The notes under the pieces: model-generated | Told to the model about the DNA's origin: nothing | The model's input: the letters and a program-made list of their open reading frames with translations, nothing else | Database searches by the model: none | From: Pseudalkalibacillus salsuginis | GTDB lineage: Bacteria; Bacillota; Bacilli; Bacillales; Fictibacillaceae | Direction of reading: 5' to 3' | DNA: 64,000 bases | NCBI RefSeq assembly: GCF_021646685.1 | Contig: NZ_JAKJHW010000003.1 | Coordinates: 186,001-250,000 of the forward strand | Part shown: one piece after another, positions 1-64,000 of the stretch | Layout: the number at the start of each line of letters is the position of its first letter | Numbering within the stretch: position 1 is the first letter of the stretch | Program-made: the position numbers and the translations under genes

Positions 1-273
1 GATGATTCTTCATCCTCTGACCCGGACTCGACATCAGAATCTGAAGGGACTGGGGATGAGCAAGAAGCAGTTGAACAGACAGGAGAAGGTACATATAACG
101 GACTTGCAGATAACCATACGGTAGAAATAATGCTAGAAGATGGCCCACAGGCTTTTCAAATCACTGAGGAAGTAAAGGTGCAAGTCGATGAACTTGAGCC
201 TGACACGGAGGTCCAATTCAATTATATCGATAAAGATGGTACTCTGACGATTACAGATATTAAAACAAAATAA
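1..273 (+). CDS. C-terminal end of an unidentified acidic protein (partial)
   Basis: An open frame enters from the left edge in frame 1 and stops at TAA 271-273, giving 90 residues. About the first 30 are a low-complexity acidic Ser/Asp/Glu/Thr linker; the rest (about 32-90) looks like a small folded module of beta-prone segments, with the motif NGLADNHTVEI and a DKDGTLTITDI ending. The layout suggests the tail of an exported or membrane-anchored protein with a flexible linker, but I do not recognise the family and the N-terminus lies outside the window. A strong terminator follows at once, so it ends its transcript. Confidence 0.7.
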   Translation, partial: DDSSSSDPDSTSESEGTGDEQEAVEQTGEGTYNGLADNHTVEIMLEDGPQAFQITEEVKVQVDELEPDTEVQFNYIDKDGTLTITDIKTK

Positions 274-286
274 GAGATTTGTTTCT

Positions 287-324
287 AATAATCTACTCTT
301 AATACAGAGTAGGTTATTTTTTTT
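287..324 (+). terminator. Rho-independent terminator after the partial gene
   Basis: A 13-bp stem (287-299 with 306-318, one G-U pair) has a 6-nt loop and runs into eight T residues. It separates the partial gene from the LtaS-type gene. Confidence 0.9.
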
Positions 325-418
325 GTTAAATTTTGTGGAAAAATCAGGTTTAATTAGTTTATATTTTCAGTTACAATAGTGTTAATTGTTTGTAAAGAAT
401 TTATGGAGGTAACATTAA

Positions 419-2401
419 ATGCGGGATTTCAACTTCGGGGATATAATATATAAATATAGTCGTTTCATAATATATATAATTTTCTTCTTACTAATTTCAT
501 TTAAAATATTCCTTTTTTGTAAGTTTACAGATACTACTTATCTACCGAATAATTTAGGCTATTTTAGAGAAGCTTTTCTTTTTCTGATCCAGGAAGGTTC
601 GTTCGAAAAGTTTTATAGTGGGCTATTTCTAGTCAGTACGGGTTCTATCTTATTACTTACATGTTGGACGTTTTTGTTAACAAAAAAAGGACAGCTGCTG
701 GTCCTATTCATCATCGATTTAATTGTCACATTCATTACAATATCGGATCTTGTATACCACCGTTATTTTCATGATTTGATAGCTGTTCAAGTACTGTTCC
801 AGGTCAACCAAATAGGGGCGATTTCTGGTAGTATTACAGATTTGTTCGAACGTCGTGATATTTTGCTTGTTGTAGATTTTATCCTGTTGATCCCAGCAAT
901 TATTTTTATATGGATCAAAACGAATAAGGAAAAGCTGTCTTGGAACTGGATGCGTGCTGCTACGACTGTTATTGTATTTGGCATAGGATTACTGTTCGTC
1001 ATTGCTCCTATTCAAAATTATATCGAGAAGTACAGCGTAGCATTGTTCAACCAAAACTGGTATAACGTATCGATTTATCAGCAAACGGGACTGTTAGGGT
1101 TCCATGCCTTTGATTCTTACCGTTATATCGACGAAAATTTGATCAACAAAAAATCAGTTTCAGCATCTGACCGTGAAAATATTAAGGAATGGTTCAATGA
1201 ACATAACGAGAAGCTTCAGCAACCTACTGAATATGAGGGGATTGCTGAAGGGAAGAATGTCATTGTCGTCCAATTGGAAGCTTATCAGAGTTTTTTCATC
1301 AATAAAAAAATCAATGGTGAAGAGATTACACCAAATATTAATACATTGTTAGAGGAAACGATGTATTTCGATAATTTTTATCATCAAACAGCTCTTGGAA
1401 GAACGTCAGATGCAGAGTTTCTAGAAAATGCCTCTCTTCATCCGACCGCATCTGGTTCTGTCTATGTTCGTTATGCAGGGAATGAATTTGATGCACTTCC
1501 TAACATTCTTAAAGAAGAAGGCTATGAAACTGCTGCTTTCCATGCATATGAAAAAGGTTTCTGGAACCGTAATGTCATGTACAATACGATAGGATTTGAT
1601 CATTTTTATGGAAAAGGTGATTTTGATGAGGGGGAAATCGCTGGCTGGACTCTTGGAGATCGTCCATTCCTTCAGCAGGCTGTAGACAAGATGTTGACCT
1701 TTGAAAAACCTTTCTATGCTTTTGCGGTTGCTCTGACGAGTCACCATCCATACACTCTACAAGGGGAGCATAAGGTGTTGGATGTCGGTAAGTATGAAGG
1801 TACGATCATGGGTGATTACATCCATTCAGTCCATTATGTGGACAAAGCCGTTGGGGAAATGGTGGAAAGGCTTAAAAAGGAAGGACTATGGGATGAGTCA
1901 GTCTTCATGATGTATGGTGATCATGACGCCGGTATTAATGAAAAAGACCAACTTACAGATATCGCTGGTTTAGAATCTTCAGAATTCAATAAAGAAGCAG
2001 AGTTCAGGAAAATTCCGCTATTTGTCCACTTACCTGGTGGGAAAGGCAATGGGGTCTATCATAAAACAAGCGGACAAATTGATATTGCACCATCCATTTT
2101 ACATGTATTAGGTATAGAAATGCCTGAATTATATATGATGGGTGATAATATATTCACAGATGAAGACCATCTAACTGTCTTTAGGAATGGATCTTTCATA
2201 AATGGTGAAGTGCTCTACTTGGTTTCTGGGGATGGAATCTTTCAGAATGGAAAATGCTTTGATACAGAATCTGGAGAATTGACGAGTACCAATGCGTGTA
2301 AATCCGGATTTGAAAATGCGAAAAAACGACTCTCTACTTCCGATACAGTGATAAATGGAAATCTTATTGAACATTTCAGAAAAGACAAAAGTGAACACTG
2401 A
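419..2401 (+). CDS. ltaS: LtaS-family lipoteichoic acid synthase (polyglycerolphosphate synthase)
   Basis: 660 residues, the usual size of LtaS-type enzymes. These proteins move glycerol phosphate from phosphatidylglycerol to a growing lipoteichoic acid chain on the outer face of the membrane. The first ~200 residues hold about five membrane segments; the remainder is the extracellular sulfatase-like domain. Visible catalytic features are E287 in VVQLEAYQ, T329 in LGRTSD (the Thr nucleophile position), H442 in TSHHP and D501/H502 in MYGDHD. The start follows GGAGG with good spacing. Bacillus species carry several LtaS paralogues (LtaS, YfnI, YqgS, the primase YvgJ), and the sequence alone does not say which this is; the intact Thr site argues for an active enzyme. 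It is monocistronic between two terminators. Confidence 0.88.
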   Translation: MRDFNFGDIIYKYSRFIIYIIFFLLISFKIFLFCKFTDTTYLPNNLGYFREAFLFLIQEGSFEKFYSGLFLVSTGSILLLTCWTFLLTKKGQLLVLFIIDLIVTFITISDLVYHRYFHDLIAVQVLFQVNQIGAISGSITDLFERRDILLVVDFILLIPAIIFIWIKTNKEKLSWNWMRAATTVIVFGIGLLFVIAPIQNYIEKYSVALFNQNWYNVSIYQQTGLLGFHAFDSYRYIDENLINKKSVSASDRENIKEWFNEHNEKLQQPTEYEGIAEGKNVIVVQLEAYQSFFINKKINGEEITPNINTLLEETMYFDNFYHQTALGRTSDAEFLENASLHPTASGSVYVRYAGNEFDALPNILKEEGYETAAFHAYEKGFWNRNVMYNTIGFDHFYGKGDFDEGEIAGWTLGDRPFLQQAVDKMLTFEKPFYAFAVALTSHHPYTLQGEHKVLDVGKYEGTIMGDYIHSVHYVDKAVGEMVERLKKEGLWDESVFMMYGDHDAGINEKDQLTDIAGLESSEFNKEAEFRKIPLFVHLPGGKGNGVYHKTSGQIDIAPSILHVLGIEMPELYMMGDNIFTDEDHLTVFRNGSFINGEVLYLVSGDGIFQNGKCFDTESGELTSTNACKSGFENAKKRLSTSDTVINGNLIEHFRKDKSEH

Positions 2402-2410
2402 AACAAAAGA

Positions 2411-2453
2411 GAGGTTGACTAATTAAGTGTTAGAGCACTTACTAGTCAGCCTC
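2411..2453 (+). terminator. Terminator-like hairpin after the LtaS-type gene
   Basis: An 11-bp stem (2411-2421 with 2443-2453) has a loop that can itself form a small stem, and is followed by a mixed T-rich tract. From here to 2808 the only other structure seen is the hairpin at 2586-2619; no gene was found. Confidence 0.75.
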
Positions 2454-2585
2454 TTAGTTTAATTGTCTTCGAACATTTTTAACTTCATTATCTCCCTTCG
2501 CCAATCGTTTAATTAATTATTTAATCAATACAGAGATAGTGAAGTGGTAAGATTTACTCCAGAATCCGACTTAAAAATTAATATG

Positions 2586-2619
2586 AAAAAGACGATGATA
2601 TACAGAATCATCGTCTTTT
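2586..2619. terminator. Hairpin with A/T-flanked stem, possible bidirectional terminator
   Basis: A 13-bp perfect stem reads AAAAGACGATGAT against ATCATCGTCTTTT around a short loop. The A tract on one side and T tract on the other would let it act in both directions. No adjacent gene explains it, so it may mark a lost gene. Confidence 0.6.
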
Positions 2620-2808
2620 CAAAAGGAAAGAAACGGTTCCCAAGCGAGACCTTAATTCAAAAACTAAAGGTCTCCATTTATCCAACCAAGTTTTACCTAT
2701 GAAACTATCATACCATTATTTTCATATTAATAATCCATTTTATACAAAAATTTTTATGTTATTTTTTTGCAATCAATCTATCTTAATCATTAATTAAAGG
2801 AGGGGACT

Positions 2809-2968
2809 ATGAAAAAAAGAGTTAGTATTACATTAGATCAAGGTTTGAATAAAAATCACGGATATGGCAGAGGAGACTAGGATCAGTAAAAGTGTCTTTA
2901 TGGGATTTGCTGCTTGTTATCTTCTTCATCAAATGGAAAATATCGACGATGCCCGATCTACCATTTGA
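2809..2968 (+). pseudogene. Frameshifted ribbon-helix-helix (CopG/MetJ-type) regulator
   Basis: A strong ribosome binding site (AAAGGAGGGG) precedes an ATG whose frame runs MKKRVSITLDQGLN and then stops at 2878-2880 after 23 codons. Removing one A from the A5 run at about 2859-2863 restores a continuous frame to TGA at 2966-2968. The second half then reads ITDMAEETRISKSVF followed by GFAACYLLHQMENIDD. A basic beta-strand followed by two short helices with an ISKS turn is the ribbon-helix-helix DNA-binding fold. The restored product would be about 52 residues. It is either a recent pseudogene or a sequencing error. What it regulated is unknown; it lies upstream of the convergent slaP-secA2 genes. 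Confidence 0.65.
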
Positions 2969-3007
2969 TCAAACAAAACCTTGATTTTGATTAGATAAAA
3001 TTTTTAC

Positions 3008-3045
3008 ATAAAAGGACTGTCCTTAATTGGACAGCCCCCCTTTTA
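3008..3045. terminator. Bidirectional terminator between the RHH pseudogene and slaP
   Basis: An imperfect stem, GGACTGTCC against GGACAGCCCC around TTAATT, is flanked by A and T tracts on both sides. It can end transcription from the pseudogene side and from secA2-slaP. Confidence 0.65.
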
Positions 3046-3055
3046 AATTAAGAAT

Positions 3056-3949
3056 TCAATCATTCTGGGGTGGATATACTTTCCATTTCGTCAAGTCATA
3101 TTCCTCTTTTTGAACTAATGATTTTGGAAAGATGAAGCTCCACGGTTTGCTTGTGTTTGCTTTCACTTCAAAATTGTCCAGTTCAAAACCGCCTTTCGCA
3201 ATCATCTCCCCATATGCATCCTCAACGATCAACGGTAATTTTTCTAGTTGAATATTCTTTTCGGACCCATTTCTAATCAATATCATAATATGAAGGTCTC
3301 CATTATCTTTCTTGGAGGCTTGTAAGCCTAAGAAGTTTACTTCACCTGGTTTAGGAGGATTTATATTTTTCATGATTTCTTCCAATTTATTTTTGTTTTC
3401 TTCAGAAAGACTTTGTTCCCAGCTTTTTTCGAGATCAAGTTGGTGGGGCTTGGATTGTTTTAGTTCGAAAGCCAGTTTCCATCCTTCCCTAGGTAATTGA
3501 TCTACATATAAATCTTTGGAACTGAAGAGGAAATTCCAGGGCCGGCTGCTATTAGGTGGTAATTCCCCAAATTGTTGAAAGGAGAACCGTTTCCTGCCAA
3601 GAACCTCTCCAGACTCTGCGATGAATAATAATGTAGAGTCTGGCAAATGGATTGGTTTTGGTAAGCTGCTCCTGATAAAAGCTGTTATAATATAATCGTC
3701 AGTTGCTTCATCTTTGTTTATTTCAATCCCGGATAAAGAAATTTGATTTGGCTTGAGCTTTTCGCATTCGTTATTCAAAAATTGATACACATACTTTTTT
3801 TCAGCAGGTACTTCCCATTCTGGGTGAAACGAGAGAGGGGTATCTACCATTTCATCATTTGAATTTATTTGTGGATCTTCATGAATTAATTCATTTGATG
3901 AGATTGAACTGTCCTTTCCGTTTTTTTTCTTTTTGAGTGAAAATAGCAT
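3056..3949 (-). CDS. slaP: Accessory Sec system S-layer assembly protein SlaP
   Basis: 297 residues, soluble, with no signal peptide. After a charged, low-complexity N-terminus (about 1-50) it has two related modules of about 120 residues. Each ends in an S-(R/K)-P-W-(N/S)-F pattern (SRPWNFLF and SKPWSFIF), which is the repeat seen in SlaP-type proteins. In Bacillus anthracis SlaP works in the cytoplasm with SecA2 to export the S-layer proteins. Here it starts 20 nt after the secA2 stop, behind AAGGAGG, on the same strand, so the two form one operon. The SLH-domain enzyme encoded divergently next to secA2 is the obvious candidate client. The call rests on size, repeated modules and the SecA2 partnership. 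Confidence 0.8.
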   Translation of the reverse strand: MLFSLKKKKNGKDSSISSNELIHEDPQINSNDEMVDTPLSFHPEWEVPAEKKYVYQFLNNECEKLKPNQISLSGIEINKDEATDDYIITAFIRSSLPKPIHLPDSTLLFIAESGEVLGRKRFSFQQFGELPPNSSRPWNFLFSSKDLYVDQLPREGWKLAFELKQSKPHQLDLEKSWEQSLSEENKNKLEEIMKNINPPKPGEVNFLGLQASKKDNGDLHIMILIRNGSEKNIQLEKLPLIVEDAYGEMIAKGGFELDNFEVKANTSKPWSFIFPKSLVQKEEYDLTKWKVYPPQND

Positions 3950-3969
3950 ATTGATCCTCCTTAAGGATA

Positions 3970-6333
3970 TTAATCAACTTTCAAGTATGAACGTGCCATG
4001 ATTGTAGATTGCTTACTTATTTTTTCTTCTATTTTTTGATAGGTGAAAAGAAAGATTTCGTATCCTTCCTTTTCATATAATCTCATCGGATCGTCTTGAC
4101 CGTAACTTCGCAAGCCAATACCTTCTTTTAAACGATTCATTTTTTCAAGATGTTCAACCCAGCCTTGGTCAATGTATTGTAAAGTGATCTGCTTGAAATT
4201 CTGTCCCCAATGTGGCTTTTCTACAAAAATTCTTTCCAAAAAATCCAAAGACTCTTCAACCACAGGCAATACAATGGAATGGATATCCTTCACTTCTTCA
4301 ATAGCTTCATTTTCAAACTCTGGAATCTCAATAGGAATCAACGAGATCAGGGCGCTTCTTAAACGAACTAGATCCCAGTCCTCTTGTATATCCGAAATAC
4401 AATGTTTTTCAATCGTACGAATAACAGAATGTTCCATGACTGGTCGGATCAGGTCAGTGAACCCCTTTTCAGCGAGAAGCCACTGGGTACGTAATTGTTT
4501 GATAATCACGTTACGCTGCTCGTTTACAATATCATCGAGATGTAAATTATATTCGCGGATGGAATAATTGCTTCCTTCACAAATCCGTTGAGTTCGTTCT
4601 ACTAAATCATGAATATCTTTATTGAGAATTTTTCCATTAGAAGTTGTTTTAAGCTTAGGCTGGAGCTTTTCGATTTCATCCTGTGAAAATCTATGGAACA
4701 TGTCGTCTTCAATAGAAATAAAGAATTGAGAGGAACCAGGATCCCCTTGACGTCCAGAACGCCCTTTCAATTGGTTATCGATACGGCGGCTCTCATGTCG
4801 CTCTGTACCGATAACGCGAAGCCCTCCTAATTCTGCGACTTCTTCACCTAAAATGATGTCAGTCCCTCTTCCAGCCATATTCGTAGCAATTGTAACTTGT
4901 CCTTTTTGTCCAGCCATCGATATAAGTTGTACTTCGCGTTCCAGGCTCTTAGCATTTAGGATTTCGTATGGTATACCAATCTCATCCAAATATCTGGCGG
5001 CTTTCTCTGATTGCTCGATAGATGTTGTACCAATTAATACAGGCTGTCCATTGCTATGACATGATTTAACATCGGCAGCCATAGCCTTATATTTTTGATC
5101 AACGGTTACAAAGACAAGATCCTCCAAATCAACACGAATTTTAGGTTTATTGGTTGGGATGGAGATGACATCCATTCCATAAATCTGTTGAAATTCTTTC
5201 TTTTCTGTTTTTGCAGTACCAGTCATACCTGATAAGGTAGGATACATACGGAAGTAGTTTTGGACAGTGACTATCGCTTGCGTTTTATTTTCTTCAGTTA
5301 TTTCAAGACCCTCTTTAGCTTCAATGGCTTGATGAAGGCCATCACTTAATGAACGACCTTCCATGATACGACCTGTAAACTGATCGATAAGCTCGATTTT
5401 TCCATCTCTGACGATATAATCGACATCACGACGGAACATGACACGTGCTCTTAGGCATTGGATTATGTAATGATAGAGCGTCTGGTGCTCAAGGTCATAA
5501 AGGTTATCAATACCAAAAGCTTTTTCAATCTTATTGATTCCCTCATCTGTAAGGTTGGTAGACTTAGTTTCCGGATCATATGTGAATTCATGATCCTCAG
5601 TGAATTGTTTTACGATCATAGATGCCACATTGAAAAGTTCTGCACTGAGACTTGTTTTACCAGCAATGATCAAAGGGGTTTTTGCTTCATCGATCAATAC
5701 GCTGTCTACCTCATCGATAATTGCAAAATGATAGGAGCGTTGAACACGATCCTGTGGGCTATACACCATGTTATCCCGTAGGAAGTCAAAACCGAATTCA
5801 TTTCCTACACCATATGTAATGTCAGCCTTATAAGCTGCTATTTTTTCAGCAGGCGTGATTTGCGGTATGTTCAAGCCTACTGTAAGACCCAGGAATTCAT
5901 GTATTTGACCGATGATTTCTTTATCACGCTTTGCTAGGTATTCATTAACAGTTATGACATGTACACCTTTACCCTCTAAAGCTCTTAGGTAACTTGGTAA
6001 AGATGCTACAAGCGTTTTCCCTTCACCGGTTACCATTTCAGAGATATTTCCATAAGTCAATGCCAACCCTCCGACGAGTTGCACATCATAATGTCTTTGT
6101 CCTAATACACGTTTAGATGCTTCGCGGACCACAGCAAAAGCTTCTACCTGGATGTCGTTTATCGTACTGCCGTTATGCAATGAATTTTTGAAATAAACCG
6201 TTTTTTCTTTAAGCTGAGTATCAGTAAGTTTTTCTATCTCAGGCTCCAACTCATTAATATGTTCTACTATTTTAAAATACTTTTTTAACGCCCGATTATC
6301 TGAATCTACTATCTTTTTTATGTAAGTAAGCAT
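3970..6333 (-). CDS. secA2: Accessory preprotein translocase ATPase SecA2
   Basis: 787 residues. It is a full DEAD-type motor: Walker A MVTGEGKT at 100-107, DEVDS as Walker B at about 207, then the preprotein cross-linking, second ATPase and helical scaffold regions. It ends without the Cys-rich SecB/zinc-binding tail of housekeeping SecA and is about 50 residues shorter. Together with slaP downstream and an SLH protein divergently upstream, this identifies the SecA2 dedicated to S-layer-type cargo rather than the essential SecA1. The start ATG follows GGGAGAGAAAGG at good spacing. The 228-nt gap to the SLH gene must hold both divergent promoters. Confidence 0.9.
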   Translation of the reverse strand: MLTYIKKIVDSDNRALKKYFKIVEHINELEPEIEKLTDTQLKEKTVYFKNSLHNGSTINDIQVEAFAVVREASKRVLGQRHYDVQLVGGLALTYGNISEMVTGEGKTLVASLPSYLRALEGKGVHVITVNEYLAKRDKEIIGQIHEFLGLTVGLNIPQITPAEKIAAYKADITYGVGNEFGFDFLRDNMVYSPQDRVQRSYHFAIIDEVDSVLIDEAKTPLIIAGKTSLSAELFNVASMIVKQFTEDHEFTYDPETKSTNLTDEGINKIEKAFGIDNLYDLEHQTLYHYIIQCLRARVMFRRDVDYIVRDGKIELIDQFTGRIMEGRSLSDGLHQAIEAKEGLEITEENKTQAIVTVQNYFRMYPTLSGMTGTAKTEKKEFQQIYGMDVISIPTNKPKIRVDLEDLVFVTVDQKYKAMAADVKSCHSNGQPVLIGTTSIEQSEKAARYLDEIGIPYEILNAKSLEREVQLISMAGQKGQVTIATNMAGRGTDIILGEEVAELGGLRVIGTERHESRRIDNQLKGRSGRQGDPGSSQFFISIEDDMFHRFSQDEIEKLQPKLKTTSNGKILNKDIHDLVERTQRICEGSNYSIREYNLHLDDIVNEQRNVIIKQLRTQWLLAEKGFTDLIRPVMEHSVIRTIEKHCISDIQEDWDLVRLRSALISLIPIEIPEFENEAIEEVKDIHSIVLPVVEESLDFLERIFVEKPHWGQNFKQITLQYIDQGWVEHLEKMNRLKEGIGLRSYGQDDPMRLYEKEGYEIFLFTYQKIEEKISKQSTIMARSYLKVD

Positions 6334-6507
6334 AAACCTTTCTCTCCCTATCCCCTTCTTAAAATTAGTATATCATAGAAACTTCTACAAAATTAACCAA
6401 CTATTTATGGGTTTTGATGATGAATTGGAAATTAATTTTAAGGATAACAAAAAAATCTTGTAATAAATAGTAATAATTTGTAGAAATAGATAAAAAGTTG
6501 GTAGTAT

Positions 6508-6536
6508 TTGCACAGACACTTTGATAATGTTATAGA
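6508..6536 (+). promoter_or_regulatory. Sigma-A-type promoter for the SLH glucosaminidase
   Basis: TTGCAC (6508-6513) and TATAGA (6531-6536) are separated by 17 nt, about 25 nt upstream of the start codon. No operator was recognised. Confidence 0.6.
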
Positions 6537-6561
6537 ATAGTAATTTATAAGGGGGATGAGT

Positions 6562-8472
6562 ATGCAAGCGCATATAAAGAAAATTGTTTCAGCATTAATC
6601 TTGATTTTGTTGATGTCTTTTGTTTCTATGCCTAGTGTGAATGCGGCAGACGACATAACTGGACACTATGCTGAGAAAGAAATGAGGGCATTAAACGAAA
6701 AAGGAATCATGAAAGGAGATAGTCCCGGGACTTTTTCACCTGATCGTGCTGTAACCCGTGCAGAATTTTCAGCATTCGTGAAAAGGGCTTTAGAGCTGGA
6801 CCTTCCAATTGATCCAAGTACAGGAAACTTTAGTGATGTGGAACCAGATGATTGGTTCTATGATGCAGTCAACCAGACGGTAGCAGCAAGTATCATTACA
6901 GGATATCCTGAAGGTGACTTTAGACCAAATCAAAAAATTACCCGTGAAGAAATGGCTGTCATCATGTACCGCGCCTTACAGTTCAAGGGTATTGAAATGA
7001 AAGAGATTTCATTAGGATTCAAAGATAAAGACCAGATTCTTAAGGATTTTATAGATGAGATTTCCATGGTAGCATCAGTAAAGCTTATTTCGGGTTATCC
7101 AGATAATACATATCGGCCGAAAGACAATACAAAACGTGCTGATGCGGCGATTGTGATCTATCGGATGCTTAACATCATCAGCCCACCACCAATTCTTGAA
7201 TACAGTGTGGCAAACATCACTTCCGATGGAGAATTAAAGGAAGTAAAAAAATATGAAACGTATAATGATGCAAAAAATGCATTGACTTCTCCATCTTCAC
7301 AAGTTGTCATGAAGGGGAAAAAGATCGTATGGATGAAGAGCGGTCTTACAATTTCAAATGGATTCACTATTATCTATGACAGTACGAAATTCACTTCCAA
7401 CTACACATATGTAACAACTGGTACAGAAATGCAATTCCATTCTGCAGGGGAAACCTGGGTTGAAGTCACAATAGCTGATACACGGGGCTATGTGAAAAAG
7501 GACAGTGTATCATTGACACCTTATCAAATGTTACAAGGAAGATCTTACTATTCGGTTAGTTCAGGGAGCCTATACCATTATATTTACAGTCCGACACTAA
7601 ATCGCTACAGTGGGATTGTAGTTGGGAAAGCCCCATCTTTCATGACACCAGGTACTAAATATTTTAGCTGGGATGGAAATGAGTTCTATAATACTGCGGG
7701 TAATAAAGCAGGCCAAGCTTATCAATATTACCAATACTTGCCTTTATATACGAAAACAAAATATACTGCTGAACAGCTTGACTCTTTCATCAGAAACTCT
7801 TACCCAGATGCCTATAAAAGCAAATTTCCTACATCCCCGTTAGAAGGTACTGGGGAAATATTCAAAAGGGTAGAGGATAAGTATGGGGTAAACGCATTAT
7901 ACTTCTTATCACACGCCATCCATGAAAGTGCATGGGGTACTAGCCGTATCGCAGTGGATAAGTACAATTTATTCGGTTTAGGTGCTGTAGACAGCGATCC
8001 GTATGGAAATGCTATCACTTTTGAGTCTTTAGAAGCGGGAATCGAAGAGGCTGCGGTAAAGTATATCATTCCAAAGTACTTCACAGAAAGCAATCCCATT
8101 TATCACGGGGCTTTCTTAGGGAACAAAACGATGGGGATGAATGTAAAATACGCCTCGGATCCATATTGGGCTGAAAAAATCGGAGCATATATGTATAAGG
8201 CTGATCAATTTTTGAAAGGTGGAGACTTAGGTAATCATCAATTAGGATTGACGAATACAGCTTCGTTAAATGTACGTTCTGAACCTATGGTATCCGATAA
8301 TATCATTTATCAGTTTCCAAAATCGGGGACAAGCGTTGCTATTATAAAGGAATCCTCTCAAACAGATGGACTTTGGTACCAAATCGTTCCAAAGAAATCG
8401 CGTCCTGCTGCTTATATTTATGGTGAGGGGAAATATGGTACTTTAGCAAAAAAAATTAATGTAGCAAAATAA
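6562..8472 (+). CDS. S-layer-anchored N-acetylglucosaminidase (3 SLH + glucosaminidase + SH3)
   Basis: 636 residues from the chosen start. The ATG at 6556 touches the GGGGG Shine-Dalgarno, whereas 6562 has 6-nt spacing. A signal peptide ends near ..VNAAD at about residue 28. Three SLH repeats follow (about 30-80, 90-147, 155-207) with TRAEFS, TREEMA and KRADAA in place of the canonical TRAE. After a linker with a bacterial-SH3-like section (about 290-340), residues about 390-555 are a LytB/FlgJ-type glucosaminidase domain with the probable catalytic Glu in HAIHESAWGTS. A second SH3-like domain closes the protein. It should sit on the pyruvylated wall polymer through the SLH repeats and cut peptidoglycan glycan strands, like the B. 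anthracis separation enzymes. It is adjacent to secA2-slaP and in the same block as csaB. Confidence 0.85.
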   Translation: MQAHIKKIVSALILILLMSFVSMPSVNAADDITGHYAEKEMRALNEKGIMKGDSPGTFSPDRAVTRAEFSAFVKRALELDLPIDPSTGNFSDVEPDDWFYDAVNQTVAASIITGYPEGDFRPNQKITREEMAVIMYRALQFKGIEMKEISLGFKDKDQILKDFIDEISMVASVKLISGYPDNTYRPKDNTKRADAAIVIYRMLNIISPPPILEYSVANITSDGELKEVKKYETYNDAKNALTSPSSQVVMKGKKIVWMKSGLTISNGFTIIYDSTKFTSNYTYVTTGTEMQFHSAGETWVEVTIADTRGYVKKDSVSLTPYQMLQGRSYYSVSSGSLYHYIYSPTLNRYSGIVVGKAPSFMTPGTKYFSWDGNEFYNTAGNKAGQAYQYYQYLPLYTKTKYTAEQLDSFIRNSYPDAYKSKFPTSPLEGTGEIFKRVEDKYGVNALYFLSHAIHESAWGTSRIAVDKYNLFGLGAVDSDPYGNAITFESLEAGIEEAAVKYIIPKYFTESNPIYHGAFLGNKTMGMNVKYASDPYWAEKIGAYMYKADQFLKGGDLGNHQLGLTNTASLNVRSEPMVSDNIIYQFPKSGTSVAIIKESSQTDGLWYQIVPKKSRPAAYIYGEGKYGTLAKKINVAK

Positions 8473-8484
8473 AATCTATAAATT

Positions 8485-8516
8485 AGGGAATGCGGCTATT
8501 TCTAGTTGCATTCCCT
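8485..8516 (+). terminator. Hairpin terminator after the SLH gene
   Basis: A perfect 9-bp stem (AGGGAATGC with GCATTCCCT) has a 14-nt loop. The following T tract is weak. Confidence 0.6.
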
Positions 8517-8719
8517 TATGTTATGGTAATGTTAGTTTTTTAACATGTTCATTTTAGAAATTTCTTTAAGTATAGATCTCGACACTCTTAAGGGAACAAG
8601 ACAAACGAAACCGTGCAATAAAGAGCGAGGAGAAGGCTTGTGGATTGCCCGAGAAAAAGGTGGAAATTTGCAAGGAAAAAATCAAGTATAATAGAGCATA
8701 ATTTTTAAGGGGAATTTTT

Positions 8720-9460
8720 ATGACTATAAATAAAGTAGATGTAATGGGTGTCCCATTTGTCGATACCTCAATGGATTCATTCATTAAACATCTTCATGAA
8801 TCACATTTAGAGAAGGAAAGTAAAGCTTTTGTCATTACAGCAAATCCTGAAATTGTAATGTATGCTAGTGAAGATGTAGGTTATAGGAGTGTCTTGAATG
8901 ATGCAGATTATATTACGCCTGATGGGATCGGGATTGTAAAAGCAGCTCGGATTCTTGGGACTCCAATAAAAGAAAGGGTTTCAGGTTTTGATATAATGTG
9001 CAACCTTTTACAGATTGCAAATGAAAACCGGTCTTCCGTTTATTTATTAGGTACAAAGGAAGAGGTATTACAGTCGGCGGAAGCGAATATCCAAGCAACT
9101 TATCCTAATGTAGACATAATCGGTTCACACAATGGATATTTTGATTGGGACGATAATGATATTGTCAATGAAATCCAACAACTAAGACCTGATATGATCT
9201 TTGTCGCGTTAGGTCTACCAAGACAGGAAAATTGGATTGCTGAAAATATCCATCACTTTGATAAAGGTATTTTCATGGGAGTTGGTGGTAGTTTTGATGT
9301 GTTTGCCGGAATTGTGAAACGCGCGCCGGTAATCTATCAAAACTTGCACTTGGAGTGGTTCTATAGATTAGTGAAACAACCTTCAAGAGCCAGAAGGATG
9401 TTGGCATTACCAAGATTCATGTTCAAAGTGTTCGAACAGAAAGTAAAGGGGAAAAAATGA
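8720..9460 (+). CDS. tagA: WecG/TagA-family N-acetylmannosaminyltransferase, copy 1
   Basis: 246 residues, the normal length for TagA/WecG/CpsF enzymes. These add ManNAc (or another sugar) to undecaprenyl-diphospho-GlcNAc to make the linkage disaccharide of a wall polymer. Family signatures visible are TANPEIV (about 40-46), DADYITPDGIGIV with the catalytic-Asp position D68, ALGLPRQE and MGVGGSFDV. The membrane-targeting basic C-terminal tail is intact. It overlaps the next gene by 4 nt (ATGA), so it is co-translated with a flippase, and a TagO follows. A second copy lies at 26513-27286. Being in the csaB/SLH block, this copy probably initiates the pyruvylated secondary wall polymer rather than teichoic acid, which is an inference from position. 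Confidence 0.85.
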   Translation: MTINKVDVMGVPFVDTSMDSFIKHLHESHLEKESKAFVITANPEIVMYASEDVGYRSVLNDADYITPDGIGIVKAARILGTPIKERVSGFDIMCNLLQIANENRSSVYLLGTKEEVLQSAEANIQATYPNVDIIGSHNGYFDWDDNDIVNEIQQLRPDMIFVALGLPRQENWIAENIHHFDKGIFMGVGGSFDVFAGIVKRAPVIYQNLHLEWFYRLVKQPSRARRMLALPRFMFKVFEQKVKGKK

Positions 9461-11025
9461 GCGGAACATTTGTAAGAAGTACACTGATTTTGACTATTGC
9501 AACATTGATTTCCAAGATTTTAGGGAGTGTTTTCCGGATTCCTTTGCAAAACATTGCAGGGGATGAAGTATTAGGGATCTTCACACTTGTCTATCCAGTC
9601 TACATGACAGCGTTGATTTTATCCGTGGCCGGTATTCCAATAGCTATATCACAGCTAATTTCAAAGGCAAGAGTCGAAAATGATCAAGAAGAGATTAGAA
9701 ACATTTTCGTCACATCAAGTATTTTAGCTGTACTGTTCGGTTTATTTAGCTTCAGCCTGCTGACCGGGTTATCTGAACAATTGGCCCAATTATTGGGAGG
9801 CCCAAAGACAAGGTTGTCAATCATCATCGTTTCCATCACGTTGCTGATCGCACCATACATGGCGATATACAGAGGTTTTTTCCAAGGCCACGAAAATATG
9901 GAACCGACAGCCTTTTCCCAAGTAATCGAACAATTGATCCGTGTCGCTCTAGTCATTATTATTGCCTATTACACAGTAAACATGGACTTCAGTAATGAGA
10001 TTGTGGCTGGTGGGGTAATGGTCGGCTCGTCAATCGGGGCTCTCTTATCACTCGTTTATTTACGCTACCTTTTTCAAAAATCGCCTTTTAAACCTTATTC
10101 AGAAATTAAGTATAGTTTGAAAGATTTCAAGACAACCAGTAGAAAAATATTGAAGGTTTCCTTGCCGATTTGTGTAGGTGCTTTGACGATGGCGCTATTG
10201 AATGTTGTTGATTCGTTATCAATTCCGTTCAGCTTGAAGATGGCAGGAGGAGAAGGTACGGAGATCAATTATCAATATGGCCTGTACGGGCGAGGACTGT
10301 CCTTGGTTCAAATCGCCACAGTATTCTCCACTTCGATTGTGCTACCTTTGATTCCTTTAATCAGTAAACACCTTACTCAAAAAGAATTCGATACGACGAA
10401 CAAGGTTATCGTAAAATCCCAAAACCTTGCACACCTTTTCTCATGGCCGGCAGCAATAGGACTGCTCGCTTTGGCTTTACCACTGAACCTTGGTTTGTTT
10501 ACAGATTTGAATGGAAGCCTCGTTCTTGCTTTGATTGGACTTAGCTCAGTGTTTACGTCCTTGACTGTACTTGGAACAGGAATTTTGCAGGGGCTGGAAG
10601 AATCTAAAATTGCTGCATGGATCATTGTTTTCGGTGCTCTAATGAAAGTACTATTGAATTTCATTTTCATTCAACTCTATGGACTTGTTGGTGCAGCAAT
10701 ATCAACATTAATCATTTATATCTTGCTTTGGCTGACAAATGCGTATTTCATTTGGAAACAAACAAAAGTGAAATTGGTTACAAGAGAAACTTTTGTTCAT
10801 CTTGGATCGTCAATATTAATGGGGCTGGTCATAGGGATCCCTACCTTGCTGTTCAACATACAAGGATGGGATAGGATCAATGCATTACTTTATAGTTTTG
10901 GGGCAGCAGGTATAGGGGCCGTTATCTATATATTCATGGTGATCATGTTCAAAGGGATCTCTACAGAAGAATTAATCCGAATTCCTGGTGCCAATAGATT
11001 AATAAGAAAAAAGAGTAGGAATTGA
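9457..11025 (+). CDS. SpoVB/MurJ-like polysaccharide flippase (MOP superfamily)
   Basis: 522 residues with about 14 predicted membrane helices. It begins TLISKILGSVFRIPLQN, the conserved first helix of the SpoVB/YtgP branch of lipid-linked oligosaccharide flippases. Size and N-terminus match polysaccharide export proteins that move undecaprenyl-PP-linked units outward. Its start overlaps the tagA stop by 4 nt and a TagO gene follows, so I infer it flips the wall-polymer precursor made by these neighbours. SpoVB itself (sporulation) and lipid II flippases belong to the same branch, so substrate assignment is uncertain. Confidence 0.75.
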   Translation: MSGTFVRSTLILTIATLISKILGSVFRIPLQNIAGDEVLGIFTLVYPVYMTALILSVAGIPIAISQLISKARVENDQEEIRNIFVTSSILAVLFGLFSFSLLTGLSEQLAQLLGGPKTRLSIIIVSITLLIAPYMAIYRGFFQGHENMEPTAFSQVIEQLIRVALVIIIAYYTVNMDFSNEIVAGGVMVGSSIGALLSLVYLRYLFQKSPFKPYSEIKYSLKDFKTTSRKILKVSLPICVGALTMALLNVVDSLSIPFSLKMAGGEGTEINYQYGLYGRGLSLVQIATVFSTSIVLPLIPLISKHLTQKEFDTTNKVIVKSQNLAHLFSWPAAIGLLALALPLNLGLFTDLNGSLVLALIGLSSVFTSLTVLGTGILQGLEESKIAAWIIVFGALMKVLLNFIFIQLYGLVGAAISTLIIYILLWLTNAYFIWKQTKVKLVTRETFVHLGSSILMGLVIGIPTLLFNIQGWDRINALLYSFGAAGIGAVIYIFMVIMFKGISTEELIRIPGANRLIRKKSRN

Positions 11026-11211
11026 AAAGTCTTCTTTTGTTTTGTTAACAATTTATTTGGATTTTCGACGAATTAGTTGTAAGTTTTTCATTTTTTTCAA
11101 AAAAAATTGTGATATAATTTTCCTTATGATGTAGAAGAAGAAATTCATGCTTTAATTTGAAAAAATTAGGGTATTGTTTACCAGATATAAAGGTAACAGT
11201 TTTCAGGGAGA

Positions 11212-12276
11212 GTGTTCCAAAGTATGCTGTATTTAACGCTATTCATATGCTTCATATCGTCAGTATTATTAACGCCGTTTGTTAAAAAATTCGCGTTGAA
11301 AATTGGAGCTACGGATAAGCCTGATGATCGAAAAGTCCATTCAAAAGTAATGCCGCGTCTTGGCGGTCTAGCCATTTATTTAAGTTCCATACTGGGGTTT
11401 TACTTGCTTTCCCCTGATAAGCAGTACATGATTCCTTTATTTGCAGCCAGCTTGATCATAGTTACAACCGGTTTTTTGGATGACATTTTCGAAATATCTC
11501 CAAAAGTCAAACTGTTAGGTCAAATTATCGCTGCAGGTATCGTCATACATGGAGGAGTGGTCGTCCATTTCATTAACTTACCGTTTGATGTGCGGTTAGA
11601 TTTAGGCATGTGGAGTATTCCGCTTACCTTGCTATGGATCATTGGTATCACAAATGGGATAAACTTGATTGATGGTTTGGATGGATTAGCTGCAGGTGTT
11701 TCATCAATTGTATTGATTACAATTTCTATAATGGCGATTGTCAATGGAAACGTGTTTGTTGCAGCTGTTAGCTTTGCAGTTTTAGGAAGTACACTAGGGT
11801 TTCTTGTATATAATTTTCATCCTGCAAAAATCTTTATGGGCGATACAGGTTCGTTATACTTAGGGTTCATCATAGCAGTAATTTCCTTGTTAGGATTCAA
11901 AAATATTACTTTATTCTCTTTATTAGTGCCGATTATCATTCTAGGAGTACCGATATCAGATACAATTTTTGCGATCATTCGTCGGTATGTGAATAACAAA
12001 CCACTTTCAGCTCCTGATAAATCCCATTTGCATCATTGTTTACAAAGGTTAGGGTTTTCCCACCCTATAACGGTTTTAATTATTTATGCGATGAGTGCAA
12101 TTTTTGGGATCGCAGCGGTTCTTATAGAACAAACGACCTTATGGGGATCTTTTCTTATCCTGATGGTGCTTTTACTATTCGTTGAATTGGTTGTCGAAAT
12201 TGTCGGGTTGGTCGATACGAATTACAGGCCATTATTAAACTTTTTCCACAGAGTTGCTAGCACGCGTAAAATATAA
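11212..12276 (+). CDS. tagO: Undecaprenyl-phosphate GlcNAc-1-phosphate transferase (TagO/WecA), copy 1
   Basis: 354 residues, polytopic with about 11 helices. It commits undecaprenyl phosphate to wall polymer synthesis by adding GlcNAc-1-P. Conserved motifs are KVHSKVMPRLGGLA, FLDDIFE (metal-binding aspartates), NLIDGLDGLAAG, IFMGDTG and the C-proximal HLHH. The GTG at 11212 is chosen because the N-terminus then aligns with copy 2 at 27602; the ATG at 11224 is possible. A TATAAT at about 11113 may be the -10 of its promoter. This copy is grouped with tagA copy 1 and csaB. Confidence 0.88.
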   Translation: MFQSMLYLTLFICFISSVLLTPFVKKFALKIGATDKPDDRKVHSKVMPRLGGLAIYLSSILGFYLLSPDKQYMIPLFAASLIIVTTGFLDDIFEISPKVKLLGQIIAAGIVIHGGVVVHFINLPFDVRLDLGMWSIPLTLLWIIGITNGINLIDGLDGLAAGVSSIVLITISIMAIVNGNVFVAAVSFAVLGSTLGFLVYNFHPAKIFMGDTGSLYLGFIIAVISLLGFKNITLFSLLVPIIILGVPISDTIFAIIRRYVNNKPLSAPDKSHLHHCLQRLGFSHPITVLIIYAMSAIFGIAAVLIEQTTLWGSFLILMVLLLFVELVVEIVGLVDTNYRPLLNFFHRVASTRKI

Positions 12277-12311
12277 GAACATTTATGGATTAGATGGAAT
12301 GAAACAAATTG

Positions 12312-12467
12312 ACAAGGGGATGACCCAAAAGAAAAGTGTCAGACACCTCCAGCACAATGACTAGTGTAGAGTAAGGCCCTCACCATTTTGTTGAAAGACG
12401 GAGAGCCAGACACTTCTAGTCATTTGTTAAAAGCGGAGACTCAGATACTTATGGGTCAGCCCCTTGT
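12312..12467. repeat. Structured intergenic element / long-stem terminator (family B, copy 1)
   Basis: A 16-bp outer stem (12312-12327 with 12452-12467, one mismatch) encloses about 124 nt. The enclosed part contains the palindrome GTGTCAGACAC and an inner inverted pair. Related elements lie at 28679-28744 and 47233-47354. It sits downstream of tagO and may end its transcript. Confidence 0.65.
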
Positions 12468-12515
12468 TAATGTTCCTCCTTACTAACATGAATTGCTCAG
12501 AAAGGGTTGTTATCT

Positions 12516-14402
12516 TTGAAAAAGTGGCTATGGATCATCCTCATACTTTCCTTACTCGTCACCTCTGTCAGATTATTTGAACGTACTGAAGCTGAATGGA
12601 ATTACAATACTTATGAAGTTGCGGTCCCTTTTAAAGAAGTGAAAAGTCTGATTGATAAAGGAGCGGATGAAGAGGATGTTTTTAATGGACTGAAATCATC
12701 CGGAGTCAATGCTATGAGTATTGGTCCTGAATCCATTGAAGCATTGGCGGATAAAGGTGAAATACTATCCCTCAGTCAGGATGAGTTTTTTCGCTTTGCT
12801 CTCTTTTCTGGGTACTCATCGGATAAACTACCTGAGAAAAAAGGCTTATTTATCAGTCTTTTGGACAGTTCATTTCCTGTAATGGAATCGGTGGAAAAAG
12901 TATTTAATGGCAATACAAAGAAAGTTGAAATCAATGAAAGGGACTTCATCTATATTGAAGGAGACCCTAAAAAAATAGAAAAAACGTATTTAGGGTTTTC
13001 AGAGGAAAACCTAAATAAGGTAAAAGAATATGGATTATCGACAATCATTCATGTGCCGGTTGCAGATGTATCCAAAGAAAATGAATTCATTTGGGAACAA
13101 GCCTTTACGTTTGATGATCGTTCAGATCAGATGTTGTTTTCCGGTGTTGAAGCACTTGGCTATCCAAACAATCAGGTGAAATGGGCTGGAAAATTGAAAG
13201 AAAAGGGGATCTCCACACTATCAATAGAAGATTTCGACCAAAAAGGATTTGAAAGACTAGCAAGGTCTAACAATTTGAATGTAATCAGGTTAAGGAGTTT
13301 TGATCTTGAACGTGAATCTCTGATAAGTAGCCAAGAGAAGGCGATCAGGGCAGTAAAGGAACGAAATATCCGGGTACTCTATTTTCACTTGACGAATGAG
13401 GGAGAACCTGAAGAGGCCTTAGAGGAAAATATGGCTTTTTTCAAAAGTTTAAACAGTAATATGCCTGGAATATTTACCTTGGGAGATCCAGAGACATTTA
13501 GTGAGTTGTCCAAATCATTTTATTTGATCGCAGCAGCTTTGCTTAGTTCAGTACTTTTCGTAATGCTTACTGTAGAAACATTACTAAAACGTAAAACGAT
13601 TACTGTAGGTTCAGGTGTAGGGATGTTTCTGGTTGCTGCAGGTTATCTTATTCTAGGATCAGACACCTTACTTAAACTGATGGCATTAGCTGTTGCTGTT
13701 ATAACGCCGGTTTATGCCGCTTTAGTATTGAAACCTATTAAAAATAAGAGAGATATTATTTATCAGTATGTTCGGGCAATCGGTATAAGTTTTGTAGGTA
13801 TATGGATTGGCATCAGTCTTTTATATGGAAATGAATATTCATTGCATATTGATCAAGGGTTCAGGGGTGTAAAAATTCTCTATGTATTCCCAATCGTTTT
13901 CACATTATTATTTGTCGTCTACCATTTAAACAAAGGCTGGAAGTTTGATTTTGCTCAAGTAAAAGCCCTATTGGCATTACCAATAAAATATGGGCACCTC
14001 ATCTTGTTTGGGATTTTAGGAAGTGTCCTTTTCTATTATATAAGCAGAACAGGAAGTTTTGGTTCAGTATCTTCATATGAACTGATGTTTAGGCAGAAAT
14101 TAGAGGATTTATTGTATGTAAGGCCTAGAACCAAGGAATTCCTGATAGGATTTCCATTCTATATCCTTTCCTTGTATTTGTTTATGACGAAAATGAAAAA
14201 AGCAGCATTTGTTTGTTTGATCCCTGCGACAATAGGGTGGCTTTCTTTAGTCAATACATTTACACACTTGCATATTCCTTTATACGTTTCTGTTTTAAGG
14301 AGTATTTATAGTTTATCAATAGGATTATTGGTAGGTATTGCATTCATCTTCATTTATAAAGCAGGGCAGAAGTATTATTTAAAATTGAGAGCAAGGTGGT
14401 AA
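12516..14402 (+). CDS. DUF5693 family membrane protein, CsaB-associated
   Basis: 628 residues. An N-terminal signal-anchor is followed by an extracellular region of about 310 residues, then about eight to nine membrane helices in the C-terminal half. TTG 12516 is chosen because AAAGGG (12501-12506) is 9 nt away; the in-frame TTG at 12507 directly touches it. The gene is 1 nt from csaB and followed by an FAD oxidoreductase overlapping csaB, so the three are one operon. The biochemical function of the DUF5693 family is not known to me. Position suggests a role in assembling or modifying the pyruvylated wall polymer at the membrane. Confidence 0.8.
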   Translation: MKKWLWIILILSLLVTSVRLFERTEAEWNYNTYEVAVPFKEVKSLIDKGADEEDVFNGLKSSGVNAMSIGPESIEALADKGEILSLSQDEFFRFALFSGYSSDKLPEKKGLFISLLDSSFPVMESVEKVFNGNTKKVEINERDFIYIEGDPKKIEKTYLGFSEENLNKVKEYGLSTIIHVPVADVSKENEFIWEQAFTFDDRSDQMLFSGVEALGYPNNQVKWAGKLKEKGISTLSIEDFDQKGFERLARSNNLNVIRLRSFDLERESLISSQEKAIRAVKERNIRVLYFHLTNEGEPEEALEENMAFFKSLNSNMPGIFTLGDPETFSELSKSFYLIAAALLSSVLFVMLTVETLLKRKTITVGSGVGMFLVAAGYLILGSDTLLKLMALAVAVITPVYAALVLKPIKNKRDIIYQYVRAIGISFVGIWIGISLLYGNEYSLHIDQGFRGVKILYVFPIVFTLLFVVYHLNKGWKFDFAQVKALLALPIKYGHLILFGILGSVLFYYISRTGSFGSVSSYELMFRQKLEDLLYVRPRTKEFLIGFPFYILSLYLFMTKMKKAAFVCLIPATIGWLSLVNTFTHLHIPLYVSVLRSIYSLSIGLLVGIAFIFIYKAGQKYYLKLRARW

Positions 14403-14403
14403 G

Positions 14404-15513
14404 GTGAAACTTGTTATTTCAGGTTATTATGGCTTCAACAATATTGGAGACGAAGCAATATTGGCCTCAATCATCCAATCATTAAAGGAAATACAACCTG
14501 ATATAGAGATTGTAGTCCTTTCAAATAAACCGGAACTTACAAAATCCACATATGGTGTCGATGCTGTAGATCGATGGAATTTCAAGGCTATCTTAAAAGC
14601 CCTGAAAGAGAGCGGTGGTTTAATAAGTGGAGGAGGAAGTCTATTACAGGACCAAACGGGCTGGAAAAGCGTCCCATATTATTCAGGTATCATGTACTTG
14701 GCTAAGCTTTTAAGAAAACCGGTCTATATGTATGCACAAGGAATTGGTCCATTGGACAGATTTTTCAACAAATGGATCGTAAAAGTCGTTTTGAACAAAG
14801 TCAATCGAATTACAGTCCGTGATGAGGAATCAAAAAGGCTATTAGAAAATTTAAGAATCAAGAAAAACATCCAAATCGTTCCTGATCCTGTTATGGGATT
14901 TAGAGTGGAAAATTTGAAAAGCGATTGGATTTCCGGGCGAAAATTCAATAAACCGATTGTCACAGTATCGGTCAGGGATTGGAAAGGGCTAAAGAATTTT
15001 AAAATTAAAGTTGCTGGAGCATTGGATCGTTTGATAGATCAAAGACAAGTAGAAATCATTTTCATACCTATGCATGGGTGGCATGACCATAATACATCTG
15101 TCGAAGTAGCAAAACTGATGAAAAACCCTTCTGAAATTGCACCTTATGATGCATCCATTGAAGAAAAGATCGCCATAATCGGTTCGTCTGAATTCTTATT
15201 TGGTATGCGGTTACATTCTTTGATTTTTGCAGGAATTGCAGGTACACCATTTTTGGCATTATCATATGATCCTAAAATCGACTCATATTCGAATTTAACC
15301 CATCAACCAGTAGCCGGACATGTAGAACAGGGTGATTTGAATGACCTACCTCAGATTTTATTGGAAAGCTATCAAAATAGAAAAGCGCGTTTGGAGTTAA
15401 TGAGAGGGACTACAGAAGAAATGAAGTTAACAGCTAAAGAAACAGCGAAATTAGCAATTTCAAGCCTAAGTTCAAATAAAGGGATATTGAAATCAAAGGG
15501 GGGAATAAATTGA
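14404..15513 (+). CDS. csaB: CsaB, wall-polymer ketal pyruvyltransferase
   Basis: 369 residues with a GTG start after AAGGTGGTAAG. CsaB adds pyruvate as a ketal to the ManNAc of the secondary cell wall polysaccharide. SLH domains bind that group non-covalently, so without CsaB SLH proteins do not anchor. Family signs are GYYGFNNIGDEAIL at the N-terminus, SGGGSLLQD, YAQGIGP, TVRDEES and, in the C-terminal half, FGMRLHSLIFA. It sits between DUF5693 and an FAD oxidoreductase gene that begins 4 nt before its stop. The SLH enzyme at 6562 is a client visible in this window. Confidence 0.9.
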   Translation: MKLVISGYYGFNNIGDEAILASIIQSLKEIQPDIEIVVLSNKPELTKSTYGVDAVDRWNFKAILKALKESGGLISGGGSLLQDQTGWKSVPYYSGIMYLAKLLRKPVYMYAQGIGPLDRFFNKWIVKVVLNKVNRITVRDEESKRLLENLRIKKNIQIVPDPVMGFRVENLKSDWISGRKFNKPIVTVSVRDWKGLKNFKIKVAGALDRLIDQRQVEIIFIPMHGWHDHNTSVEVAKLMKNPSEIAPYDASIEEKIAIIGSSEFLFGMRLHSLIFAGIAGTPFLALSYDPKIDSYSNLTHQPVAGHVEQGDLNDLPQILLESYQNRKARLELMRGTTEEMKLTAKETAKLAISSLSSNKGILKSKGGIN

Positions 15514-17396
15514 CCAATAAAAACCTCCTTCTTGCTTTGGTCGGGATTTTACTGATTGGATTTTCTGGAGTTCTGGCCTATAAACAATTTTCAAACAAAG
15601 AAACAAGTACCGGACATGAATTGAACCCTGCTCAACCTGAACCATTCGATACAACTGACGATCCGGCAACCACTGATTATGAAGTCATTGTAATCGGTGG
15701 TGAACCGGAGGGAGTTGCTGCAGCAGTTTCAGCAGCAAGGAATGGCGCAAAAACATTATTGATCGAAGAACGTGAGGGTCTTGGGGGCTTGTTGACTTTT
15801 GGCATGTTGAATTTCCTTGATATTGCCAATGATTCGAAAGGGCATAATGCTAATGCAGGTATTTTTAATGAATGGCATGAGTTAGTCGGTGGAAAAGTTG
15901 CTTTTGATATCGAACGGGGTAAGAAGGCGTTCTTGACTCTTACGGATAATGAAGAGAATTTGACTGTTGCTTTGGATACTGAGTTGACAGACGTACAACT
16001 GAATAATAAGGGTAAACTTGAGACGGTAACAGTTAAAAATGCGCAAGGCGTACATACACTGAATGCAAAAAGATTCATTGACTCTACACAAGATGGAGCT
16101 CTTGCGGTAATGGCTGGGGCACCGTTTTTTGTAGGGAGAGAAGATATCGGTATCGAGGATAGTCGGATGGCTGTTTCCCCTATGATTCATTTGAAGAATG
16201 TCGAATGGAACGACATCCAAAAAGCGGTCGACTCACAAAAATTTGGAGAAGCAGTACTACATTCCAATGTCGCATGGGGATTTGGTAAACTCCATCATAT
16301 GTATGAACCTGTTGAGGAACATACCCGGTTACGTGGTTTGAATATCGCTCGTAACTCTGACGGGTCTGTCGTAATCAACGCTTTGCAAATTTTCGAGGTC
16401 GATGGACTCGATAAAGAAGCCAAAGTTAAAGCTTTAGAAAAAGGGAAGAAAGAAATACAGAACATTGTAAAATATCTAAGAAAAGAATTCCCTGGTTTTG
16501 AAAAGACTGAAGTAGCAAGTTATCCAACTGAACTATATGTTCGTGAAACACGACACTTTGAAGCGGAGTATCAACTATCAATCATTGATGTTTGGGAAAA
16601 TAACGATCAATGGGATAGTATCGGCTTTGGGGCGTATCCAGTAGATGTGCAAGCTACTTCAGTGAATGATTGGGGATATGTCATTGCAGATCCAGTGCAA
16701 TATGCGATTCCTTTCCGATCTCTTGTCCCTAAGAAGGTTGACGGTTTGTTGATTGCAAGTAAAGCATCAGGATATTCTTCTCTAGCAGCTGGTAGTGCAC
16801 GTGTCGTCCCGACAGGAATGACAGCCGGACAGGCGGCTGGGGCAGCAGCAGCGCTTTCTATAAAAGAAGAAATAACATTCCGAAAAATGACAGAGGATAA
16901 AAAGTTGATCAAGCAACTTCAAGAGACGTTAAGGGACCAAGGTGCTAATCTTTATAAATTTAACCTTGATTATTCGTATGAGGGCGAATGGTTTTATCCG
17001 AAAATTAAAAAGCTTCTGACCTGGGGATTGATTTCTGGCGGCTATGAAAATGAATTTGATTTAGAGAAAGAAATGACTGTAGCTGGTTTTGCTAAAATAT
17101 TACGGAACGCTTTATCAAGAATTGATGAAGATAAATTTAATGACCATAATTATCGTCTCCTTGATATCATGGGGAAAGAGGAAGGTACCCTGATTACAAG
17201 AAATGAAGCAAGCAGATTATTAATTTCCGTTTTTGGAGATAATACATTGAAAGGTGATTCAGCCTGGGAAGAAGCAAAAAAGTTGAACCTGGCAGATAAA
17301 GTTTTGATAAACCACCTAAAAGAGGAAAAAGGGCTAAATCGTGCTGAAGCTTATTATTTACTTGGATCGGCTATTGAAAAGCTTGAATACGAATAG
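15510..17396 (+). CDS. Membrane-anchored FAD-dependent oxidoreductase with SLH-like C-terminus
   Basis: 628 residues with a TTG start behind AAGGGGGG. An N-terminal signal-anchor (about 5-25) and an acidic linker lead to a dinucleotide-binding fold, VIVIGGEPEGVAAAVSAA (about 54-71), followed by EEREGLGGLLTFG and the long FAD_oxidored-type domain with a late GSARVVPTGMTAGQAAGAAA FAD motif. Residues after about 455 are different. Segments such as YPKIKKLLTWGLISGGYEN, TRNEASRLL and LNRAEAYYLL resemble three degenerate SLH repeats. The gene overlaps csaB by 4 nt. I infer a surface-located flavoenzyme tied to the CsaB polymer; its substrate is unknown. Confidence 0.72.
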   Translation: MTNKNLLLALVGILLIGFSGVLAYKQFSNKETSTGHELNPAQPEPFDTTDDPATTDYEVIVIGGEPEGVAAAVSAARNGAKTLLIEEREGLGGLLTFGMLNFLDIANDSKGHNANAGIFNEWHELVGGKVAFDIERGKKAFLTLTDNEENLTVALDTELTDVQLNNKGKLETVTVKNAQGVHTLNAKRFIDSTQDGALAVMAGAPFFVGREDIGIEDSRMAVSPMIHLKNVEWNDIQKAVDSQKFGEAVLHSNVAWGFGKLHHMYEPVEEHTRLRGLNIARNSDGSVVINALQIFEVDGLDKEAKVKALEKGKKEIQNIVKYLRKEFPGFEKTEVASYPTELYVRETRHFEAEYQLSIIDVWENNDQWDSIGFGAYPVDVQATSVNDWGYVIADPVQYAIPFRSLVPKKVDGLLIASKASGYSSLAAGSARVVPTGMTAGQAAGAAAALSIKEEITFRKMTEDKKLIKQLQETLRDQGANLYKFNLDYSYEGEWFYPKIKKLLTWGLISGGYENEFDLEKEMTVAGFAKILRNALSRIDEDKFNDHNYRLLDIMGKEEGTLITRNEASRLLISVFGDNTLKGDSAWEEAKKLNLADKVLINHLKEEKGLNRAEAYYLLGSAIEKLEYE

Positions 17397-17400
17397 TCAA

Positions 17401-17432
17401 AAAAGGCTGTCCCATTAATGGGGCAGCCTTTT
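17401..17432. terminator. Bidirectional terminator between convergent FAD oxidoreductase and LCP genes
   Basis: A 13-bp stem (17401-17413 with 17420-17432, one T-G pair) has AAAA on one side and TTTT on the other, between the stops of two convergent genes. Confidence 0.9.
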
Positions 17433-17436
17433 AGGG

Positions 17437-18441
17437 TTAATAACTTGTCGATTCATTATTTGTAGCTTCTGGACTTTTCTCATATTTGTCATCATCAAGT
17501 TCCAGATGTGCCTTGAAGCTATTTGAGATTTCCTCAACACTAGTCTCATCTAATATATAATAAAAAACTCCATTATTAGAGTTTTCACCCTTTAATTCGA
17601 GAGAGTCTATTTTATCGATTTCTCCTGCATAACCATGAAGGCCTACAATTTCTTTGAAATTCAGATCCATTTGGATATTTCCTTCTAATCCATCGATTAC
17701 ATCATCATATTTTGTGATGGAGCTGAAGGAGGCACCTTTCTCAATGATAGCTTTAATCACTTGCCGTTGCCTTTCTCCACGGCCGATGTCACCTGTAGGA
17801 TCCTGCTTTCGCATGCGGACAAAGGCTAAAGCTTCTTCACCATCCAATTGCTGGTTGCCTTCATGTAGGGTGATGGCATCATGCCGGTCTTTACTATCCT
17901 GAACAGAAAATGTTTTCGGTACATTAACTTCAACTCCGCCCAGTGCATCAACTATGTCGATAAAGGCTTTGAAATCCACTCTTACATAATGGTCAACTGG
18001 TACATCAAACAAGTTTTCCACACTTTTTACTGCTAGATCGACCCCACCGTAGGCATGTGCATGATTGATTTTATCCATGCCTACTCCTGATATTTCCACA
18101 TAAGAATCCCGAGGAATACTAACCATTTTTACAGAATTGTCTTTTTTATTGAAGGTGGCGAGAATCAGTGCATCAGAGCGACTGACACGTTCACCTTCAC
18201 GAGCATCTACACCTATGAATAACACAGAAAAGTTATCTTTGTTGACATCGACTTTATCCTCACGGAGATCCGATTTTTCTCCTCTTTTCAATTTTTCTAT
18301 TGAATTATCGGTAGCATTTGCTAGTTTAAAAGTTAAATAGGAACCATATCCAATCGTATAAAAAATAATTAAAAATAATGGAATCAATACCAGGCGTCTA
18401 CGATGACGTTTTTTTCTCTTGCGAATTTCTTTTCGATACAT
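17437..18441 (-). CDS. LytR-CpsA-Psr family wall-polymer ligase (TagTUV type)
   Basis: 334 residues: a very basic cytoplasmic N-terminus (about 1-17), one membrane helix (about 18-38), then the extracellular LCP domain. Core motifs are VLFIGVDAREGERVSRSDAL, VSIPRDSYVEISGVGMDKINHA (read in two parts), GGVDLAVKSVENL and, later, ALAFVRMRKQDPTGDIGR. These Arg and Asp residues bind the polyprenyl pyrophosphate. LCP enzymes transfer undecaprenyl-PP-linked polymers to peptidoglycan MurNAc. Between the csaB block and the teichoic acid locus it could serve either polymer. It is transcribed alone, with the tagDB terminator upstream. Confidence 0.88.
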   Translation of the reverse strand: MYRKEIRKRKKRHRRRLVLIPLFLIIFYTIGYGSYLTFKLANATDNSIEKLKRGEKSDLREDKVDVNKDNFSVLFIGVDAREGERVSRSDALILATFNKKDNSVKMVSIPRDSYVEISGVGMDKINHAHAYGGVDLAVKSVENLFDVPVDHYVRVDFKAFIDIVDALGGVEVNVPKTFSVQDSKDRHDAITLHEGNQQLDGEEALAFVRMRKQDPTGDIGRGERQRQVIKAIIEKGASFSSITKYDDVIDGLEGNIQMDLNFKEIVGLHGYAGEIDKIDSLELKGENSNNGVFYYILDETSVEEISNSFKAHLELDDDKYEKSPEATNNESTSY

Positions 18442-18489
18442 ACTTGTTTTCTCCTCAGGATTATGAAATGTAAAAGTCGAATAATAAAA

Positions 18490-18512
18490 AAGAGACCCGA
18501 TGGAGGTCTCTT
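18490..18512 (-). terminator. Terminator of the tagD-tagB operon
   Basis: An 8-bp stem (AAGAGACC with GGTCTCTT) is followed on the minus strand by TTTTTATTAT. Confidence 0.85.
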
Positions 18513-18604
18513 ATAATCTACCGGCTTTTAAAATTTTATATTATAAAAAACGATATATCAATACAATTCTCTAAAAGTTTATAACAATTATTTATACAGT
18601 TCAC

Positions 18605-19765
18605 TTATTCGATATTATAATATAATCCCTTGATCAAGGATTCACTTGAATTCCCTTTTGAGTATTGATTCCATTCATCAGCAAACTTTTCAATTAAAAG
18701 ATAATTGAAATGATTATTTTTTATAATGGAAAGGATCTCACGTGTATTTTTTGCGATTGGACCTGGAATATTACTTTCGAATTCTTTCCAAATACCAGGT
18801 TTTTTCCGATAATCATTTAAATCAAACATGAAAAATATCATTGGCTTTTTAAGCAACGAGCATTCAAAAGGTATAGAAGAATAATCAGTAATTAAATAAT
18901 CAGTAATCAATAGTAAATGATTCACTGAATAATAATCTGAAACATCATAAACAAAGTTTGAATAATTATGATTCAATTTAAAATTCACCGCAGGATGAAT
19001 CCGTAAAAATACTACAAAATCATCTTTCAATTCCTCGTACATGGATTGAAGGTCCAGCTGGATATCCGGCAGATTAAATTCCCCATCTCTGAAGGTAGGG
19101 GCGTATAAAATCACTTTTTTTGATTTGATTATAGGAAATTCATTCCTTAATTGTTCAATTGCTGATTGCTTTTTGTTCTCATCATAAAAGAAATCTGTTC
19201 TGGGTACGCCAGTACGTAAAATAGCCTTATCATCTACACCGAAGCTTTGTCGAACGATACTTGCCATTTTTTCAGATCCAACTGCTATATGAGTGTGCCG
19301 TTGATACACGCTTTGGATCCGCTTTTTTGCGGAACTTTGTCTCCCTTTGATTGAAGGATCCATGAGACCAAACTTTTTTATTGCTCCAGCTGCATGCCAA
19401 AGTTGAACACATTTTACATTTGGTTTGAAATTCGTAACAGATAAAAATCCATAATAATTATCTGTAAATACGATTTTAGATGTACTTAAATGATAGATTG
19501 AGACGATCAAGTGAAATAAATTCAAACATTCAAATGAATATATTTTCGAGTTTTTAATGTTCTCAAACTCTATATTGCATTTTGGGTGTTTTAAAATGAT
19601 GATTTCATCTTGTTGAATCTTTGCTATTTCGTCGGCTACATAAAAAATATTATCCCCAAAAGAAGCAACAAATGTTGCCTTTTTCCTTTGGGGAAATAGT
19701 TGGAACATATTGAATAACAGTTTGAAAATCATTAAGTATGTTCCAATCAACAGTTCTCTAACCAT
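18605..19765 (-). CDS. tagB: TagB-like CDP-glycerol glycerophosphotransferase (teichoic acid primase)
   Basis: 386 residues, matching TagB (about 380) rather than the longer polymerase TagF. An N-terminal amphipathic or membrane segment (about 5-25) is followed by the CDP-glycerol transferase fold. Motifs include QLWHAAGAIKKFG (about 122-134) with the catalytic His and LITDYSSIPFECSLLKKP near the C-terminus. TagB adds the first glycerol phosphate from CDP-glycerol to the ManNAc-GlcNAc linkage unit. Its start overlaps the stop of tagD by 8 nt, so the donor-making enzyme and the primase are translationally coupled. Orientation is opposite to tagF. Confidence 0.85.
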   Translation of the reverse strand: MVRELLIGTYLMIFKLLFNMFQLFPQRKKATFVASFGDNIFYVADEIAKIQQDEIIILKHPKCNIEFENIKNSKIYSFECLNLFHLIVSIYHLSTSKIVFTDNYYGFLSVTNFKPNVKCVQLWHAAGAIKKFGLMDPSIKGRQSSAKKRIQSVYQRHTHIAVGSEKMASIVRQSFGVDDKAILRTGVPRTDFFYDENKKQSAIEQLRNEFPIIKSKKVILYAPTFRDGEFNLPDIQLDLQSMYEELKDDFVVFLRIHPAVNFKLNHNYSNFVYDVSDYYSVNHLLLITDYLITDYSSIPFECSLLKKPMIFFMFDLNDYRKKPGIWKEFESNIPGPIAKNTREILSIIKNNHFNYLLIEKFADEWNQYSKGNSSESLIKGLYYNIE

Positions 19766-20156
19766 TATTGACTATTAATAGATCTTTTTTGATCTTTGAA
19801 GTAGATATGCCGACTGTACGAGGGAGATAAACTACTTCAGTATATTCTTTAAGGAAATCGAATTTTCCTTTCCAATCATCACCCATGACGAATACATCAA
19901 TATCGTTTTCAACGACATCTTGAATCTTTTGATCCCAATGATTTTCAGGGATCACTTCATCTACATAACGGATAGATTCAAGTATTACTTTACGGTTTTC
20001 GTAACTATGATATGCTTTTTTGTTTTTAAGAGCATTGAATTCATCAGTAGAAACTGCCACCGTCAAATGATCTCCCAACTCTTTAGCGCGGCGGAGTAGG
20101 TTTATATGGCCATTATGGAGTAAGTCAAACGTACCGTATGTCAATACTTTTTTCAT
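19758..20156 (-). CDS. tagD: Glycerol-3-phosphate cytidylyltransferase TagD
   Basis: 132 residues, the family size. It makes CDP-glycerol from CTP and glycerol-3-phosphate. Signatures are GTFDLLHNGHINLLRRA with the HxGH active site and the C-terminal VYLPRTVGISTSKIKKD containing the ISTS(K/T) motif. A strong GGAGG lies upstream of ATG. It supplies TagB and the divergently encoded TagF. Confidence 0.95.
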   Translation of the reverse strand: MKKVLTYGTFDLLHNGHINLLRRAKELGDHLTVAVSTDEFNALKNKKAYHSYENRKVILESIRYVDEVIPENHWDQKIQDVVENDIDVFVMGDDWKGKFDFLKEYTEVVYLPRTVGISTSKIKKDLLIVNNG

Positions 20157-20381
20157 TTTTGGTTCCTCCTATAGGTTTTGCTAGATATAAAGACTTAAAT
20201 TATTGTTACGTCCACAATGTATATAGTAATATAACAAATTTGCAAAACTGTAACATAGGGTTTACATTCTATTAACAATACTTCTGATTATTTATACCAC
20301 CTATATATATAATTAAAACTCTTTACAGAAAATTTACAAGGGGAATTGATCAATTTAAAATATTTACCAATAAACCTTTAA

Positions 20382-20412
20382 ATTATACCATAATAATACA
20401 CATGTTTGTCAA
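20382..20412 (-). promoter_or_regulatory. Possible promoter for tagD-tagB
   Basis: On the minus strand a perfect TTGACA (20407-20412) is followed after 19 nt by a perfect TATAAT (20382-20387). The long spacer lowers confidence. The leader would be about 210 nt, and 20157-20380 shows no other clear feature. Confidence 0.4.
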
Positions 20413-20560
20413 ATCATGTAACCAATGCTTCAGTCAGGACTTAAGGCATAAATAAGTATTGAAATTCAAATGAAACAAACCCAAGGCTGAATAGACTTTG
20501 CAGTTAATTTACGATTTAAATCCAATTCAGTTGTATTATTTTTTATTTTCCGCTGCATCT

Positions 20561-20788
20561 TCAATGCGAGCCATTTTTTCTTATAAATCCCCTTATCAAA
20601 TGTTTATATTTAGCGTTCTCACTCATTTTGATTGCTATTAGAGCATTTTCTATATAAAAGGTCATTAAATTTGAAATTAGTCGATTACGTCTGTTCTCCA
20701 TGAGAAACCCATTTTCGCCATCGACAATCAGATAACTAGGGCCATATTTTCTTCGTAAATTTCGACTGTTGTATATTACAAATACTTT
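20561..20788 (-). pseudogene. C-terminal remnant of a GT4 glycosyltransferase (TagE-like)
   Basis: On the minus strand an open stretch of about 75 codons ends at a stop at 20561-20563. It has no upstream start or ribosome binding site. It contains RRKYGPSYLIVDGENGFLME and, later, AIKMSENAKYKHL, which is the YGP..LI.DG.NG(Y/F)L donor-binding end of GT4 teichoic-acid-type glycosyltransferases. A full gene would be about 500 residues. In B. subtilis the tagD-tagF interval holds tagE, the glucosyltransferase that decorates poly(glycerol phosphate). This fragment in the same interval suggests such a gene was lost by deletion. Confidence 0.6.
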
Positions 20789-20951
20789 CTAGGTGGAAAG
20801 AGAGAACCCTCTATTTTTGAAGTTAGAAGTGAAAATAATCCCTTTTCAATTAATTGATGGTTTCATAAAACTTCTCGTTAATAGGGAACTTATTATATAT
20901 CTTAAAAGTTTTCGTATTAATTTATCGTTTATGTCTGGGGAAAATCCCCAT

Positions 20952-20980
20952 TTGAAAACCAAAAATTTTCGGCATATAAT
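20952..20980 (+). promoter_or_regulatory. Sigma-A promoter of tagF
   Basis: TTGAAA (20952-20957), 17 nt, TATAAT (20975-20980). The transcription start would fall near 20988, which makes the upstream in-frame ATG at 20989 leaderless and favours the ATG at 21019. Confidence 0.75.
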
Positions 20981-21018
20981 ATCGTATAATGTCGAGAGAG
21001 AGGAGCACGGAACAAAAT

Positions 21019-23133
21019 ATGGACCAACATGAATTGGAAAACATAAAGATAACGAATCTAGATCTACATGATAAAGTGTACACAATAGAAATACCTGTAA
21101 AGGAATCTTTTTCAAATGTTGCCGATCAAATGTATTTTATCTTGTCAAAAAGACTAGATGATGAGGAAATTGTGTTAACTTCAACTAAAAAAGATTCAAT
21201 AAATGATTTTACCATATATGAAATCAAAATCTCTTCGGATGTGTTCAATCCTTTAATAGATGATATTTGGGATTTATATATTGTTCGTGAAACACAGGGA
21301 GCATTAAAGAAGAGCCGGATCAAAAGTAATTATGACCATTTGAGGCTATTGTGTATTGTAATTAGAGAAAAACAGAAGATGTTCTATCCGTTTACGACTA
21401 AAGAGGGTAATGTTTCTTTCAGGTTCAATGAATATACTCTTTTCGCATCATTTGATAATGTGGAATTGACAAGTACAGGGGAGATTTCAGTAGCTGGATT
21501 TTTCAATTATCCACCACTTCATAAAGTTGAAGAGTTTAATATTACCGGAATTAAGCTGGTTGTCACAAAAAATGGTGAAGACGAAAAATTTATTGACATC
21601 AAACAGATGGCTCGTCAAGATCTATACTCAAAATATTCAGGTGCCCTTTCATTTGAAGAAATCGGATTTAAAGGATTATTTGATGTCAAACCATATATAA
21701 AAGATGAGAATAAAAAATGTTTCAAGTTTTTTTTAGAGCTTGAGTATGATCACTTAGGTAACACTGTAAAAATGCGGAGTACAAGGATCCGACTAACGCA
21801 TGATGCTTCTCTTCCTACCGAAACTACCCTTGTTACAAATGGTAAAAAAAGGAAAATATATTGTAGTGTTACCAAGAAAACAAAGTATTTTTCAGTAAAT
21901 GTAGTTGATTATAACGTGGTAAAACAGACAATTACCAATGTGAAAAAGAAGTGGGTGAAAATCAGAAGAAGCAACTACTTGAAAGAATTATATAAAAGCG
22001 TTTTCTATTTATTAGGCAGGCTTCTTCCGGCCAATCCCAAACTGGTAATGTTCGAGAGTTTTTTAGGAAAACAATATAGTGACAGCCCGAGGGCTATATA
22101 TGAATATTTGTTGGAAAACCATCCAGAGTATAAAATGTACTGGAGTGTTGATAGAAGACACTTGAAGTACTTCACAGATAAAGATGTAAAGTATGTAAGA
22201 AGGTTTTCTATTCAATGGCTGATATTGATGACTAGAGCAAAATACTGGGTTACCAATAGCAGATTGCCTCTTTGGATCCCAAAACCGAAACATACTATTT
22301 ATTTGCAGACTTGGCATGGGACACCATTGAAAAGGCTTGCTGCTGATATGGATGAGGTCCATATGCCGGGGACTAACACTAAAAAATATAAAGAGAACTT
22401 CTTGAAGGAAGCAAGTAATTGGGATTATTTAGTTTCACCTAATGCATATTCAACCGAAATCTTCAAAAGGGCGTTCGCTTTTGATAAAACAATGATAGAA
22501 TCGGGTTATCCTCGAAATGATTTTTTGCTCAATTGCAATAATCTGGCTACAATCAATCAGTTGAAGGAGAGATTGAATCTCCCCGAGGATAAAAAAATCA
22601 TATTGTATGCTCCGACATGGCGTGACAATCAATTTTATGCCAAAGGGAAGTACAAGTTTGATCTGCAGCTTGAATTGGATAAAATCAAGGAAGAGCTTGG
22701 GGAAGAATATATTGTACTGTTAAGGATGCATTATCTTGTGGCTGAAAACCTTGATTTGGCTGGTTATGAAGATTTTGTTTATGATTTTTCCTACCATGAG
22801 GACATTAGAGAATTGTACATGTTAGCAGATATTCTGATAACCGACTATTCGTCAGTATTCTTTGATTATGCCAACTTAAAAAGACCAATGCTATTTTTTG
22901 TATATGATATTGATGATTATAGAGATAATTTGAGAGGGTTTTATTTTGACTTTGAAGAAAAAGCGCCAGGACCTTTAACCCGGACAACAGAAGAAATCAT
23001 TCACGAGATAAAGCAAATAAAAGAGAAAGGATTCATCCCATCTGATACGACTGAAGAGTTTTATGGAAAGTTTTGTTATCTGGAATCTGGGGAATCTTCA
23101 AAGAGAGTAGTAGAAGAGGTGTTTTTAAAGTAA
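21019..23133 (+). CDS. tagF: TagF, poly(glycerol phosphate) polymerase
   Basis: 704 residues from ATG 21019, close to B. subtilis TagF. The first ~330 residues are the N-terminal accessory and membrane-binding region. The C-terminal half is the CDP-glycerol glycerophosphotransferase domain with LQTWHGTPLKRL (catalytic His), YAPTWRDNQF and ILITDYSSVFFDYANLKRP. It lengthens the chain primed by TagB. The start is preceded by GAGAGGAG about 13 nt away; the alternative ATG 20989 lies at the predicted transcription start. A TagGH exporter is encoded downstream. TagF and TagB share the catalytic fold but not the long N-terminus. Confidence 0.9.
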   Translation: MDQHELENIKITNLDLHDKVYTIEIPVKESFSNVADQMYFILSKRLDDEEIVLTSTKKDSINDFTIYEIKISSDVFNPLIDDIWDLYIVRETQGALKKSRIKSNYDHLRLLCIVIREKQKMFYPFTTKEGNVSFRFNEYTLFASFDNVELTSTGEISVAGFFNYPPLHKVEEFNITGIKLVVTKNGEDEKFIDIKQMARQDLYSKYSGALSFEEIGFKGLFDVKPYIKDENKKCFKFFLELEYDHLGNTVKMRSTRIRLTHDASLPTETTLVTNGKKRKIYCSVTKKTKYFSVNVVDYNVVKQTITNVKKKWVKIRRSNYLKELYKSVFYLLGRLLPANPKLVMFESFLGKQYSDSPRAIYEYLLENHPEYKMYWSVDRRHLKYFTDKDVKYVRRFSIQWLILMTRAKYWVTNSRLPLWIPKPKHTIYLQTWHGTPLKRLAADMDEVHMPGTNTKKYKENFLKEASNWDYLVSPNAYSTEIFKRAFAFDKTMIESGYPRNDFLLNCNNLATINQLKERLNLPEDKKIILYAPTWRDNQFYAKGKYKFDLQLELDKIKEELGEEYIVLLRMHYLVAENLDLAGYEDFVYDFSYHEDIRELYMLADILITDYSSVFFDYANLKRPMLFFVYDIDDYRDNLRGFYFDFEEKAPGPLTRTTEEIIHEIKQIKEKGFIPSDTTEEFYGKFCYLESGESSKRVVEEVFLK

Positions 23134-23153
23134 ATCATTACGTCTTTTGTACT

Positions 23154-23186
23154 GGCTGTCGAAACTGATCGACGGCCTGTTTTATT
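23154..23186 (+). terminator. Terminator after tagF
   Basis: A 9-bp stem (23154-23162 with 23169-23177, one G-U) is followed by TGTTTTATT. The rest of the gap to 23491 holds repeat family A copy 1 and no gene. Confidence 0.75.
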
Positions 23187-23216
23187 AAAAAGATAAGTAT
23201 AAATTCGATGAAGTGA

Positions 23217-23293
23217 TGTCCAGCTCCACCACCCAACCACTTGGATCACTTCAGTCCTCTTGCGGATACTGGTCAGGGGTTTGCGCTTTTCTT
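23217..23293. repeat. Interspersed intergenic repeat, family A copy 1 (partial)
   Basis: This carries the family core: GTCCAGCTCCA, then CCCAACCACTTGGATCACTT, then CAGTCCTC, and ends in GCGCTTTTCTT. Longer or multiple copies lie at 42375-42714 and 62224-62393. Confidence 0.75.
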
Positions 23294-23491
23294 GTACAAT
23301 TCTACTTTTATGTAATGCATGCGGTTAAAATTCTGATAATGAGTACGAAATACTAATTGTCGGCAGAGGCATTAGGGGAGAGTTTTACAACATCTCTACA
23401 ATTTTGTATCATTTGTTGTGTTTTAAAATGTGTGAAAGTATAATTTGAGGAGTATTTTATCATCCAATAGGTACACAGGAAGGACTAAAGT

Positions 23492-24316
23492 ATGAAATCC
23501 GTAATCACTGTGATTAAAGAACAGATTGAGCACTTCTACTTGGTTAGAAGGTTATCCTTATATGAATTGAAAAGTTCAAATAGCAATAATTATTTAGGCA
23601 TGGCATGGGAACTCATTAATCCGCTTATCCAGGTAGCTATTTATTGGTTTGTATTTGGATATGGTATAAGGAAGAGAGCGGATATTACATTAGAAAATGG
23701 GCTGGAAGTTCCATTTCTACAGTGGATGCTGGCTGGGATCATCATTTGGTTCTTTTTCTATCAATCTACAATAAAAGGCTCGAAATCAATTTATACAAGG
23801 TTGAGAATGCTCTCAAAGATGAATTTTCCAATGAGTGTCATTCCTAACTATATCATTTTTTCTCAATTTTATATCCATGCTGCCTTGGGAATCATAACGA
23901 TACTGGTCATGCAATTTTCAGGATTTCCGATAAATATATACTATTTACAGTTCATCTACTTTATTTTTGCAACATTCATGTTCATTTTTGCACTCGCATT
24001 AGTCACATCAACACTAGCAACAATTATTCGTGACGTACAAATGTTTTTACAAGCAACACTACGTATGTTGCTCTATTTATCACCGATTTTGTGGCAGGTT
24101 TCGAGCATCGATAACGAGTTTATTCAGTTGGTTATGAAGATCAATCCCCTTTATTATTTGATTGAAGGCTATAGAGCTGGATTCTTCGGAATAGGCTGGT
24201 ATTTTATTGAAAACTGGGAATATACCTTGTATTTCTGGGCTGTTACAGGTATGCTCCTTATCATTGGTTCAACAATACATGTAAAATTCAGAAGACATTT
24301 CATCGACTTTCTATAG
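23492..24316 (+). CDS. tagG: TagG-like teichoic acid ABC transporter permease
   Basis: 274 residues, an ABC-2-type permease with six predicted helices and a basic cytoplasmic N-terminus containing the LYELKSSNSNNYLGMAWELI entry segment typical of polysaccharide exporters. With TagH it exports the finished undecaprenyl-PP-linked teichoic acid. The ATPase gene follows after 17 nt. It lies between tagF and tagH as in B. subtilis. Confidence 0.9.
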   Translation: MKSVITVIKEQIEHFYLVRRLSLYELKSSNSNNYLGMAWELINPLIQVAIYWFVFGYGIRKRADITLENGLEVPFLQWMLAGIIIWFFFYQSTIKGSKSIYTRLRMLSKMNFPMSVIPNYIIFSQFYIHAALGIITILVMQFSGFPINIYYLQFIYFIFATFMFIFALALVTSTLATIIRDVQMFLQATLRMLLYLSPILWQVSSIDNEFIQLVMKINPLYYLIEGYRAGFFGIGWYFIENWEYTLYFWAVTGMLLIIGSTIHVKFRRHFIDFL

Positions 24317-24333
24317 ATGAGAGGAAAATTAGT

Positions 24334-25140
24334 ATGGAAAAAGCGATTATTGTCAAAAATGTTTCAAAAAAATACAAATTATATAAGAAATCTTCAGAGA
24401 AAATATTAGATTTGATTACACCAAAAAGCTATGGTGAAGACTTCTATGCTTTAAGGCATGTTGATTTTGATGCTGAAAAGGGCGATGTGGTAGGTTTTGT
24501 CGGTATCAATGGTTCAGGTAAATCAACATTATCGAACATAATCGCTGGAATCGTCCCTGAAACAACTGGTTCTGTGACATTGAATGGGCAGGCGGCCTTA
24601 ATTGCGGTTGCTTCAGGTCTTAAAGGTGATTTGACTGGTAGAGAAAATATCGAACTCAAATGTCTCATGCTCGGGTTTTCAAAAAAAGAGATCCAAGCGA
24701 TGGAGGACGATATCATCGAGTTTGCGGAATTGGAGAAATTCATTGATCAACCAGTAAAATCCTATTCCAGTGGGATGAAGTCACGACTAGGCTTTGCAAT
24801 TTCAATAAATATCGATCCTGATATTTTAATCATTGATGAGGCATTATCTGTAGGAGACAAAGCATTTGCAGAAAAATCCTTGGAAAAAATGAAGGAATTC
24901 AAATCCAAAGGTAAAACAATGATTTTTGTCAGTCATTCAATTGGGCAGATGAAAAAATTCTGTGAAAAGATCTTGTGGCTTGAATTCGGAGTTGTCAAAG
25001 AGTTTGGTCCAGTAGATGAAGTGATGCCTAAATATGAAGATTTTTTAGAGAAATATAAAAAGATGTCTAAAAAAGAGAAAAGAAAGTATAGGGAAGAGGC
25101 CATTAAAAACAATTCCAAGTTGAAAACAGCTACCATTTAA
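24334..25140 (+). CDS. tagH: TagH-like teichoic acid ABC transporter ATPase (short form)
   Basis: 268 residues. Walker A is GINGSGKST, the signature is YSSGMKSRLGF, Walker B is ILIIDEALSVGD and the switch is VSHS. B. subtilis TagH is about twice as long, with a membrane helix and an extracellular tail; this protein ends about 30 residues after the nucleotide-binding domain in a Lys-rich cytoplasmic tail. The short form is common in polysaccharide exporters, so the tail is not required for transport. It pairs with the permease just upstream and ends at a strong terminator. Confidence 0.88.
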   Translation: MEKAIIVKNVSKKYKLYKKSSEKILDLITPKSYGEDFYALRHVDFDAEKGDVVGFVGINGSGKSTLSNIIAGIVPETTGSVTLNGQAALIAVASGLKGDLTGRENIELKCLMLGFSKKEIQAMEDDIIEFAELEKFIDQPVKSYSSGMKSRLGFAISINIDPDILIIDEALSVGDKAFAEKSLEKMKEFKSKGKTMIFVSHSIGQMKKFCEKILWLEFGVVKEFGPVDEVMPKYEDFLEKYKKMSKKEKRKYREEAIKNNSKLKTATI

Positions 25141-25146
25141 AAAGGG

Positions 25147-25190
25147 AGAACCTTGACTAGTTTCAATGCCATAGTCAAGGTTCTTTTTCC
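25147..25190 (+). terminator. Strong terminator after tagH
   Basis: A perfect 13-bp stem (25147-25159 with 25172-25184) is followed by TTTTTCC. Confidence 0.92.
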
Positions 25191-25254
25191 TTGAACGAAC
25201 AGTGTGTTGCGATATTAGGATAATTTTGTTATAGTATTCCCGTTGTAAAAAAAA

Positions 25255-25272
25255 TTCGACAAAATTCGACAA
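25255..25272. promoter_or_regulatory. Tandem Spo0A-like boxes upstream of the acyltransferase gene
   Basis: Two identical copies of TTCGACAA (25255-25262 and 25265-25272) are 10 bp apart, so on the same face of the helix. The complement TTGTCGAA matches the Spo0A box. They lie 28-45 nt before the start codon, a position suited to repression, perhaps at the onset of sporulation. Confidence 0.5.
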
Positions 25273-25299
25273 AAATTAACTTAAAAGCAGGGGATAAAA

Positions 25300-26355
25300 A
25301 TGATCAAGGAATGGAACCTATTGCGTTTTGTAGCTTGCCTTAGCATTGTTCTACTTCATAGTACAACCCAGACAGGGTTAGTGGCAGGCTTTCCGCAAAC
25401 TGAATATTATAACCTTGCGCGTCTACTATTATGTTACGCAACTCCAACCTTCATTGTCCTGTCAGAAATCATATTGGCGAACCGATATCCGGATCGGTTG
25501 GGAAAGGGGTTTTTTAGTAAGAGAATAAAATGGATTTTTTTCCCTTTCGTTTCATTTGCTATTATTGATGCACTGGTTACGTTCAATTTGAGTGGAAACA
25601 TACAGATTAAAGATAAAGTTCTAGATAATGTTTTATTCGGTATGTTTGAAGGATATTTTGTGTTGATCATTCTACAGTTCTATATCCTGCATTATTTAGT
25701 GATCAAGTTCAATATTTCAATGAAGGTCCTTCTTCCAATCAGTTATATAGTTATGTTCGCTCATCTCCATCTTTTGAATTACTCTGATTTAGCGTTCATA
25801 CAAGATAACAGGCACTATTTAAAGCTCCCATTCACAGCCTGGTTCGGCTATTTTACTACAGGTTATCTGATTGGCCGGCATTATAAGAAGATCATCGAAT
25901 TTTCAAGAAAATATAAATGGCATATTTTGACCGGCGTATTACTATCCTTGTATTTCGTAGCAATGAATTATAAATTTGGTTTTACAAGTGTTAATTCTAA
26001 AAGGTTCGATCTATTCCCATTTGTGATCCTATGTAGTTTAGCGATCCTTACGTTTGGAAAATTCGTACCTAACTCGAAAATCATAAATACGATAAGTAAC
26101 TATTCACTCGGTATCTATTTATTACATTGGCAGGTCCAACGATATGTCGGTCCTTATACTGCGAACTTCTTTGAGCATACAAGCACCCGTGTGATTGGCT
26201 TGTTTTTTGTGAGTCTCATCTTATCGATGTTGATTATAAAATCGGTATCCTTATTCCCATTTGGTGGCTATATAGTCGGTAATACAAGAAGAAAAAAGTC
26301 TATCCGTGTTCCTGAAGCTCAATATGCTTCTGTTCATTCAACAGTATCAAGATAA
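25300..26355 (+). CDS. Acyltransferase 3 family membrane protein (OafA/YrhL-like)
   Basis: 351 residues with about ten membrane helices. The early motif RFVACLSIVLLHSTTQTG contains the R...H pair of acyltransferase-3 enzymes, which move acyl groups from the cytoplasm onto extracellular sugars or polymers. GGGGAT precedes the ATG. Lying in the teichoic acid locus between two terminators, it may O-acetylate a wall polymer or sugar. The target cannot be read from sequence. Confidence 0.8.
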   Translation: MIKEWNLLRFVACLSIVLLHSTTQTGLVAGFPQTEYYNLARLLLCYATPTFIVLSEIILANRYPDRLGKGFFSKRIKWIFFPFVSFAIIDALVTFNLSGNIQIKDKVLDNVLFGMFEGYFVLIILQFYILHYLVIKFNISMKVLLPISYIVMFAHLHLLNYSDLAFIQDNRHYLKLPFTAWFGYFTTGYLIGRHYKKIIEFSRKYKWHILTGVLLSLYFVAMNYKFGFTSVNSKRFDLFPFVILCSLAILTFGKFVPNSKIINTISNYSLGIYLLHWQVQRYVGPYTANFFEHTSTRVIGLFFVSLILSMLIIKSVSLFPFGGYIVGNTRRKKSIRVPEAQYASVHSTVSR

Positions 26356-26362
26356 ATGACCT

Positions 26363-26398
26363 GGGTCGGTTCTAAAGCGAAAACCATTGAACCAGCCC
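26363..26398 (+). terminator. Probable terminator after the acyltransferase gene
   Basis: GGGTCGGTTC pairs with GAACCAGCCC (one mismatch, one G-U), followed by TTTCTTTAT. Confidence 0.55.
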
Positions 26399-26512
26399 TT
26401 TCTTTATACACTTTTGTGTTCGTTTTTTAAAGAAATCCTTTACATATATTCAATAATTGTCGATAATTACATAAGAGCGTAAAACATTGTAAAAGGTTGG
26501 GGCGATACTCTT

Positions 26513-27286
26513 ATGGAAAACACTTTAAGAAAAATCGATATAAAAAATGACGATCGTGTAGAGATTCTTAACGTTCCTTTTGTAAAAACCCCTAAAGACC
26601 AATTTATAGATACTCTTTTGAATCATATAAAAAGGAAAGAAAAGAAATTTGTAATAACAGCTAATCCGGAAATTGTAATGCAAACTTTTAAAGACCCATC
26701 ATTTAAACAGATTGTCAAACAGAGCTCTTACGTCACTCCTGATGGTATCGGGATCGTAATTGCTTCCAAGATGTTGAACAAACCTATTCCTGAAAGGATT
26801 ACAGGATTTGAGACGATGATGGGTCTTCTTTTACATGCTGAGAAAAAAGATCATTCCGTTTATTTTATAGGTGCTAAAGACACTACAATGAAAAAAGCAG
26901 TGAATAATGTACATGCCAGATTTCCGGGCTTACGTGTTGCAGGTTTTCGAGATGGCTATTTCTCTAGTGATGAAAGTTCAAAAATCTGTGATGAGATTAA
27001 GCAGCTCCAGCCGGATATGGTTTTTGTAGGTTTAGGCTCTCCGCGGCAAGAAAAATGGATTTATGAAAACTTTAAGCACTTCAAAAAGGGTATATTTATG
27101 GGTGTAGGTGGAAGCTTCGATGTATTATCCGGCGAAGTGAAAAGAGCCCCGCGTTTGTGGAGGAAACTCAACCTTGAATGGATGTATAGGCTTATAACCC
27201 AACCTTGGCGATTTAAAAGGATGTTGGAATTACCGAAGTTTTTATTTAAAGTTTTCAAAGAAAAAGCCGAAGCAGGCACTCGTTAA
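26513..27286 (+). CDS. tagA: WecG/TagA-family N-acetylmannosaminyltransferase, copy 2
   Basis: 257 residues with the family signatures TANPEIV, YVTPDGIGIV (catalytic Asp), GLGSPRQEKW and MGVGGSFDVLSG, and a basic C-terminal tail. It clearly resembles copy 1 at 8720 but is diverged, so it is an old duplicate or was acquired separately. Beside tagBDFGH and tagO copy 2 it most likely makes the ManNAc-GlcNAc linkage unit for wall teichoic acid. It appears to be transcribed alone. Confidence 0.87.
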   Translation: MENTLRKIDIKNDDRVEILNVPFVKTPKDQFIDTLLNHIKRKEKKFVITANPEIVMQTFKDPSFKQIVKQSSYVTPDGIGIVIASKMLNKPIPERITGFETMMGLLLHAEKKDHSVYFIGAKDTTMKKAVNNVHARFPGLRVAGFRDGYFSSDESSKICDEIKQLQPDMVFVGLGSPRQEKWIYENFKHFKKGIFMGVGGSFDVLSGEVKRAPRLWRKLNLEWMYRLITQPWRFKRMLELPKFLFKVFKEKAEAGTR

Positions 27287-27601
27287 TTATTCAATTAGTA
27301 ACCAAAGTGCAGGGTAGAAAGTATGTTTTACTTTACTATTCATAAGGGATTCACTATTACCAATCTTTACTTGAAAATTAAGGGGTACTTCCTCACATCA
27401 ACCGGTTTCGTTTATCAAACAATAGGATTATAAATTGTAAAAATAGGTAATATCGTCAATAAGGATGGACTTGTTACGAAATATTTATTTAGTTTTAATA
27501 ATTCGAATAATAATCTTTACAATCTTTACTGAATAAAGAATTGATTTTCACTAAATATGTGATACGCTTACCTAGAATGTTTAAGCAAAGGAGATCCACT
27601 T
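27287..27601. other. Intergenic gap, no feature recognised
   Basis: These 315 A/T-rich bases lie between tagA copy 2 and tagO copy 2. No ORF, terminator or convincing promoter stands out beyond the AAAGGAG ribosome binding site at its right end. Confidence 0.6.
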
Positions 27602-28666
27602 ATGGACAATAGCATGATCATTGCACTGATTACATCATCCATAACTGTCCTGATCATTACTCCCTTCGTTATAAAACTAGCCCATAAAATAGGAGCTACA
27701 GATAAACCGAATAATCGTAAAGTCCATGAAAAGGTCATGCCACGGTTAGGCGGGCTGGCGATTTTCATCGGATGTACCACTGGATATTTTGCTGGTGGAC
27801 TATATAAAGAACAAATGACCGGAATTCTGCTTGGGGCTTTTTTAATCATTGTATTAGGTATTCTTGATGATATTTTGGAATTGTCCGCGATCGTAAAACT
27901 TTCGGGTCAATTGATCGCAGCAACGCTTGTTGTATCGACTGGCTTGACGATCAATGTACTTAGTGTCCCATTCCTTGTTGAAAATTTTGAACTCGGTATC
28001 TGGTCCTATCCAATTTCAGTTTTATGGATTGTTGCAATCACAAATGCGATTAATTTGATCGATGGGTTAGATGGTCTAGCTGCAGGAATTTCTTTGATCG
28101 GTATCGCCACGATTGCATTCATGGCAGGAGCTGCTGGGAAAGGCTTGATTTTGACCTTAGCCTTGATTTTGATCGGTAGTATCATCGGATTTCTCTTTTA
28201 TAATTTCCACCCAGCTAAGATATTTATGGGAGACACCGGTGCACTATTCTTAGGGTATGCAATTGCTATCCTCTCCCTATTAGGTTTATACAAAAGTGTA
28301 ACCTTGTTCAGCTTCCTTGTTCCGATCCTGATCCTAGGAGTACCGATTTTTGATACATCATTTGCAATTATACGACGGGTTGTGAATAAAAAACCGATTT
28401 CGGCACCAGATAAGTCACACTTGCATCATCGAATTTTAGCACTAGGCCTGTCGCATCGGAATACTGTACTCGTCATTTATGCTTTTGGAATCATATTCAG
28501 TATTTGTGCAGTGGTTGTAACGGAGACGACATTGATCGGATCATTATTGATTTTATTTGGTCTATTCGTGGCGTTTCAGCTCGTTGCTGAGACCGTAGGC
28601 CTAGTCAGTGACCGATATAAACCGTTTCTGAGGTTTTACCGGAAAGTCATTAAAAGCAGACAATAA
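27602..28666 (+). CDS. tagO: Undecaprenyl-phosphate GlcNAc-1-phosphate transferase (TagO/WecA), copy 2
   Basis: 354 residues, the same length as copy 1 and aligned along its whole length. Motifs are KVHEKVMPRLGGLA, ILDDILE, NLIDGLDGLAAG, IFMGDTGALF and HLHH. Start and AAAGGAG are clear. It initiates a polymer on undecaprenyl phosphate. Located next to tagA copy 2 and just upstream of the Wbp-type polysaccharide genes, it could prime teichoic acid, that polysaccharide, or both. Confidence 0.88.
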   Translation: MDNSMIIALITSSITVLIITPFVIKLAHKIGATDKPNNRKVHEKVMPRLGGLAIFIGCTTGYFAGGLYKEQMTGILLGAFLIIVLGILDDILELSAIVKLSGQLIAATLVVSTGLTINVLSVPFLVENFELGIWSYPISVLWIVAITNAINLIDGLDGLAAGISLIGIATIAFMAGAAGKGLILTLALILIGSIIGFLFYNFHPAKIFMGDTGALFLGYAIAILSLLGLYKSVTLFSFLVPILILGVPIFDTSFAIIRRVVNKKPISAPDKSHLHHRILALGLSHRNTVLVIYAFGIIFSICAVVVTETTLIGSLLILFGLFVAFQLVAETVGLVSDRYKPFLRFYRKVIKSRQ

Positions 28667-28678
28667 TTACGTTTTTAT

Positions 28679-28749
28679 AAGGGGTTGACTCGAAAGAGCC
28701 AGACACTTCAAATTTTGAAGCTGCTGGTTTTGGGTCAGCTCCTTTTTTA
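28679..28749 (+). terminator. Long-stem terminator after tagO copy 2 (family B relative)
   Basis: A 13-bp stem (28679-28691 with 28732-28744, three G-U pairs) encloses CCAGACACTTC and an inner stem CTTCAA/TTGAAG, and runs into TTTTTT. It is related in design to 12312-12467 and 47233-47354. Confidence 0.75.
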
Positions 28750-28924
28750 TTTATGTCGTAATTTACTCCTTTTCCGGGGGCGGATCGGAAGGCTTTCATG
28801 CCCGTTAAATTTCGTGGACTAACAATTTGTTAATTCTGCGAAAAGTTTATTGTTTTTCTTTTTGGTATAAAAACTGAATTGAGTTGCTAAAAATTAAACT
28901 AATGAAGAAAATGAGGGATTTTAT

Positions 28925-30193
28925 ATGAATTCGACCTTGATCGTATTGACTCAAAACTTTCCATACTTACCTGGAGAGCATTTTTTTGAAACTGAACTGC
29001 CATATTTACAAAAAGAATTTCATAAGATTATTATATCTCCAGTTGCTTATTCACCCGAAAACGAAAAAAGGGAAGTTCCCGATAACGTCATCATAAATCC
29101 AATTGAACGGAACATGGCACCTTTCAAGTCCCTTACATACATGCGAAGACTTACGCTATTGACTGACCCTCAAGCTTTGAAATGGTTTGCCGAGGAGTTC
29201 GGAACAGCTCGCAAACATGGCATGAGCGGTGTATTGAAACTGGTCAACTGGTTGAGCCTGGCCGTGAATATACGTAAACAACTCGAACAGAATTATGTAA
29301 AAAACAACACAGAACTTTCAGAATGTGTTTTTTACTCGTATTGGTTGAGTCCTGCTGCGGTTGCATTAGGAATGCTGAAGGAAAAGTATGGGGAAGCTAT
29401 AAAGAGTGTAGCCAGGGCACATGGCGGTGATCTGTATGCGTATAGGCATACACCTCCATTCCTGCCATTACAAGGAAAGACTATTACGAACCTTGACAAA
29501 CTTTACACGATTTCAGCCGATGGGAAAAATTATTTACAAAATAAATATCCTGACTTAATTCCAGCTAAACTTTCAATTAGTAGACTTGGAACAGTCGGAG
29601 TAGAGCAAACTAATCCTCAAAACAGGGATAAGCAGATGCACATTGTCACTTGCTCTTATATGGTCGAGGTGAAACGGCTGGACCTGCTCATTGAAGCTCT
29701 GACTAGAACGAAGCGGAGAGTAAAGTGGACACATATAGGAAATGGCCCTTTGTGGGATAAGCTTAATGAATTAGCAGAAAAACTTCCATCAAATGTACAG
29801 TGGGAGTTTCTAGGTTATTTGGATGGTACTCAAATCCGATCGTATTATCAACAGACCCCGGTTGATCTTTTCATGAACGTGAGTGCCAGCGAGGGGGTTC
29901 CGGTTTCCATCATGGAAGCATTCAGTTGTGGTATCCCTGTTATTGCAACAGATGTGGGTGGTACGTCTGAATTGGTCAACACCCGGAATGGGAAGCTGTT
30001 GGATAAGGACACCTCCCCTGAGAAAATTGCGGACGCTGTCGAGGAATTTGATGCTATGACTGACCAGGAATATGATTCAGCTAGTAAACATGCTTATGAA
30101 ATATGGAATGAATATTTCAATGCAGAGAAAAATTACGATGAATTTACCAAGCAGTTAGTCCTGTTAGGAGGAAACCGACAACATGAGGGCTAG
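28925..30193 (+). CDS. GT4-family glycosyltransferase
   Basis: 422 residues with the two-lobed GT-B architecture. The acceptor lobe contains ARAHGGDLYAYRHT; the donor lobe contains KRLDLLIEAL, HIGNGPLWDKL and SASEGVPVSIMEAFSCGIPVIATDVGG, with the E...E pair of retaining GT4 enzymes. It opens the polysaccharide operon, and its last 11 nt overlap the flippase start. It should add one sugar to the lipid-linked repeat unit in the cytoplasm; donor and linkage are unknown. Confidence 0.85.
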   Translation: MNSTLIVLTQNFPYLPGEHFFETELPYLQKEFHKIIISPVAYSPENEKREVPDNVIINPIERNMAPFKSLTYMRRLTLLTDPQALKWFAEEFGTARKHGMSGVLKLVNWLSLAVNIRKQLEQNYVKNNTELSECVFYSYWLSPAAVALGMLKEKYGEAIKSVARAHGGDLYAYRHTPPFLPLQGKTITNLDKLYTISADGKNYLQNKYPDLIPAKLSISRLGTVGVEQTNPQNRDKQMHIVTCSYMVEVKRLDLLIEALTRTKRRVKWTHIGNGPLWDKLNELAEKLPSNVQWEFLGYLDGTQIRSYYQQTPVDLFMNVSASEGVPVSIMEAFSCGIPVIATDVGGTSELVNTRNGKLLDKDTSPEKIADAVEEFDAMTDQEYDSASKHAYEIWNEYFNAEKNYDEFTKQLVLLGGNRQHEG

Positions 30194-31517
30194 GAATAGC
30201 TTCGCGAAAGACAGTTTCATCACGATTACGCGACAATTCACCAGTATTCTCCTCGGGATGTTGTTATTGATCGTTCTCGCAAGGTTTCTTGGTCCATCTG
30301 GACAAGGTCAATATACACTTGTCATCTTATTACCCCAGCTGCTCATGACGTTTATGAATCTTGGGGTGAATACGTCGACAATCTACTATGTGAGCAGGGA
30401 AGAAATCGACGTTGATTCAGCAGTGAAAAACAATTTGTATATTGGTGTATTTTTAAGTTTTGTGTCGATTCTGATTGGAATGGTGATTGCATTCTTTTTT
30501 TCAGATCGATTTTTTGAAGAAGCATCAACAACTTTCTTATTGTTGAGTTTGATCGCATTGCCGTTCATGTTCCTGAACATTTATTTTCAGACGGTTTTTC
30601 AAGGATTGCAGCAATTCGGTGTGTTTAATACGATTTTGATCATTACGCAATTGGGTACATTATTTTTTGTTTGTTTATTCATCATCGTTTTGGATTATGG
30701 ACTCACAGGAGCAGTCGTCGCCTTTATTTTAGGGCACTTGATCACGACAGTTTCGATTGTTTATATCCTCTATGCTAAATTCGGGTTCAGGTACGAAAAA
30801 GGGGCTTTCAATCTTTCGTACTTTAAAAAATCAGTCTTGTTTGGATTGAAAGCACATATAAGTAACGTGATGTCTTTTTTAAACTATCGAATCGACCTTC
30901 TTTTGTTAGGGTATTTTTTGAACCCGGCAGCAGTTGGTGTTTATGTAACAGCCGTAAACATTGGAGAGAGGATATCCATATTGTCGCAATCCCTGTCGAC
31001 CGTCTTACTTCCTAGAATTGCATCGGTTGATGATGAAAGGGACCGCAATCGGGTGACATCGATCTTGACGAGAAACTTTTTAGTCTTTGTGCTGCTGTTG
31101 ACCATCGGAGTTTTTTTCTTTGCCGATTGGGTGATCGATTTATTATTCGGGGTTCGATACGAAAAGAGTTCGAGCCTTTTGAAATGGCTCATTCCTGGAG
31201 TTGCGGCACTATCAATCGATAGGCTTTTATCCAATGATATAGCAGGTAGGGGGAAACCAGAGGTCAACATGTACGTTTCCCTTTTCAACGTATTGTTCAA
31301 CGTTGGGTTGAACATCTATTTGATCCCTCTGTATGGAGTGGTCGGAGCTGCAGTTGCGACTACTACAACTTATATTTTAAGTCTTATTATCAAAATCTAT
31401 CTTTATAAGAAAGTGACCAGTTCGAATTATCGAAGCTTTCTTTTGATACAAAGGGATGATCTCTATCTCTATTCGAATTTATTCAAGCAATTGAAAACGA
31501 AAATGGCTGACAGATGA
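30183..31517 (+). CDS. Wzx-type polysaccharide flippase
   Basis: 444 residues with about 12-14 membrane helices. The N-terminus has the ARFLGPSGQGQYTLVILLPQ segment of oligosaccharide flippases, and there are further helices with NYRIDLLLLGYFL. It overlaps the preceding glycosyltransferase by 11 nt. It probably flips the undecaprenyl-PP-linked repeat unit made by the three glycosyltransferases here to the outer face for the Wzy-like protein at 40232. It is distinct from the SpoVB-like flippase at 9457. Confidence 0.82.
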   Translation: MRARNSFAKDSFITITRQFTSILLGMLLLIVLARFLGPSGQGQYTLVILLPQLLMTFMNLGVNTSTIYYVSREEIDVDSAVKNNLYIGVFLSFVSILIGMVIAFFFSDRFFEEASTTFLLLSLIALPFMFLNIYFQTVFQGLQQFGVFNTILIITQLGTLFFVCLFIIVLDYGLTGAVVAFILGHLITTVSIVYILYAKFGFRYEKGAFNLSYFKKSVLFGLKAHISNVMSFLNYRIDLLLLGYFLNPAAVGVYVTAVNIGERISILSQSLSTVLLPRIASVDDERDRNRVTSILTRNFLVFVLLLTIGVFFFADWVIDLLFGVRYEKSSSLLKWLIPGVAALSIDRLLSNDIAGRGKPEVNMYVSLFNVLFNVGLNIYLIPLYGVVGAAVATTTTYILSLIIKIYLYKKVTSSNYRSFLLIQRDDLYLYSNLFKQLKTKMADR

Positions 31518-31533
31518 ATCGGAGGTTTTCTGA

Positions 31534-32454
31534 ATGAAGGTCTTAATAACAGGCGGGGCAGGCTTTATAGGCACATACACGAAGGATCTTTTGAAGGAAA
31601 AAGGGCATCAGGTATTGATCGTGGACAATTTGTCTACTGGCAACGAAAGCAACATCGACGATGATGATACTTTTTATAAAGGTGATATTCAAGACCTTTC
31701 CGATCTGAAGGGTATCGACGACATCGACGTTGTCATTCATCTTGCAGCCCAAATCCAAGTTCCTGTATCCGTTCAGGATCCGCTGTTCGATATGGACCAA
31801 AATATCGGCGGCACTATTAAAGTAGTAGAATTCGCGAAAAAAGCGAATGTTAAGAAAGTGATCTTCGCTTCTTCAGCAGCAGTTTACGGAGATAATGACC
31901 AGTTGCCGATCAAAGAAGAAAGTATTCTAGAACCGATGTCACCATATGGGATATCGAAAATGGCCGCTGAAAAATATGTCGAGGTCCTTTGCCAACTTTA
32001 TGGTATCGATTATGTTATTTTACGATATGCCAATGTATTCGGGGCAAAGCAGACAGCTAAGGGTGAAGGCGGCGTCATTAAGATTTTCTACGACCTACTC
32101 GCCGAAGGGAAGACCCCTTTGATCGAAGGGAATGGTAATCAGACGAGGGACTTCATCTATGTAGAGGATATTGCTAGAGCACATCTTTATGCCTTAGATA
32201 CGCCAAGCGGTATTTACAATTTAAGCACGAATACGGAAATCACAATCAATGAACTCTGTAGATATATGATTGTAGCGATGGGTAAAAATACTCAGCCTGA
32301 GCATATAGATGCACGTAAAGGCGACATTTATCGCAGCTGTCTTGATAACTCTAAATTCATTGATGCCTCAGGATGGGCTCCTGCCTATTCCGTTGAGGCT
32401 GGTATCAATAGCATGATCAACGAACTTGAGCATAAAGGAGTCAATAAGTCATGA
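31534..32454 (+). CDS. NAD-dependent nucleotide-sugar epimerase (SDR, GalE/WbpP-like)
   Basis: 306 residues. It is a Rossmann extended SDR with GGAGFIGTY at the N-terminus, the DNLSTG segment that reads the adenosine ribose, a Ser-containing FASSAAVYGD and the YGISK catalytic pair. These enzymes interconvert UDP-Glc/Gal or their N-acetyl forms. It ends in a 4-nt overlap with the WbpB-type gene. It probably supplies a second sugar (for example Gal or GalNAc) for the repeat unit; it is not required for the diacetamido-mannuronate route. Confidence 0.8.
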   Translation: MKVLITGGAGFIGTYTKDLLKEKGHQVLIVDNLSTGNESNIDDDDTFYKGDIQDLSDLKGIDDIDVVIHLAAQIQVPVSVQDPLFDMDQNIGGTIKVVEFAKKANVKKVIFASSAAVYGDNDQLPIKEESILEPMSPYGISKMAAEKYVEVLCQLYGIDYVILRYANVFGAKQTAKGEGGVIKIFYDLLAEGKTPLIEGNGNQTRDFIYVEDIARAHLYALDTPSGIYNLSTNTEITINELCRYMIVAMGKNTQPEHIDARKGDIYRSCLDNSKFIDASGWAPAYSVEAGINSMINELEHKGVNKS

Positions 32455-33500
32455 ATTTCGCTATTGTAGGATGCGGACACATTGCTAAGAAACATGCAGA
32501 AGCCATCAGGAACAGTGAAACGGCGACATTGTATGCGGTTTGTGACACGGTACAAGAAAAGATGGTCCCTTTCTTTGAAGAATATGAGGTAAAAGGATTT
32601 CTGGATTTAGATGAGCTGTTAGAACAAGAAGATGTTGATGTGATCAACATTTGTACACCAAGCGGGTTCCATGCGGATATTGCAGTGAAAGCAGCTAAAG
32701 CTGGAAAGCACATCGTGGTAGAAAAGCCGATTGCGTTGACATTAGAGGATGCGGATCGAATCATTACTGCCAGTAAAGAAAACGATGTGAAGCTTTCGGT
32801 TGTCCATCCGAATCGTTTCCGTCCAGCGATCATGGAGACTAGAAAGCTGATGGATGAAAACAAATTCGGAAAACTGAGCCATGCCAATGCAACCGTCCGC
32901 TGGAACAGAAACCAGGCCTATTATGATCAGGCTCCATGGCGAGGAACGAAATCATTGGATGGCGGGGTCCTGATGAATCAGGCGATCCACAATCTTGACT
33001 TGCTCGTATGGCTGATGGGTGAAGTGGATGAAGTCTACAGCATGGGGGCGACTCGACTTCGTGAAATTGAATCAGAAGATGTTTCTGTAGGTGTAGTTCG
33101 CTTCAAAAATGGGGCACTAGGCGTCATTGAAGCAGCCACAACGATATACCCGAGGAACCTCGAAGAAACACTGAGTATTTTTGGTGAAACTGGAACATTG
33201 AAAATCGGAGGGGCGACGGCTAATTTGATTGAGCACCTCAATATAGAAGGCTTGGATGATCAGGTTTCCAATGATCTTATCGATCGAGTCAAATCAGATC
33301 CATTTGGAAAACCAGGGCATCAATGGATCATTGAAGATATGGTAGAAGCGATCAAAAATGACCGAGAACCAATCGTGACAGGAACAGACGGAAAGAACGC
33401 GTTAGCATTAGTTATTGCTCTTTATGAATCTGCAGATAGTAACAACCCGGTTAAATTAATTCATGAGTCTGCTGACACCAATAGACCAATCAAACTTTAA
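32451..33500 (+). CDS. wbpB: Gfo/Idh/MocA oxidoreductase, WbpB/WlbA-like UDP-GlcNAcA 3-dehydrogenase
   Basis: 349 residues. The N-terminal NAD-binding fold has AIVGCGHIAKKHAEAI; the catalytic Lys lies in VVEKPIAL (about 93-100); GGVLMNQAIHNLDLL carries the H/D of the active site. WbpB oxidises C3 of UDP-GlcNAcA, making the keto sugar that the aminotransferase WbpE uses. All the other enzymes of that route are encoded nearby. Unusually, the C-terminus ends in a short tandem duplication, ESADSNNPVKL then ESADTNRPIKL, beyond the normal fold. The gene overlaps the epimerase by 4 nt. Confidence 0.78.
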   Translation: MNFAIVGCGHIAKKHAEAIRNSETATLYAVCDTVQEKMVPFFEEYEVKGFLDLDELLEQEDVDVINICTPSGFHADIAVKAAKAGKHIVVEKPIALTLEDADRIITASKENDVKLSVVHPNRFRPAIMETRKLMDENKFGKLSHANATVRWNRNQAYYDQAPWRGTKSLDGGVLMNQAIHNLDLLVWLMGEVDEVYSMGATRLREIESEDVSVGVVRFKNGALGVIEAATTIYPRNLEETLSIFGETGTLKIGGATANLIEHLNIEGLDDQVSNDLIDRVKSDPFGKPGHQWIIEDMVEAIKNDREPIVTGTDGKNALALVIALYESADSNNPVKLIHESADTNRPIKL

Positions 33501-33518
33501 GAAACGAGGGATTGTTCA

Positions 33519-34859
33519 ATGGCTATTTCAGAAAAGGCGGTATTAAATCGTAATGCAAGCTCTCTATTAAATAAAATCCTTAGTAAAAAGGCTACAATCG
33601 GGGTCGTTGGACTTGGATATGTAGGGCTCCCTTTAGCAGTTGAAAAAGCGAAAGCCGGTTATAACGTCATCGGCTTCGATATCCAAAAGAAACGTACGGA
33701 TATGGTCAATCTAGGTGTAAATTATATTGGCGATGTCGTAGATGAAGAATTAGCCAAATATACTCAAAACGGAATGATCAAAGCTACGACAGACTATTCA
33801 CTCATAAAAGAAGTGGATGCTGTAGCGATTTGTGTACCAACCCCTTTAGATACCTATCAACAACCAGATACCTCCTATGTAGAAAGCTCCGGTAAAGAAA
33901 TTGCGAAACATCTGCATCCGGAAATGCTCATCGTCCTGGAAAGTACAACCTACCCAGGCACGACAGAAGAAGTGCTGAAACCGATTTTAGAAAGTACAGG
34001 CTTAGTCTGTGGCGAGCATATTTTCATTGCGTATTCTCCTGAGCGGGTCGATCCCGGCAATAAAGTTTATAACACGAAGAACACGCCGAAAGTGGTGGGG
34101 GGCATAACTCCAGCATGTACGAAAATTGCTGCTGCCCTTTATCGGAATGTGCTTGAAGGTGATGTCCACGAAGTTTCCAGCCCTTCAGTAGCGGAAATGG
34201 AGAAGATCCTGGAAAACACCTTCAGACATTTGAATATTGCACTGGCAAATGAAATGGCGATTCTCTGCAATAAGATGGGAATCGATGTTTGGGAAGTCAT
34301 CAATGCAGCTGCCACAAAACCATATGGATTCATGGCGTTCTATCCTGGTCCAGGACTTGGCGGTCATTGTATCCCGATCGATCCATTCTACCTGACATGG
34401 AAAGCACGTGAATACAACTATCATACCCGGTTGATTGAGATCGCTGGGGAAATTAACAATAGTATGCCTGAATTTGTACTTGAACGAGCTATGCAAATTC
34501 TTAATAAAGAGAAAAAGCCATTGAATGGATCGAGAGTCGTCGTTTTAGGCGTTTCTTATAAGAAAGACATTGATGACGTCCGGGAATCACCAGTATTGGA
34601 AATTCTCGAAAAACTGGAAGAACAGGGAGCTGACTATATCGTGGTCGATCCCCATGTGAAATCATTTAAGCTTGGGGGGAAAATTATCGAGCCTGTTTCA
34701 TTATCTGAAGATCTGCTGCATGAATCAGACCTTGTTCTCCTCACGACAGACCATAGTCAATTCGATTATGAAATGATCGGAAAAGTCAGTCCAGTCATTT
34801 TTGATACACGTAATGCACTGAAGGAATACACCAAGCCGAAAAAGTACTACAAGTTGTAA
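33519..34859 (+). CDS. wbpA: UDP-N-acetylglucosamine 6-dehydrogenase (WbpA/WecC-like)
   Basis: 446 residues of the UDP-sugar dehydrogenase family. It has an NAD fold (GVVGLGYVGLPLAVEKAKAG at about 28-47), STTYPGTTEE, and the catalytic Cys in GPGLGGHCIPIDPFYL, followed by the C-terminal UDP-binding domain (SYKKDIDDVRESP). It oxidises UDP-GlcNAc to UDP-GlcNAcA, the first step of the Wbp route. Its position between the WbpB- and WbpI-like genes supports the assignment over UDP-Glc or UDP-ManNAc dehydrogenases. Confidence 0.82.
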   Translation: MAISEKAVLNRNASSLLNKILSKKATIGVVGLGYVGLPLAVEKAKAGYNVIGFDIQKKRTDMVNLGVNYIGDVVDEELAKYTQNGMIKATTDYSLIKEVDAVAICVPTPLDTYQQPDTSYVESSGKEIAKHLHPEMLIVLESTTYPGTTEEVLKPILESTGLVCGEHIFIAYSPERVDPGNKVYNTKNTPKVVGGITPACTKIAAALYRNVLEGDVHEVSSPSVAEMEKILENTFRHLNIALANEMAILCNKMGIDVWEVINAAATKPYGFMAFYPGPGLGGHCIPIDPFYLTWKAREYNYHTRLIEIAGEINNSMPEFVLERAMQILNKEKKPLNGSRVVVLGVSYKKDIDDVRESPVLEILEKLEEQGADYIVVDPHVKSFKLGGKIIEPVSLSEDLLHESDLVLLTTDHSQFDYEMIGKVSPVIFDTRNALKEYTKPKKYYKL

Positions 34860-34875
34860 AAATAGGGGATATGTT

Positions 34876-35928
34876 ATGAAATTCATCACGATTTTAGGTG
34901 CGAGACCACAGTTCATAAAAGCTGCCCCTGTATCCAGGGAGTTAAGGAAACATCATACGGAACAAATCGTCCATACAGGCCAGCACTATGATCAGAACAT
35001 GTCGGATATCTTCTTTGAGGAATTGAATATTCCGACGCCAGATTTCAATTTAGAGATCGGTAGTTCATCACACGGAAAACAGACCGGCCGGATGCTTGAA
35101 AGAATTGAGGAAATACTCCTTTCAGAGACACCCGACTATGTGCTGGTCTATGGCGACACAAATTCAACTTTAGCCGGTGCCCTGGCGGCTTGTAAACTGC
35201 ACATCCCAGTCGTGCATGTAGAGGCAGGACTTCGTAGTTTCAATAAACAAATGCCCGAAGAAATCAACCGGATCATGACCGATCATGTATCAGAATACTT
35301 GTTTTGTCCGACTCAAACGGCGGTCAAGAATTTGGAGAATGAGAATGTCAACGCGAAAATTATCAATGTCGGCGATGTCATGTATGATGCAGTCGAATAT
35401 AACCGTCAGCTTGCTGAATCACAGTCTGATATTTTGAAAAAACAACAGATCGAGGCGAACTCTTATCATTTGATCACCGTGCATCGAGCTGAAAATACAG
35501 ATGACCCTACAAAGCTGGCGAATATTTTACAAGCCTTTGCACAGATTGAAGAGATCAAGGTATGGCCGCTCCATCCACGCACAAAAAATAAAATTTCGGA
35601 TTACGGGCTTGATCTTTCTTCAATCCAGAATTTGAAGATCATCGAGCCAGTCGGATATCTCGACATGTTGAAGCTCGAAACGAATGCAAAAAAGATTTTA
35701 ACGGACTCAGGCGGAGTGCAGAAAGAAGCCTATTTCGTGCAAGTTCCATGTGTCACGATGCGGGAACAGACTGAGTGGGTTGAAACGCTTGAAGATGAAG
35801 CGAATACCCTGGTCGGTACGGATACAGCAGAAATCGTACGTGCGGTGTTAAAAGAAGTGAAGCCGTCATATAAACCATATTTCGGTTCAGCAAATGCAGC
35901 CGAGAAAATCGTAGGAAAACTAAAATAA
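34876..35928 (+). CDS. wbpI: Non-hydrolysing UDP-sugar 2-epimerase (WecB/WbpI-like)
   Basis: 350 residues. Motifs are GARPQFIKAAP, GQHYDQNMSD, VYGDTNSTLAGALAA, HVEAGLRSF, MPEEINR and SGGVQKEAYF. WecB makes UDP-ManNAc; WbpI is the close relative that converts UDP-GlcNAc3NAcA to UDP-ManNAc3NAcA. With WbpA, B, E and D analogues in the same operon, WbpI is favoured. Classical WecB activity cannot be excluded from sequence, and a WecB would also be needed somewhere to feed the two TagA enzymes. Confidence 0.8.
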   Translation: MKFITILGARPQFIKAAPVSRELRKHHTEQIVHTGQHYDQNMSDIFFEELNIPTPDFNLEIGSSSHGKQTGRMLERIEEILLSETPDYVLVYGDTNSTLAGALAACKLHIPVVHVEAGLRSFNKQMPEEINRIMTDHVSEYLFCPTQTAVKNLENENVNAKIINVGDVMYDAVEYNRQLAESQSDILKKQQIEANSYHLITVHRAENTDDPTKLANILQAFAQIEEIKVWPLHPRTKNKISDYGLDLSSIQNLKIIEPVGYLDMLKLETNAKKILTDSGGVQKEAYFVQVPCVTMREQTEWVETLEDEANTLVGTDTAEIVRAVLKEVKPSYKPYFGSANAAEKIVGKLK

Positions 35929-35968
35929 ATACCGTTTAATAAGTCACTCGACAAGCGAGGGGATTGGA

Positions 35969-37216
35969 ATGCGAATCATATTATTAAGTGAAAACTTTCC
36001 ACCAGAAGTGGGAGCGCCTCAAATCAGGTTATATGAAGTTGGGAAAGAATTGATCGCCCGCGGACATCAGGTAGAGGTACTGACTGCATTTCCTCATCAC
36101 CCGCATGGTGAAATTCCTGAAGAATATAAAGGCAAATTCTACGAGTTTGAACACTATGACGGAATCCCTGTACATCGTACGTGGATCTATCCATCTCCGA
36201 AAGGGAGTTTCATCCGACGTCTGGCATCTTATTTTTCTTTTACACTCAGTGCTTTGTATTCTGTATTCAAAGCAAAACCTGCAGATGTCATCATCTGCAC
36301 CTCCCCTCCTTTGTTTCTGGGGATAACAGGATATATCGCTTCAAAATTGAAGCGTGCGAAATTCATCTTCAATGTTGCTGACATTTGGCCGGAGTCTGCA
36401 GTGGAACTCGGTATCTTGAAAAATAAAGCCTGTATCCGGTTTGCGGAAAAGTTGGAACAATTCCTCTACAAAAAAGCATGGAAAATCGCAACCGCGACAG
36501 AAGGAATTAAGGAATACATGATCAAGCAAGGAAAAAAAGAAGAGGATGTCTTCCTACTGCCGAATGGGGTCAATACCGACCAGTTCTCGCCTGGCGAAGA
36601 AAATAAAGAACGTTTACAGTCTCTGGACTTGACTGATAAAAAGGTGTTCACTTTCGCAGGTCGAATGGGCTATGCACAGGCGTTGGATTCCGTGTTGAAG
36701 GCGGCTGAGCTTGTTCAGAAGCGAGGAATGACTCATATCGCGTTCCTCTTCATCGGTGATGGCCCTGAAAAGAAAAAAATCATCGAAATGGCGAAAGAAA
36801 TGGAACTGCGTAATGTCATTTTCCATGATCCTGTGCCAGTCAGTGAGATGCCGGATCTCTATTCGATAACGGATTTCAGTCTCGTCACATTGAAAAATAT
36901 CGATTTATTTAAAGGGGCTCGACCATCGAAAATTTTCCCTGCGTTATCTTCAGGTGTCCCGGTGATTTTCTCTGGGGTTGGAGAGAGCGAAGTACTGCTC
37001 ACCCAGAACAAGTGCGGAATCATCACGGAACCTGAAAATCCGGAAAACCTTGCTGAAACAGTGATTCAATGTGCTGCAATGAGTAAGGAAGAGTATGAAG
37101 AACTTTCCTGGAACGGAAGGCGATTTGTGGAAAGGGAGTATTCCTGGAGAAGTATTGTCGATGATCTCGAAGAAAACCTTAAAGAAGAGACTGTGGAAAT
37201 TTTGGAAAGTTGTTGA
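35969..37216 (+). CDS. GT4-family glycosyltransferase, WbuB-like
   Basis: 415 residues beginning LSENFPPEVGAPQIRLYE, with NVADIWPESAVELG, LPNGVNTDQF, FAGRMGYAQALDSVL and GARPSKIFPALSSGVPVIFSG. This is the WbuB-type branch of GT4, whose known members transfer N-acetylated amino sugars in O-antigen synthesis. That would fit transfer of a diacetamido sugar here, as an inference. The next gene begins 4 nt after its stop. Confidence 0.82.
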   Translation: MRIILLSENFPPEVGAPQIRLYEVGKELIARGHQVEVLTAFPHHPHGEIPEEYKGKFYEFEHYDGIPVHRTWIYPSPKGSFIRRLASYFSFTLSALYSVFKAKPADVIICTSPPLFLGITGYIASKLKRAKFIFNVADIWPESAVELGILKNKACIRFAEKLEQFLYKKAWKIATATEGIKEYMIKQGKKEEDVFLLPNGVNTDQFSPGEENKERLQSLDLTDKKVFTFAGRMGYAQALDSVLKAAELVQKRGMTHIAFLFIGDGPEKKKIIEMAKEMELRNVIFHDPVPVSEMPDLYSITDFSLVTLKNIDLFKGARPSKIFPALSSGVPVIFSGVGESEVLLTQNKCGIITEPENPENLAETVIQCAAMSKEEYEELSWNGRRFVEREYSWRSIVDDLEENLKEETVEILESC

Positions 37217-37220
37217 TCGC

Positions 37221-38342
37221 ATGAAGATTTGCCATTTGACTTCTGTTCATTCGGGGTTGGATACAAGGATTGTCATCAAAGAGTGCCAATCCCTTGCAAA
37301 GGTGGAACATGACGTTACCTATATTGTTCCGAATGAAGAGAATCGAACCGAATATGGTGTAAAAATTGTTGGTGTTCCATCGAATTCGAGACACCCAATC
37401 CAGCGGATAAGGAAAACGACCCGCGCTGTTTTCGAAGCTGCGAAATCGGAAAACGCTGATGTCTATCATTTTCATGATCCTGAATTGATTCCGATCGGAT
37501 TGAAATTGAAGAAACTTGGGAAAAAAGTGATCTATGATGTTCATGAGGATGTGCCAGAACAGATTCTTTCGAAACAATGGATCCCGAAAAAAGCCCGGAG
37601 GCTCATGTCGAAAGGATTTGCGTCATATGAAAAGAAAGCTTCCGGGAAATTCGATGCAGTCGTGACGGCAACACCTTATATCGCAGAAAAATTCCGTGTA
37701 TACAATCAAAACACGGTGACGATCCATAATTATCCGATCCTCAGTGAATTGATGGACGAGGATCATTCCAGTGATATATCGGCCAGTGGTGATACTGGGA
37801 AAGTCGTATATCTAGGCGGGATTTATCGTCTAAGAGGGATTATCGAGATGATCAACTCCATAGAGCGGGTCAATCAAATCCGGAATACCCATCTGATCCT
37901 GGGCGGGAGTTTTGCACCACCTACACTTAGAGATGAGGTAGAACAATTGCCAGGGTGGAAGTATGTCGATTATAGAGGGTTTTTATCCCGTGTAGAAGTA
38001 AAGCGAGCCTTATCGGATTCACACGTCGGATTAGTCCTGCTGCATCCTGAGCCACGCTTTGTCGTCTCCTTGCCGATAAAAATGTTCGAGTATATGTCAG
38101 CAGGCTTACCCGTAATCGCTTCAAACTTCCCGCTTTGGAAAGAAATTGTAGAAGATAATGATTGTGGAATTTGTGTCGATCCATTGGATGAAGAAGAAAT
38201 CTCAAGAGCCATTCTTGAATTGCTGGATGATCCTGAACGTTGCATCAGGTTGGGAGAGAATGGACGAAGAGCTGTTGCTGACAAATACAATTGGAAAAAA
38301 GAGAGTGAAAGGCTAATTCAGTTATATAACAACTTAAATTGA
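37221..38342 (+). CDS. GT4-family glycosyltransferase
   Basis: 373 residues from ATG 37221 (MKICHLTSVHSGLDTRI); the frame is open further upstream but inside the previous gene. Motifs are YHFHDPELIPIGL, YDVHEDVPEQ, VYLGGIYRLRGI, LLHPEPRFVVSLPIKMFEYM and SAGLPVIASNFP. The HDPE/DVHED pattern is typical of a GT4 group found in exopolysaccharide clusters. Its stop overlaps the region before the aminotransferase start. Donor and acceptor are unknown. Confidence 0.82.
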   Translation: MKICHLTSVHSGLDTRIVIKECQSLAKVEHDVTYIVPNEENRTEYGVKIVGVPSNSRHPIQRIRKTTRAVFEAAKSENADVYHFHDPELIPIGLKLKKLGKKVIYDVHEDVPEQILSKQWIPKKARRLMSKGFASYEKKASGKFDAVVTATPYIAEKFRVYNQNTVTIHNYPILSELMDEDHSSDISASGDTGKVVYLGGIYRLRGIIEMINSIERVNQIRNTHLILGGSFAPPTLRDEVEQLPGWKYVDYRGFLSRVEVKRALSDSHVGLVLLHPEPRFVVSLPIKMFEYMSAGLPVIASNFPLWKEIVEDNDCGICVDPLDEEEISRAILELLDDPERCIRLGENGRRAVADKYNWKKESERLIQLYNNLN

Positions 38343-38362
38343 TTGAAATGAGGTTTTCGGCA

Positions 38363-39472
38363 ATGAATGTACCTATGCTGGACTTAAGTGAGCAATACTT
38401 GAATTTGAAACAAGAAATTAACGCGGCGCTCGAGGAAGTTATGTCTTCTTCCAGATTCATTTTAGGGGACAATGTCAAAAAACTTGAATCCGAAATAGCG
38501 AAATATAGTAACGTAAAGCACGGTGTAGGTGTTGCGAATGGAAGTGATGCACTTCATATATCTTTATTAGGCTGTGGCGTGGAAGCTGGTGATGAAGTGA
38601 TTTGTCCAGCCTTCACGTTTTTTGCGACTGCAGGTGCTATTGCAAGAATCGGTGCTAAGCCTGTATTCGTCGATATTGATCCACAAACGTATAATATCAA
38701 TCCTGAAAATATAGAAGAGGCAGTAACATCCAAAACCAAAGCCATCATTCCTGTTCATTTGTATGGCCAAATGGCAGATATGGAACTGATTGTTGAAATT
38801 GCTGATAAGCATGGCCTCTCAATTGTAGAGGATGCTGCACAGGCAATCGGTTCTGAATATAAAGGGAAGAAGCCTGGGGAGTTTGGAACAACTGCCTGCT
38901 ACAGTTTTTTCCCGACAAAAAACCTTGGTGCTTATGGAGATGCCGGGATGGTTGTCAGTAATGACGATGAGATAGCCGAAACGATGCGGGTGATCCGTGT
39001 TCATGGAAGCAAGCCGAAGTACTATCATCATATTCTTGGATACAATAGCCGGTTAGATGAACTTCAAGCGGCGATCCTTAATGTAAAATTTCCTCATCTC
39101 GATGATTGGAGTGCACAACGGAAACGCCTTGCTGCAACCTACACTGAAATGTTGAATGAAAAAGTCGGAGAAAAGGTTGTTATTCCGTTCATCGAAGAAC
39201 ATAACAATCACATTTTCCACCAGTATACGATCCGTGTTGAGAGACGGGATGAGTTGCAAGCTTTTTTGAAGGAAAATGGGGTGGCGTCAATGATTTATTA
39301 CCCGAAGGCACTCCATTTACAGCCGGTTTTTTCTGAATTAGGATATAAAGAAGGCGACCTGCCAGAAACAGAGAAGGCTTGTGATGAAGTGCTGTCTTTA
39401 CCAATGTTTCCTGAACTGAAAAAAGAGCAGCAGGAATACGTCGTCGATATGATACAGAAATTTTATAAGTAA
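38363..39472 (+). CDS. wbpE: DegT/DnrJ/EryC1 aminotransferase (WbpE-like)
   Basis: 369 residues from ATG 38363, chosen because GAGG lies 9 nt upstream and the product then starts MNVPMLDLSEQYL as its relatives do. It is a PLP enzyme; the Schiff-base Lys is in FFPTKNLGAYGDAGM, and VEDAAQAIGSEYKGK carries the cofactor-binding Asp. WbpE aminates the 3-keto sugar made by WbpB, using glutamate. Acetylation by the next gene product follows. Confidence 0.82.
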   Translation: MNVPMLDLSEQYLNLKQEINAALEEVMSSSRFILGDNVKKLESEIAKYSNVKHGVGVANGSDALHISLLGCGVEAGDEVICPAFTFFATAGAIARIGAKPVFVDIDPQTYNINPENIEEAVTSKTKAIIPVHLYGQMADMELIVEIADKHGLSIVEDAAQAIGSEYKGKKPGEFGTTACYSFFPTKNLGAYGDAGMVVSNDDEIAETMRVIRVHGSKPKYYHHILGYNSRLDELQAAILNVKFPHLDDWSAQRKRLAATYTEMLNEKVGEKVVIPFIEEHNNHIFHQYTIRVERRDELQAFLKENGVASMIYYPKALHLQPVFSELGYKEGDLPETEKACDEVLSLPMFPELKKEQQEYVVDMIQKFYK

Positions 39473-39490
39473 AAGAAGTGAGGTCATAGT

Positions 39491-40201
39491 ATGTCCACAC
39501 CGACACTTGGAGAAAATGTCGTCATCAAAGAGAATGTTTCATTTGGTAAGAATGTAACAATCGGGAATAATGTCGTTATTTATGAAGGTTCTATTATCGG
39601 AGATCATGTGTTGATCCAAGATAATGTCATAATCGGAAAACAGCCGACACGAGCCAAAAACTCGACCCTCCCAGATGTAAAAAAGTTACCCCCTGCTAAA
39701 ATCAGTGGGGGATGTACGATAGGTACATCCTCTATCATCTACGCAAATGCTGAAATAGCAGAGGATGTCTTTGTCGCGGACCTGGCTACTATCCGCGAAA
39801 GGGTGACAATCGGTGCAAAGACGATTGTCGGCAGAGGTGTGGCTATCGAGAATGATTGTAAGGTAGGTACAAAGTGTAAGCTGGAGACCAATTCTTATTT
39901 AACAGCTTACTCTGAATTAGGGGACTATGTCTTCATAGCACCTTATGTGGTAACGACGAATGACAATTACATGGCAAGATCAAAAGAGCGATATGATCAA
40001 TTCAAAGGCGTTACAATAAAGGACGGAGGTAGAGTCGGAGCAAATTCTACCATCTTACCCGGAAAAACGATCCATGAAGATGGGACTGTGGCAGCAGCGA
40101 GTGTCGTGACGAAAGATGTCGGTAAAGAAGAACTGGTTGTAGGATCACCTGCAAAGAAACTTCGGCATGTCCCAGAGAATCAATTGCTTCGGAACCAATA
40201 A
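39491..40201 (+). CDS. wbpD: Left-handed beta-helix N-acetyltransferase (WbpD-like)
   Basis: 236 residues made mostly of hexapeptide repeats ([LIV]-G-x4), for example NVTIGNNVVIYEGSIIGDHV. A C-terminal segment VGANSTILPGKTI is followed by the usual SVVTKDV. It should acetylate the 3-amino group of the WbpE product with acetyl-CoA. It lies 18 nt after the aminotransferase gene behind GTGAGG. The order aminotransferase-acetyltransferase is that of several diacetamido-sugar clusters. Confidence 0.8.
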   Translation: MSTPTLGENVVIKENVSFGKNVTIGNNVVIYEGSIIGDHVLIQDNVIIGKQPTRAKNSTLPDVKKLPPAKISGGCTIGTSSIIYANAEIAEDVFVADLATIRERVTIGAKTIVGRGVAIENDCKVGTKCKLETNSYLTAYSELGDYVFIAPYVVTTNDNYMARSKERYDQFKGVTIKDGGRVGANSTILPGKTIHEDGTVAAASVVTKDVGKEELVVGSPAKKLRHVPENQLLRNQ

Positions 40202-40231
40202 AAGTAATATCAGGATTAGAAGGGGTTTACC

Positions 40232-41716
40232 ATGAGGAACTTAGAAGCTGCATACACCAAAATGAATCAAATCGTCCTGGCAATCCTCTTTTCCGTTATC
40301 CTTGGCTGGTCCATACAAAATGTTTTTAGAGTGGACTCATGGAATGATCCGATCTGGGCTGGAATTTTCGTTATTACTGTTCTCGGCTGCCTTTATATTT
40401 TAAAGGTGATCATTCAGTATAAAATCCCATTAACAACGATGCTGCTTTACTTGCTGATTGTGAGCTTCTTTATTGGACCGGGAATTTTCAATGTCGGAAT
40501 AGGTCCGATAAGCTTCTTCCCTTACCGAATCTTTTTGATGTTGATGGGGATGCTGTTTTTAAAGGAAATTATCAAGCCGAAGCATAAACTGTCTGTCCAT
40601 TCGATCTATATTAAACCCGCTCTTTATTTTTTATGGTTTTGGCTCGGCTATGGTCTATTATCGCTAGTTTGGACACGATCGTTCACCCATGGTGTCAGGG
40701 ATTTCATCTTCTTGACTTCAGGAATATTGACAATCTTGTTTGTCATCTATTTCTTTTATAAAGAACGGGATTACATCGTCTTCTTTTATCTTTGGATCGG
40801 TGCGGTTCTGCTTTTCATCTTGCTGGGGTTTTGGAATCACCTGACACATCAGCATCTGCCTATTTCCAGGCTGATGACGGCGCCTGAGTATATAAGAGGA
40901 AGACCGTCAGCGGTTTTTACGAACGAAAATGACTTTGCCAGCTTCATGGTTATCGGAATATTTTTCAGCTTTGCACTTTTTAACCATGCAAAAACAATTA
41001 TAATGAAAGGCTTAGGACTGTTTACGACATTCGCTGGATTGTATTTGATCCTGGTCAGTACTTCCCGTGCTAGCATCATCGCCATTTTGCTAGGATTCAG
41101 TGTTTGGTTCGTATTTTTAACGACTTTTAAACAGAAGGTCAGGACTCTTTATATTGGTACGGGTGCTATTTTTATCGGAGTGGCATTATTCTTTGATCGG
41201 GTTTCTTCAGTGGTAGAAAGCATCATGGCTGAAATTTGGAGTGTAGTTGGTGGGCCGGGGGTTGAGGAAGGCTCAGTAGACATCAGGAAAAACCTTTTGC
41301 GGAATGGAATGGCTTTTCTTCGGGATACATATGGGTTTGGTATAGGAGCAGGTAATGCGGAGTATTATATTAAAAATGTAAGTATTTACCCGACATACGG
41401 CCAGACGAATTTACATAATTGGTGGGCTGAGATCATGGTCAATTACGGGATCTTCATTTTCACTTGTTATTTACTGCTCTATATGGCAATCATCATCAAG
41501 CTTTTTAAGCTGAATACAAAATCTAAAAGCAGTTCTGAAAAAATGATCAGTGAAGCACTTTTGCTTGGCCTCATCGTCTTTTCGATTGCAAGTATAAGTC
41601 CGAGCTCGATTATGACGCTAAGCTACACATGGTTGTTATTTGCCTTTGGATTAGGGTTTTTGAATTATATGCAGTTGAAAAAACGGCGTGAGGGAGCCTT
41701 TGAAGACTATGCGTGA
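40232..41716 (+). CDS. O-antigen ligase / Wzy-like polysaccharide polymerase
   Basis: 494 residues with about 11-12 membrane helices and one large extracytoplasmic loop in the C-terminal half containing RDTYGFGIGAGNAEYY and TNLHNWWAEIMVNYG. The H-N and G-x-G-N motifs are those of the Wzy/WaaL family. It would polymerise, or ligate, the flipped repeat units. It overlaps the Wzz-like gene by 8 nt, as polymerase and chain-length regulator genes often do. Confidence 0.82.
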   Translation: MRNLEAAYTKMNQIVLAILFSVILGWSIQNVFRVDSWNDPIWAGIFVITVLGCLYILKVIIQYKIPLTTMLLYLLIVSFFIGPGIFNVGIGPISFFPYRIFLMLMGMLFLKEIIKPKHKLSVHSIYIKPALYFLWFWLGYGLLSLVWTRSFTHGVRDFIFLTSGILTILFVIYFFYKERDYIVFFYLWIGAVLLFILLGFWNHLTHQHLPISRLMTAPEYIRGRPSAVFTNENDFASFMVIGIFFSFALFNHAKTIIMKGLGLFTTFAGLYLILVSTSRASIIAILLGFSVWFVFLTTFKQKVRTLYIGTGAIFIGVALFFDRVSSVVESIMAEIWSVVGGPGVEEGSVDIRKNLLRNGMAFLRDTYGFGIGAGNAEYYIKNVSIYPTYGQTNLHNWWAEIMVNYGIFIFTCYLLLYMAIIIKLFKLNTKSKSSSEKMISEALLLGLIVFSIASISPSSIMTLSYTWLLFAFGLGFLNYMQLKKRREGAFEDYA

Positions 41717-42329
41717 GATGATCGATAGAACCAAGGTAAGAATCAAAAAACAATTGTGGCTATTGCTCTTGATTCCAATTTTAACGGGAGCTATTTCGTA
41801 TTATATGGCAGCAAAAGAACCTGCCGTCAGTACAGCAAATGTAGAAATCGTCCTTGGTAACTTCCAGGACAGTATTTTGACGAATGACAAACTGATGGCA
41901 GAAAACTTAAAAACGGAAAAATATCTAAAGGAATTGACTTCTACTGAGGAAGATTATTCAGGTATGGCAGTGGAATTGAAAGAAGGAAAGATTCTCAGCC
42001 TTACCCTTTCTGGTGATGATGAAGCCGAAGTGGAAGATCGCTTGAACCTGATCGTGGATCGCCTTTTGGAGGAAAGCCGTTCAGTCTTTGAGCAAAAGGA
42101 AGAAATGCTGAAAAAGCAGATTTCTGATATGGAAGAACACAACCCTGGAGCAGAATCCTTACCACCCCTCACGGATGAATTATTGAATTTGAGAGAAACG
42201 GGCATTCACCAGGAACTGGTTGTGACAACGACGGATGGTGGCACTGTGAAAAGAGGAATCTTTGGTGTGATCGTCGGCTTGATGCTGGCTGCTTTTCTAC
42301 TTGTGTTACCAGAAATCTTTCGGGATTAG
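41709..42329 (+). CDS. Wzz/YveK-like chain-length determinant protein
   Basis: 206 residues from ATG 41709; GTG 41688 in the same frame is a weaker alternative. A short basic N-terminus leads into a first helix (LWLLLLIPILTGAISYYMAA). An extracellular, mostly helical coiled-coil region of about 130 residues follows, then a second helix (GVIVGLMLAAFLLVLP) at the end. This two-helix topology is that of Wzz or of YveK/CapA-type activators. No BY-kinase gene is adjacent. It is the last gene of the polysaccharide operon. Confidence 0.7.
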   Translation: MREMIDRTKVRIKKQLWLLLLIPILTGAISYYMAAKEPAVSTANVEIVLGNFQDSILTNDKLMAENLKTEKYLKELTSTEEDYSGMAVELKEGKILSLTLSGDDEAEVEDRLNLIVDRLLEESRSVFEQKEEMLKKQISDMEEHNPGAESLPPLTDELLNLRETGIHQELVVTTTDGGTVKRGIFGVIVGLMLAAFLLVLPEIFRD

Positions 42330-42365
42330 AAGATGGGGAGAGGTTATTCCCCCTTCCCATCTTCT
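42328..42365 (+). terminator. Hairpin at the end of the polysaccharide operon
   Basis: A perfect 10-bp stem (AGAAGATGGG with CCCATCTTCT) has an 18-nt loop and begins inside the stop codon. No U tract follows, so it may be a processing or stabilising hairpin. Confidence 0.55.
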
Positions 42366-42374
42366 AAACTTTCC

Positions 42375-42714
42375 ACGCAAGGCTTCCAGTGACCTTGCGT
42401 GTTTAACCAGGGCGTTTTCGCTTTTCTTTGTGTCTGGCTTCAACCCCCAACCACTTGGATCACTTCAGTCCTCCTGCGGCGGCAACACATTGATTTAGAT
42501 CGAGGGATTTACCCACGCAGAACCGAACTTTGTTTGGTTCGAGCCTCCTCGTCAGACTTCCAGTGACCTTCGTGGCTGAGCAGGGTGTTTACGCTTTTCT
42601 TTGTCTAGCTTCAACACCCAACCACTTGGATCACTTTAGTCCTCCTGCGGCGGCTACAGCCCCCTCGTCGGTCTTCTAGTGACCTTCGTGGCTGAGCAGG
42701 GCGTTTTCGCTTTT
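42375..42714. repeat. Tandem copies of intergenic repeat family A
   Basis: This gap without genes is built from repeated blocks. CTTC(C/T)AGTGACCTT occurs at about 42383, 42557 and 42673. CCCAACCACTTGGATCACTT occurs at about 42447 and 42618. (G/A)CGCTTTTCTTTGT or a close form occurs at about 42417 and 42591, and at the right edge. The block ACCCACGCAGAACCGAACTT plus TGTTTGGTTCG (42511-42541) can form a hairpin and recurs at 62308-62338. It separates the convergent wzz-like and yvyE genes. Confidence 0.8.
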
Positions 42715-43359
42715 CTAATCGACAGTGACCGGTTGTTCCATATACTCCTTTTCGGTTGTTTCTGCTATTTTTATATTTCCGTTGGATAGATCTGTAACCC
42801 ATTCAATGAAGTTCTCTCGTTCATCAACTGGTACACATACTTGAAATTCAACGTCGTCTGAATAATTGATAGCTTTGAGCGGATACGATGAATTCCTTAT
42901 TTCATTTTCGAATTTACCCAACAATGAGTAATTTACTTGAAAAACGATGATGGCCATCAATTTCCTCTCGACAATTCCAGCTGTATTCAGCCCTTCTGAT
43001 GTAGAAGTCCCGTATGCACGGATCAGTCCTCCTGCACCAAGTTTGATTCCCCCAAAGTAACGGGTAATTACTACCACGGTATTTTTCAATTTTCTCTTTT
43101 TTAAAACTTCTAAAATCGGGACTCCAGCCGTGCCACTTGGCTCACCGTCGTCATTTGCTTTTTGAATTTGGTCATTTTCGCCTATAAGGTATGCAGAGCA
43201 ATTATGATTGGCATCGTGATGTTTCTTTTTGATCGATTGGATGAAACCCTGGGCTTCCTGTTCGGTTTCGGCCCTTTGTATATAGGCGATAAATCTTGAT
43301 TTTTGAATGTTTATTTCGTGTTCTCCGTAACCTTTTACGGTATAATATGATAAGAGCAT
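42715..43359 (-). CDS. yvyE: YigZ/YvyE (IMPACT) family protein
   Basis: 214 residues, the family length. The N-terminal IMPACT domain has KSRFIAYIQRAETEQEA, KKKHHDANHNCSAYLIG, DDGEPSGTAGVPILEVL and VVITRYFGGIKLGAGGL. A C-terminal domain of about 75 residues (DUF1949-like) follows. Bacterial YigZ proteins are thought to touch ribosome or elongation functions, but no reaction is established. It lies beside degS as in B. subtilis and is transcribed divergently from it. Confidence 0.92.
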   Translation of the reverse strand: MLLSYYTVKGYGEHEINIQKSRFIAYIQRAETEQEAQGFIQSIKKKHHDANHNCSAYLIGENDQIQKANDDGEPSGTAGVPILEVLKKRKLKNTVVVITRYFGGIKLGAGGLIRAYGTSTSEGLNTAGIVERKLMAIIVFQVNYSLLGKFENEIRNSSYPLKAINYSDDVEFQVCVPVDERENFIEWVTDLSNGNIKIAETTEKEYMEQPVTVD

Positions 43360-43609
43360 ATAAAACCTCCAGATTGGTTGATTCTTTTATCAATTATATA
43401 TCTGGACTAATCTCCCATCAAATTCTAGAAATTAAAGAAAAAAATTGAGTAAGAAAGTCATAAATTCCAAAACTATTTCGAAATGTGTAATAATACTAGG
43501 GGAAAATTTTGGATATAGGACTTTTTGGTTAAATGGGTAAGAAGGACCTAGTGCCTAAAGGGGATTGTTCGTTACAGTAGTATGGAGGCAATTGGAGGTA
43601 GATGAAATT

Positions 43610-44764
43610 ATGAATCCTACAAAAACGTTTGATCCAAGCAGTATTGACGCTATCCTGGATAAAACGATCTCCACCGTTACTGAGAGTAAAGAACAAATCT
43701 TTGATATTGGCGAACAATCTAGAGAAGAATTTGAACGTTTATCAAAAGAATTGAAAGGCATTCGTGAAGCTGTTTTAGAAACGATTCGACGAGGGGACTT
43801 GCTAGAAACAAAGTCGAGGCTCTCCCGGTCGAAGCTAGCGGAAGTCAGTAAACACTTCGAGCGGTATGGGGAAGAAGAAATCAAGCAAACCTATGAATCG
43901 GCTAGCCAGTTTCAAGTGGAGTTGATTTCTACACGGCAGAAGGAAGCAGCGTTACGTGAGCGCAGGGATGATATCGAACGCAGGCTCCTCATTTTGGAAG
44001 AAACCGTTGAACGGGCAGAACGTTTGGTCAACCAGATCAGTGTTGTTTTAAGTTACCTTGACAGTGATTTGCGAAAAGTCGGTGATATTGTCAGGGACGC
44101 AAAAGAAAAACAGGATTTCGGCTTACAAATCATTGAAGCCCAAGAAGAAGAGCGAGGCCGGGTTTCAAGGGAGATTCATGACGGTCCAGCTCAAATGCTA
44201 GCGAACGTTCTCTTGCGTTCTGAATTGATAGAAAAAACATATATGCAAAAAGGTGTCGAAGAGGCACGTAGAGAATTACAAGATTTAAGGCAAATGGTCA
44301 GAAGTGCCTTGATTGAAGTGCGCAGGATCATTTATGATCTAAGGCCGATGGCGTTGGACGATCTAGGGCTTGTTCCAACGTTGGAAAAATACCTTCGTAC
44401 CGTCTCTGAATCTACAGGGATCAACATACATTTTAGGTGTCTCGGAAATGAGCGTCGGCTCCCTCCAAAAATGGAGGTTGCCACCTATCGGCTGATTCAG
44501 GAATCTGTTCAAAACGCCTGTAAGCACGCCAAAGCAGATGAAATCCAGGTGAAGGTCGAATTTCAGGAACAGTTGTCGATTCTCATCCGGGACAATGGGA
44601 TTGGATTCAATAAGACAGAGAGAAAAGACCAATCATTCGGAATCATCGGGATGAAGGAACGAGTCGATTTATTAGATGGCACTATTCAAATCGAGAGCAC
44701 CCCTGGAAAGGGAACAATGATATTCATACAACTACCATTAAGTAAGCAGGAGGCATGGAAATGA
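43610..44764 (+). CDS. degS: Sensor histidine kinase DegS
   Basis: 384 residues from ATG 43610 (GGAGG 11 nt before); B. subtilis DegS is 385. It is cytoplasmic, with no membrane helix. A long coiled-coil N-terminal sensor region (about 30-170) is followed by the HisKA_3 dimerisation box with the phospho-acceptor His in [20 protein letters not shown] and the HATPase domain ([38 protein letters not shown]). It phosphorylates DegU, controlling exoenzymes, competence and motility. The degU start lies inside its 3' end. Confidence 0.96.
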
Positions 44765-45468
44765 CACAAGTAAACGCCGTGAAAACGAAGATTGTATTGA
44801 TTGACGACCATAAATTGTTCCGTGAGGGCGTCAAACGGATTCTAGACATGGAAGAGGATTTCGAAGTAGTAGCTGAAGGTGACGATGGACAAGAAGCTGT
44901 AGATCTGATTGAATCCCATTATCCGGATGTTGTTCTGATGGATATCAACATGCCGAACATTAATGGTGTTGAAGCGACACGCCGTTTAGTTGAAAGGTTT
45001 CCAGATATCAAAGTCGTCATCCTATCCATTCATGATGATGAGGCATATGTAACGCATGCGGTACAAACTGGTGCGTCTGGTTACTTGTTGAAAGAAATGG
45101 ATGCAGATTCGTTGATTGAAGCTGTCAAAGTTGTTGCTGACGGTGGAGCTTATTTGCACCCGAAAGTAACCGTGAATTTGTTGAGTGAATTCCGCCGTAT
45201 CAAAACGCACGGCCGGAATTCAGGCGGAGAGGTCGGCTTTAAAGAAGTTGAGTACCGTAAACCGCTTCACATTTTAACACGGCGTGAGTGTGAGGTCTTG
45301 CAAATGCTCGCTGATGGGAAGAGTAACCGCTCGATTGGAGAGGCTCTATACATCAGTGAGAAGACTGTCAAAAACCATGTAAGCAACATCCTGCAGAAAA
45401 TGAACGTGAACGACCGTACCCAGGCGGTAGTTGAAGCAATCAAAAACGGCTGGGTGAAAGTGAATTAA
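44761..45468 (+). CDS. degU: Response regulator DegU
   Basis: 235 residues from ATG 44761, which has 7-nt spacing to AGGAGG; ATG 44755 is too close. The receiver domain has [15 protein letters not shown], the phospho-acceptor Asp in [15 protein letters not shown] and a conserved Lys in YLLKEMDAD. The C-terminal LuxR-type helix-turn-helix reads [19 protein letters not shown] and [14 protein letters not shown]. Nearly collinear with B. subtilis DegU. It overlaps degS by 4 nt, so the pair is coupled. Confidence 0.97.
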
Positions 45469-45480
45469 GTATTTATGATG

Positions 45481-45511
45481 GACCTTCTGGCGTGCCAGAA
45501 GGTTCTTTTTT
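45481..45511 (+). terminator. Terminator of degSU
   Basis: GACCTTCTGGC pairs with GCCAGAAGGTTC across a 2-nt gap and is followed by TTTTTT. Confidence 0.92.
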
Positions 45512-45538
45512 ACAAACGGGAAAGACAAGTGTGAGACC

Positions 45539-45703
45539 ATGAGTGTAGAAGAATTATTACGAGACTTGTGTGCCACATACCAGATGAACAATTCAAGGCG
45601 ATCCGATCCCGCCTAAGTTTTTTCGTGTGAATCGAGGAAAGATGTATCCAGAGTATTACAAAGGAATTCATGGTGGTGAATATAAAATATCGGATGTTCT
45701 CTA
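45539..45703 (+). pseudogene. Possible broken small ORF (unknown)
   Basis: The ATG at 45539 opens 25 codons (MSVEELLRDLCATYQMNN..) and then stops. In another frame, directly overlapping, a stretch reads GDPIPPKFFRVNRGKMYPEY and continues GIHGGEYKISDVL to a stop at 45701-45703. One frameshift near 45587-45592 would join them into a protein of about 53 residues. I recognise neither half; the Shine-Dalgarno is poor. Chance cannot be excluded. Confidence 0.3.
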
Positions 45704-45713
45704 ACAAAAAAAG

Positions 45714-45752
45714 ACCTGAGTGGAGATGGTTTTTTCTCCATTCAGGTTTTTC
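45714..45752 (+). terminator. Terminator before the secreted hydrolase gene
   Basis: A 12-bp stem (45714-45725 with 45736-45747) is flanked by an A tract and by TTTTTC. It would end the small ORF region upstream; 45753-45851 is leader for the hydrolase. Confidence 0.85.
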
Positions 45753-45851
45753 TTATGTAGATATTCAAAAAGATAGGCCAGAAGATGTGCAGGAATCTAG
45801 CTCTCATTTGTAAAAAGATTCAAGTAACTAATGTGAAGGGAGAATGTTGGA

Positions 45852-47222
45852 ATGAAGTTTATACGTTTGATGTTCATCATCTGTTTATTTTCGACTCCAT
45901 TTCTGCTCCAACAAGGTGTAAATGCGTCAAATCAATCTGTTTCAAATGAATGTGAAAATGCAGATGGAGTTTCAGTGCCAGGTGCAGAAAAACAAAAGAT
46001 CGCTTGCCTGGATGACCTATCTACTGAAGGTCTGGTATTGACAGGACATACCAACCCGAATGATTGGGCAGGGCTACACGCGGCAGGTACGTCTAACCCA
46101 GTTGGGATACCAGGAATCCAAATCGACGGTTACTTCCCGGACACATCCACAACAAACAAGAACAATAACTGGAACCATGATTCACAGTTCGTCATCCGCT
46201 TGCCTGATAACTGGAATGGTAAACTTGTCATCACAGGGGCTCCGGGAAATCGAGCACAGTATGCAAATGACTTTATTATCAGCGATTGGGTGCTTTCCAA
46301 AGGATATGCTTTTGCCTCGACAGACAAAGGCAATACAGGGCTGCAATTTTACAAGGATGGAGATAAGCCTGGGGATGCAATAGCAGAATGGCATGACCGA
46401 GTAAGAGAGTTGACGGTCGCTGCAAAGAAAACAATAAAACAATACTATGGAAAGCCAGCAAAATTTACATACATGACAGGGATTTCCAATGGTGGCTACT
46501 TGACTCGTTATGCGATTGAAAATTCGCCGGATTTATTTGATGGCGGAGTAGATTGGGAAGGGACGCTTTTTTCAGAAGACCACAATTTGCTTCAGTATTT
46601 ACCGACTGCTCTCACGTATTATCCCGAATTCAAATTGGGTAGTGAGGACGCACATAAAAAAATGCTTGAAGCTGGTTTTGAGCCAGGATCTGAGTTCCTA
46701 TGGGACTATCACTACAGTGTCTACTGGGATTTGACACAACGGATTTACAGGGAAGAGCTTGATCCTACTTATGATGGTGAACTAGAAGCAGGCATCCCAT
46801 ATTGTCAACCAGGGACACCAAATTGTGATGCTGATTATAATTATGAGGAAAGGAAGGGATTCGTGAAAGAGGCGATTGACAAAGTAGCACTGACAGGAAA
46901 AATCAAAAAGCCGATGATCACCCTTCACGGAACCATGGATACACTCCTTCCCATCAAAACGGACTCAGATGTTTATACAAGAATGATCGAGGAAAACGGG
47001 GAAAGAAACAATAAACATCGGTATTATACGATAGAAGATGGTACTCATACTGATTCACTTTATGACCAGCATCCAGATAAACTCCGGCCGATCCTGCCTT
47101 GCTACAGGGAATCGTTCGAGTTGATGGAACAATGGGTCGAGGATAAGGAAAAACCGCCAGAAAACCAGTTTATAGAACATCCTGAATCAGATGATGTAGT
47201 CAATAGCTGTACAATCCAATAA
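45852..47222 (+). CDS. Secreted alpha/beta hydrolase (tannase/hydroxybutyrate-oligomer-hydrolase-like)
   Basis: 456 residues with a signal peptide (about 1-25, ..GVNASNQ). A Cys pair in the N-terminal section and another near the C-terminus suggest disulfides in an exported protein. The nucleophile elbow is TGISNGGYLTRY, a G-x-S-x-G variant with the Ser at about 209. The later acid (HGTMDTLLPIKT) and the His (IEDGTHTD) complete a triad. The overall pattern suggests tannase/feruloyl esterase or 3-hydroxybutyrate oligomer hydrolase types, but the exact family is uncertain. It is not part of the B. subtilis degU-degV interval, so it is an insertion here, between its own terminators. DegU control is plausible by context only. 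Confidence 0.65.
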   Translation: MKFIRLMFIICLFSTPFLLQQGVNASNQSVSNECENADGVSVPGAEKQKIACLDDLSTEGLVLTGHTNPNDWAGLHAAGTSNPVGIPGIQIDGYFPDTSTTNKNNNWNHDSQFVIRLPDNWNGKLVITGAPGNRAQYANDFIISDWVLSKGYAFASTDKGNTGLQFYKDGDKPGDAIAEWHDRVRELTVAAKKTIKQYYGKPAKFTYMTGISNGGYLTRYAIENSPDLFDGGVDWEGTLFSEDHNLLQYLPTALTYYPEFKLGSEDAHKKMLEAGFEPGSEFLWDYHYSVYWDLTQRIYREELDPTYDGELEAGIPYCQPGTPNCDADYNYEERKGFVKEAIDKVALTGKIKKPMITLHGTMDTLLPIKTDSDVYTRMIEENGERNNKHRYYTIEDGTHTDSLYDQHPDKLRPILPCYRESFELMEQWVEDKEKPPENQFIEHPESDDVVNSCTIQ

Positions 47223-47232
47223 GCATCAGGAG

Positions 47233-47358
47233 AAGGGGCTGTCCCAAAACAATAGTGTCAGACACCACCACACAACATTTTGTTTCAAAAACACACTTTT
47301 TCTCAAAATGTTGCTAGGGACGGTGAGAGTCAACCACTAATGGGACCGCCCCTTTTTC
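47233..47358 (+). terminator. Long-stem structured terminator (family B copy 3)
   Basis: A 14-bp outer stem (47233-47246 with 47341-47354, one mismatch) ends in TTTTT. Inside are GTGTCAGACAC and an inner inverted pair AACATTTTG/CAAAATGTT. The design matches 12312-12467. Confidence 0.75.
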
Positions 47359-47465
47359 GATTTTACATGTTTATTTTAATGTTATTCCAGTAAAATAGGG
47401 AAGGTGATTCGTCGTTTTAGTCAAATACATAGTGTAGGTAAATAAATCGAAAGGAATATAAGTGT

Positions 47466-48317
47466 ATGCACAAAGTCGCAATCATTACAGATAGCACTTC
47501 TTATCTGCCGAAAAATCTGCGGGAGCAATACAACATCAGGATGGTACCATTGAATGTCATTTTTGAGAATGAATCGTACCAGGAAGAAACCGAATTGACT
47601 GCAGATGATTTCTACCTTCAAGTCCGTGAAGGCGGGAACCTGCCGAAAACGTCACAGCCAGCAGTTGGTTTGTTCGCAGACCTTTATGGCGAACTTGCTG
47701 AGGAAGGGTATACCGATGCGATCGTCATCACGCTTTCAAGTGAAATCAGTGGCACGTACCAGAGCGCCGTATCTGCAAAAACGATGGTCGACTCGATCCA
47801 TGTTGAGGTCTTCGATTCTGAAATCAGTTGCATGCCGCAAGGGTTCTTTGCGCTAGAGGCAGCGAAAATGGCAGCGCAAGGGCAAGCTGCTAAAGTCATT
47901 CTATCTCGGCTGAAAGTGATACGTGCAAAGGGCATTCCAGCTTACTTCATGGTTGATGACCTGAGCCACTTGCATCGAGGCGGGCGTTTAAACAGCGCAC
48001 AGTTTTTTGTCGGGAATCTGCTCCAGGTCAAGCCTGTCCTGCAGTTCGTCGATAAAAAGATCGTCCCATTTGAGAAGATCCGAACCCGCAAAAAAGCCAT
48101 CAAGCGTTTGTTTGAACTGATTCATGAGAATCTTGGGAAGGATGAAACAGCACAAATCTCTGTCATCCACGCCAACCGGGAGGAAGAGGCTAAGGGCTAT
48201 TCGGAGGAATTACGTCGTGATTTTCCCAATGCAGAAGTCATCATCACATATTTTGGTCCGGTAATTGGAACCCACCTGGGTGAAGGCAGTATCGGACTGA
48301 CTTGGATTAAAGAATAA
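47466..48317 (+). CDS. degV: DegV family fatty-acid-binding protein (FakB type)
   Basis: 283 residues. The N-terminal domain has ITDSTSYLPKNLREQY and the loop KTSQPAVGLFADLY; the middle shows VITLSSEISGTYQSA. The family binds a fatty acid and presents it to the kinase FakA for phospholipid synthesis. The Ser/Thr residues of ITDSTS and of KTSQP contact the lipid carboxylate. Its place between degU and comFA is that of B. subtilis yviA. AAAGGA precedes the ATG. Confidence 0.92.
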   Translation: MHKVAIITDSTSYLPKNLREQYNIRMVPLNVIFENESYQEETELTADDFYLQVREGGNLPKTSQPAVGLFADLYGELAEEGYTDAIVITLSSEISGTYQSAVSAKTMVDSIHVEVFDSEISCMPQGFFALEAAKMAAQGQAAKVILSRLKVIRAKGIPAYFMVDDLSHLHRGGRLNSAQFFVGNLLQVKPVLQFVDKKIVPFEKIRTRKKAIKRLFELIHENLGKDETAQISVIHANREEEAKGYSEELRRDFPNAEVIITYFGPVIGTHLGEGSIGLTWIKE

Positions 48318-48339
48318 TGCACTCATCTATTTCATACCG

Positions 48340-49848
48340 GTGGCGGAACTGATGCGTTTTGCCACCATTCCTACTAAACTCGGTCCCTTCCTATGTCCCG
48401 AGCCTCTAGCTAATCAAAGCACCTCACTATTTCCAATCAGCAAATTAACTGAACTGCCTTATCCACCACTCCAGTCTGATTTCAATTTCGACCCTGATCT
48501 TCAAGCATTTTTTACCGGTCGGCTCCTCCTGTTAGATGAAATTCCTTTCCCGCTCCAAACGATCCAGGCTCACTATTTACATGGTTTCATTCAATATGAA
48601 AAAGGAATAACAAAAGAAGAACATGGATTATCCTGTCGAAGATGCGGCAACCAGGACAAGGAGTTGTTCGCTACTTTTTCCTGTTACCGCTGTAAAGAGG
48701 AGTGTGCTTATTGCCGGAACTGTATCATGATGGGAAGGATCAGCCAATGTACTCCACTCATACGGTGGGCTGGCCCAGCAACTGGTTTCCATGTAGAGGA
48801 ACCGATTTTACGATGGGACGGTCAGTTATCGGAGCTCCAATCGTCCGCTTCTGAAAGAGTGTATGAGTTGATCGGGCATGCTGGGGAAATCCTGGTATGG
48901 GCGGTTTGCGGATCTGGCAAGACTGAGATTCTTTTTGCAGGTATTGAAAAAGCATTGCGGGAAGGGTTGCGTGTATGTCTTGCTACTCCGCGGACCGATG
49001 TGGTGATGGAACTATTTCCGAGATTTGAACAAGCTTTCCCAAATACCCAGGTGGAAGCCCTCTATGGCGGACACTCGAGTATGGACAGAGCTTCTCCACT
49101 TGTCTTATCAACAACCCATCAATTATTCCGTTTTGAAAAAGCCTTTGATGTCATGATTGTTGATGAAGTTGATGCTTTCCCGTATTCGTATGATAAAACG
49201 CTCCAGTTTGCGGTTGAAAAAGCTTGTAAGGATGAAGCTGCTCGTATTTACTTATCAGCTACCCCTTCTGAAGATCTATTGGCGCGTGTCAGACGGAAAG
49301 AGTTAGATGTCATCCACATATCGAAAAGGTTTCACGGTTATCCTTTGCCAGTACCCGAGTTTACGTGGTGCGGGAACTGGAAGAAAGGATTGAAGAAGGG
49401 ATACGTGCCAAAGGTCTTGACGGAGTGGGTGAAAAGAAAACTGGATAGCGGCCGGCAATGTTTCCTGTTCGTTCCGACGGTGAAGGTTTTAAATGATGTA
49501 TATGAATGTCTGAAAAGTGATTCAGTCGATTTTGTCCATGCAGAGGATCCGGAGCGGAAAGAGAAAGTAAACCGATTTCGTAAAGGAGAGATAACCATGC
49601 TGATAACAACGACTATTCTTGAACGGGGGGTTACTGTTCCGGAAATCGATGTTGCGGTATTCGGTGCTGACCATGAGGTATTCACCTCTAATGCATTCGT
49701 GCAGATTTCTGGGAGGGTGGGACGAAGTATTGAAGATCCTTATGGTGAAGTCACCTATTTCCATTTTGGAAAAACAAAAGCGATGGCATCAGCGAAAAAG
49801 ACGATTGAGCAGCATAATAGCCGATCCTCCAGAGAGATTGACAAATGA
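48340..49848 (+). CDS. comFA: ComFA, DNA-uptake helicase-like ATPase
   Basis: 502 residues, somewhat longer than B. subtilis ComFA (463). GTG 48340 and ATG 48352 are both possible starts. A four-Cys zinc cluster (CRRCG, CYRCKEEC, CRNC) precedes the motor with Walker A AVCGSGKTEIL, DEVD box, YLSATPSE, and the C-terminal RecA lobe with TTTILERGVTVPEIDVAV and QISGRVGRS. It drives single-stranded DNA through the competence channel. It overlaps comFC by 4 nt; comFB, which lies between them in B. subtilis, is absent. Confidence 0.93.
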   Translation: MAELMRFATIPTKLGPFLCPEPLANQSTSLFPISKLTELPYPPLQSDFNFDPDLQAFFTGRLLLLDEIPFPLQTIQAHYLHGFIQYEKGITKEEHGLSCRRCGNQDKELFATFSCYRCKEECAYCRNCIMMGRISQCTPLIRWAGPATGFHVEEPILRWDGQLSELQSSASERVYELIGHAGEILVWAVCGSGKTEILFAGIEKALREGLRVCLATPRTDVVMELFPRFEQAFPNTQVEALYGGHSSMDRASPLVLSTTHQLFRFEKAFDVMIVDEVDAFPYSYDKTLQFAVEKACKDEAARIYLSATPSEDLLARVRRKELDVIHISKRFHGYPLPVPEFTWCGNWKKGLKKGYVPKVLTEWVKRKLDSGRQCFLFVPTVKVLNDVYECLKSDSVDFVHAEDPERKEKVNRFRKGEITMLITTTILERGVTVPEIDVAVFGADHEVFTSNAFVQISGRVGRSIEDPYGEVTYFHFGKTKAMASAKKTIEQHNSRSSREIDK

Positions 49849-50543
49849 AATGCCTTTATTGCAAAAGTATATTTGTTACATCAATTGGATGGAGGGATTT
49901 GTTCGGTTTAGATCATGAACCTTTACTGTGTGAGGATTGCCGGGGGGAGCTCGTTTTTATCGAAGGAGAGATTTGCCGGCAGTGCGGTCGAGCTTTTTCG
50001 CTATTTCCCGAGAAATACCGTCAAAATGATCTATGTTCAGACTGTGTCGAATGGAACCAAAAAGGCCGCTCAATAAGCAAAAATCGCTCCTTGTTGCAAT
50101 ACAACTCTTTCTTACAGGAATTTATGGCCCAGTTCAAATATCGTGGAGATGCAGAACTAATTAAAGCATTTAAGAGCGGCTTGCAAACTCTTTTTAATAA
50201 GGAGTTTCGTGACTCTATTTTGGTACCGATCCCTCTTAGTAAAGAAAGGCACTTTGAGCGTGGATTCAATCAGAGTGTTTTGATCGCTGGTTTGCTTGAT
50301 ATCCCAATGTTGGATGCTTTGGCACGACCGTTACATGAAGAAAAGCAGAGTAAGAAATCCAGGTTGGATCGGCTTGGAAATCGGACGTTATTTTCTTTTA
50401 AAACGGGCTCAGAAGTTCACGGAAAATCCATTGCTTTAGTTGATGATATTTATACAACCGGAGCGACCGTAGAAGCTGCAGGGAAGATTTTACTAGATCA
50501 TGGTGCCCGAAAAGTCTCGTCTTTTACAGTAGCAAGGGGGTAA
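49845..50543 (+). CDS. comFC: ComFC, phosphoribosyltransferase-fold competence protein
   Basis: 232 residues. The N-terminal zinc ribbon (CLYCKS.., CEDC, CRQCGRAF, CSDC) is followed by a PRTase fold with LVPIPLSKERHFERGFNQS and the PRPP loop ALVDDIYTTGATVEAAG. It works with ComFA in transformation. Start and stop overlap comFA as ATGA. A sigma-D promoter for the flagellar genes begins just after it. Confidence 0.93.
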   Translation: MKCLYCKSIFVTSIGWRDLFGLDHEPLLCEDCRGELVFIEGEICRQCGRAFSLFPEKYRQNDLCSDCVEWNQKGRSISKNRSLLQYNSFLQEFMAQFKYRGDAELIKAFKSGLQTLFNKEFRDSILVPIPLSKERHFERGFNQSVLIAGLLDIPMLDALARPLHEEKQSKKSRLDRLGNRTLFSFKTGSEVHGKSIALVDDIYTTGATVEAAGKILLDHGARKVSSFTVARG

Positions 50544-50567
50544 TTGTTACTAAACAAAGGAAAAGGC

Positions 50568-50594
50568 TAAACTTTCAATTTTAGTGTCCGATAT
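50568..50594 (+). promoter_or_regulatory. Sigma-D promoter for yvyF-flgM-flgN-flgK-flgL
   Basis: TAAA (50568-50571), 15 nt, TCCGATAT (50587-50594), against the sigma-D consensus TAAA-N15-GCCGATAT with one mismatch. Confidence 0.85.
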
Positions 50595-50632
50595 ATGTAC
50601 TAGATATAGTAGAATTGAAGGAGAGAGCATCT

Positions 50633-51028
50633 ATGGCTGAGTTAGCCAATTGCCCGCAATGCAACCGTATTTTTGTAAAGGCTTTTAGACAAGTATGTGA
50701 CGTATGTTTTAAAGAGAAAGAAAAAATGTACGAGCTCGTTTATAAATTCATCCGCAAGAAAGTGAACCGAGAAGCATCTTTGTGGGAAGTCCATGAAGGG
50801 ACCGGTGTACCTGAGAAAACGATCATCCGATTTGTAAAGGAAGGTCGGATCAGGGCACATCAATTACGGAACATTGCTTATCCATGTGAACGTTGTGGAA
50901 AAAACATTCACAATGGACGGATCTGTGATGACTGTAATGGTGATATGAAGAACGAATTGAGAATACATGAAAAAACGGCCCGGAAATCCATTCAAGAGGA
51001 ACGCATTACTTATCATACAGAAAAATAA
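50633..51028 (+). CDS. yvyF: YvyF, flagellar operon zinc-finger protein
   Basis: 131 residues from ATG 50633 with GAAGGAGAG upstream; the frame is open from a TTG further up. Two Cys pairs in CPQCNRIFVKAFRQVCDVC and a second cluster (CERCGKNIH, CDDC) bracket a helix-turn-helix-like middle (VPEKTIIRFVKEGRI). It matches the YvyF/TIGR03826 protein at this position in Bacillus. It is proposed to regulate flagellar gene output, but the mechanism is not established. Confidence 0.88.
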   Translation: MAELANCPQCNRIFVKAFRQVCDVCFKEKEKMYELVYKFIRKKVNREASLWEVHEGTGVPEKTIIRFVKEGRIRAHQLRNIAYPCERCGKNIHNGRICDDCNGDMKNELRIHEKTARKSIQEERITYHTEK

Positions 51029-51058
51029 TTCAAACGTGGAAGTGAGGAGGAAATTCCA

Positions 51059-51322
51059 TTGAAAATCAATCGATATGGAAACATCTCAAACAACCCATAC
51101 AAACAACAGGTGAATAAACCGGCAGAGAACCAACAGCAGCAAGTGAAGCAAGATAAAATCCAAATTTCTAAAGAAGCGCTGGAGATGCAGAAAAATAACA
51201 GTGTTTCAAAAGAACGCACTGAAAAGATCGAACAGTTAAGAAAGGATATCGAATCTGGAAATTACCACGTTGATTCTGGGAAGGTAGCCAAGAAATTCTT
51301 CGACTTTTGGACGAAGAGCTAA
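51059..51322 (+). CDS. flgM: FlgM anti-sigma-D factor
   Basis: 87 residues with a TTG start behind GAGGAGG. A Gln/Asn-rich disordered N-terminus is followed by the sigma-binding helices (QDKIQISKEALEMQ, ERTEKIEQLRKDIESGNYHV and KVAKKFFDF). It binds sigma-D until the hook-basal body is complete. It is transcribed from a sigma-D promoter, giving feedback. Confidence 0.92.
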   Translation: MKINRYGNISNNPYKQQVNKPAENQQQQVKQDKIQISKEALEMQKNNSVSKERTEKIEQLRKDIESGNYHVDSGKVAKKFFDFWTKS

Positions 51323-51334
51323 GGGTGTGAGCGT

Positions 51335-51838
51335 ATGAAAGTGGATCGTATGGTCGGACTGCTGTCCGATTTACATCATCAGCACAAATTGCTTCTAGAC
51401 CTTTCCGTGCAAAAAACGGAAGCGTTGAAAAAGAACGACATTAAAGTGTTGGACAAGCTATTGAGCGAAGAAAATAAATGCATCCAAACGATTGAACGTA
51501 TAGAAAATGATCGCGTCCGTGAAGTGGAAGTCCTTTTGAACACACAAGGAATTGTCGTGGACGAAAACCCTTCACTATCCCAGTTATTACGTTTTTATAA
51601 TCATGAAGGGCAAGCGAAGCTGATTCAGGTACAAAATCAGCTGAAGCAGACGATTCAGCAGCTTCAGGAACAGAATGAACTGAACCATGAACTGACGAGG
51701 CAATCGTTGCAATTCGTCAATGCTTCCTTATCGTTGATGGAACCGAAGAAACCGACAGCGAATTACAGACGGCCTGGCCAGACGACCAAACAGGACGGAT
51801 ATCAGAAATCCCGATCAATATTTGATTCTAAAGCATAG
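51335..51838 (+). CDS. flgN: FlgN, chaperone for hook-filament junction proteins
   Basis: 167 residues, mostly helical, with the FlgN coiled-coil hairpin (about 5-120) and a disordered, basic tail. B. subtilis calls it YvyG. It protects FlgK and FlgL before export, which are the next two genes. It lies 12 nt after flgM. Confidence 0.88.
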   Translation: MKVDRMVGLLSDLHHQHKLLLDLSVQKTEALKKNDIKVLDKLLSEENKCIQTIERIENDRVREVEVLLNTQGIVVDENPSLSQLLRFYNHEGQAKLIQVQNQLKQTIQQLQEQNELNHELTRQSLQFVNASLSLMEPKKPTANYRRPGQTTKQDGYQKSRSIFDSKA

Positions 51839-51856
51839 GAAAGGCGGCAAAACATC

Positions 51857-53383
51857 ATGTCTTCTACGTTTCACGGACTTGAAACATCACTCAGAGGATT
51901 ACGGACCCATCAAAGCGCACTGAATACGACTGGACACAATATTTCAAATGCCAGCACCCCTGGATACTCGAGACAGCGCGTCAATTTTACACAGACGGAA
52001 GCATTCCCGGCACCGGGACGGAATCGACCACAGATTCCAGGCCAGCTCGGGACAGGGGTCGAAGCTGGTTCAGTGCAGCGTGTACGTGAAAGTTTTCTTG
52101 ACGTTCAGTTCCGTGGGGAAAATACGAAGTCAGGCTACTGGTCTGCACGAAGTGATGCCCTTCAAAAGATGGAAGAAATCATGAATGAGCCATCTGACCA
52201 TGGATTAGGAAAAACGATGGATCGTTTCTGGCAGTCTTTGCAGGATCTAGCGGTCAACCCTGAAAATTCAGGAGCTCGTTCTGTCGTGAGGGAACGTGGA
52301 CAGGCACTTGCTGAAACATTCAACTATTTGTCAGGTTCATTGACTTCAATCAAAGAGGATATCAAGCTGCAAATTGACAACTCAGCCGACACGATCAGCT
52401 CCATTGCAGAACAGATCAACAATTTGAACAGGCAGATCGGAGAGTTGGAGCCTCACGGTTACTTGCCGAATGATTTGTATGATAAGCGTGATCTGTTAGT
52501 CGATCAATTGTCCGAACTCGCAAATGTGAAGGTTAAGAAAGTGGACAGCGGCGGAGATGATCTTGAGATTGCTGAAGGGAAGTACACGATCGAATTGGTG
52601 GATGACAGTGGAAAACCGATCGGTACTCTCGTTGATGGGGAGAAGCTTAATTGGAATAAACTCACTGTTGGTTATGAAGATGGGAAAACCAACACGGTTA
52701 CATTGACGGAGTATGGCAAGGATGGAACCCCGACAAATAATAACACTGAGATTGGAAGCTTCACTTCTAAGGGGAAATTGCTCGGTCAGATGGAAGCACA
52801 TAATGACGTTTACCCTGATATGTTGTCGAAGCTTGATGAAATGGCGTATCAGTTTGCCGTTGAATTTAACAAAGTCCATTCGAGTGGGTATGGATTAGAT
52901 CCGAATAACGTGCCAAGCCAGAACACCGGGGAGTTGTTTTTCGATGAATTAGCTGATACACAGGGATCAGCCTCACTCATCAAGTTACATGGTGACATTA
53001 CTGATACGGGCGGACTGAATAACATTGCAGCTTCTAAAGATGGATTTTCCGGTGATGGAAGCAACGCGTTGTTGCTGTCCGATGTGAAGGATTCGAAGTT
53101 TGAGTTCAGTTCTGGGGAAGCGACAGTACAAAGCTTTTACGAAGGTGTCATTGGTAAAATGGCTGTTGATACTCAGCAGGCGAACCGTTTAATGAATAAC
53201 TCCGAGACTTTGAAGCAATCTGTGGAGGAACGCAGACAATCTGTGAGCGGTGTATCATTAGATGAGGAAATGACTAGAATGATGCAGTTCCAGCATGCGT
53301 ATAATGCAGCTGCACGAAATATCACTAGTATCGATGAAATGCTTGATCGGATCATCAACGGTATGGGTCGAGTAGGAAGGTAG
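51857..53383 (+). CDS. flgK: Flagellar hook-associated protein FlgK (HAP1)
   Basis: 508 residues. N-terminal D0 helix SSTFHGLETSLRGLRTHQSA followed by GHNISNASTPGYSRQRV, the rod/hook/HAP signature. The C-terminal D0 helix contains SLDEEMTRMMQFQHAYNAAA. It forms the first junction ring between hook and filament. It follows flgN with AAAGGCGG upstream. Confidence 0.96.
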   Translation: MSSTFHGLETSLRGLRTHQSALNTTGHNISNASTPGYSRQRVNFTQTEAFPAPGRNRPQIPGQLGTGVEAGSVQRVRESFLDVQFRGENTKSGYWSARSDALQKMEEIMNEPSDHGLGKTMDRFWQSLQDLAVNPENSGARSVVRERGQALAETFNYLSGSLTSIKEDIKLQIDNSADTISSIAEQINNLNRQIGELEPHGYLPNDLYDKRDLLVDQLSELANVKVKKVDSGGDDLEIAEGKYTIELVDDSGKPIGTLVDGEKLNWNKLTVGYEDGKTNTVTLTEYGKDGTPTNNNTEIGSFTSKGKLLGQMEAHNDVYPDMLSKLDEMAYQFAVEFNKVHSSGYGLDPNNVPSQNTGELFFDELADTQGSASLIKLHGDITDTGGLNNIAASKDGFSGDGSNALLLSDVKDSKFEFSSGEATVQSFYEGVIGKMAVDTQQANRLMNNSETLKQSVEERRQSVSGVSLDEEMTRMMQFQHAYNAAARNITSIDEMLDRIINGMGRVGR

Positions 53384-53392
53384 GGATAGAGG

Positions 53393-54271
53393 ATGCGTGT
53401 TACGCAAAGTATGCTGACAGGAAATATGCTTCGTAATTTAAGCCAAAGCTATGAGCGGATGGGGAAGTACCAGGACCAGCTTGCAACAGGGAAACGTATT
53501 AACAGACCTTCTGATGACCCTGTCGTAGCGATGAAAGGGATGGAATATCGTACTAACCTGACGGAGGTCGAGCAATTCAAGAGGAATTTATCTGAGGTTT
53601 ACAACTGGATGGATAATTCAGATGCAGCCTTGGACGAAGCAGGACAAGCATTGCACCGGATCCGTGAGCTAACCGTGCAGGCGAGTAACGGAACATACGA
53701 AGACGGACAACGGTCAGCGATTGCGAAAGAGATCAGCCAAATTCGCGATCACTTGATTGATATCGCCAATACAAAGGTTGCCGGGAAGTATATTTTTAAT
53801 GGGAATAATACAACGGAAGCACCAGTTACGGGTGATGGAGCAATAGCTGCTACCGCGAATGACAATCCAGTTGAAATTGAAGTATCCAAAGGGATCAAGG
53901 TCAGGACAAATATCACACCGGGCAATGTATTTTCACAGGGTCTTTTTACTGATCTTAAAGATTTAGTAGAAAAACTTGAGAATGGTGCATCTGAAGACGA
54001 AATCAGTGCATATCTATCTAACTTAGATACCCACATGGATAACAATACAGCAGAAAGAGCAGAACTTGGTGCACGCTACAACAGGGTTGAGATGATCAGC
54101 GACCGAGTGGCTGAGCAAGAAGTCATTGCAAGCCGGATTCTATCGGACAATGAAGATGCAGATATGGAACGCGTCATCACCGATCTAAAGACTCAGGAAA
54201 GTATCCATCGAGCTGCTCTAGCAGCAGGTGCGAGGATCATCCAGCCAACATTAATGGACTTTCTACGATAG
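53393..54271 (+). CDS. flgL: Flagellar hook-associated protein FlgL (HAP3)
   Basis: 292 residues with flagellin-like ends. The N-terminus reads RVTQSMLTGNMLRNLSQSYE and LATGKRINRPSDDPVVAM; the C-terminus reads VITDLKTQESIHRAALAAG. It forms the second junction ring, onto which flagellin assembles. It lies 9 nt after flgK. Confidence 0.96.
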   Translation: MRVTQSMLTGNMLRNLSQSYERMGKYQDQLATGKRINRPSDDPVVAMKGMEYRTNLTEVEQFKRNLSEVYNWMDNSDAALDEAGQALHRIRELTVQASNGTYEDGQRSAIAKEISQIRDHLIDIANTKVAGKYIFNGNNTTEAPVTGDGAIAATANDNPVEIEVSKGIKVRTNITPGNVFSQGLFTDLKDLVEKLENGASEDEISAYLSNLDTHMDNNTAERAELGARYNRVEMISDRVAEQEVIASRILSDNEDADMERVITDLKTQESIHRAALAAGARIIQPTLMDFLR

Positions 54272-54436
54272 ACGTTCTATAAACTTCGGATTTCATTGTT
54301 ACTCGGTTTTTCCGGTCCTCCGACGTACAGGAAGTACTAGAACCGGCGTTGTCACAGGACGTGATGATTTTAGCCGGTTTCATTTCCGGTCTTCAAAACC
54401 ATTGTGCCTCGACCTCCTTGTTTCTATAACGTCTAC
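54268..54436. repeat. Long imperfect inverted repeat between flgL and yviE
   Basis: The arms 54268-54284 and 54420-54436 are complementary at 14 of 17 positions and enclose a region with several CCGG-containing short palindromes (about 54310-54390). The left arm includes the flgL stop codon. It may form a large structured 3' end, or be the footprint of a small mobile repeat. Confidence 0.5.
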
Positions 54437-54458
54437 TATTGATTTCAAGTGACTATGA

Positions 54459-54485
54459 AAGCTATCTCGCAAGATAGCTTTTTTC
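54459..54485 (+). terminator. Terminator between flgL and yviE
   Basis: A 9-bp stem (AAGCTATCT with AGATAGCTT) has a CGCA loop and is followed by TTTTTT. The yviE-fliW-csrA genes may depend on read-through or on a separate promoter. Confidence 0.85.
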
Positions 54486-54503
54486 TGCTAAAGAGGTGAT
54501 CTA

Positions 54504-55055
54504 ATGCAAATCCCCCAAATTCGAATACAGTCGCAGCCTGCTTTAATCGGTTTGGAAACGACAAAAGGCGTACAACAGATCAGGCAACCAAAGGCAGAGC
54601 AATCCATTCAACAACCAAAAGCAGATCTCAATGTAAAAACGACAAAAGGGATAATGACTATCGACCAGACAAAGGCTTGGAACGATATGGATTTAAAAAG
54701 TGTTTTTGTTCGTACGGAAGAAGCAGCACATTTAGGGCGGGAGGATCTTCTTTCTGGTATTGCACGACGGGCTCAAGAAGGCGACCAGTTAATGAGGATT
54801 GAAAACGGTGGTAATCCGATTGCAGAACAAGCACGTGTAAACAGTGGAGGGGAAATGAGAGAGTGGAACATCGGTTGGATTCCATCGGCAGGTAGTGTAA
54901 AGCTGAATTATTGGCCAGCCAATGTCGATATTGATGTACAAGTCAACAAACCGAACATTGAGACGGTTGCCAAGAAACCTGAGCATACCTATCAACCGGG
55001 TAAAGTAGACGTTTTTTTACGTCAGAGAAACTCTGTATCGATTAATTTTGTCTAA
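54504..55055 (+). CDS. yviE: YviE (DUF6470 family), flagellar locus protein
   Basis: 183 residues. It begins with the short repeat-like motif IPQIRIQSQPALIGLETTKG found in this family and is rich in QPKA/Q elements over about 60 residues. The rest is predicted beta/alpha with WNIGWIPSAGSVKLNY. The position between flgL and fliW is that of B. subtilis yviE. Function is not established. AAGAGGTG precedes the ATG. Confidence 0.85.
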   Translation: MQIPQIRIQSQPALIGLETTKGVQQIRQPKAEQSIQQPKADLNVKTTKGIMTIDQTKAWNDMDLKSVFVRTEEAAHLGREDLLSGIARRAQEGDQLMRIENGGNPIAEQARVNSGGEMREWNIGWIPSAGSVKLNYWPANVDIDVQVNKPNIETVAKKPEHTYQPGKVDVFLRQRNSVSINFV

Positions 55056-55076
55056 TAAAAAGAGTGTGGTGGATAA

Positions 55077-55535
55077 ATGATGAAAATAAATACGAAGTAC
55101 TTTGGAGAAGTAGAAATTGAAGAGAAAGACATTGTAGCCTTTGACCAGGGTATTCCTGGTTTTATTGATGAAAAACAGTTTGTTATTCTGCCATTTGGAG
55201 ATGAAGATACAGCATTGAGTATTTTGCAAGCTGTAAAAAATTCAAACCTGGCATTCGTCATTACCAATCCTTTTCTATTTTTTAAAGATTACGAGTTTAA
55301 TCTTCCCGATAATGTAACAGAACAATTAGAGATCAAAGAGGAAAAAGAAGTGGCTGTGTTTGTCATTTTAACTGTACAGGACCCTTTTGAAAAAACGACA
55401 GCCAATTTGAAGGCACCGATTGTCTTAAATATAAAAAATAGCTCTGGTAAGCAGATCGTTTTAAATGATGACCAATATCAGACAAGACACACTTTGTTTT
55501 CTCAGCCCCATACAGCAGCGAAGGGGGAGAATTAA
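55077..55535 (+). CDS. fliW: FliW, flagellin-binding CsrA antagonist
   Basis: 152 residues (151 if the second ATG is used). Family motifs are KYFGEVEIEEKDIVAFDQGI and PGFIDEKQFVILPF at the N-terminus and a beta-barrel body ending VLNDDQYQTRHTLF. FliW binds either flagellin or CsrA. When flagellin is exported, FliW is freed and lifts CsrA repression of hag. The gene ends exactly where csrA starts. Confidence 0.95.
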   Translation: MMKINTKYFGEVEIEEKDIVAFDQGIPGFIDEKQFVILPFGDEDTALSILQAVKNSNLAFVITNPFLFFKDYEFNLPDNVTEQLEIKEEKEVAVFVILTVQDPFEKTTANLKAPIVLNIKNSSGKQIVLNDDQYQTRHTLFSQPHTAAKGEN

Positions 55536-55766
55536 ATGCTTGTCTTAACTCGAAAACTGAATCAATCCATTCAAATCGGTGAAGATATTGAAGTGAAAGT
55601 GCTCGGTATCGACGGAGATCAAATTAAGATAGGAATAGACGCTCCAAAAAACATCGATATACATAGAAAAGAAATCTATCTAGCAATTCAAGAGGAGAAT
55701 AGCAGTGCCGCAACTGTTGATTCAGATCTTATCAAGAAGCTGTCAGGGATCGTAAAGAATAAATAA
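55536..55766 (+). CDS. csrA: CsrA, translational repressor of flagellin
   Basis: 76 residues. [20 protein letters not shown] and the conserved [19 protein letters not shown] carry the RNA-binding strands, including R44 of the LEIHRxE/IHRKEIY loop. It binds GGA motifs in the hag leader, which are present at 55931-55965. Start directly abuts the fliW stop. Confidence 0.97.
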
Positions 55767-55779
55767 TAGTAAAAAATCA

Positions 55780-55828
55780 GGTTGTTTTCTACCAAATCAA
55801 GGGTGGAGGACAGCCTTTTATTTTTTTT
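55780..55828 (+). terminator. Terminator after csrA
   Basis: A 14-bp stem (55780-55793 with 55802-55815, several G-U) is followed by a 12-nt T-rich run. It isolates hag on its own transcript. Confidence 0.9.
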
Positions 55829-55839
55829 GCATTTTATAT

Positions 55840-55866
55840 TAAAGATCTCTATGAATAAGACGATAT
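55840..55866 (+). promoter_or_regulatory. Sigma-D promoter of hag
   Basis: TAAA (55840-55843), 15 nt, GACGATAT (55859-55866), against TAAA-N15-GCCGATAT with one mismatch. The leader is about 100 nt. Confidence 0.92.
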
Positions 55867-55930
55867 AAAGAATGTAAACGAAGCAACAATGAGGGCGGCC
55901 GACTTGATTGATGCTTCGAAAATAAGAGAA

Positions 55931-55965
55931 CCACAAGGACGTGGTTCGACAAAATTCAAGGAGGA
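55931..55965 (+). promoter_or_regulatory. Two CsrA-binding sites in the hag leader
   Basis: Site 1 is the hairpin CCAC-AAGGAC-GTGG (55931-55944) with GGA in the loop, close to the CsrA consensus ACARGGAUGU. Site 2 is AAGGAGGA (55958-55965), which is the hag Shine-Dalgarno. Bridging of the two by a CsrA dimer would block initiation, as established for B. subtilis hag. Confidence 0.85.
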
Positions 55966-55973
55966 ATTTAATA

Positions 55974-57461
55974 ATGAGAATTAATCACAACATCGCAGCT
56001 CTTAACACGTATCGTCAGTTGAATAGTGCATCTACAGCACAAGGTAAATCAATGGAGAAACTATCTTCAGGTCTTCGTATTAACAAAGCAGGAGATGATG
56101 CAGCTGGTCTAGCAATCTCTGAAAAAATGCGCGGACAAATTCGTGGTTTAGAAATGGGTTCTAAAAATGCTCAAGATGGTATCTCTTTCATCCAAACAGC
56201 TGAAGGTGCATTAAATGAAACTCATTCTATTCTACAACGTATGCGTGAACTAGCTGTTCAATCATCAAACGATACTAATACTGATGCTGACCGTTCTGAA
56301 CTTCAAAAGGAAGTTGACCAATTAGCAGAAGAAATTACTCGTATTGCTAATAATACTGAGTTTAACACAAAATCTCTTTTAAATGGTGCTGTTGATGATA
56401 ACAATGTAAAAGCTGCAACTTTCCATATTGGTGCAAATGCAGGCCAAAATTTAGAATTAACTATTGGAGCTATGGACGCTAAGTCTTTAGGTGTAACTAG
56501 AGATGTTCAGTCTGCTAAAGTTTCAGGAGCTACAGATGTAACAGGAGCAACACTAAGCGGTACTCTAGGCACAGCACTTACTGATGGAGCTTCATTAACA
56601 TTAAGTGCTGATGATACTGCTGCAAAAACTACTTGGAGTGCTGCCGATTTAGGAATTACTGGAACATCTTTGGCATCTACCTCAAATTCTTCAGAGTATA
56701 ACGATTATACAATAACAGTTACTAAAACTGGTGGAGCTGGTGCTGATGTAACTGCTGCTATTGATTCAACTGCAAAAACAATTACAATTAACTATTCTTC
56801 AGATGTAGCTGCAGCTGGTAGTACGGCTGCTAAATTACAGTCGGCATTAGATGGAGCAAATATTAATTTAACTGCAACTGGTGATGCTACTGCTGTTGCA
56901 GGAGGTACAGACGTTGCCGCAACTACAGCAGGTTTAGCTGATGATGAAGTGAAATTAACAATAGGGTCAGAAGATGTTATTGTAAAAGATACAGCTACTT
57001 CTGCTACGTTCACAAGTGCGGCAAACCAAGGTCTAACTGTTAATCTAGATGGAGCTGTTACTGGTTCTGCAGCAGCTACTATTGATATTGGAATTAGTTC
57101 TTCATCAGAAGCAACATTTGCTGGTGGAGCAAAAACAGCTGACGCTAATGTTGCTGGCGGTATTGACATTTCATCTCAATCTGCAGCAGATACAGCTATC
57201 ACAGCTATTAACACTGCAATTGAAACAGTGTCTACTGAACGTTCTAAATTAGGTGCTTATCAAAACCGTTTAGAGCACACAATTAACAACTTGAACACAT
57301 CTTCCGAAAACTTAACTGCTGCTGAGTCTCGTGTACGTGATGTAGACATGGCAAAGGAAATGATGGAGCAAACAAAGAATTCTATTCTTTCTCAAGCAGC
57401 ACAAGCAATGTTGGCTCAATCAAATCAGCTTCCGAACGGAGTTTTACAACTTCTAAGGTAA
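55974..57461 (+). CDS. hag: Flagellin Hag: unspliced reading frame (exon 1 to 57416, then intron-encoded C-terminus)
   Basis: ATG 55974 (MRINHNIAALNTYRQLNSA) has AAGGAGGA 8 nt before; upstream in-frame codons lie in the leader. The D0/D1 N-terminal domain (1-~165) and C-terminal domain (from ~400) are typical. The middle is an Ala/Thr/Gly-rich hypervariable insert, making 495 residues against about 304 in B. subtilis. Codons up to GCT at 57414-57416 are exon 1 (481 codons). From 57417 the frame runs into a group I intron that encodes QSNQLPNGVLQLLR and a stop at 57459-57461. Splicing would instead join exon 2 (57780-57824), giving QANQQPQGVLQLLR and exactly the same length. FliW and CsrA control its translation; sigma-D drives it. 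Confidence 0.95.
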   Translation: MRINHNIAALNTYRQLNSASTAQGKSMEKLSSGLRINKAGDDAAGLAISEKMRGQIRGLEMGSKNAQDGISFIQTAEGALNETHSILQRMRELAVQSSNDTNTDADRSELQKEVDQLAEEITRIANNTEFNTKSLLNGAVDDNNVKAATFHIGANAGQNLELTIGAMDAKSLGVTRDVQSAKVSGATDVTGATLSGTLGTALTDGASLTLSADDTAAKTTWSAADLGITGTSLASTSNSSEYNDYTITVTKTGGAGADVTAAIDSTAKTITINYSSDVAAAGSTAAKLQSALDGANINLTATGDATAVAGGTDVAATTAGLADDEVKLTIGSEDVIVKDTATSATFTSAANQGLTVNLDGAVTGSAAATIDIGISSSSEATFAGGAKTADANVAGGIDISSQSAADTAITAINTAIETVSTERSKLGAYQNRLEHTINNLNTSSENLTAAESRVRDVDMAKEMMEQTKNSILSQAAQAMLAQSNQLPNGVLQLLR

Positions 57462-57779
57462 CTGATTGAAGGGCGTCTTATCTGGTAACGGATGAGAGTA
57501 TAACTGGGTGAATTGCTGGAACTTCCTTAAACTCTCTCAACCACAACGTAGCTGTAAACGGCACGCGTGAAGGTTTGAAAATGAGAGAGATTGGATAATC
57601 AGCAGCCAAGCTCCTGTGAGGAAACTCTGGAGAAGGTTCAACGACTAAGTCGGACTATCTAAGGCTAAAAGCTATGATGATGAGGACTGTAGGGTGGGAA
57701 TACCATTCGAAGTGCCCAGCCCCTTAAAACAAGGGTGAAGATATAGTCTATTCTATGATCGAAAGACATAGCGGCGAAG
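57417..57779 (+). ncRNA. Group I self-splicing intron in hag (363 nt, no internal ORF)
   Basis: The four core elements are in order: P AATTGCTGGAA (57511-57521), Q AATCAGCAGCCAAG (57597-57610), R GTTCAACGACTA (57636-57647) and S AAGATATAGTC (57738-57748). GACTA of R pairs with TAGTC of S as P7. Further helices are P2 (57477-57482/57491-57496), P5 (57532-57538/57583-57589) and P9 (57753-57757/57767-57771). Exon 1 ends in T and the intron ends in G, as the class requires; joining GCT to CAAGCC restores the canonical MLAQANQQPQ frame. At the 5' end CAATCA (57417-57422) pairs with TGATTG (57463-57468), and only GCT/GGC (57414-57416/57472-57474) is seen for the exon-guide pairing, a weak P1. The loop between holds the exon-2 mimic. 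Activity is untested. Confidence 0.9.
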
Positions 57780-57824
57780 CAAGCCAACCAACAACCACAA
57801 GGAGTTCTTCAACTTCTTCGTTAA
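57780..57824 (+). CDS. hag: hag exon 2 (native flagellin 3' end)
   Basis: Fifteen codons read QANQQPQGVLQLLR and stop. This is the canonical C-terminus of Bacillus flagellins, here separated from exon 1 by the intron. It has no start codon or ribosome binding site, so it is meaningful only after splicing. Two alternative ends of equal length now exist for the protein: this one and the intron-encoded one. Confidence 0.9.
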   Translation, partial: QANQQPQGVLQLLR

Positions 57825-57838
57825 TCAATTTCAAATTA

Positions 57839-57864
57839 ATGGTCGTCTCAATCGAGGCGACCAT
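57839..57864. terminator. Shared terminator of hag and the homing endonuclease gene
   Basis: An 11-bp stem (57839-57849 with 57854-57864, one G-U) has an AATC loop. It starts 14 nt after exon 2 and covers the last codons and stop of the convergent endonuclease gene, so it can serve both. T tracts are short on both sides. Confidence 0.65.
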
Positions 57865-58891
57865 CTTTACGTAACTCTGAAACTTTATATACGATAGACC
57901 AATAACTTCTGTTTAAACTTTTGGCTATTTCTTTATCCTTCACTCCTGATTGTTTCAATGTAATAATTCGTTTAATTTCTTCATAACTGTAATTCTGTTG
58001 GTTATCTGAAGAGCTTGTTTGAATAGTTATATTTCTTCCGTATTTTTTGTATATACGATTCGAAATAGATTCAATTTTCTTTTCGATATTTGTTTTATAT
58101 TGCATTGAAGGTATACATTTTGAATAAGGAGCTATTATCTGTAAAAATTGACGAACTTCCTTTACTTTATTAATCTTTAATAGGGATCCATGACCATGAG
58201 GGTGGCTTGATACTACAAAATTCGTTTTAAATAGGATATTAATATGATTTGCTAGTTTATGATTCTCATTTCTCTTAAAGTTTAATGTGGAAATAGTTAT
58301 ACCTGGAGTACAATAAACAGTTTTTTTGTTTTTATTCAATCGAGTAGTCATTGAAAGGCTTCCATCATCTAGGTAAAGTGCAGTTAAAAACATGGGGTGC
58401 ATACATTTACTAAGGAAGTTATCAGTGAGGACTTTTGAACTGCCATTATAAAGGACATTTCTTAAACTAGTGAAGTAGGGGTGACTGCCTGAGCGTAGAT
58501 AATTCCCGTTTATTGTAAAACCCAGGTTTTCTAGTTGTGATAATTTCCATTCTCTATAATCTCTTTGGGACTCCCCAAAATGTTCTTGATAAGCAAAATT
58601 AATACTCCGTTTTGCGCCTAGGCTAATATAACCATCTCCTAGTAAACTACCATAGAGTAATTGCTCTTGTATAAAAGTTGGTGAAAGGCTAGGAATGTTC
58701 TCCTCATACCACTTTCTTCTATTCTTCACTAACTGATTTTTAAGTTCATTTAAGTAATCTTCATTTTTGTTAATATGATTTTTCTTTGCAATTGTCCGTA
58801 CTTTAAATTCAGAGAGGTTTAAATACTTAGCCACTTTTTCTGTACTTTCAAAAGGGAAATGCTTTTTAATATACACAATTATCTCATCCAT
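57848..58891 (-). CDS. Free-standing LAGLIDADG homing endonuclease
   Basis: 347 residues. Two LAGLIDADG motifs, LYGSLLGDGYI (79-89) and LTALYLDDGSL (169-179), each with an acidic metal ligand, indicate a single-chain enzyme. A helix-turn-helix-like N-terminus (about 14-40) and a second one at the C-terminus (about 303-342, with IITLKQSGVKDKEIAKSLNR) flank the nuclease core. GAAGGAGG precedes the ATG, and there is a promoter with a LexA-type box. It lies outside the intron, on the opposite strand, in the hag-flaG gap where B. subtilis has no gene. It is A/T-rich compared with its neighbours, a sign of transfer. I infer that it cuts intronless hag alleles near GCT|CAA; that site is untested. 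Confidence 0.88.
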   Translation of the reverse strand: MDEIIVYIKKHFPFESTEKVAKYLNLSEFKVRTIAKKNHINKNEDYLNELKNQLVKNRRKWYEENIPSLSPTFIQEQLLYGSLLGDGYISLGAKRSINFAYQEHFGESQRDYREWKLSQLENLGFTINGNYLRSGSHPYFTSLRNVLYNGSSKVLTDNFLSKCMHPMFLTALYLDDGSLSMTTRLNKNKKTVYCTPGITISTLNFKRNENHKLANHINILFKTNFVVSSHPHGHGSLLKINKVKEVRQFLQIIAPYSKCIPSMQYKTNIEKKIESISNRIYKKYGRNITIQTSSSDNQQNYSYEEIKRIITLKQSGVKDKEIAKSLNRSYWSIVYKVSELRKDGRLD

Positions 58892-58915
58892 AACAAAAAA
58901 GCCTCCTTCATTATA

Positions 58916-58940
58916 GGAACATATGTTCCCTTAAATTATA
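58916..58940 (-). promoter_or_regulatory. LexA-type operator and -10 element of the endonuclease gene
   Basis: On the minus strand TATAAT (58935-58940) is followed closely by the perfect palindrome GGAACATATGTTCC (58916-58929). Its GAAC-N4-GTTC core matches the Bacillus LexA (DinR) box CGAACRNRYGTTCG at all core positions. It would cover the transcription start, so LexA should repress the gene until DNA damage. The -35 is weak. Confidence 0.65.
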
Positions 58941-58951
58941 TCATGTTTTAC

Positions 58952-58978
58952 TTAAGTTATTGATTTTTTTACCGATAA
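58952..58978 (+). promoter_or_regulatory. Sigma-D promoter of flaG-fliD-fliS-fliT
   Basis: TTAA (58952-58955), 15 nt, ACCGATAA (58971-58978). It has weaker matches than the hag promoter but the correct geometry. It lies back to back with the endonuclease promoter. Confidence 0.65.
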
Positions 58979-59013
58979 AAATAGTAGAGATAAGAATAGT
59001 AGGGGGAGCGGTT

Positions 59014-59364
59014 ATGAGTGTAGGGAATGTCGGTTCATCTCCTTCAGTTTTTCCGAAGCAGGAAGGTAAATTAGAACCTCAGAATAATGAATATCAAGCT
59101 GAACAAAAAGAACATCACAAACATCAGGATGTCGTTTTATCGAAACAAGATCTACAGGAAAAAGTGGAGAGTATGAATGACTTCTTACTACCTACCCAAA
59201 CATCTTTGAAATTCGAGCTCCATGAAAAATTGGATCGGTATTATGTTCAGGTAATTGATGACAAGACGAAAGAGGTCATTAGAGAGATACCGAATAAGAA
59301 GTTTTTAGATATGTATGCGGCAATGGCGGAATTAGTGGGGATTGTCGTAGACGAAAAAATTTAG
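59014..59364 (+). CDS. flaG: FlaG family protein (YvyC)
   Basis: 116 residues from ATG 59014 (AGGGGGAGCG upstream). A polar, Gln/Glu/His-rich first half precedes the conserved C-terminal domain LKFELHEKLDRYYVQVIDD and EVIREIPNKKFLDMYAAMAE. The FlaG family affects filament length or assembly in several species; the exact role is unclear. It lies directly before fliD, as yvyC does in B. subtilis. Confidence 0.92.
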   Translation: MSVGNVGSSPSVFPKQEGKLEPQNNEYQAEQKEHHKHQDVVLSKQDLQEKVESMNDFLLPTQTSLKFELHEKLDRYYVQVIDDKTKEVIREIPNKKFLDMYAAMAELVGIVVDEKI

Positions 59365-59376
59365 AGGTGAAATAGA

Positions 59377-60969
59377 ATGGACATGCGTATTGGTGGCCTT
59401 GCCAGTGGAATGGACATCGACCAGATCGTCAAGGATTTGATGAGGGCGGAACGAATTCCTCTCGATAAAATGAATCAGGATAGGCAGTTGCTTGAGTGGA
59501 AGCGTGATGACTATCGTGAAATGAACAAACTGTTGAAGGATCTTGACCAATTGATTTTTGATGGCATCTATCGACAAAAGACTTATTTGACGAAATCGAC
59601 AGCCAGTTCGAATGAAGCGGTGGTATCAGCAACTGCAGGTAGTAATGCTGCAGCAACAACGACTACGATTGATGTAACCAGACTTGCTAGTGCAGCAAGG
59701 TACAATTCCGAAACAGCCGTTATTGATCCTGCCAGTGGTGATGACGGTGATACACTTTTACAAGATGTTGATTTCAACACTGCAGGTTCATTTGCAGCTC
59801 CTTTTAGTTTGAAATTAAGTGTGATCAAACCAGGCGAATCACTAGCAAGCGATATTACGCTAGACATCGATCCTTCGACTGATTCGATCAATGATATCAT
59901 GTCAAAGATCAACTCCCATACTTCATTAGGGGTATCTGCCTTTTACGATGAAGCGACCAATAAAGTTGTCCTTACCATGAAAAATACAGGTAGTGGAGCG
60001 AAGTTAAGCATTACTGATGACGGATCTGCTGACAGTACTAAAACGGCTGAGTTTTTCAGCTCGCTCGGTTTTACTAATGCATCGGCAGGAAATGAACTGG
60101 GAGACTCCAATGGAGACGGAACTGTGGAGCTAACCATGAAAACAGTCGGCCAAGATGCTGAGTTTACCTATAATGGTTATGCTACTACGCGAAAAACGAA
60201 CACATTCACAATCAACGATGTCACCTACAACTTGAAACAGGTTGGTTCGGCGAACGTATCTGTTACTCAGAATACGGATTCGATTTTTGACTCGATCGTC
60301 AAGTTTGTCGATAAATATAATGAGACAATTGAAAAGATCAACGGTGAGATCGGCGAAACACGTTATCGTTCTTACCTGCCTTTGACGAAAGAGCAGCGTG
60401 AGGATATGGGAGATCGTGAAGTCGAGCTTTGGGAAGAGAAGGCGAAGAGCGGGATGCTCAGGGGTGATACGATTTTATCTGGCGGATTGAATGCTATGCG
60501 CTCAGGTCTTTACTCGCAAGTTACAGGCGCGAATGTTTCATCGAACTATAATCAGCTCGCTCAAATCGGTATTAAAACATCGAGTAATTACCGTGACGGC
60601 GGGAAACTGATCATTGACCCGGATAAGCTCAAAAAAGCGATCCAGGATGACCCGAATGCTGTTTACCAATTGTTCATGAGTAAAGGTGAAACGACCAGTG
60701 AGCAAGGCATTGCTCGTCGTCTTCGTGAATCTATTTCGGATACTATGACAAAGATCGAAGTTAGAGCAGGTAACAGCTTAAAAACAAACCAGCAGTTCTC
60801 GTTAGGGCGTAACATGACCGATCTTGATTCACGGATCAGTAACTTTGAAAGAAAATTGATCGGAATCGAGGATCGTTATTGGAGTCAGTTTACGGCAATG
60901 GAAAAAGCGATAAGCCGGATGAATCAACAGTCTATGTTTTTGATGAATCAATTTGGCGGCGGCATGTAA
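59377..60969 (+). CDS. fliD: Filament cap protein FliD (HAP2)
   Basis: 530 residues. N-terminus MRIGGLASGMDIDQIVKDLM with DKMNQDRQLLEWKRDDYREM; C-terminal coiled coil NMTDLDSRISNFERKLIGIE then YWSQFTAMEKAISRMNQQS. It forms the pentameric cap that folds flagellin at the tip. It lies 12 nt after flaG, with fliS downstream. Confidence 0.96.
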   Translation: MDMRIGGLASGMDIDQIVKDLMRAERIPLDKMNQDRQLLEWKRDDYREMNKLLKDLDQLIFDGIYRQKTYLTKSTASSNEAVVSATAGSNAAATTTTIDVTRLASAARYNSETAVIDPASGDDGDTLLQDVDFNTAGSFAAPFSLKLSVIKPGESLASDITLDIDPSTDSINDIMSKINSHTSLGVSAFYDEATNKVVLTMKNTGSGAKLSITDDGSADSTKTAEFFSSLGFTNASAGNELGDSNGDGTVELTMKTVGQDAEFTYNGYATTRKTNTFTINDVTYNLKQVGSANVSVTQNTDSIFDSIVKFVDKYNETIEKINGEIGETRYRSYLPLTKEQREDMGDREVELWEEKAKSGMLRGDTILSGGLNAMRSGLYSQVTGANVSSNYNQLAQIGIKTSSNYRDGGKLIIDPDKLKKAIQDDPNAVYQLFMSKGETTSEQGIARRLRESISDTMTKIEVRAGNSLKTNQQFSLGRNMTDLDSRISNFERKLIGIEDRYWSQFTAMEKAISRMNQQSMFLMNQFGGGM

Positions 60970-60998
60970 GCCGTAAAAACTTCTAAGGAGTTGTTTGA

Positions 60999-61403
60999 TT
61001 GACCATGTCTTTAAATGCATACCAAACGTACCAACAGAACTCAGTCGGAACTGCGTCTCCAGGTGAATTGACGTTAATGCTGTACAACGGTTGCTTGAAA
61101 TTTTTAAACCAGGCAAAAGCAGCTATTGAAAAAGGAAAAATCGAGGACAAAAATACGAATTTGCTGAAGGCTCAAAAGATTATCCAGGAGCTGATGGTGA
61201 CGCTGAATACGGATGTCCCTGTTGGTAACCAAATGATGCATCTTTATGATTACATGAATCGCCGGTTGATGGAAGCAAATGTGAAAAATGAGATCGCAAT
61301 CATTGAAGAAGTGGAAGGATTAACTGTAGAGTTCCGAGATACGTGGAAGCAGGTTATCCAGCAAAATCGAAAAGCGAATTATGGGGCAGGAGGCCAGGCG
61401 TAA
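60999..61403 (+). CDS. fliS: FliS, flagellin export chaperone
   Basis: 134 residues. TTG 60999 is 8 nt from AAGGAG, while the in-frame ATG 61005 is 14 nt away. The NAYQTYQQNSVGTASPGELT start and LMLYNGCLKFLNQAK are family signatures. FliS binds the C-terminal helix of flagellin, which is the very part that exists in two alternative versions here. It is coupled to fliT (ATG follows its stop directly). Confidence 0.95.
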   Translation: MTMSLNAYQTYQQNSVGTASPGELTLMLYNGCLKFLNQAKAAIEKGKIEDKNTNLLKAQKIIQELMVTLNTDVPVGNQMMHLYDYMNRRLMEANVKNEIAIIEEVEGLTVEFRDTWKQVIQQNRKANYGAGGQA

Positions 61404-61754
61404 ATGAGTGCGGTGCAAGAGTTGTTGGAACACACAGAGAAGCTTTATGACCATGTGAAAATGGGATTGCCAGAAGAAGAGCCAGATCATTACTTCGAGG
61501 AGCTCAATGAGTATATCGAATACAGGCAGAAATTGATTGAACGTTTGACTGGTAATTACAATAAAGAAGAGAAAGAGTTGGGAAAGCAGCTTGTTGAAAT
61601 CAACAAGCTGATCCAGCCTTACCTGGACAAACAGCTGCAAGAGATCAAAGCACAGCTCATGAAAATCAGGACGAAACGGACGAACAATACGAAGTATGCA
61701 AATCCTTATCAAGGGAATAGTGCTGACGGAATGTTTTTTGATAAGAGGAAGTAG
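61404..61754 (+). CDS. fliT: FliT-like flagellar protein
   Basis: 116 residues, helical and highly charged. It starts immediately after fliS in the fliT position of Bacillus. It shows the size and heptad-rich pattern of FliT chaperones (LLEHTEKLYDHVKM, then YIEYRQKLIERLTG). FliT proteins hold FliD before export. Sequence conservation in this family is low, so the call leans on context. Confidence 0.78.
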   Translation: MSAVQELLEHTEKLYDHVKMGLPEEEPDHYFEELNEYIEYRQKLIERLTGNYNKEEKELGKQLVEINKLIQPYLDKQLQEIKAQLMKIRTKRTNNTKYANPYQGNSADGMFFDKRK

Positions 61755-61760
61755 GTCGGG

Positions 61761-62141
61761 ATGCTAGCATTAGATCAGAAACAATACGAAGTGATCAGTC
61801 AGTATGTAAAGTTGCTTAAAATTGTTGAAGAGGGCTTTGGCTATATAAATGAGCAATATAGACAGGAAAAACATGATGCTGGCGATCGAATGCTTGGTGA
61901 TATATTGATTGCTTTTTCGCAATTTGAAATGGCGAACCAAACGTTGATGACAGCATTTGGGGAAGAAGTATTATACGAAATCCAGATGTTCAAATCGATC
62001 ATTGAAATCATAGAAGAGTTAGAAGTGAACTTTTATCATGAGGATTGGAAAAAAGACATTATCTTATCGAAGTTGATCCCGGCGTTCAACTCATGGAGCA
62101 TCCTAATGCGAGCGAAGTTCGAACCTTATTTACTGCACTAA
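61761..62141 (+). CDS. Conserved-looking helical protein at the end of the flagellar operon
   Basis: 126 residues, 6 nt after fliT, so surely co-transcribed. It is all-helical and acidic, with no signal peptide or Cys, and contains GDRMLGDILIAFSQFEMANQ and YEIQMFKSIIEIIEELEVNF. Helices of this size resemble a small export chaperone or four-helix bundle, but I do not recognise the family. Context makes a role in flagellar export or assembly likely. Confidence 0.75.
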   Translation: MLALDQKQYEVISQYVKLLKIVEEGFGYINEQYRQEKHDAGDRMLGDILIAFSQFEMANQTLMTAFGEEVLYEIQMFKSIIEIIEELEVNFYHEDWKKDIILSKLIPAFNSWSILMRAKFEPYLLH

Positions 62142-62156
62142 TACATATTATTCGAG

Positions 62157-62186
62157 AGCCTGGAGTCGATCCGGGCTTTTTATTTT
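62157..62186 (+). terminator. Terminator of the flaG-fliD-fliS-fliT operon
   Basis: AGCCTGG pairs with CCGGGCT (one G-U) around a 7-nt loop, followed by TTTTATTTT. The remainder to 62585 holds repeat family A and no gene. Confidence 0.8.
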
Positions 62187-62223
62187 ACTATAAAAAGGAT
62201 AAAATATTGTTTTCGGAGAAGTA

Positions 62224-62393
62224 ATGTCCAGCTCCAACGCCCAACCACTTGGATCACTTCAGACCTCCTGCGGCGGTCGACACATTGATTTAAATCGAAG
62301 TGTTTACCCACGCAGAACCGAACTTTGTTTGGTTCGAACCACATCGTTGGACTTCCAGTGACCTGCGTGGCTGAACAGGGAGTTTACGCTTTT
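62224..62393. repeat. Interspersed intergenic repeat, family A (near full-length copy)
   Basis: The blocks come in this order: GTCCAGCTCCAACGCCCAAC, CACTTGGATCACTTCAG, CCTCCTGCGGCGG, ACACATTGATTTAAATCGA, ACCCACGCAGAACCGAACTT, TGTTTGGTTCGAACC, GACTTCCAGTGACC, GCGTGGCTGAACAGGGAG and TTTACGCTTTT. The same order occurs at 42428-42600. It has no ORF. Confidence 0.8.
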
Positions 62394-62585
62394 ATTATGA
62401 AAGGAAACCGTGTCATGTATCCCAAATTTTTTAAAATTTAGCGGATTTTATCGGACATTAAGAGAGGATAGTGCTTTCGTAAACTAAACACGAGGGTAAA
62501 ATACATTACAACTTATAAGGTTGCAAGGTGTTTTGATATTGGAGTGGCTGCAAGTCATGTGAATGTTTAAGGGAGTGTACTGTAT

Positions 62586-63188
62586 ATGAAAAAGTTATTG
62601 TTAACGGGATTCGAGCCCTTTTTGGATCATGGGGTCAATCCGACGGAACTGATCGTTAAGGCCCTTGATGGGAAGATGATTGGTGATTATCAGGTGATAG
62701 GTCGGGTCCTCCCGGTTGAGTTTGGCCGTTCGGCTGACGTTCTGCTTGGGTTTATACAGAAGTTGGGGCCGGATGCGATAATCTCACTTGGACTTGCAGC
62801 AGGGAGGGATAAGATTACACCGGAACGGGTTGCGATCAACGTCAATGACGGTGTTGCAGATAACAAAGGGCGTGTCCCAGTTGACGAACCGATTGTAAAG
62901 GATGGTCCAGATGCTTATTTTTCAACGTTACCGATCCGTCAAATGGTGAATGCATTGCTGGAGAATGGTATTCCAGCAATGATCTCCAATTCAGCCGGGA
63001 CTTACTTATGCAACAATGTCATGTATTCAGTACGTCATTATATAGAAGTAAGCGGGAAATCCATACCTGCGGGGTTCATCCATGTACCAGCATCCTTCGA
63101 GCTTTCGGTTAAGAATTATGAATTGTCTGGATGGCCCTTGGAGACGATTCGATATGCGGTGGAAATCGCTGTCGGAGAGCTGGAGTAA
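62586..63188 (+). CDS. pcp: Pyroglutamyl-peptidase I (pyrrolidone-carboxylate peptidase)
   Basis: 200 residues, family length. It removes N-terminal pyroglutamate from peptides in the cytoplasm as a cysteine peptidase. Motifs are LLTGFEPFLDHGVNP, the catalytic Glu segment LGLAAGRDKITPERVAIN, the Cys in ISNSAGTYLCNNVMY and the His in PAGFIHVPA. AGGGAG precedes the ATG. It stands alone after the repeat-rich gap. Confidence 0.94.
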   Translation: MKKLLLTGFEPFLDHGVNPTELIVKALDGKMIGDYQVIGRVLPVEFGRSADVLLGFIQKLGPDAIISLGLAAGRDKITPERVAINVNDGVADNKGRVPVDEPIVKDGPDAYFSTLPIRQMVNALLENGIPAMISNSAGTYLCNNVMYSVRHYIEVSGKSIPAGFIHVPASFELSVKNYELSGWPLETIRYAVEIAVGELE

Positions 63189-63274
63189 AACCTTCAAAAC
63201 CCTTATGGCAGTAAAGGAGTCCCAAGGACAGTCGTCTGATAACTGGTCTATTTTTACTAAACATTTTCGGAATC

Positions 63275-63304
63275 TTGACTCTAAAGGTTGTCACGTTGTA
63301 TACT
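63275..63304 (+). promoter_or_regulatory. Promoter of the cold-shock gene
   Basis: TTGACT (63275-63280), 18 nt, TATACT (63299-63304), with a leader of about 45 nt. Confidence 0.6.
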
Positions 63305-63357
63305 CTTATTGTGGAAATTCCACATGATTTTTTGAATACGAAAGGAATGTGAATTAC

Positions 63358-63555
63358 ATGCAAGGAAAAGTTAAATGGTTCAACGCAGAGAAGGGCTTCG
63401 GGTTCATCGAGGTTGAAGGTCAAGACGACGTATTTGTACACTACTCTGCAATCAGCTCTGACGGATTCAAAACTCTTGAAGAAGGTCAAGACGTTGAGTT
63501 TGAAGTAGTTGAAGGTAATCGTGGACCTCAAGCTTCAAATGTAGTAAAGCTTTAA
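63358..63555 (+). CDS. csp: Cold-shock protein (CspB family)
   Basis: 65 residues from ATG 63358 ([20 protein letters not shown]). The RNP1 (KGFGFI) and RNP2 (VFVHYSAI) RNA-binding motifs are intact. It is a single-domain nucleic-acid chaperone. The short frame extension to a GTG at 63349 overlaps the ribosome binding site and is rejected. It lies upstream of hpf. Confidence 0.95.
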
Positions 63556-63596
63556 TTCACATTCCTTTTTTAGGGTTTGAATTAAAAGCAATATCC

Positions 63597-63627
63597 CCCG
63601 TTTCTCATTTTGAGGAGCGGGTTTTTA
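63597..63627 (+). terminator. Terminator after the cold-shock gene
   Basis: CCCGTTTCTC pairs with GAGGAGCGGG (G-U pairs) and is followed by TTTTTATTAT. Between here and 63870 no gene was found; a weak ACACG/CGTGT inverted pair before TTTTTC at about 63752-63788 could be a second terminator. Confidence 0.8.
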
Positions 63628-63871
63628 TTATCATCAAGGGTATAGGTGTATGGGATCACAATACTAACTTTATACCCTCTTAACAGTTCCTTTACATTGA
63701 TGCGAAAGACCTCTACACTTCCTTTGAATGTGTGTCGAAAATTGTCTATAACACGTCAGAAGCATGGCGTGAACATCGCGTGTTTTTCTTTTTATTTCGC
63801 TGTTTTGATTAATTTCCCTAAAAAAGACTGAAATTTAAAAAAATTGTCATATTTTTTGAGTTTCTTTTCTT

Positions 63872-63905
63872 GTTTATGAAGGAATTGTTAAGGGGTATAG
63901 CGAAA
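63872..63905 (+). promoter_or_regulatory. Overlapping sigma-B-like and sigma-H-like promoters of hpf
   Basis: Sigma-B-like: GTTTAT (63872-63877), 15 nt, GGGTAT (63893-63898). Sigma-H-like: GAAGGAATT (63878-63886), 12 nt, AGCGAAA (63899-63905). B. subtilis yvyD/hpf is known to use both sigma factors. Confidence 0.6.
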
Positions 63906-63936
63906 TATATATAAACACCGAAAGGAGGAGTCTCTC

Positions 63937-64000
63937 ATGAACTTTAATATTCGTGGAGATAATATTGAGGTAACACCAGCATTGAGGAACTACTCGGAAA
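63937..64000 (+). CDS. hpf: Ribosome hibernation-promoting factor, N-terminal fragment (partial)
   Basis: ATG 63937 follows AAAGGAGGAG. The 21 visible codons read MNFNIRGDNIEVTPALRNYS and continue beyond the window edge. This is the first strand and helix of the HPF/YfiA family, which dimerises and silences ribosomes in stationary phase. Its position after the flagellar and csp genes, and its stress-type promoter, fit yvyD/hpf. Confidence 0.88.
   Translation, partial: MNFNIRGDNIEVTPALRNYSE

Follow-up and report, generated by a model that had tools for sequence, protein, structure and literature searches.

A group I intron in flagellin genes of Bacillota with a putative recoded spare 3′ exon

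The interrupted flagellin gene of Pseudalkalibacillus salsuginis

The window, i.e., the whole stretch of 64,000 nt from Pseudalkalibacillus salsuginis that was analyzed, contains a flagellin gene (hag) on the plus strand that is interrupted by a group I intron. Exon 1 was identified as an ORF at 55974–57416 and ends with ...AMLA, with GCT as the last codon. It is followed by an intron of 363 nt (57417–57779, plus strand) and by exon 2 (57780–57824, plus strand), which encodes the native protein end, QANQQPQGVLQLLR, shared with hag genes of the genus that lack this intron. The insertion point lies between an Ala and a Gln codon, 14 codons upstream of the gene end. The Rfam model RF00028 matched the intron core at 57443–57771 (78.7 bits, E 5.5e-19) and also matched the core in seven loci submitted to Rfam, and the intron boundaries were derived by comparison with 109 homologous introns. 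A terminator-like inverted repeat was found by direct reading downstream of exon 2 (57840–57863, plus strand), and a free-standing gene for a LAGLIDADG homing endonuclease (57848–58891, minus strand; Pfam LAGLIDADG_2, 1.9e-15) is oriented convergently with hag. Two further RNA elements were observed, a Bacillaceae-1 RNA of Rfam at 54324–54388 on the minus strand of the window (59.2 bits), and, elsewhere in the same genome, another group I intron in an apparent class II ribonucleotide reductase gene (L021, G000:C7:283400-287600), a gene name that rests on reading the ORF.

In the ORF list, the hag reading frame stays open without a stop codon from 55974 to 57461, and the end of this reading, QSNQLPNGVLQLLR, is encoded by the first 45 nt of the intron (57417–57461, plus strand), called the mimic in the following. 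The initial annotation had described these 14 codons and a stop codon as an in-frame parallel of exon 2 (QSNQLPNGVLQLLR versus QANQQPQGVLQLLR), and direct reading agreed with it also in the details, i.e., identity at 11 of 14 residues and 31 of 45 bases, and six synonymous codon pairs (Asn, Gln, Pro, two Leu, and Arg). The predicted equality of the two products was recovered as well: the spliced reading (57416 joined to 57780) and the unspliced reading both comprise 495 aa with a single terminal stop. The unspliced protein matched Pfam Flagellin_N (2.2e-47) and Flagellin_C (2.9e-27). The 45 nt are not simply the native end of hag, an alternative that the initial annotation had named as a refutation. 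Among eight genomes of the genus, four hag genes without this intron (L005, L006, L007, L009) all end with QANQQPQGVLQLLR, and in the first three of them the native end is followed by a terminator-like repeat, similar to the one after exon 2 in the window. Intron and mimic are present in three members of the genus (G000, G001, G003). The 45 nt were placed inside the intron because of the pairing between exon and internal guide sequence (IGS) and because of the terminal intron G.

The 5′ strand of P1 at the splice site (57414–57417, plus strand) consists of the exon nucleotides G-C-U and the first intron C and was assigned by direct reading and by the pairing in homologues, from which the IGS, GGGC at 57471–57474, was also located. 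By direct reading, U57416 is opposite G57472. The first nucleotides of the intron pair with the sequence preceding the guide: the 5′ strand of the upper P1 (CAAUCA or AAUCAG) lies within codons 1–4 of the mimic (57417–57428), and the 3′ strand (CUGAUUG) was read at 57462–57468. Therefore, codons 1–4 help to form P1, and codons 5–14 are mostly located in its loop. In the first 81 introns, the pairing with the own partner had a mean of −8.07 kcal/mol, compared to −6.06 kcal/mol with shuffled partners, and none of 2000 shuffles was as good, but only 50 of the 81 introns paired better with their own partner than the median of their row.

The splice signals are highly conserved. The triplet preceding the intron is GCT in 108 of 109 cases and TCT in one, and the last intron base is a G throughout (109/109). 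An exon GCT is combined with GGGCGY in 106 of the 109 introns, and the exon/IGS pairing is kept in all of them. In L144, both sides have changed, and the exon UCU pairs with GGGA; in L169/L170, GCU is opposite GGGU, with one G.U pair. The features typical of group I introns, i.e., the catalytic core (P3–P8), the U.G pair and guide pairing in P1, and the terminal G, are all present. Another 5′ splice site, within the stop codon of the mimic (after T57459), was considered together with joining to 57772, which would generate a doubled end. It was rejected, as none of the homologues retains this pairing, its bases are part of P2, and homologues retain GCU/GGGC instead.

Distribution of introns with and without the mimic

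Homologous introns were collected from overlapping samples of 34 genomes of the family, 397 of the order, 299 of the class, and 398 of the phylum, and from Sporosarcina luteola. After removal of duplicates and broken copies, the collection, which is not a random sample, comprised at least 109 complete introns at the hag site of the window. Several matches were left out, namely an intron in another gene (L035), copies that were incomplete or decayed (L089, L109, L179, and the second one of L071), duplicates (L115, identical to L114, and L129, L131, L134, L136, L140, L177), the second match of G036, and L142/L171, in which only an intron after the Asp-Val-Asp codons of hag (DVD site) and an intronless hag end at the contig end were found. 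L085 was outside the search pattern and was added by hand, and weaker matches, e.g., in G425, G553, G563, G636, G759, G908, G945, and G962, stayed outside the collection. All values for pN/pS, codon use, and P1 shuffling refer to the first 81 introns.

The initial annotation had proposed an alignment of intron-bearing hag genes as a check. In this alignment, the mimic was found to be conserved: in 104 of the 109 introns, from at least 29 coded families plus Sporosarcina luteola, a stop codon follows after exactly 14 sense codons. The distribution is far wider than initially claimed, and with 104 of 109 introns at the same site the parallel between the mimic and exon 2 is not due to chance. The 104 mimics represent 97 different DNA sequences and 41 different peptides, and all of them contain VLQLL or ILQLL. 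Exon 2 is unbroken in all 109 cases, and the hag frame is uninterrupted up to the splice site in 57 of 109 by pattern and in two more by eye. In L076, exon 1 contains an in-frame stop codon, and the mimic is intact. The introns have lengths of 336–421 nt, with one exception of 1073 nt (L176), in which the mimic is retained alongside a LAGLIDADG reading frame.

The mimic is absent or disrupted in five of the 109 introns. In L100, it is interrupted by two stop codons, the only case of internal stops; this intron is situated behind a remnant of hag, and no match to the flagellin N-domain was found there. In the other four (L052, L104b, L141, L143), an unrelated 5′ intron end takes the place of the mimic, and in L052, L104b, and L143 the gene has an additional upstream interruption. 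These four introns show that the mimic is not indispensable, and on the intron tree its presence changes at least four times. In L104 (1165–3964), two hag genes were found in tandem, and Rfam detected five group I introns within 5.6 kb, one of which lies in the N-terminal domain.

At other insertion sites in hag, no mimic was found. The DVD-site introns have 5–6 sense codons before a stop codon (mimic in 0 of 58), as have related introns of other classes at a site a few bases upstream (0 of 7; L161, L164, L165, L167, L168, L173, L180). A DVD-site intron is also present in 32 of the first 81 genes with the intron, in at least 40 of all 109, and in, e.g., L003, L005, L006, and L007. Retention of a DVD-site intron would truncate the flagellin, whatever the mimic does.

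Of 81 loci, 21 (the window among them) have a LAGLIDADG gene just past exon 2 on the opposite strand, with two of the matches being weak (L059, L110). Together with the reading frame inside the intron of L176, this is the linked homing endonuclease gene typical of homing introns. On the first tree, which has 25 family labels and weak branch support, the host family changes at least 40 times, which suggests transfer.

Constraint on the mimic and co-variation of the two ends

The initial annotation had also proposed selection on the encoded peptide. The results were in accordance with this proposal, both in a pN/pS of about 0.21 in the first 81 introns and in the way in which the mimic residues track the native end of the host. 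The first 81 introns yielded 78 mimics (73 distinct), for which pN/pS was 0.213; it was 0.144 for the loop codons 6–14 and 0.064 for VLQLL, and in the two shifted frames it was 1.06 and 4.28. In the true coding regions of hag next to the mimic, pN/pS was 0.127 for exon 2 and 0.227 for the final 20 codons of exon 1. In codons 6–14, the non-synonymous share of the differences from the consensus was 0.243, compared to 0.754 for random substitutions, the lowest of 300 random runs being 0.699. This pattern suggests that the spare ending has been kept by selection across species.

In addition, the mimic follows the residues of the host's own end. The last residue agrees between mimic and exon 2 in 102 of 104 cases (R/R 92, Q/Q 5, G/G 5; K/R 2), and residue 8 agrees in 99 of 104 (G/G 83, A/A 12, S/S 4) and disagrees in five (S/G 2, S/Q 2, A/G 1). 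Departures from the usual residue that are shared by both copies were encoded by different codons in 21 of 26 cases, e.g., Ser as TCG versus AGC in L099, and therefore these cases are not due to conversion of one copy by the other. The number of independent pairs on supported branches is small, with five pairs for each of the two traits and p only 0.0625 for each trait alone. For either trait, there were seven independent pairs, of which a mean of 6.8 changed in the same direction (median p 0.016).

The codons of the two copies differ in their usage. In the first 81 introns, the last Arg codon of the mimic is AGA (45), AGG (15), CGG (7), or CGA (2) and never CGT; CGT encodes 65 of 70 last Arg residues of exon 2 and 420 of 709 Arg residues in exon 1. 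The fraction of loop codons identical to those of exon 2 was 0.379, lower than the expected 0.464. The avoidance of exon 2 codons is modest, and inheritance from one ancestral mimic could explain part of it.

A possible role of the mimic in failed splicing

We consider it probable that the intron in hag is mobile and contains a recoded spare 3′ exon, which would make a failure of splicing harmless. The exon 1 GCU would pair with the guide GGGC, and splicing to exon 2 would generate the native flagellin end. The P1 loop would have become a coding region, with the first 14 codons of the intron restating the missing end in other codons, followed by a stop codon. Because the end and the stop are restated, an unspliced message, whether splicing has failed or is still pending, would be translated into a full-length flagellin, not into one without the end for export and assembly. 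C-terminal truncation spoils the assembly of flagellin. Selection for the peptide would keep the mimic, most likely because flagellin is abundant and truncated subunits would be a waste or would spoil filaments, and splicing presumably fails often enough in cells to matter. Recoding would avoid long identical repeats and leave the insertion site interrupted for the neighboring endonuclease. We also lean, with less confidence, toward the more far-reaching view that the P1 loop has been domesticated as a recoded spare 3′ exon, which selection has maintained in many families within the Bacillota and which makes the host protein complete regardless of the ribozyme, and that recoding protects the element from the endonuclease and from loss by recombination.

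It is rather unlikely that flagellin has two ends by design, which differ on purpose and are chosen by temperature or other conditions, e.g., for chaperone binding or filament packing. The differences in question are Ser for Ala at residue 2 and Met, Leu, Thr, and others at residue 5, and most mimics do have Ser at residue 2, where nearly all copies of exon 2 have Ala. Splicing of hag introns in thermophilic Bacillus has been reported to be temperature-dependent, according to the citation in PMC4853749. However, codons 1–5 lie in the P1 helix, and differences there may be forced by pairing, and the observation that the mimic follows changes of the host end fits sameness better than difference. 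Less probable still is a replacement without splicing, in which the intron stays permanently in the transcript, the protein carries the inserted end, and exon 2 is a relic that is renewed by transfer. The layout is the same as that of the mobile ORFs of Glomus and Allomyces, as far as described in PMC3630166, and the exon 2 DNA is highly uniform, with 50 distinct sequences among 81. However, the integrity of exon 2 (109/109) and its low pN/pS argue for its use, exon/IGS pairing and terminal G are always kept, and the four introns with an unrelated 5′ end would yield a full flagellin only if they are spliced. Lastly, an origin of the mimic without any coding-type constraint, for which one could cite that codons 1–4 do make the upper P1, is hardly tenable in view of the codon-position pattern, the low pN/pS of the loop codons, the tracking of residues, and the exact length of 14 codons in introns of 336–421 nt (one of 1073 nt).

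Group I introns are usually considered harmless since they splice. Under the favored reading of a spare 3′ exon, the hag intron appears to carry a second safeguard for failed splicing, in a protein that is among the most abundant in bacteria. This makes the frequency of intron splicing failure in cells and the evolution of insurance in selfish elements accessible to tests, and annotation and proteomics of flagellins may reveal two true C-termini per gene in many Bacillota.

Relation to known systems

The initial annotation knew of no described group I intron with a functional copy of its own 3′ exon. This claim has to be limited because a copy of the downstream exon was described for mitochondrial introns of a fungus (PMC7315562). 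For the hag mimic itself, no published description was found in the open-access literature that was searched.

Group I introns in hag are known from Geobacillus and other thermophilic Bacillus (Hayakawa and Ishizuka 2009, 2012, as cited in PMC3984707 and PMC4853749) and likewise reside in a flagellin gene. The temperature-dependent motility described for them in these citations would be unexpected with a working mimic and might fit the DVD site better. The mitochondrial introns of Tremella fuciformis also have a 5′ end that contains a recoded copy of the downstream exon. According to the sections of PMC7315562 consulted, these are six introns of one species, which were read as foreign gene pieces in exchange; unlike the case of hag, they are not bacterial, and these sections describe neither a deep conservation of both copies nor a 42-nt form in a P1 loop. 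The mobile ORFs of Glomus and Allomyces share with the hag intron an endonuclease-linked C-terminal copy with divergence at silent sites and a conserved protein. In contrast, the native end of atp6 was not found in the mRNA with the gene, and the parts of PMC3630166 considered describe no self-splicing that restores it. IStrons are likewise group I introns that limit the damage to the host gene. However, they contain transposase ORFs, and a copy of the host exon is not mentioned in the passages of PMC4227781 considered; no transposase ORFs were found in the hag introns of 336–421 nt, nor in that of 1073 nt with its LAGLIDADG ORF. Taken together, as far as these sources describe them, the nearest precedents are the fungal mitochondrial introns and the mobile ORFs with duplicated ends of host genes.
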